Below, in pieces: positions 1-20,459 of a DNA stretch of 20,459 nucleotides. The notes beneath the pieces were generated by a model. It was not told the DNA's origin. It did not search any database and saw only the letters and a program-made list of their open reading frames with translations. A program made the position numbers and the translations under genes. This DNA comes from Polaromonas sp. YR568 (GTDB taxonomy: Bacteria > Pseudomonadota > Gammaproteobacteria > Burkholderiales > Burkholderiaceae), in the NCBI GenBank assembly GCA_945871335.1, contig CAMBWM010000008.1, forward strand, positions 1-20,459, written 5' to 3'. How positions within the stretch are numbered: the stretch's first letter is position 1; the number at the start of each line of letters is the position of its first letter.

Positions 1-69
1 GCGTCTGCAGCAAAAGCGCTGGCAGACAAGGCCAAAACAGGGGCGGCCATGGCGAATGAAGTGCTGTAA
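1..69 (+). CDS. C-terminal end of an unidentified protein (partial)
   Basis: The first 69 bases read open in frame 1 and end in TAA, giving 22 residues rich in alanine and lysine (ending AMANEVL). The start lies outside the window. The composition would suit the tail of an amphipathic helical protein such as a phasin, but that is a guess and no domain is visible. It lies on the same strand as the sigma factor gene, 227 bases upstream of it. Confidence 0.45.
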   Translation, partial: ASAAKALADKAKTGAAMANEVL

Positions 70-80
70 GTAGATTTCAA

Positions 81-104
81 AAGGAGCTCATGAATAAAGG
101 TTAA
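81..104 (+). other. Strong ribosome site with an aborted 4-codon reading frame
   Basis: AAGGAG at 81-86 is followed after three bases by ATG at 90, but the frame reads only M-N-K-G before TAA at 102-104. It sits 20 bases after the preceding stop codon, where an operon's next gene would begin. It may be a leftover start of a gene that was lost, a tiny leader peptide, or chance. Nothing else recognisable lies between it and the ECF-type promoter at 266. Confidence 0.25.
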
Positions 105-265
105 AGAAAACAACGGCGGTGATTTGGTCTCTTGTCGTCGCTGTCCACCTTGCAATTCGGGATGCTCACTTAAAAAGTTACATAATCACTTACAAGGTAT
201 TTTTTAAATAATTTATTTATCATAAAAATTTATCTGCTTTGATCTGTAAATCCTAGTCTGAGATC

Positions 266-292
266 GTAACTTTTTCGACCCTCCCAACGAAT
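266..292 (+). promoter_or_regulatory. Putative ECF-sigma autoregulatory promoter
   Basis: GTAAC at 266-270 and CGAAT at 288-292 are separated by 17 bases (16 if the -35 element is written as GTAACT). ECF promoters characteristically carry an AAC motif at -35. A GTAAC/CGAA pair with this spacing is what I recall for the SigF group of ECF factors that work with NrsF-type anti-sigma factors, the pair encoded immediately downstream. The start codon ATG is at 297, only four bases after the -10 element, so transcription would begin at or next to the initiation codon. Confidence 0.5.
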
Positions 293-296
293 TGCA

Positions 297-854
297 ATGA
301 GCGACCGCCTGACTTTGATCGAATCTCAGTTGCATGGCCAATGGCTTCGCGCCCAAAGCGGCGATGCCAGCAGCTACACGCAACTGCTATCGAGCATCAG
401 CCAACTGTTGCGGGGCTTCATGCGACGACGCATGCAGACCCACCCTAACGACGTTGAAGACCTGGTACAGGAAACTCTCATGGCCATCCATCAAAAGCGC
501 CACACTTACGACAGCCAGCAACCCTTGTCCGCCTGGGTCTTCGCCATTGCACGCTACAAATGGATAGACCATCTGCGAGTGCATGGAAGACGCACTTCAG
601 CCATGGAAGACATAGACGATTGGGCTGATGTTCTGAGCACCGAGCCTGAAACTACCGCGAGCGACTCGCGTCACGACCTGTCTCTGATGCTGTCAGAACT
701 GCCCGACAAACAGCGCTTGGCGATTGAACACACCCGCCTCAAAGGCCTTTCCATCGCCCAAACCGCCAGCCTCATTGGCCAAAGCGAGGCCGCTGTCAAA
801 GTGAATGTTCACCGCGGCCTGAAGACATTGAGCCAACGCTGGGGTAATGCATGA
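297..854 (+). CDS. ECF-family RNA polymerase sigma factor
   Basis: The 185-residue protein has the two-domain layout of an extracytoplasmic-function sigma factor. Region 2 spans about residues 35-95, with the acidic DVEDLVQETLM core-binding segment and the aromatic PLSAWVFAIARYKWIDHLR segment. Region 4 spans about 128-178, with a helix-turn-helix around GLSIAQTASLIGQSEAAVKV. There is no C-terminal extension. The stop codon overlaps the start of the next gene as ATGA, so the pair is translationally coupled, and the partner is an NrsF/DUF1109 membrane anti-sigma factor. No Shine-Dalgarno sequence precedes the ATG at 297. With the promoter match at 266-292 this suggests leaderless translation. 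The next in-frame alternatives (TTG at 315 and 330) have no better ribosome site. The family call is secure; the inducing signal cannot be read from the sequence. Confidence 0.93.
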   Translation: MSDRLTLIESQLHGQWLRAQSGDASSYTQLLSSISQLLRGFMRRRMQTHPNDVEDLVQETLMAIHQKRHTYDSQQPLSAWVFAIARYKWIDHLRVHGRRTSAMEDIDDWADVLSTEPETTASDSRHDLSLMLSELPDKQRLAIEHTRLKGLSIAQTASLIGQSEAAVKVNVHRGLKTLSQRWGNA

Positions 855-1486
855 AAACAAGTTCGCTCATTGAGCTTTTGGCCAGCGATCAGCTGCCATC
901 AGGTCTGCCCGCGGGCACATTGCGAAAGGCTGTTGGTGCCGCTCTGGTGCTCAGCGTGTCCATGGTGGTAGGTGGCTGGGGCCTGCATGCCGATTTGCCG
1001 GGCTTGTTGCAGAGCGCGTCTTTTCAATTCAAAAATCTGTGGGTGTTGGCGCTGGCTTTGTGCAGTGGCGGTTTACTGTGGCGACTTGCCCGCCCTGCCC
1101 AGCGAGATGGCTATGGCATTCATGGCATTGGCTTGGCTCTGCTAGCTATGGCGTTGATGGGGGCGACCACCCTGTGGCAAGCCGAGCCGCCAGCCCGTTG
1201 GGGATTGTTGATGGGACAGTCTTGGTGGTCTTGCCCCTTGAGCATCGCACTGATATCGCTGCCTTGGTTGGCTGTGTTTCTTTTGTACCTGCGTCAGATG
1301 GCGCCCACGCGGCTAGCCTTAAGCGGCGCTAGCGCCGGGTTTTTGTCAGGCGCTTTAGCCACAGGCCTTTACAGCCTGCACTGCATCGAAACCTCGTATG
1401 CGTTTTTCGGCGTTTGGTACGCCGCAGGCATGGGGCTGAGCAGCCTGATAGGCGCCATATTAGGCCCTCGCTTGCTGCGCTGGTAG
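851..1486 (+). CDS. NrsF/DUF1109-family membrane anti-sigma factor
   Basis: The 211-residue protein is almost entirely membrane-embedded, with about six hydrophobic helices near residues 26-47, 59-79, 91-108, 123-146, 155-176 and 183-206. A short cytoplasmic N-terminal segment (MKTSSLIELLASDQLP) precedes helix 1, as in NrsF proteins, where it binds the sigma factor. The sixth helix carries the conserved cysteine-to-WY signature (LHCIETSYAFFGVWYAAGM, about 175-193). Cysteines of this family have been linked to metal or redox sensing. The start codon overlaps the sigma factor stop by four bases. The usual partners of such pairs (DUF2282/DUF692/DoxX genes) are not visible downstream, where a recombinase scar follows. 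Family assignment is from length, topology and genetic linkage. Confidence 0.85.
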   Translation: MKTSSLIELLASDQLPSGLPAGTLRKAVGAALVLSVSMVVGGWGLHADLPGLLQSASFQFKNLWVLALALCSGGLLWRLARPAQRDGYGIHGIGLALLAMALMGATTLWQAEPPARWGLLMGQSWWSCPLSIALISLPWLAVFLLYLRQMAPTRLALSGASAGFLSGALATGLYSLHCIETSYAFFGVWYAAGMGLSSLIGAILGPRLLRW

Positions 1487-1498
1487 CCTGTCAATTAG

Positions 1499-1834
1499 CC
1501 GCCATCAAAGGTGCTGCTCGCTCGCATTGTGTTCGTCAACGACCGACTGCGCGAGGAATTGCAGGCGTTCGCAGCACAGGCCAGGTGCGTTGATTGCAGC
1601 TACCCGTACTTCGCCAGCCAAAAGAGCATCCAGACAGGGTTCAGCGCCAACAGCTTGGCCCAGACGTTTGCACTGCTTTACGAGCGCGCGGACCAGGAAG
1701 GCGCCAGCAGCCACAGCAGTCGCAGAACGTGTTTGACCTCATTGGCCAACAAAGGCACCGCTATTCATATTTCGAAAACGCTGGCTGATAACCGCAGCAT
1801 CCAAACTACTGCCGATAACCGTACAGAAGTCTAA
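1499..1834 (+). pseudogene. Degraded tyrosine recombinase (phage-type integrase) C-terminal fragment
   Basis: This reading frame of about 111 codons matches the C-terminal catalytic part of a tyrosine recombinase. It opens with a strand resembling RTVFVNDRLREELQAY, then FASQKS and GFSANSLAQTFALLYERA. Next comes the box SSHSSRRTCLTSLANKGTAIH, which keeps the His-x-x-Arg pair. The following region LADNRSIQTTADN corresponds to the usual LAGHRSIQTTAGY, so the second histidine box (GH) has become DN and the nucleophilic tyrosine is replaced by asparagine. The N-terminal core-binding domain and the first catalytic arginine are absent, and a TAG stands directly upstream at 1496-1498. It cannot be an active recombinase. 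It begins 12 bases after the anti-sigma gene ends. Confidence 0.7.
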
Positions 1835-2024
1835 GCCAGTTGCAGAAGGCAGTTGAATTGGGTTGATGAAAAAATAAGTGTTCCCGATCTCAATAGAAGA
1901 TCCCTGAATACACTTCCTAAGCAAGCTGCCCTGAATTTCATGTAATCCAATATGTCCTGCAGTGTAAATTTATGAAGCAAACTGTAGCAAAGTTATTGGC
2001 ACGATCCGGTTGGGCAGCAGAGCA
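1835..2024. other. Intergenic stretch with no gene recognised
   Basis: These 190 bases lie between the recombinase scar and the 3' end of the BLUF gene. They are AT-rich with no convincing reading frame, terminator or RNA gene. The only point of note is the 9-base string TTATTGGCA at 1993-2001, which recurs in the dyad upstream of the BLUF gene (2511-2519). Confidence 0.4.
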
Positions 2025-2459
2025 TCAGTTGGCGCCGTGAAAAAACTTCAGGAGCTTTAAGGCTTCGTCGTTGGATTGCTGAAATGTCGCCGGATTGAAG
2101 GTGCTGTCACCAAGGCGCGCATGCCCTGGCAGCCCAGCCAGCGTTGCATCATCAATGTTTTTGAACCCCATGGCCCATTCGCTGAACATACGTTTTTCAA
2201 TGGTTCCTTCATTCAGCTTGAGTACAGTGTGGTGGCGTTTATCAATTTTGATCTTGTCGTACAACGCGTGTACCTCCTCCTTATCACCTTCCAACATCTG
2301 GATGAAATGGCCACTTTTGCCTTCACTAGAGTAGCGATAAATCAACAAGCCTGTCAGCGCCTTTGAGGTATTCCATGCCCGGCTTTTTTGCAGCAGCTGC
2401 TCAAGCTCGGAGACGTCCATGGGCCTCTTGGCTTGACTAACATAAATCGTGTAATACAT
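2025..2459 (-). CDS. BLUF-domain blue-light photoreceptor protein
   Basis: The 144-residue protein is one BLUF domain (about residues 1-100) plus a short helical tail, so it is a short stand-alone BLUF protein without an output domain. BLUF domains bind FAD non-covalently and respond to blue light through a Tyr-Gln-flavin hydrogen-bond switch. The key residues are present: Tyr6 in YTIYVSQA, Asn30 before LTGLLIY, Gln54 in FIQMLEG, the KIDKRHH stretch, and Trp95/Met97 in EWAMGF. I place the start at the ATG at 2459, because AGGA stands seven bases upstream (AGGATAAAAATG) and the protein then begins MYYTIYVS, as in relatives. An upstream in-frame start at 2498 would add 13 residues that do not fit the family. 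Short BLUF proteins act by binding partner regulators; none can be identified here. Confidence 0.93.
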   Translation of the reverse strand: MYYTIYVSQAKRPMDVSELEQLLQKSRAWNTSKALTGLLIYRYSSEGKSGHFIQMLEGDKEEVHALYDKIKIDKRHHTVLKLNEGTIEKRMFSEWAMGFKNIDDATLAGLPGHARLGDSTFNPATFQQSNDEALKLLKFFHGAN

Positions 2460-2500
2460 TTTTATCCTAAGGTTTGACATACTTAAAGCCATCAACAACT

Positions 2501-2519
2501 TGCCAATAATTTATTGGCA
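2501..2519. promoter_or_regulatory. Perfect 9-bp dyad, candidate operator of the BLUF gene
   Basis: TGCCAATAA and TTATTGGCA flank a single central T, forming a 19-base palindrome centred at 2510. It lies about 40 bases upstream of the chosen BLUF start codon, a typical position for an operator overlapping a promoter. On the minus strand it ends in TTGGCA, which could double as a -35 element, but no good -10 hexamer follows at 17 bases. It could also be transcribed as a small hairpin, but no T-tract follows. Binding by a dimeric regulator is an inference. Confidence 0.5.
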
Positions 2520-2771
2520 TCGCGGCTTAATATGGATGAAAGTTTATCCGAATATTCAATTTTTAATGCCCACACAAATGGAAGCTACTCATGGCTTTGA
2601 CACGTTGCGGGTGCATGCCACCCACACATCGATCACCGACACCGTCATCAAACAAACCGAATCGCGCTGCACCCCCGATTCAAGGTGTTGTTGGCGCCGA
2701 CCCGAAGAGCCTGATCGACGCCCAAAAGCTGTCATCGAATTGGTTTATAAAACACGCTAAAGTTTACACAA
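2520..2771. other. Intergenic stretch with no gene recognised
   Basis: With the dyad and the BLUF leader this makes a gap of about 312 bases between the BLUF and oxidoreductase genes. Short + strand frames exist (86 and 81 codons), but neither has a ribosome site or any recognised domain, and their composition looks non-coding. A faint string GFDTLRVHA around 2590-2620 recalls the N-terminus of O-acetylhomoserine sulfhydrylases but is not followed by anything matching. It could be a decayed gene. Confidence 0.35.
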
Positions 2772-3785
2772 CTAAGCATTGGGGTCGGCAAGCACCTCCG
2801 TCAGTTGCACACGCCTACCTTCACGCGCTGAAATGATCCCTGCGCGAATCACACCCAGCGAACGGGTGGCATAGTCACCTCCTGTTTCAGGCGATCCTTG
2901 ACCTCGCACGGCCGCCGCGAACTCATCGAGTTCGTCGACGAAGGTGTCGTTTTTGATGAAGGGCACCTGTTCAAACTTGTCTGATCCCCGCTTGATGAAG
3001 CGCAAGCCGCCATGCAGATCGTAATAAGCGTTGGCTTCCTTGCCATAAATATTCATCACATAATTTTCAGTGGCCGATGCGTAACTCGCGTTGACGGTCG
3101 AGAGCGCCCCGCTTTCATGCTGCAGCAACAATGAAGCCACATCGGGGTTGTCACCTGGCAGCACCAGTTGCGCCGCTTGTCCACTGACCGCCGTGATCGG
3201 GCCCATCAGGTACTCTAGGACATCGACATAGTGCACACCAATTTGAAGCATCACGCCGCCGGGCATGCCCTCGGCTTGGTAACGCCACGATGTGAGATCA
3301 ATCTTTCCTAAGCGATCACGGCTGATGTTCGCCTCTGCATTGACCAGTTTGCCAAAAACCCCGTCATCGATCTGCTTCTTGATCCAGCGGAACTGGCTTT
3401 CTCTACGGCGCTGATAGCCCAGTGCCAGCACGACACCGGCCTTGCGACAAGCTTCGGTAATCGCACGTCCCTCCACTAAGGTATTGGCAATCGGCTTGTC
3501 AAGAAAAACATGCTTGCCTGCTTCAGCGGCTTGTCGCGTGGTTTCCAAATGCACATTGTTCGGCGTGGTGTTGATGATGGCGTCGATGGAAGGGTCAGCC
3601 AAGATGTCCTCGTAACTGCTCGCGGTCGCGCAGCCATACTTCGCGGCAAAGGCTACGCGCTTTTCTTCCGAGCGCGTATAGCAGGTGCGAATGACAAACT
3701 TGTCCGAACGATTCATGGCATCGGCCAGAACATCGGACCACCAGCCCATGCCGAGGCAGGCAACGTTGATAGGTGCAAATGACAT
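2772..3785 (-). CDS. Gfo/Idh/MocA-family NAD(P)-dependent oxidoreductase
   Basis: The 337-residue protein has the two-domain layout of the family: an N-terminal Rossmann fold (about 5-120) and a C-terminal alpha/beta domain (about 130-330). The nucleotide loop is CLGMGWWSDV (10-19). The family's (E/D)KP motif appears as LDKPIA (95-100), with Lys97 the usual catalytic lysine. A GVHYVDVLEYLMG segment (183-195) carries the conserved His/Asp pair of the substrate site. Such enzymes oxidise or reduce a hydroxyl of sugars, inositols or related compounds; the substrate here cannot be told. GGAGA stands eight bases upstream of the ATG, supporting this start. It follows pntB by 100 bases on the same strand. 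An inositol-dehydrogenase-like role would fit the IolD-like gene at 10931, but the two are about 7 kb apart and no link is shown. Confidence 0.9.
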   Translation of the reverse strand: MSFAPINVACLGMGWWSDVLADAMNRSDKFVIRTCYTRSEEKRVAFAAKYGCATASSYEDILADPSIDAIINTTPNNVHLETTRQAAEAGKHVFLDKPIANTLVEGRAITEACRKAGVVLALGYQRRRESQFRWIKKQIDDGVFGKLVNAEANISRDRLGKIDLTSWRYQAEGMPGGVMLQIGVHYVDVLEYLMGPITAVSGQAAQLVLPGDNPDVASLLLQHESGALSTVNASYASATENYVMNIYGKEANAYYDLHGGLRFIKRGSDKFEQVPFIKNDTFVDELDEFAAAVRGQGSPETGGDYATRSLGVIRAGIISAREGRRVQLTEVLADPNA

Positions 3786-3885
3786 CAGTTTTTCTCCAGT
3801 TGAGTAAGTGAATTTCGGATTCAGTAAAAATCGAGGTGTTTATCGTCTAAATACATGGTTGGGCAAGCTCTGCTGGAAGGTCGCT

Positions 3886-5304
3886 TCACCCCCGCAGCGC
3901 AGTCAAAACTTCATCGAGCATCTTTTTGGCATCGCCAAACAGCATGCGGTTGTTGTCTTTGTAAAACAGCGGGTTGTCCACACCCGCATAGCCGCTGGCC
4001 ATGGAACGCTTCATCACGATGCTGGTGCGGGCCTTCCAGACCTCGAGTACCGGCATGCCAGCGATGGGGCTGGTTGGGTCGTCTTGGGCGGCAGGGTTCA
4101 CGATGTCGTTGGCGCCAATAACGATGGCCACGTCGGTGTCCGGGAAATCATCGTTGAGTTCGTCCATCTCAAAAACGATGTCATAAGGCACCTTGGCCTC
4201 GGCCAACAGCACGTTCATGTGGCCGGGCATGCGGCCCGCCACCGGGTGGATGCCAAAGCGCACGTTCACGCCTTTTTCGCGCAGGTGCTTGGTGATTTCA
4301 AACACCGTGTGCTGTGCCTGCGCAACCGCCATGCCGTATCCGGGCACGACGATCACATTCTTGGCGTCGCGCAACAGCTCGGCAGTCTCGGCAGCCAGGA
4401 TGGGGCTGACTTCACCGACAGGCTCGGCCGGGCCACCCGCGGGCTTGGGCGCGGCAGCAGTGGTGCCAAAGCCCCCCGCTATCACGCTGATGAAGCTGCG
4501 GTTCATGGCGTTGCACATAATGTAAGAAAGAATAGCGCCGCTGGAGCCCACCAGCGCACCGACCACAATCAGCAAATCGTTACTCAGCATGAAGCCGGTG
4601 GCTGCTGCGGCCCAACCCGAATAGCTGTTGAGCATGGACACCACCACTGGCATGTCGGCGCCGCCAATGGCCATTACCATGTGGATGCCGAACAGCAAGG
4701 CGATGGCCGTCATGATGAACAAGGGCACCATGCCGTCTTGCAGCGTTTCGGCCAGCATGAATTCACGACCAAAGTAAATTACCGCAATCAAACCCGCCAA
4801 GTTGAGCCAGTGACGAGCCGGCAGCAACAAGGGGCTACCGCCCATATGGCCAGACAACTTGCCGAATGCGGCAATCGAGCCCGAGAAGGTCACCGCACCA
4901 ATGAAGATGCCGAGGTAGATTTCACCCGCGTGGATGGCGTGCGCCGCGCCTTCCAAATTCTTGGACGCCTCCGGGTCTGCATAGGTGGCGTAACCCACCA
5001 ACACCGCGGCCAAGCCGACCATGCTGTGCATCAGCGCCACGAGTTCGGGCATTTGCGTCATCTGCACCGAGCGAGCGGCGTACAGGCCAACGCCTCCGCC
5101 AATCGCCATCGCACCGATGATCCATGGGATGCCAGCGGCCGTGACTTGGGGCCCCAACACCGTGGCCAGTACGGCCAGGGCCATGCCCAACATACCGTAG
5201 AGATTGCCTCGGCGAGCGGTTTCCTGGTTGGACAAACCGCCCAAGCTGAGGATGAAAAGAATGGTCGCGCCAATGTAGGCGACCGTGGCAAGACTTGCTG
5301 ACAT
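3886..5304 (-). CDS. pntB: NAD(P) transhydrogenase subunit beta
   Basis: The 472-residue protein is the beta subunit of the proton-translocating transhydrogenase, which makes NADPH from NADH using the proton gradient. Residues 1-280 form the membrane part with about eight or nine helices. His93 in [10 protein letters not shown] matches the conserved proton-channel histidine. The NADP(H)-binding domain III follows a short linker. Its motifs are [10 protein letters not shown] (322-331), [18 protein letters not shown] (353-370), [11 protein letters not shown] (396-406) and [16 protein letters not shown] (432-447). The length is close to that of the E. coli protein. The start is 17 bases after the pntA stop, with GAAGGAGA between, so the two genes form one operon. 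Identification is secure. Confidence 0.97.
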
Positions 5305-5321
5305 TCGGAGTCTCCTTCGTC

Positions 5322-6938
5322 TTATTTGCGGAACATCGCCAGCATGCGCTGGGTGACGGCAAATCCGCCAAACATGTTGATGGCGGTCAGCACCAAAGCC
5401 ACCGACGCCAAGATGATGATCAGCGTATTGGGACGATCAGCGGCCGTGGCGATGGGCGAGATTTGCACCAAAGCGCCGATAGCGATGATCGAGCTGATGG
5501 CGTTGGTCACGCTCATGAGCGGCGTGTGTAGCGCAGGCTTGACGTTCCACACCACCATATAGCCCACAAAGCAGGCCAACACAAACACCGTGAAGTGCGA
5601 CAAGAAATCGGCCGGGGCATAGGCGCCGACCACCGCAAACAGCGCTGCCGTGATGGCAGCTACGGTGAGCAACTTGCCCGCTGGCATCGGGCCCGAGGCC
5701 TCGCCATGGCCGTGGCTTTTTTTGGCGCTAAGCGCCGAGGCGGGTTTGGGCGCAGGCTTGGGCGCCACCACCAAAGCAGGCGCTGGCCAGGTTATCTCAC
5801 CGTTCTTCACCACCGTAAGGCCACGGATGGCGTCGTCTTCCATATTGACGTTGATCACGCCGTCTTTGGTCTTGCACAGCTCTTCGGCCAAGCGAAAAAG
5901 GTTGGTGCCGTAAAGAGTGGACGACTGGCGCGCCATACGCGAGACCAGGTCGGTGTAACCGACGATGGTCACGCCGTACTTGACCACGGCCTTGCCGGCT
6001 TCGGTCAATTCGCAGTTGCCACCTTGCTCTGCCGCCATATCCACAATGACGCTGCCGGGCTTCATGCTTTTTACCATCTCGGCGGTGATCAGCTTGGGCG
6101 CAGGTTTGCCGGGAATAAGAGCGGTGGTGATGATGATGTCGACATCACGGGCCTGCTGCGCGTACATTTCACGCTGTGCGACCTGAAAGCTCTCGCTCAT
6201 GACTTTGGCGTAACCACCGCCGCCTGAGCCCTCTTCTTCATAGTCCACTTTGACGAACTCACCGCCGAGTGACACGACTTGGTCTGCCACTTCGGCGCGG
6301 GTGTCGTTTGCGCGCACGATGGCGCCGAGGCTGGCGGCCGCACCAATCGCGGCCAAACCGGCCACACCAGCACCAGCGATGAAGACCTTGGCGGGAGGCA
6401 CTTTGCCCGCGGCCGTGATCTGGCCGTTGAAGAATCGGCCAAAAGCGTTGGCCGCCTCGACCACGGCGCGGTAACCACTCACGCCCGCCATGGAGGTCAG
6501 TGCGTCCATTTTCTGGGCGCGGCTGAGCGTGCGGGGCAAAGCGTCGATGGAAAGCGCCGTGACCTTCTTGGCTGCGAGCTGCTGCATCAAATCGGAGTTT
6601 TGGGCGGGCCACAAAAAGCCAATCAGAGTTTGGCCTTCGCGCATCAAGCCTACTTCGTCTGCGGTGGGGGCACGCACCTTGAAGACGATGTCGCTACCGC
6701 TCCACAGCGCCGCGGCGTTGGGCGCAATGGTTGCGCCGGCCACAACATAAGCTGCGTCGGACAGGTCGGCGAAATCGCCCGCGCCTTGTTCCACCACCAC
6801 GGTAAAACCAAGTTTGATCAGTTTGGTCACCGCATCGGGGACCGTGGCTACACGTTTTTCACCAGGGAAAATTTCTTTTGGTACGCCAATGCACTGAGAC
6901 GTGGCAGCTGTGGTGTTACTGGATTCAACAAGAATCAT
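5322..6938 (-). CDS. pntA: NAD(P) transhydrogenase subunit alpha (single-chain form)
   Basis: Domain I (about residues 15-390) binds NAD(H). It resembles alanine dehydrogenase, opens with [18 protein letters not shown], and carries the dinucleotide loop [18 protein letters not shown] (189-206). A low-complexity linker rich in Pro, Ala, Lys and His ([20 protein letters not shown]) leads into the C-terminal membrane part with about four helices. That part holds the conserved stretch [20 protein letters not shown]. Domain I and the membrane segment are fused as in E. coli; many other bacteria split them into two genes. I place the start at the ATG at 6938, because AGGA lies eight bases upstream. 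A TTG at 6953 would add five residues but would place that ribosome site inside the gene. The protein is then 538 residues. It pairs with PntB. Confidence 0.96.
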
Positions 6939-7080
6939 GGGATACGTCCTCAATACGGGGTTCTACAATTGAATTTAAGGGGAATAAGGCTACGAATAGT
7001 GAACATGAATTTGTTCGGATTGCAGATACGGCTTTGAATTTCCTGCTTCAAAAAACATTGCGGCCGCTGCAGTTAAAAAC

Positions 7081-7554
7081 TCATAAATGGGATTGATAAA
7101 GCGGCCAATCCCCGATGTAGTGCTTCAGCAGCTTGTTCTCATTTTCTTGCTCGACGAACACGCTGCGAGCCACATCATGAAATGATAGAACACCGATCAG
7201 ACTCTGCTTCTCCAGCACCGGGATGTAGCGCTGGTGATGGTTGATCATGAGCCCTCGAAGGTCGTCCAACTCCACATCGGGCGTGGAGCAAATCGGCGTC
7301 GTATTCATGACCTCTCGCACCTTGAGCTCAGCCACAGGCGGTGTTGGTCCAGAACGCAGTTCCTTCTGTCGCTGCGCCAACACGAGAATTACTTCACGAA
7401 ATGTCAGCAAGCCAACCACGGTGTTGTCGTCACTCACGACCAGTGACCCCACGTCTTCATCGGCCATGGTGATGACGCATTGTGAAAGCAAGGTGTCGGA
7501 AGTGACCGTCAATGGACTCCGTTCATTTGATTTAAGAATATCGAGCACTTTCAT
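7081..7554 (-). CDS. Two-CBS-domain protein
   Basis: The 157-residue soluble protein is a tandem CBS pair (Bateman module) and little else. CBS1 spans about residues 8-62 (ADEDVGSLVVSDDNTVVGLL, then TFREVI). CBS2 spans about 78-133 (VREVMNTTPICSTPDVELDD, then QRYIPVLEKQSLIGVLSFHDV). Such modules bind adenine nucleotides or S-adenosyl compounds and report cell energy state. There is no attached enzyme or DNA-binding domain. GGAG lies six bases upstream of the ATG. It lies between the dehydratase gene (89 bases upstream) and pntA (142 bases downstream), all on the same strand. Adjacency to pntAB makes an energy-sensing role at the transhydrogenase conceivable, but that is inference. Confidence 0.9.
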   Translation of the reverse strand: MKVLDILKSNERSPLTVTSDTLLSQCVITMADEDVGSLVVSDDNTVVGLLTFREVILVLAQRQKELRSGPTPPVAELKVREVMNTTPICSTPDVELDDLRGLMINHHQRYIPVLEKQSLIGVLSFHDVARSVFVEQENENKLLKHYIGDWPLYQSHL

Positions 7555-7643
7555 TTTTATCTCCTGTTGTGACGATTAGTCAGCATCGTTGATGAGTATT
7601 CAGGCGCATGGCCTGCAAATATTGCCCTGCTGGGGATAATTGT

Positions 7644-9359
7644 TCAGAGGGGTGGCTCTGTTGCCTGCAGGAAATCAAAATCGCACCCTGCATCCGCCTG
7701 CATCACATGGTCTTGGTAAAGTTTGGCGTAGCCGCGCTGCGCCAGTGCTGGCCGAGCTGGCAAATCGGCACGCCGACGTGCTAGTTCAGCTTCATCGACC
7801 AAAAGGTCGACGCGGCGCTCCTTCACAGACAAGCGGATACGGTCGCCGGTACGCACCAGCGCCAACGGACCACCAACTGAGGCCTCAGGAGTCACGTGCA
7901 AAACGATCGTTCCAAACGCCGTGCCACTCATCCGCGCATCGGAGATGCGCACCATGTCCTTGACACCGGCCATTGCCAGCTTCTTTGGAATCGGCAGGTA
8001 GCCTGCCTCAGGCATGCCGCTACCGCTAGTCGGACCGGCGTTTTGCAGAACCATGATGTCGTCTGCCTGGATGTCAAGATCCGGATCGTCAACACGCTCA
8101 GATAGCTCTTGCAGAGAGCTGAAAACAACAGCGCGTGCCTCCTTCTCAAATAAGGTCTTATCAGCCGCTGACCGTTTGAGGATCGCGCCACCTGGCGCAA
8201 GCGAGCCGAAAAGTGCCACCAACCCGCCCACCGGTTCGATAGGCTCCGAGAACTTACGCACCACGCGGTGGTCGGCCCAGGCACCTTCCTCCGCGGCAAG
8301 ACGATCGCCCAAAGTTTCCCCGGTGACCGAAATTGTGTCCAAGTGCAGCAGTGGCTTCAACTCGCGCAGCAACGCGCTCATGCCGCCGGCGGCATAAAAG
8401 TCTTCCATGTAGTTGTCGCCGGTCGGCTTTAAGTCGACTAGCACCGGCGTGGTGTCACTCAGTTCGTTCAAATCATGGAGCGATACGGGGATGCCCAGTC
8501 GCCCAGCCACTGCCGTCAAGTGAATGATCGCGTTGGTACTGCCGCCTAGCGCAAGTAAGACGCGTAGCGCGTTTTGAACCGACTTCGGCGTAATGATTTG
8601 GCTCGGCCGAATTGGGTTGTGGATCAACCGCACAGCTTGCGCGCCGCTGGCCTCGGCCGCGCGCAGCCGATCTGCGTGAACCGCTGGGATCGCAGCCGTG
8701 CCAGGCAGCGACATGCCAAGAGCCTCTGCGATGCAGGCCATGGTGCTTGCGGTGCCCATCACCGCGCACGTTCCTGCTGTCGTGGCCAACCGACCCTCGA
8801 CGATATCAATCGTCTTGCGCTCTATTTTGCCAGCACGAAAGCTGCCCCAGAATCGCCGACAGTCGGTGCAGGCACCCAAGCGTTCGCCCTCATGCCGGCC
8901 GGTCATCATCGGCCCGGTGACAAGCTGGATAGCCGGCACATCAGCGGCTGCAGCGCCCATCAGTTGCGCCGGTACGGTCTTGTCGCAACCACCGATCATC
9001 ACCACCGCGTCCATGGGCTGTGCACGGACCATTTCTTCAACGTCCATACTCATTAGGTTGCGGAACATCAGGCTGGTCGGGTTGAGGAAAACCTCGCCAA
9101 GGGAGATGGTTGGGAACTCGATCGGCAGACCGCCGGCAGCGAGTACGCCGCGCTTGACCGCATCAACCAGCTCGGGCATAGAGCGGTGGCAGTTGTTGAA
9201 GCCTGACCCGCTGGAGGCTATGCCAACCACAGGGCGTTCAAGCAGTTCCGTCGAATACCCCATCGACTTAATGAAGCTGCGCCGCAAATAAAGTGCAAAG
9301 GCCCGGTCGCCGTAATTGGTGAGGCCGCGCCCAATGCCGTGCTCTGGAATATCTGCCAT
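7644..9359 (-). CDS. IlvD/Edd-family Fe-S dehydratase (sugar-acid dehydratase type)
   Basis: The 571-residue enzyme belongs to the dihydroxy-acid/6-phosphogluconate dehydratase family and most resembles the sugar-acid (L-arabinonate/D-xylonate type) branch. Three cysteines are spaced as in [2Fe-2S] pentonate dehydratases: Cys57 (NNCHRS), Cys125 (GGCDKTVPAQLMGA) and Cys198 (AGTCAVMGTASTMA). The C-terminal domain has NAGPTSGSGMPEAG and the active-site serine loop ISDARMSGTAFG. The family removes water from 2,3-dihydroxy acids to give 2-keto-3-deoxy acids. I chose the ATG at 9359, preceded by AGGAG at five bases. A longer frame reaching 9596 overlaps the upstream gene and lacks a ribosome site. 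It is the last enzyme gene of the catabolic set. It may act on the acid produced by the neighbouring enzymes, or dehydrate a cyclic polyol-ketone in place of IolE; the latter is speculation. Confidence 0.9.
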   Translation of the reverse strand: MADIPEHGIGRGLTNYGDRAFALYLRRSFIKSMGYSTELLERPVVGIASSGSGFNNCHRSMPELVDAVKRGVLAAGGLPIEFPTISLGEVFLNPTSLMFRNLMSMDVEEMVRAQPMDAVVMIGGCDKTVPAQLMGAAAADVPAIQLVTGPMMTGRHEGERLGACTDCRRFWGSFRAGKIERKTIDIVEGRLATTAGTCAVMGTASTMACIAEALGMSLPGTAAIPAVHADRLRAAEASGAQAVRLIHNPIRPSQIITPKSVQNALRVLLALGGSTNAIIHLTAVAGRLGIPVSLHDLNELSDTTPVLVDLKPTGDNYMEDFYAAGGMSALLRELKPLLHLDTISVTGETLGDRLAAEEGAWADHRVVRKFSEPIEPVGGLVALFGSLAPGGAILKRSAADKTLFEKEARAVVFSSLQELSERVDDPDLDIQADDIMVLQNAGPTSGSGMPEAGYLPIPKKLAMAGVKDMVRISDARMSGTAFGTIVLHVTPEASVGGPLALVRTGDRIRLSVKERRVDLLVDEAELARRRADLPARPALAQRGYAKLYQDHVMQADAGCDFDFLQATEPPL

Positions 9360-9435
9360 GAAAACTCCTGGGGAATACCGTTTGAACAACCGCGCATCAA
9401 ACAGTCGATGAAACGGGGGGTAATTTGGGAAAACG

Positions 9436-10905
9436 TTAAATATCCGACAACCGGGTTTTGATGTATTTGGCTTCCAAATAATCGCGGATACCCAGCGAGC
9501 CCCCCTCACGTCCCATGCCGCTGTCTTTGGTGCCACCAAAAGGCATTTCTGCGCTGGCAATCGCCAGTTCATTGACGCCCACCATGCCGGCCTCAATCGC
9601 CTCGCTTGCCAAGGTGGCCGTTTTCAGCGAACGTGTGAACAAATAGGAAGCCAAACCATACGGCGTGGCGTTGGCCAGTGCGATGGCTTCGTCAAAGCTG
9701 GCGAAAGATGCAATGGGAGCCACGGGTGCAAAGGGCTCGTCTTGCATGATGCGTGCGCTTTGCGGCACATCGGCCAATACCGTCGGGGCCAAATAGTAGC
9801 CCTTAGTGCCCAATCCTTGCGGCCGTTCCCCGCCGACGACCAAACGTGCACCGCTGTCCAGCGCATTGGCAATAAGCGACTGGGCGTGCACCAGACCTCG
9901 CCGGTTGGCCATGGGTCCAACCTCTGTCTCGGCCAACAAGCCTGGCCCTACCTTCAAAGACCGCGCAACCACGGCAAAGCGTTCAACAAAACGACCATAC
10001 CCGCTTTCATGCACAAAAAAGCGCGATGGCGAGGCACAGACTTGACCGCAATTGCGGTATTTAAAGCGCGCACATTGCTCGGCTGCTGCCTCGACGTCGG
10101 CGTCCTCGAAAACCAACACTGGGGCATGGCCGCCGAGTTCCATAGACACCCGCTTGATTCCCTCTGCAGCCAGATGAAGCATCTTGCGACCGACAGCGGA
10201 AGAGCCCGTTAAAGTGATCTTGGCCACCTTCGGAGAGCCAACCAAGACCTCTGAGATGAAGCCTGAATCGCCCGTGACCAGGTTCACCGCGCCTGGCGGC
10301 ATTCCTGCATCATGCAGCGCCTGCACTAAGGCCATGCAACAACCCGCAGCTTCGCTGGCGGGCTTGACTACCACGGTACAACCTGCGCCCAAAGCCGCCG
10401 CGATTTTTCTTGCGGGCAACAAAGCTGGGAAGTTCCAAGCAGAAAAAGCGGCCACCACGCCAACAGGTTCAAAGCGAACCTGCATGCGCACTTCAGGCAC
10501 ACGCGCTTGAAAGGTCTGCCCATAAATGCGCTGAGTTTCACCGGCATACCAGTCAAATTGGTCGGCTGCGTCGTTCAGTTCGCCCCGAGCCTGCGCCAAG
10601 GGCTTACCCGTTTCCATAGACATCATGCGCGCCATGTCGTCTGCCCGTTCACGCACTAGGGCAGCGGTTCGGTGCAGCAAGTTGGAGCGCTCCCAAGGTG
10701 ATGTGTGACGCCAAGTGCCAAAGGCGTTGTGGGCGGCATCCACAGCCGCGTCCAAGTCGGCGCGGGCGGCCACAGGAATGCGGCCAATGACCTCTTCGTT
10801 GGTCGGGTCGATGACCTCGCGCACCTCGCCACCCGAGGCGCTGCTCCATTGGCCATTGATGAACAAACCATATGCACTGTACAAACCAAAATCTTCACGT
10901 TTCAT
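9436..10905 (-). CDS. NAD(P)-dependent aldehyde dehydrogenase (succinate/ketoglutarate-semialdehyde type)
   Basis: The 489-residue protein is a complete aldehyde dehydrogenase. It starts near LFINGQW (14-20). The oxyanion asparagine is Asn158 in SAWNFP and the cofactor lysine is Lys181. The nucleotide loop is TLTGSSAVG (231-239). The general base is Glu256 in MELGGH and the nucleophile is Cys290 in NCGQVC. The C-terminal signature (EMPFGGTKDSGMGREGG) is that of the GabD/semialdehyde branch, so an omega-semialdehyde acid is the likeliest substrate. The ATG at 10905 has GAGGGAG at the right distance; a longer frame from 11067 runs into the upstream gene. It is 25 bases from the IolD-like gene upstream and 76 from the dehydratase downstream. 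In this setting it would oxidise the aldehyde released by the thiamine enzyme or the dehydratase branch. Confidence 0.93.
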   Translation of the reverse strand: MKREDFGLYSAYGLFINGQWSSASGGEVREVIDPTNEEVIGRIPVAARADLDAAVDAAHNAFGTWRHTSPWERSNLLHRTAALVRERADDMARMMSMETGKPLAQARGELNDAADQFDWYAGETQRIYGQTFQARVPEVRMQVRFEPVGVVAAFSAWNFPALLPARKIAAALGAGCTVVVKPASEAAGCCMALVQALHDAGMPPGAVNLVTGDSGFISEVLVGSPKVAKITLTGSSAVGRKMLHLAAEGIKRVSMELGGHAPVLVFEDADVEAAAEQCARFKYRNCGQVCASPSRFFVHESGYGRFVERFAVVARSLKVGPGLLAETEVGPMANRRGLVHAQSLIANALDSGARLVVGGERPQGLGTKGYYLAPTVLADVPQSARIMQDEPFAPVAPIASFASFDEAIALANATPYGLASYLFTRSLKTATLASEAIEAGMVGVNELAIASAEMPFGGTKDSGMGREGGSLGIRDYLEAKYIKTRLSDI

Positions 10906-10930
10906 TAAGAGCTCCCTCAAATTCAAAGGT

Positions 10931-12844
10931 TCAAACCAGCGTGGCAAGGTAGCGAGACTGCACGTCGTCACACCAATTGCCAACGTTCCATGAGCCATAG
11001 GCACCCAATCCGCCTTCAGGGCGCTCGCCGGCATAAACCGGTACATGCACCAGCGCAAGGCCGTCATGAGCGTGGGCGCGCATCAGTGCGTCTCGCAGAC
11101 TATCTGCGTCTTCGCCGCCCCACAGGGCAAGTACACCCTTCACGCTGGAGGCCATCTTGACGTAATCCACTGCCACTCCATCGTTGGTTCGGAAATCGTG
11201 GCCGTATTGTGCGTGCTGCAAGCTAGATATCGCCGCCATGCGCCGGTTATCAAAGACCACGATGGTGCCTCGCGCGCCGTGCTCTACGGCGCTGATCAGC
11301 GCCTGTGGGTTCATCATGAAAGAACCGTCTCCAGTGAAGGCCATCGGATACCGCTTTGTGTCCGCCATTCCCGCAGCCGTTACCGCGCAGGTGGCAAAAC
11401 CCATGTAAGAAGCACCCGTCTCGGTGTAGGTCTGATATGGCGCGTCGTCCTCAACGGTCTGGAAGCCGTTGGCCTGCACGTCGCCAGCATCGAAAAGCTT
11501 GATAGCGTCGACCTCTTTGGCAAAGTCGCATACAACCTTGATCGCTGCGGGCTGCGTCAGTACAGGGCGCTGCCAGACCTCATCAAATATCGGCGGCATG
11601 GCCTGGCGTTCGCTAAGGAAGCCCTTCCACGCGATCTTGCTCGCGGCGCAGCCATCCAACCACAAGGTGCGTGCCTGCGTCTGTTCGTCCGGTGTCAAAT
11701 CAAGAGCCGACAACAACTGTGATACCACCGCACCGATGTCGCCCTGCAGCGCAATAGTCCGGTTGTAATGAGATACGTCTGAGAGATCGGCATTAATGTT
11801 GATCACCTCTTCAACCAACGGATAGCCAACACCCGAGCAGTCGCTCTGACACACTGCGCGCGTACCAACTGCCAAAAGTAGCGTAGCATTCGCCATGGCA
11901 TGGTTACCACTGATCGAACCTTTGCTGCCTCCGACGTGCATGTATTGAGGGTGTGCGTCTGGCAAGATACCCGTCGAACCAGGCGAAACTACCACTGCGG
12001 CGCCGCAACGTTCTGCCAGTTCGCGTAGTGGCCCTGCGAAGGGGCGGCCGCCTCCGCCAACCTTGATAACAATACGAGCGTGGCGGCGCAATGCCTTTGC
12101 CGCCTGCTTTAGTGTGCCTATATCGGCGACGGCTGTAAGTGGGACTTGCAGCGCCTCTGGCAGCGCTTCTAAGTGCAAGTCGTGTATCACCTGCGGCTGA
12201 GTGTTGATGGGCAACAGCAAGTAGAACGGTCCTGGCTTAGCTGGGTGGTGCACGCACTGTGTGCCTCGGCGCAACGCGTCACGCAGAGCTTCAGGTGTGT
12301 GCAGCACATAGGATTGCCCCATCAGCGCCGTTATTTGGCCATACAAATGCTGCTGCTGTTTTGGGATCTGCTGCATGTTGTAGCCTTCGCCCCAGGTCGT
12401 CTCGTCACCATAAATGTGATACAGACCGACACCATTGCAAGCTGCAGCAAGCGATCCAGCCATTGCCTGCAGAGCGCCAGGCCCGATGGACGTTACCACC
12501 GCGCATGGTTCCCCCCAAGCCCAGGCCAGCGCGGTTCCAGCGTGTGCCATTTCGACTTCGTTGCGAAAGTTGTAGACCTGTGTCACGCCGGCTTTGGTGT
12601 AAATGCGAAGCACCTCAGCGAGGTCTGTCGAACCATGGCCGAAAATCGCCAAGTACTTACTGATGCCTTGCTTTAGCAGGCCCAGTACCAGCGCTTCGGA
12701 CAACGTTACGGTCAGTTGCCTTGGCAGGGCTCCGGCGTCCAGGGCTTGCTGCAGACCACCGCTGCGTGCAATGGCCTGGGCCCGAGCTTCCTCACCCTGT
12801 GTACCCAGCAACATCTCAGTTGTTAATTTGGTACTGTGGTTCAT
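10931..12844 (-). CDS. IolD-like thiamine diphosphate-dependent C-C hydrolase
   Basis: The 637-residue protein is a three-domain TPP enzyme. The N-terminal domain has IFGHGSTDLAEVL (67-79), the cofactor-activating Glu96 in RNEVEMAHAG, and TSIGPGALQAMAG (118-130). The C-terminal domain has the TPP/Mg motif starting GDGSFMMNPQ (505) and ending VFDNRRMAAISSLQ. The DN-x(5)-LQ ending, rather than NN, and the IFGHG box are typical of IolD, which opens the ring of 3D-trihydroxycyclohexane-1,2-dione in inositol breakdown; the length also matches. The related cyclohexane-1,2-dione hydrolase performs the same kind of ring opening. None of the other usual iol genes (iolB, iolC, iolE) is here, so a different cyclic or alpha-diketone substrate is likely. 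The ribosome site before the ATG is weak (AAAGAAAA). It is preceded by a 186-base gap, so it may have its own promoter. Confidence 0.85.
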   Translation of the reverse strand: MNHSTKLTTEMLLGTQGEEARAQAIARSGGLQQALDAGALPRQLTVTLSEALVLGLLKQGISKYLAIFGHGSTDLAEVLRIYTKAGVTQVYNFRNEVEMAHAGTALAWAWGEPCAVVTSIGPGALQAMAGSLAAACNGVGLYHIYGDETTWGEGYNMQQIPKQQQHLYGQITALMGQSYVLHTPEALRDALRRGTQCVHHPAKPGPFYLLLPINTQPQVIHDLHLEALPEALQVPLTAVADIGTLKQAAKALRRHARIVIKVGGGGRPFAGPLRELAERCGAAVVVSPGSTGILPDAHPQYMHVGGSKGSISGNHAMANATLLLAVGTRAVCQSDCSGVGYPLVEEVININADLSDVSHYNRTIALQGDIGAVVSQLLSALDLTPDEQTQARTLWLDGCAASKIAWKGFLSERQAMPPIFDEVWQRPVLTQPAAIKVVCDFAKEVDAIKLFDAGDVQANGFQTVEDDAPYQTYTETGASYMGFATCAVTAAGMADTKRYPMAFTGDGSFMMNPQALISAVEHGARGTIVVFDNRRMAAISSLQHAQYGHDFRTNDGVAVDYVKMASSVKGVLALWGGEDADSLRDALMRAHAHDGLALVHVPVYAGERPEGGLGAYGSWNVGNWCDDVQSRYLATLV

Positions 12845-12913
12845 TGCTGTTTTTCTTTCATTGCAGATTAAGGCGGACTCGAGCTATCAAGCGCGACAGC
12901 ACAAAATAATCCT

Positions 12914-12928
12914 TGGCAGCGATTGCCA
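12914..12928. promoter_or_regulatory. Inverted repeat TGGCA-N5-TGCCA upstream of the IolD-like gene
   Basis: Five-base arms flank GCGAT, giving a 15-base dyad about 70 bases upstream of the IolD-like start codon, in the only sizeable gap inside the catabolic gene set. A second inverted repeat in the same gap pairs TGCCTTTG (12960-12967) with CAAAGGCA (13014-13021). No clear promoter hexamers or T-tract accompany them. They could be an operator or an RNA-processing hairpin. Support is weak. Confidence 0.25.
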
Positions 12929-13030
12929 TGCATTCGCTACCTGATGCGTAATAGTTGTCTGCCTTTGACGTTGAGCATGTGACACAAGCCTTTAAGTTAG
13001 TTGGCTGTGCGAACAAAGGCAGAGGGCTGG

Positions 13031-14068
13031 TTAGTTCATGGTTTCCACAAGCGGTACAAGCCCGGGCTGACTATGGGCAGCAGAACGCAATGCAACCAGC
13101 GCTTCCATAACTCGCTCAGGGGTCGCTGGAAGACGGTTCATACGAACGCCTACGGCATCGTAAATAGCATTGATGATCGCTGCCGCAGTTGGCGTGATCG
13201 CCGGCTCACCGATTCCCTTGACGCCCAACGGCGTCTTCGGGTCAGGTTCAGTTAACAACACGGATGTAACGTGCGGTATATCCAATGCAGTAGGGAGGAT
13301 GTACTTTGCAAAACCGGGCGTGGTGGTGTTGCCGTTAACTTGAACGTACTCCTCCATCAATGCATGGCCCACGCCCATGACTACTGAGCCCTCAATCTGA
13401 CCTTCAACCTGTTGTGGATTAATCACTCTGCCAACATCGTGTGCGGCCCAAACGCCAAGTACCTGAACCTCGCCGGTATCGTCATCGACCTCGACCTCGG
13501 CCACCTGTGCACCAAAAACGTAGCTTTGCCAAGGCGTAGCCTCACCCGTTTCTGGATGCAATGCAGTATGGGCTGAAGTGAAAAGGCCGCTACCGACAAT
13601 GACGATTCCACGCTCTTTCTTCAACACGTGAACAGCATGCTCCATGCTAATTCGCTTGCTGGCGGAACCCTCTACCCACACTTGGCCGGAGAAAGCACGA
13701 ACACTTTCAGCGCTGACACCCCAGTACGCACCCATCGCCGCACGAAAGCGGCCAAAGGCCTCGCGGCAGCCAACCGCTACAGCGTTTCCAATCATGTAGG
13801 TCATACGAGTCGCGCCGGCATGTGCTGCCTCGGGCACGCGTGCGGTGTCGTTGTCTCCCAATACGATGTCCTCAGGACGTACACCCATTTCCTGTGCCGC
13901 AATTTGGCATAGTCCCGTGAGTACACCCTCGCCAATCTCGGTCACGCCCGTGGCTATTTTTACTGTGCCGCCGTCGTCGAGTTCGACCCATACAGCTGCC
14001 CGGTCCATCGCTGCAGTGCGTGCAATACCGTACCAACCGCAAGCCACACCTCTTCCTCTGTGTTTCAT
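13031..14068 (-). CDS. Molybdenum hydroxylase, C-terminal Mo-binding domain as a separate protein
   Basis: The 345-residue protein equals only the second half of the large subunit of xanthine dehydrogenase/aldehyde oxidase enzymes. It starts at the usual domain boundary (KHRGRGVACGWYGIART). It contains the GVTEIGEGVLTG loop (41-52), the DVGRVINPQQVEGQIEGSVV helix (211-230), and GVKGIGEPA with the catalytic glutamate Glu288 (282-290). In the EIGEG loop a glutamate stands where most relatives have the molybdenum-site glutamine (GQG). It cannot work alone, because the first Mo domain and the iron-sulfur clusters are on the preceding gene. The ATG follows that gene's TGA by nine bases, in the same frame, with AGGA (overlapping the stop) six bases upstream. 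I read it as a genuine restart, but a recent nonsense mutation in one long gene cannot be excluded. Confidence 0.88.
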   Translation of the reverse strand: MKHRGRGVACGWYGIARTAAMDRAAVWVELDDGGTVKIATGVTEIGEGVLTGLCQIAAQEMGVRPEDIVLGDNDTARVPEAAHAGATRMTYMIGNAVAVGCREAFGRFRAAMGAYWGVSAESVRAFSGQVWVEGSASKRISMEHAVHVLKKERGIVIVGSGLFTSAHTALHPETGEATPWQSYVFGAQVAEVEVDDDTGEVQVLGVWAAHDVGRVINPQQVEGQIEGSVVMGVGHALMEEYVQVNGNTTTPGFAKYILPTALDIPHVTSVLLTEPDPKTPLGVKGIGEPAITPTAAAIINAIYDAVGVRMNRLPATPERVMEALVALRSAAHSQPGLVPLVETMN

Positions 14069-14077
14069 ATCATGTCC

Positions 14078-16039
14078 TCAATTGCTGATGATGTTTACCG
14101 AGCACAAGTCTGACTTTGGCTTGGTTCTAGGCACGAGCGGTTGTGTTTGGCCACCAATCAGATAAGACTGACGAGACCCTTCGTAATTAAAGTCGCTGCG
14201 CTGAGCAATACCCTGACCCTGGCGATAGGGCACGCCAGGCTCCCAGCCCGCAGCCTTGATCGCCGCTTCAAGACATTCAACTGCGAGCACACGATCCAAT
14301 TTCTGGCGCGTGTGAGTCGTTGCGCCATCTAGCATCAGATTGATTCGACGCAGAGCCACAGGGTCCATGCCGAGTTTCTGTGCACAAAGATCAAGATGGC
14401 ACTCGGTGGCAAACTCTGACTGAAAAGCGCCGAAGGCCCGGAATGCACCACTCGGGGTGTTGTTGGTGTACACGCCAATCGAATCAACCCAAACATTGGC
14501 AATGTCGTAGGGGCCGGGGCCTAGGATCGCCGACTTGTTCATGACGCCGGGAGTTGAAAGTGCGTAGGCTCCACCATCAGCGACCATGACCATCTTCGTA
14601 GCGACAATTCGGCCGTCGCGCTTTAGACCCATGGTGTACCTAATATTGAACGGGTGCCGCTTGGCACTGACTTTGATGCTTTCCTCCCGGGTAAACACAT
14701 ACCGTACCGGACGCCTTGTTTTGATAGCAGCCAACGCCAACATGCCTTGGTAAATCATGTCCTCCTTTCCACCAAAGCCGCCACCCACCGTACTCATGAT
14801 CATGCGCACTTTGTTGATGGGTCTGCCCAGAATGCGCGCCAGCATATGGCGATGGTGGGTGATGTTTTGGCTGGGCGACTGCACCGTCACGCAACCATCG
14901 GCTTCCAAATAGGCAAGACCGGCCTCAGGCTCAAGATAGGCGTGCTCGATCGACTGGGTATCGTAAGTCTGTTCGACGATCAGATCGGCCTGCGCCAACG
15001 CCTCGTCGACGTCACCCTTACGGATGCGCGTGTGCTTACAGATGTTGTTCGAAGCAAACGAGTGCAACTGAATAGCGCCGTCTTGCATTGCAACATGCGG
15101 GTCGAATAAATTGGGAAGTTCTTCGTATTCAACGTGGATCGCAGCCACGGCAGCACGCGCAATGTCCAGCGTCTCAGCCGCAACCGCCACTACCGCCTCG
15201 CCAACGTAGCGCACGACGCCGCGGGCCAGTGTCGGTTGGTCCTCAATAAAGACACCAAAGTTGTCAACGCCAGGAACATCGTCGCAGGTCAATATGCACT
15301 CGACGCCCGGAATCACACGTGCGGCTTCGGCGTCGATGCGTACGATGCGTGCATGGGGATGCGGACTACGAACAACCTGCATGTGCAGCATGTTGGGCAT
15401 GAACATATCAGCGGCATACTTGATCGCACCGGTGACCTTGGCCGGTGCGTCCAGGCGCCGTGTGCGCTGGCCGATGAAGCTGTGCGCCTCTGCGTCCTCC
15501 TCTAGCGCGCTGGCCGGAACCGCACCGCTTTGTATGTCGCGTGCCATTTCAACCGCATCAAGGATTTTTTGGTAGCCAGTACAGCGGCAAATATTGCCAC
15601 CTAGGCCCTCTTTAATCTCGTCCCGGCTAGCTCCCGGGTTGCGGCGCAAGGTGGATGTTGCTGCCATCACCATGCCCGGAATGCAGTACCCGCACTGACT
15701 TGCGCCGCACTTATGGAAGGCCTGCTGCAGCAAAGACATGCCAGCGTCTCGATCCAGGTCGTCAATGGTCTCAACAGAGCATCCGTTGATCTTCTGGACC
15801 GGAGCGAGGCAGCTTTTGATCAGCTTGCCGTCGACAAACATGGAACACGTTCCGCATTCTCCTGCGCCACAACCTTCCTTGTTGCCCGTGAGCTTGAGTT
15901 CCTCGCGCACAAAGTCAATGACCCGGTAGTGGTTGGGGACTGTGCGCTGCACTTTGCGACCGTTGACGATCGCGGTGATCTCGGTGGTCGGGTGGCAGCC
16001 TTGCGCCAAAGTGCCCCCAGCTAGCAACAAATCAGACAT
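14078..16039 (-). CDS. Molybdenum hydroxylase, fused [2Fe-2S] and N-terminal Mo-binding domains
   Basis: The 653-residue protein joins two modules that are often separate. Residues about 20-170 are the iron-sulfur subunit: a plant-type ferredoxin cluster (Cys57, 62, 65, 77) and a second [2Fe-2S] cluster (Cys116, 119, 151, 153; CGASQCGYC and GGNICRCTGYQ). From about 187 (SFIGQRTRRLDAPAKVTG) runs the first Mo-binding half, with GGGFGGKED (419-427) and GAFRAFG (531-537). It ends at AAIKAAGW plus a tail of about 54 residues. The second Mo half is the next gene. Fused Fe-S/Mo chains are known (for example XdhD), but they continue to the end. The ATG at 16039 has GGAGAG five bases upstream and overlaps the FAD-subunit stop by eight bases; the longer frame from 16114 lies inside that gene. 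The substrate is unknown: aldehyde, N-heterocycle or purine are possible, and the neighbours favour an aldehyde or hydroxylated ring. Confidence 0.92.
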   Translation of the reverse strand: MSDLLLAGGTLAQGCHPTTEITAIVNGRKVQRTVPNHYRVIDFVREELKLTGNKEGCGAGECGTCSMFVDGKLIKSCLAPVQKINGCSVETIDDLDRDAGMSLLQQAFHKCGASQCGYCIPGMVMAATSTLRRNPGASRDEIKEGLGGNICRCTGYQKILDAVEMARDIQSGAVPASALEEDAEAHSFIGQRTRRLDAPAKVTGAIKYAADMFMPNMLHMQVVRSPHPHARIVRIDAEAARVIPGVECILTCDDVPGVDNFGVFIEDQPTLARGVVRYVGEAVVAVAAETLDIARAAVAAIHVEYEELPNLFDPHVAMQDGAIQLHSFASNNICKHTRIRKGDVDEALAQADLIVEQTYDTQSIEHAYLEPEAGLAYLEADGCVTVQSPSQNITHHRHMLARILGRPINKVRMIMSTVGGGFGGKEDMIYQGMLALAAIKTRRPVRYVFTREESIKVSAKRHPFNIRYTMGLKRDGRIVATKMVMVADGGAYALSTPGVMNKSAILGPGPYDIANVWVDSIGVYTNNTPSGAFRAFGAFQSEFATECHLDLCAQKLGMDPVALRRINLMLDGATTHTRQKLDRVLAVECLEAAIKAAGWEPGVPYRQGQGIAQRSDFNYEGSRQSYLIGGQTQPLVPRTKPKSDLCSVNIISN

Positions 16040-16940
16040 TCTGGCTCTCCTTAGATATACGGGGCAAGTCAAACCCGGCGTGTGCAATTGCGGTAGCGAG
16101 CGAACGTTCAACAAAATTGCTCAGCACTTCACGCCGGTAACTCTGACGGCTTCGCGAGCGGACTCGATCGGCCACGCGGACAGATGCATCACGCAGAGCT
16201 GCCGAGGTGGGTTTGATTCCTGTTAACAGGTCTTCAATATCGGTTAGACGTTCGGGCACAGGCCCCACCGCGCCAATAGCAATGCGCAGATCGTCAATGC
16301 GATTGCCTTCATCAAGGTGGACTAGTGTGGCAAGGCAAACTGTGGAGATGGCCAGCGAGCGGCGGTGCCCCACTTTCTCAAAAGCAACACCGTGGTTGGG
16401 TAATGCGTCGAACTCCAATCTCGATAAAATTTCTCCGGGCTGCAACATAGTGCGGCTTGGGCCGAGAATGAATTCGGACAACGGTACGGAGCGCTCAAGT
16501 AATCGGTCACCCTCCCGTCGAACCAAAGTAACGTGGGTGTTGAGTGCGAGCAGCGCCGGCTGGGTGTCACCAGCCGGAGATGCGTTCACAAGGTTGCCGC
16601 CAACCGTGGCTTGTTCACGAATTTGATCATCTGCGAACCAGAGCGCGCAAACACCAAGCACCGGTGCTTGTTCCATCAGCAGCGGATGACGATGCAGCGC
16701 CGAAATCGGCGTAGTCGCGCCAATACGAATGCGCGCTCCTGCCTGAGATATGCCGCCCAGCGAAGTAATGCGGCTGATGTCGACAACCGCTGGCAAGTGC
16801 ACGTCTCCAGCCCGGCCCTCCCGGGCCCAGGGCAGCAGATCGGTAGCACCTGCCAGTAAGCGCGCGGTTGGCATGCGCTCAAGCACGTCAAAGGTCTCTT
16901 CAAGAGATTTCGGCGTGAAGTAGTGGTCGAATGTCAGCAC
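16032..16940 (-). CDS. Molybdenum hydroxylase FAD-binding subunit
   Basis: The 302-residue protein is the medium subunit of the xanthine dehydrogenase/CO dehydrogenase family, which passes electrons from the iron-sulfur clusters to NAD or another acceptor through FAD. The pyrophosphate-binding loop LLAGATDLLP is at 28-37. The second FAD motif QATVGGNLVNASPAGDTQPA is at 110-129. The C-terminal part (about 190-290) matches the CO-dehydrogenase flavoprotein C domain. No 4Fe-4S insertion is seen, unlike in 4-hydroxybenzoyl-CoA reductase. The start is GTG at 16940, with AAGGAG nine bases upstream. It follows the alcohol dehydrogenase by 13 bases and overlaps the next gene by eight, so these genes form a tight operon. 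No XdhC-like maturation gene is present in the window. Confidence 0.94.
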   Translation of the reverse strand: MLTFDHYFTPKSLEETFDVLERMPTARLLAGATDLLPWAREGRAGDVHLPAVVDISRITSLGGISQAGARIRIGATTPISALHRHPLLMEQAPVLGVCALWFADDQIREQATVGGNLVNASPAGDTQPALLALNTHVTLVRREGDRLLERSVPLSEFILGPSRTMLQPGEILSRLEFDALPNHGVAFEKVGHRRSLAISTVCLATLVHLDEGNRIDDLRIAIGAVGPVPERLTDIEDLLTGIKPTSAALRDASVRVADRVRSRSRQSYRREVLSNFVERSLATAIAHAGFDLPRISKESQNV

Positions 16941-16953
16941 GGTCGAATTCTCC

Positions 16954-18105
16954 TTAGCAGCCTTCGGCGTGGCCGATTTTCACCACCACCTTGATCGCAT
17001 CGCCGATGCGCTCGCGCGCATGGCGCAAAGCCTCCGGCACTTCTTCCAACGGGAAAGTGTGGGTATGAATCAACTTGGCGTCGAAGCGTTTCTGCGCCAT
17101 CAAAGCTGCAGCGCGGTGAGTTGCGCTCTTGCCCTCTCCGCGAATGCCGAACAATGAGATGTTGTTACGCACCAGCGCGGCTACATCGACCGGCACTGGC
17201 TCGCCTGGGAATGCGGCCAAGCAGATGCGTCCACCGCGCCTCAACATGTTTGCGGCGTCATTGACTGCGTTCGGCGCGCCCGAGCACTCCAGTACATAAT
17301 GCGCGCCGCCATTGGTGTACTCGCGCACCTTAGCTACGGAGTCTTCCTTATTCACGTTGATGGTGAAGTCGGCACCGAGCTTGCGCCCCATCTCAAGACG
17401 GTTATCGCGTGTGCCTGTCAGAATCACCTCGCTGGCTCCCAGTGCCTTGGCCACGCCAACTCCCATCAAGCCGATGGGTCCAGGGCCCATGACCACCACC
17501 GACTGACCGGCAATCAGCCCACCGATGGAATCAAGCCCGTACATTGCGGTGCCAGCAGTGACGATCAGCGTCGCCTCTTCATCGCTCATATCCTCGGGGA
17601 CATGTGCCAAAGTGTTTATGTTGTTGACAGCATATTGAGTGAAGCCGCCGTCTGTCGTGAAGCCATTGGCCCGATGGCCTTTGTTGACATCACCGTAGTT
17701 TTTGCCGTAGTTCAGGCAAGAGGTGTACATACCTTCGCGGCAACGCTCGCAACGACCGCAACCGGCGTGCACTTCCACCGTGACGCGGTCGCCCACTTTG
17801 TACTCGTCAACGCCTTGGCCCAACTTGACCACAGTGCCCATGTACTCGTGGCCAGGGGTGAAATTTTTGTTGAAGGGCAAACCGCCATGAATCTGTGCAG
17901 GGGGTCCCTTATGGATGATTTCCAGGTCGGTCGCGCACACGGCGATGGCGTCGATGCGCACCAAAACTTCGGCAGCGCCTGGCACAGGCACGGGCTTGTC
18001 GACAAACGTGATTTGGTCAGGGTCGCCGAGCACCCAAGCCTTCATGGTCTCAGGTATTTTAAAGCTGCGCTGTCCCAAGAAGGCGGCGTCTGTGTTTGTA
18101 TTCAT
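16954..18105 (-). CDS. Zinc-dependent alcohol/polyol dehydrogenase (MDR family)
   Basis: The 383-residue protein is a medium-chain dehydrogenase. Catalytic zinc ligands are Cys57 (VCATDLE) and His86/Glu87 (GHEYMG). The structural zinc site has all four cysteines (Cys116, 119, 122, 130 in CGRCERCREGMYTSC). The Rossmann loop is GPGPIGLMGVGVAKALGA (207-224). It belongs with sorbitol, threonine and other secondary-alcohol dehydrogenases, and would oxidise a polyol or cyclic alcohol to a ketone with NAD(P)+. GGAGA stands just before the ATG. It is the first gene of the divergent minus-strand set, with the AraC-type regulator and transporter gene on the other side of the 521-base gap. It is therefore likely the first step of the pathway and under that regulator. 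Confidence 0.93.
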   Translation of the reverse strand: MNTNTDAAFLGQRSFKIPETMKAWVLGDPDQITFVDKPVPVPGAAEVLVRIDAIAVCATDLEIIHKGPPAQIHGGLPFNKNFTPGHEYMGTVVKLGQGVDEYKVGDRVTVEVHAGCGRCERCREGMYTSCLNYGKNYGDVNKGHRANGFTTDGGFTQYAVNNINTLAHVPEDMSDEEATLIVTAGTAMYGLDSIGGLIAGQSVVVMGPGPIGLMGVGVAKALGASEVILTGTRDNRLEMGRKLGADFTINVNKEDSVAKVREYTNGGAHYVLECSGAPNAVNDAANMLRRGGRICLAAFPGEPVPVDVAALVRNNISLFGIRGEGKSATHRAAALMAQKRFDAKLIHTHTFPLEEVPEALRHARERIGDAIKVVVKIGHAEGC

Positions 18106-18626
18106 GGGGTCTCCAAAGGTTGATGGTGAAGGGTTTGATCGAGCACTTCGTGCGCTGGCTTGTCTTGGCTCACGCGCTCGATAGGTCTATTGAACGCACA
18201 CTCGCAGCAACTTGCAAGGGGAAGAAGAGCAGTTCTTGGACAAGTACAAGTTAATCTTTGAATTATCCAAACGCTTGCTTTGCAGTGAGGGGTTTTGGGC
18301 TTTGCACACTTTTTCAACCTCCACCTTCAGCGCTGTCAAGTCAACATTGTGGAAAATTACACTATGACTGATGACCGCATTTTAGGCGCTTGCCATTTAA
18401 TACCGGGACTATCCCTTCCCCCGCAAGTCACCGATGTGTGCACGGTCTGAACGTGCATTGGAGACAACCAAACTCACCAAACAGACGACCTTGAATAACG
18501 TGCTGTCAGCCGCTTTATTAAGGGTTAACGAGGGGGTTGATCGCACTGCAGTCTATGGTCATTACTGGACAGTGCGGGACTTACTTTCAGCGCATAATTT
18601 AAAGAAATAACTTAATTGTCGCCACC
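18106..18626. promoter_or_regulatory. Divergent intergenic control region (521 bases) between the catabolic operon and its regulator
   Basis: No gene was recognised here. It must hold the promoters of the dehydrogenase operon (leftward) and of the AraC-type gene (rightward). Possible elements are a minus-strand TTGACA at 18339-18334 with only a poor -10 (TGAAAA) 17 bases on, and a minus-strand GATAAT around 18265. A 7-base inverted repeat (ATCGAGC at 18138-18144 with GCTCGAT at 18176-18182) lies in the operon leader. A 6-base dyad lies at 18439-18457. Small frames (for example 28 codons from 18364) have no ribosome site. Which elements are real cannot be decided by eye. Confidence 0.5.
18439..18457. 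promoter_or_regulatory. Inverted repeat TGCACG-N7-CGTGCA, candidate operator
   Basis: Exact six-base arms flank GTCTGAA in the divergent control region, about 170 bases before the AraC-type start codon and about 330 bases before the alcohol dehydrogenase start. The position between two divergent genes is where a regulator site is expected. AraC-type proteins more often use direct repeats, so it could belong to another factor or be chance. Confidence 0.3.
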
Positions 18627-19583
18627 ATGAACAACAGCGCCGACCCTGACCCTAGACAAGCCACTGTCAATGTCGACGAACATGGATCAGATTTCATTCA
18701 CACCTACTCGATGATCGAGCGGTCAGACCGCTTGGACTTTGACATTCGAGATCAGTCGGCTCGCTCACCCGTCACCCAGCCCCACCGGCATGAGTATTTT
18801 CAAATTTTTGCCAACCAAGCTGGGGCAGCCCCCCATTTGCTAGGGGGTCGCCGCTGTGAATCGGTACCTCGGTCCTTGATCTTTGTTCTGCCCTACCGTG
18901 TCCACCTTGCCATGGTGGAGCCTGGTTCGCGCTATCAGCTTATCAATTTTTCAAGCCGTTTTTTAAGGCCTGACTTTGCGCTGTCACCGCTAGAAATGGA
19001 AGAGGCATCGATCACCCAGTACCCTGAGCTCACGCCTTTCATTTACCAGGGCTGGTTTGATTTTGTTTTTGATCCTGCTGAATTCGCTTACATCGAAAGT
19101 TTGCTGCAACGCTTGCAGCAAGCCCGCAGTCACCGAACACTGGGCACTTTGGAGCGCGCACGGGGAGCGCTTTTTGAACTCATTGGCATGACTTCCGAAC
19201 GGTTCGCGCCTGAGCTGCAGTCATTGGCCGAGCAACGCGTTTACCTGCAAGGTCACACGGATGCAATGCGCCGAATTTTCAAGTTCATCGATGAAAATCT
19301 GCACCTGAACATCGGCTTGACCGAGGTGGCAGAGGCCGCTTTTCTTTCTCCCAACTATTTGTCACAATTGCTTAAAAAGCACACCGGACAGGCTTTTGTT
19401 GATTGGCTCACGGGGCGACGAATGGAGCGTGCGCGAGAGTTGCTTGCGCACACCTCGGGCCGTGTCAGCACGATTGCTCACAGCGTGGGGTTTTCTGACG
19501 AAGCCTATTTCACGCGGCGTTTCAAGCAACGTTTCGGTACAGCACCGACGTCCTACCGCAGGTCCGTACATAAGGAATCATGA
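18627..19583 (+). CDS. AraC-family transcriptional regulator
   Basis: The 318-residue protein has an N-terminal cupin-like sensor domain (about residues 45-130, with PHRHEYFQIF at 52-61) and a C-terminal double helix-turn-helix (about 213-312). Its second half carries the family signature GFSDEAYFTRRFKQRFGTAPTSYRR. This layout is that of regulators that sense small molecules such as sugars and aromatics and activate catabolic operons. It is transcribed away from the dehydrogenase operon and towards a transporter gene on the same strand. It probably controls both, and its ligand is probably the substrate or an intermediate. No Shine-Dalgarno sequence is evident before the ATG at 18627, and no better start is available downstream, so translation may be weak. 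Confidence 0.93.
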   Translation: MNNSADPDPRQATVNVDEHGSDFIHTYSMIERSDRLDFDIRDQSARSPVTQPHRHEYFQIFANQAGAAPHLLGGRRCESVPRSLIFVLPYRVHLAMVEPGSRYQLINFSSRFLRPDFALSPLEMEEASITQYPELTPFIYQGWFDFVFDPAEFAYIESLLQRLQQARSHRTLGTLERARGALFELIGMTSERFAPELQSLAEQRVYLQGHTDAMRRIFKFIDENLHLNIGLTEVAEAAFLSPNYLSQLLKKHTGQAFVDWLTGRRMERARELLAHTSGRVSTIAHSVGFSDEAYFTRRFKQRFGTAPTSYRRSVHKES

Positions 19584-19815
19584 GCGCTTCGACTCCGAAT
19601 TAGATTGCGCACCAACTATGCTGCAATTGGCAAGCGCCTCCACTTTCAGACTTGGATAATTCTGCGAAATTCTTGCACGTGACACAGTTTTGACAGGTAC
19701 TAGCTTGCGTCCTCGGAGGATTTAAAGTTTAAATACCCTTCGGCTCTTCTGGGTAAAAACTGATTTAGCCATCAAACTGAGTGTGTCGGTTTTATTTCAA
19801 CAAGTAGGAGACAAA

Positions 19816-20459
19816 ATGATCGCAAAATTCACTTCCGTGCTGCGCATCCGCAGCCTTCAGCTGGCAACGATAGCTGTAGCAGCCATCGCCCCATGGAGCA
19901 CAACCCTGGCTTCCGACTTTCCTAAACAAGCGGTTGAGATGACTGTGCTGTTTGGTGGCTCCAGCGCCACCATCGCACAGGTTTTAGCTGACGGCTTGTC
20001 CAAGCAGTTGAAAGTGCCTGTAGCCGCGGTCAGTCGCACCGGTGGCGGGGGTGCAGCGGGTTATTCGTTTGTCAAAGCTACGCCACCCAACGGCTACAAC
20101 ATCGTCTGGAACTCCAACTCCATCAATACTAATTTTCATGGTGGCAACATCCCCTTCGACTACCGCAGCTTCGACCCGGTAGCACAGGTTGGCATGGAAG
20201 TGCCCGCTTTGGCGGTGCGCAGCGACTCGGGCTGGAAAACCTTAGCCGATGTCGCCGCTGCCGGGAAAAAACAAAAACTCAAAGTCGGTATTTCTGGCCG
20301 CGGTGCTTTCACACACCTGGCCTCAGCAGCCTTGTTCAAAAAAATGGGTATTGAAGTGATCTACGTACCCTATGGCACCGGCAGTGCGCCCGTGGAATTG
20401 CTAGGTGGTCGCGTGGATGCGGCGCTTCAATGGCCATCCCAGTTCACAGCAATGGCCGA
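19816..20459 (+). CDS. Bug/TctC-family periplasmic solute-binding protein (partial, cut by window end)
   Basis: The frame is open from the ATG at 19816 to the window end (214 codons), with TAGGAG five bases upstream of the start. The first 30 or so residues form a Sec signal peptide (basic start, LATIAVAAIA core, cleavage near TLAS). The mature part follows the Bug/TctC pattern of tripartite tricarboxylate transporters: FPKQAVEMTVLFGG, RTGGGGAAGYSFVK, PPNGYNIVW, FDPVAQVGMEVPALAV, ISGRGAFTHLASAALF and VPYGTGSAPVELLGGRVDAAL. Such proteins capture carboxylates or other small polar solutes, and TctA/TctB membrane genes may follow outside the window. It lies 232 bases after the regulator on the same strand. 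That gap has a TTGACA at 19690-19695 but no good -10 at normal spacing. Confidence 0.92.
   Translation, partial: MIAKFTSVLRIRSLQLATIAVAAIAPWSTTLASDFPKQAVEMTVLFGGSSATIAQVLADGLSKQLKVPVAAVSRTGGGGAAGYSFVKATPPNGYNIVWNSNSINTNFHGGNIPFDYRSFDPVAQVGMEVPALAVRSDSGWKTLADVAAAGKKQKLKVGISGRGAFTHLASAALFKKMGIEVIYVPYGTGSAPVELLGGRVDAALQWPSQFTAMA

Follow-up and report, generated by a model that had tools for sequence, protein, structure and literature searches.

The window, by which we mean the whole 20,459-nucleotide stretch of Polaromonas sp. YR568 DNA that was analysed, carries on its minus strand two adjacent genes with the domains of a molybdenum hydroxylase, and the TGA that ends the first lies in the reading frame of the second. 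The features, in minus-strand order, are:

16954..18105, minus strand: zinc-dependent dehydrogenase, which opens the conserved gene set (Pfam, NCBIfam and neighbourhood comparison)
16032..16940, minus strand: FAD subunit (FAD_binding_5, CO_deh_flav_C), its end overlapping the start of the FeS-MoI gene
14078..16039, minus strand: ORF1, the FeS, a/b hammerhead and Mo domain I gene (FeS-MoI), about 653 aa (Pfam and homology)
14081..14191, minus strand: C-terminal tail of the ORF1 protein, within a low-pLDDT stretch of the structure model
14078..14080, minus strand: TGA stop of ORF1 (read from the sequence)
14075..14079, minus strand: GAGGA, likely ribosome-binding site overlapping the ORF1 stop, 6 nt before the ATG
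13031..14068, minus strand: ORF2, the NdhM-like Mo domain II gene (MoII), 345 aa (Pfam, relatives and alignment with 3hrd_B)
10931..12844, minus strand: TPP-dependent enzyme, conserved downstream gene (Pfam, NCBIfam and neighbourhood comparison)
9436..10902, minus strand: aldehyde dehydrogenase (start placed at 10902 here; ORF caller, 11067)
7644..9365, minus strand: IlvD/Edd-family dehydratase (start placed at 9365 here; ORF caller, 9596)

The start of ORF1 was set at ATG 16039 by homology to the relative P0001 (653 aa); the longer start given by the ORF caller is TTG 16114. The junction DNA on the minus strand reads TGAGGACATGATATGAAACACAGAGGA. The original prediction described an in-frame TGA followed by a restart codon, and the DNA confirmed this: ATG 14068 lies 12 nt from the T of the TGA (9 nt after the stop), so that ORF1 and ORF2 share a frame, which stays open to 13031. 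The stop also forms part of a likely ribosome site, as had been claimed, with GAGGA overlapping the TGA and separated from the ATG by the 6 nt spacer CATGAT. On the same strand, 14065-14073 reads ATG ATA TGA out of frame, a minimal reading frame that overlaps the true start codon of ORF2. In a single-chain structure model across the ORF1/ORF2 junction, residues 614-653 had pLDDT values below 50.

Domain content and key residues

By Pfam, ORF1 contains Fer2, Fer2_2, Ald_Xan_dh_C and MoCoBD_1, while ORF2 is MoCoBD_2 alone, placing the break between the two Mo domains as originally described. The ORF2 match begins at profile position 23, and because the matches in the fused relatives P0070 and L002 begin at similar positions (16 and 22, respectively), ORF2 misses hardly any of the domain. 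The xanthine oxidase superfamily set of Fer2, Fer2_2, hammerhead, MoCoBD_1, MoCoBD_2 and FAD_binding_5 was thus found in one operon with all matches at or above the Pfam cut-offs, Fer2 barely so (21.1 vs 21). Against TIGR03311, ORF1 scored 505.5 and ORF2 117.9 bits vs a cut-off of 830.45, the halves being scored apart and the split lowering the score.

ORF2 retains the GIGEP motif, in line with the earlier statement that key motifs are kept, and its E288 was invariant in 17/17 rows of the ORF2 alignment (A2). In Mo domain I, residues R531, A532, F533 and G534 of the AFR-FG loop were invariant in 19/19 rows of the ORF1 alignment (A1). The GIGEP glutamate is an active-site residue of Mo hydroxylases, and the AFR-FG loop is a feature of their Mo domain I. 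This loop is named in PMC8305194. A further difference lies at ORF2 residues 46-48, which read GEG vs GQG in 3hrd_B and 1rm6_A, with E47 invariant in 17/17 A2 rows. The GQG glutamine with which E47 aligns is, we assume, a cofactor contact in xanthine oxidase.

Split and fused relatives

Among the best 120 of 7575 ORF1 relatives, 119 were 613-671 aa long and contained Fer2_2, hammerhead and MoCoBD_1 without MoCoBD_2, and one, P0070 (981 aa), was a fused chain; the homologue search that had been proposed for the same break recovered it in nearly every case. The best 120 of 4732 ORF2 relatives were stand-alone MoCoBD_2 proteins of 252-353 aa, in a search that admitted only about 190-604 aa, a range in which fused chains could not appear. 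A scan of genome contigs gave at least 80 loci.

A sequencing or assembly error within one long gene is hardly credible as the origin of the TGA, given that P0001-P0010, from several sources, were all 650-661 aa long without domain II, that the C-terminal residues of P0001 were identical to those of the window's ORF1, and that the counterparts of ORF1 and ORF2 on a complete Phaeobacter piscinae plasmid are annotated as separate adjacent CDS in an operon of this kind. The single chain also occurs, since there are fused homologues as close as L002, a MAG locus 86% identical to the window and read in its genome as an uninterrupted frame of 1058 aa. Fused relatives have no ATG at the seam (VKHRGRG in L002, GKVRGRG in L024 and TRHRGRG in P0070), and therefore they are not simple stop-codon errors. 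Relative to six relatives, dN was 0.06-0.16 for ORF1 and 0.06-0.13 for ORF2, with dS at least 1.5 or saturated, and purifying selection acts on both halves.

Two genome samples were scored with the joined window query (ORF1+ORF2) at E 1e-120 or better. In the class sample of Aurantimonas (G007), 4/385 genomes matched, the centre genome included; three of these fell in the window's clade and were all split, and the fourth (G206) was distant (41%) and split with the FeS part on its own. In the order sample of Rhodoferax (G001), 1/399 matched, the centre genome itself. Both counts are lower bounds because only the two best first-look candidates were scored per genome. Among viral contigs, 81 stretches matched a pattern and none was confirmed.

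Sequence of the split junctions

We compared 36 split junctions, those of 35 loci plus the window, in which one gene joins FeS to Mo domain I and another encodes Mo domain II. The stops were TGA in 27, TAA in 5 and TAG in 4. Positions scored for the second ATG ranged from -11 to +96 nt, with overlap of the two genes in 22 of the 36 (10 at -4, 10 at -1 and 2 at -11); the scoring favoured the ATG nearest the match, making starts and gaps approximate and true starts possibly further upstream, with frames unaffected. Only 3/36 junctions were in frame (the window, L011 and L018), or 2/34 (L011 and the window) without the frameshifted L018 and the duplicate L092, whose tree row matches that of L020 exactly. 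With so few in frame, the in-frame TGA of the window is a local accident, no more than chance. A loose regular expression, applied without a shuffled control, found a purine-rich motif before ORF2 at 32 of the 36 junctions; this expression did not find the ribosome-binding motif at L015, L025, L027 and L028.

These junctions bear directly on another proposal of the original prediction, TGA readthrough, and on the related possibility that decoding as selenocysteine yields a full-length chain. The frame of the window is indeed open after the TGA, but readthrough could not join the halves in the relatives, because 9/36 junctions have TAA or TAG and 33/36 are out of frame, and we regard this explanation as very improbable. 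What the junctions share is a gene boundary at the same place in Alpha- and Betaproteobacterial relatives, which supports the earlier suggestion of a true two-gene fission.

Two other loci deserve mention. At L018:350-3200, a frameshift disrupts the end of the FeS-MoI gene ahead of the seam; an assembly error or gene decay is the probable cause. L039:4813-7760 holds a second Mo-hydroxylase copy in which an in-frame TGA separates the FeS domain from Mo domain I and an ATG lies close behind, the same kind of in-frame gene boundary as in the window but at the other seam.

History of the split

A tree was built from 70 rows (69 different) and 740 columns covering the Mo domains only, with no outgroup and with the forks at the clade base left open. 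Dropped beforehand were two frameshifted rows (L018, and L112 in its Mo domain I), L033 at a contig end, L060 for want of a domain II match, a further 28 from L042-L080, and the repeat retrievals L081-L090 and L094-L096. Long branches (L093, L097, L067 and L109) make the deep placements unsure.

The clade containing the window, in which FeS is joined to Mo domain I, had 100/100 support and comprised 40 rows, 35 split and 5 fused. Within it, the window, L001 and the fused L002 formed a group at 100/99, and the fused P0070 paired with the split L034 at 100/97. Over the whole tree the split/fused state required 9 changes, at least 8 of these changes being forced by starred branches. The AU test rejected the grouping of all 35 split rows in the FeS-fused clade on a single side of one branch (log-likelihood 473 lower, p 3.9e-7); this hypothesis was framed after the tree had been inspected. 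Since L002 and P0070 each nest among split rows, they would most simply be read as re-fusions, although repeated fission may fit the change counts as well.

The clostridial relatives of NdhM (among them L098, L100, L101 and L104) also change between split and fused among close kin. Among 391 genomes from the class to which Clostridium tetanomorphum belongs, an NdhM query matched 17 loci in 16 genomes, 9 split, 7 fused and 1 unclear. Ten of these loci, with L067 and others, formed a 12-row group of 9 split and 3 fused rows in which the state switches, with the split L098 beside the fused L100 at 100/99. L097, which is 99% identical to 3hrd_B, lay outside both this group and the window's 100/100 clade, on a long, poorly placed branch.

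The tree also speaks to the idea, raised originally, of a recent nonsense mutation that split a single-chain gene at this locus, with the second half rescued by reinitiation. The frame unchanged across the TGA and a fused relative at 86% identity (L002) are what one would expect of such an event, but L001, the window's nearest neighbour in the tree, is itself split by a different junction (a 4 nt overlap, out of frame), the clade as a whole is split in 35/40 rows, the best ORF1 relatives all but uniformly lack domain II, and the same boundary recurs in relatives with other stops, frames and overlaps. We consider a recent nonsense mutation very unlikely.

Based on these data, we concluded with high confidence that the TGA is a normal gene boundary, and that the window encodes a three-chain molybdenum hydroxylase whose Mo domain halves are separate proteins made from one operon. 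The chains would be the FAD subunit, a protein with two [2Fe-2S] domains, hammerhead and Mo domain I, and Mo domain II. Translation of ORF2 is probably coupled to that of ORF1 at the overlapping stop and ribosome-binding site, and by homology the two proteins would associate around the Mo cofactor in the manner of NdhL and NdhM, so that one enzyme would be formed by both chains. The split appears to be old in the Proteobacterial clade and, on the simplest reading, fusion at this seam has undone it on more than one occasion. What looked like an in-frame nonsense codon is thus a conserved gene boundary, and the window and L001 vs L002 offer closely related split and fused enzymes, a natural comparison for what changes when the Mo domains are joined.

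The operon and a possible pathway

The conserved gene order is zinc-dependent dehydrogenase, FAD subunit, FeS-MoI, MoII, TPP-dependent enzyme, aldehyde dehydrogenase and IlvD/Edd dehydratase. All seven occurred in this order at 24 of 38 loci (L001-L038), in a range that takes in Burkholderiales, Rhodobacterales and HIMB114; many of the remaining 14 were cut by contig ends. At L016, L022 and L032 the TPP gene was accompanied by a Gfo/Idh gene, with no match for the aldehyde dehydrogenase or IlvD/Edd, and in the neighbourhood comparison no IlvD was found at L005 and no aldehyde dehydrogenase at L015. In Lachnospiraceae (L031 and L037) the TPP gene lies upstream, alongside the zinc-dependent dehydrogenase, the FAD subunit and a fused Mo chain. 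Close to the Mo enzyme, the window's longer cluster (2025-18105) also includes genes labelled here as PntAB, BLUF, CBS-domain and Gfo/Idh. The neighbours on the Phaeobacter plasmid include PntAB, BLUF, a tripartite tricarboxylate transporter and an XdhC-family gene.

From this gene context, the Mo enzyme appears to be one step of a conserved catabolic operon, which offers a way into an unassigned pathway of catabolism. The dehydratase passes the subfamily model PRK06131, and none of the best 25 NCBIfam models listed for either the TPP or the zinc enzyme reached its cut-off. Our best guess, drawn from family names and held with low confidence, is that the Mo enzyme might oxidise an aldehyde formed on ring opening of a cyclic diketone by the TPP enzyme, after which dehydration by the IlvD/Edd enzyme and oxidation by a semialdehyde dehydrogenase could follow. 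A transporter of the tripartite tricarboxylate type would suit an acid substrate at least as well as a cyclitol.

Comparison with known systems

The best solved-structure matches were 3hrd_A for ORF1 and 3hrd_B for ORF2, from the nicotinate dehydrogenase NdhFSLM of Eubacterium barkeri, which hydroxylates nicotinate at a Mo-Se site. Like the window, NdhFSLM has a separate FAD chain, and its cut between Mo domains I and II falls at the homologous residue, with Met1 of NdhM (3hrd_B) aligning with Met1 of ORF2. Because NdhM starts at the same residue, the MoI/MoII cut was already known, and the original description of a cut in an unusual place holds only in part: the cut itself has a precedent, but FeS is a separate chain (NdhS) in NdhFSLM and is fused to Mo domain I in the window. 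NdhL/NdhM, with L097 as proxy, also fell outside the window's clade, the place of L097 itself being unsure. No 6-hydroxynicotinate reductase was among the features listed around the Phaeobacter relative in a partial gene table. In the review PMC10331938, NdhL and NdhM are two molybdenum-binding proteins of a four-gene cluster, and a figure legend in PMC8305194 includes both among the catalytic-pocket residues.

FeS and Mo domains lie on one chain, where the window has two, in selenium-dependent xanthine dehydrogenases of the TIGR03311 type and in the aldehyde oxidoreductase of Desulfovibrio (1dgj and 1sij), and single-chain FeS-Mo fusions are known as EF2570 and xdhA5 (PMC11448449). The Lachnospiraceae loci L031 and L037 share the window's clade and the neighbouring zinc-dependent dehydrogenase, FAD and TPP genes, but have a fused FeS-MoI-MoII chain. 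Sphingomonas ndrB1B2B3B4, of which three genes are annotated as xanthine dehydrogenase subunits in PMC5239795, might be another split case.

An FeS-MoI-only layout was absent from the matched PDB chains (41 + 57 distinct sequences listed), as judged by length and matched range; 3hrd was absent among the 50 rows shown of one further listing. The literature searched, which took in few subscription papers, gave no description of an FeS-MoI, MoII and FAD layout. We give roughly even chances to a broader reading, in which this layout, absent from the structures and papers searched, marks an uncharacterised hydroxylase clade serving a conserved catabolic operon in SAR11-type bacteria, Rhodobacterales, Rhizobiales and Burkholderiales (and fused in Lachnospiraceae), with the MoI/MoII seam a hot spot of repeated splitting and re-fusion in separate branches of the superfamily. 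The cut alone is not new; what differs is its combination with the fusion of FeS to Mo domain I, giving an enzyme laid out as FeS-MoI, MoII and FAD.
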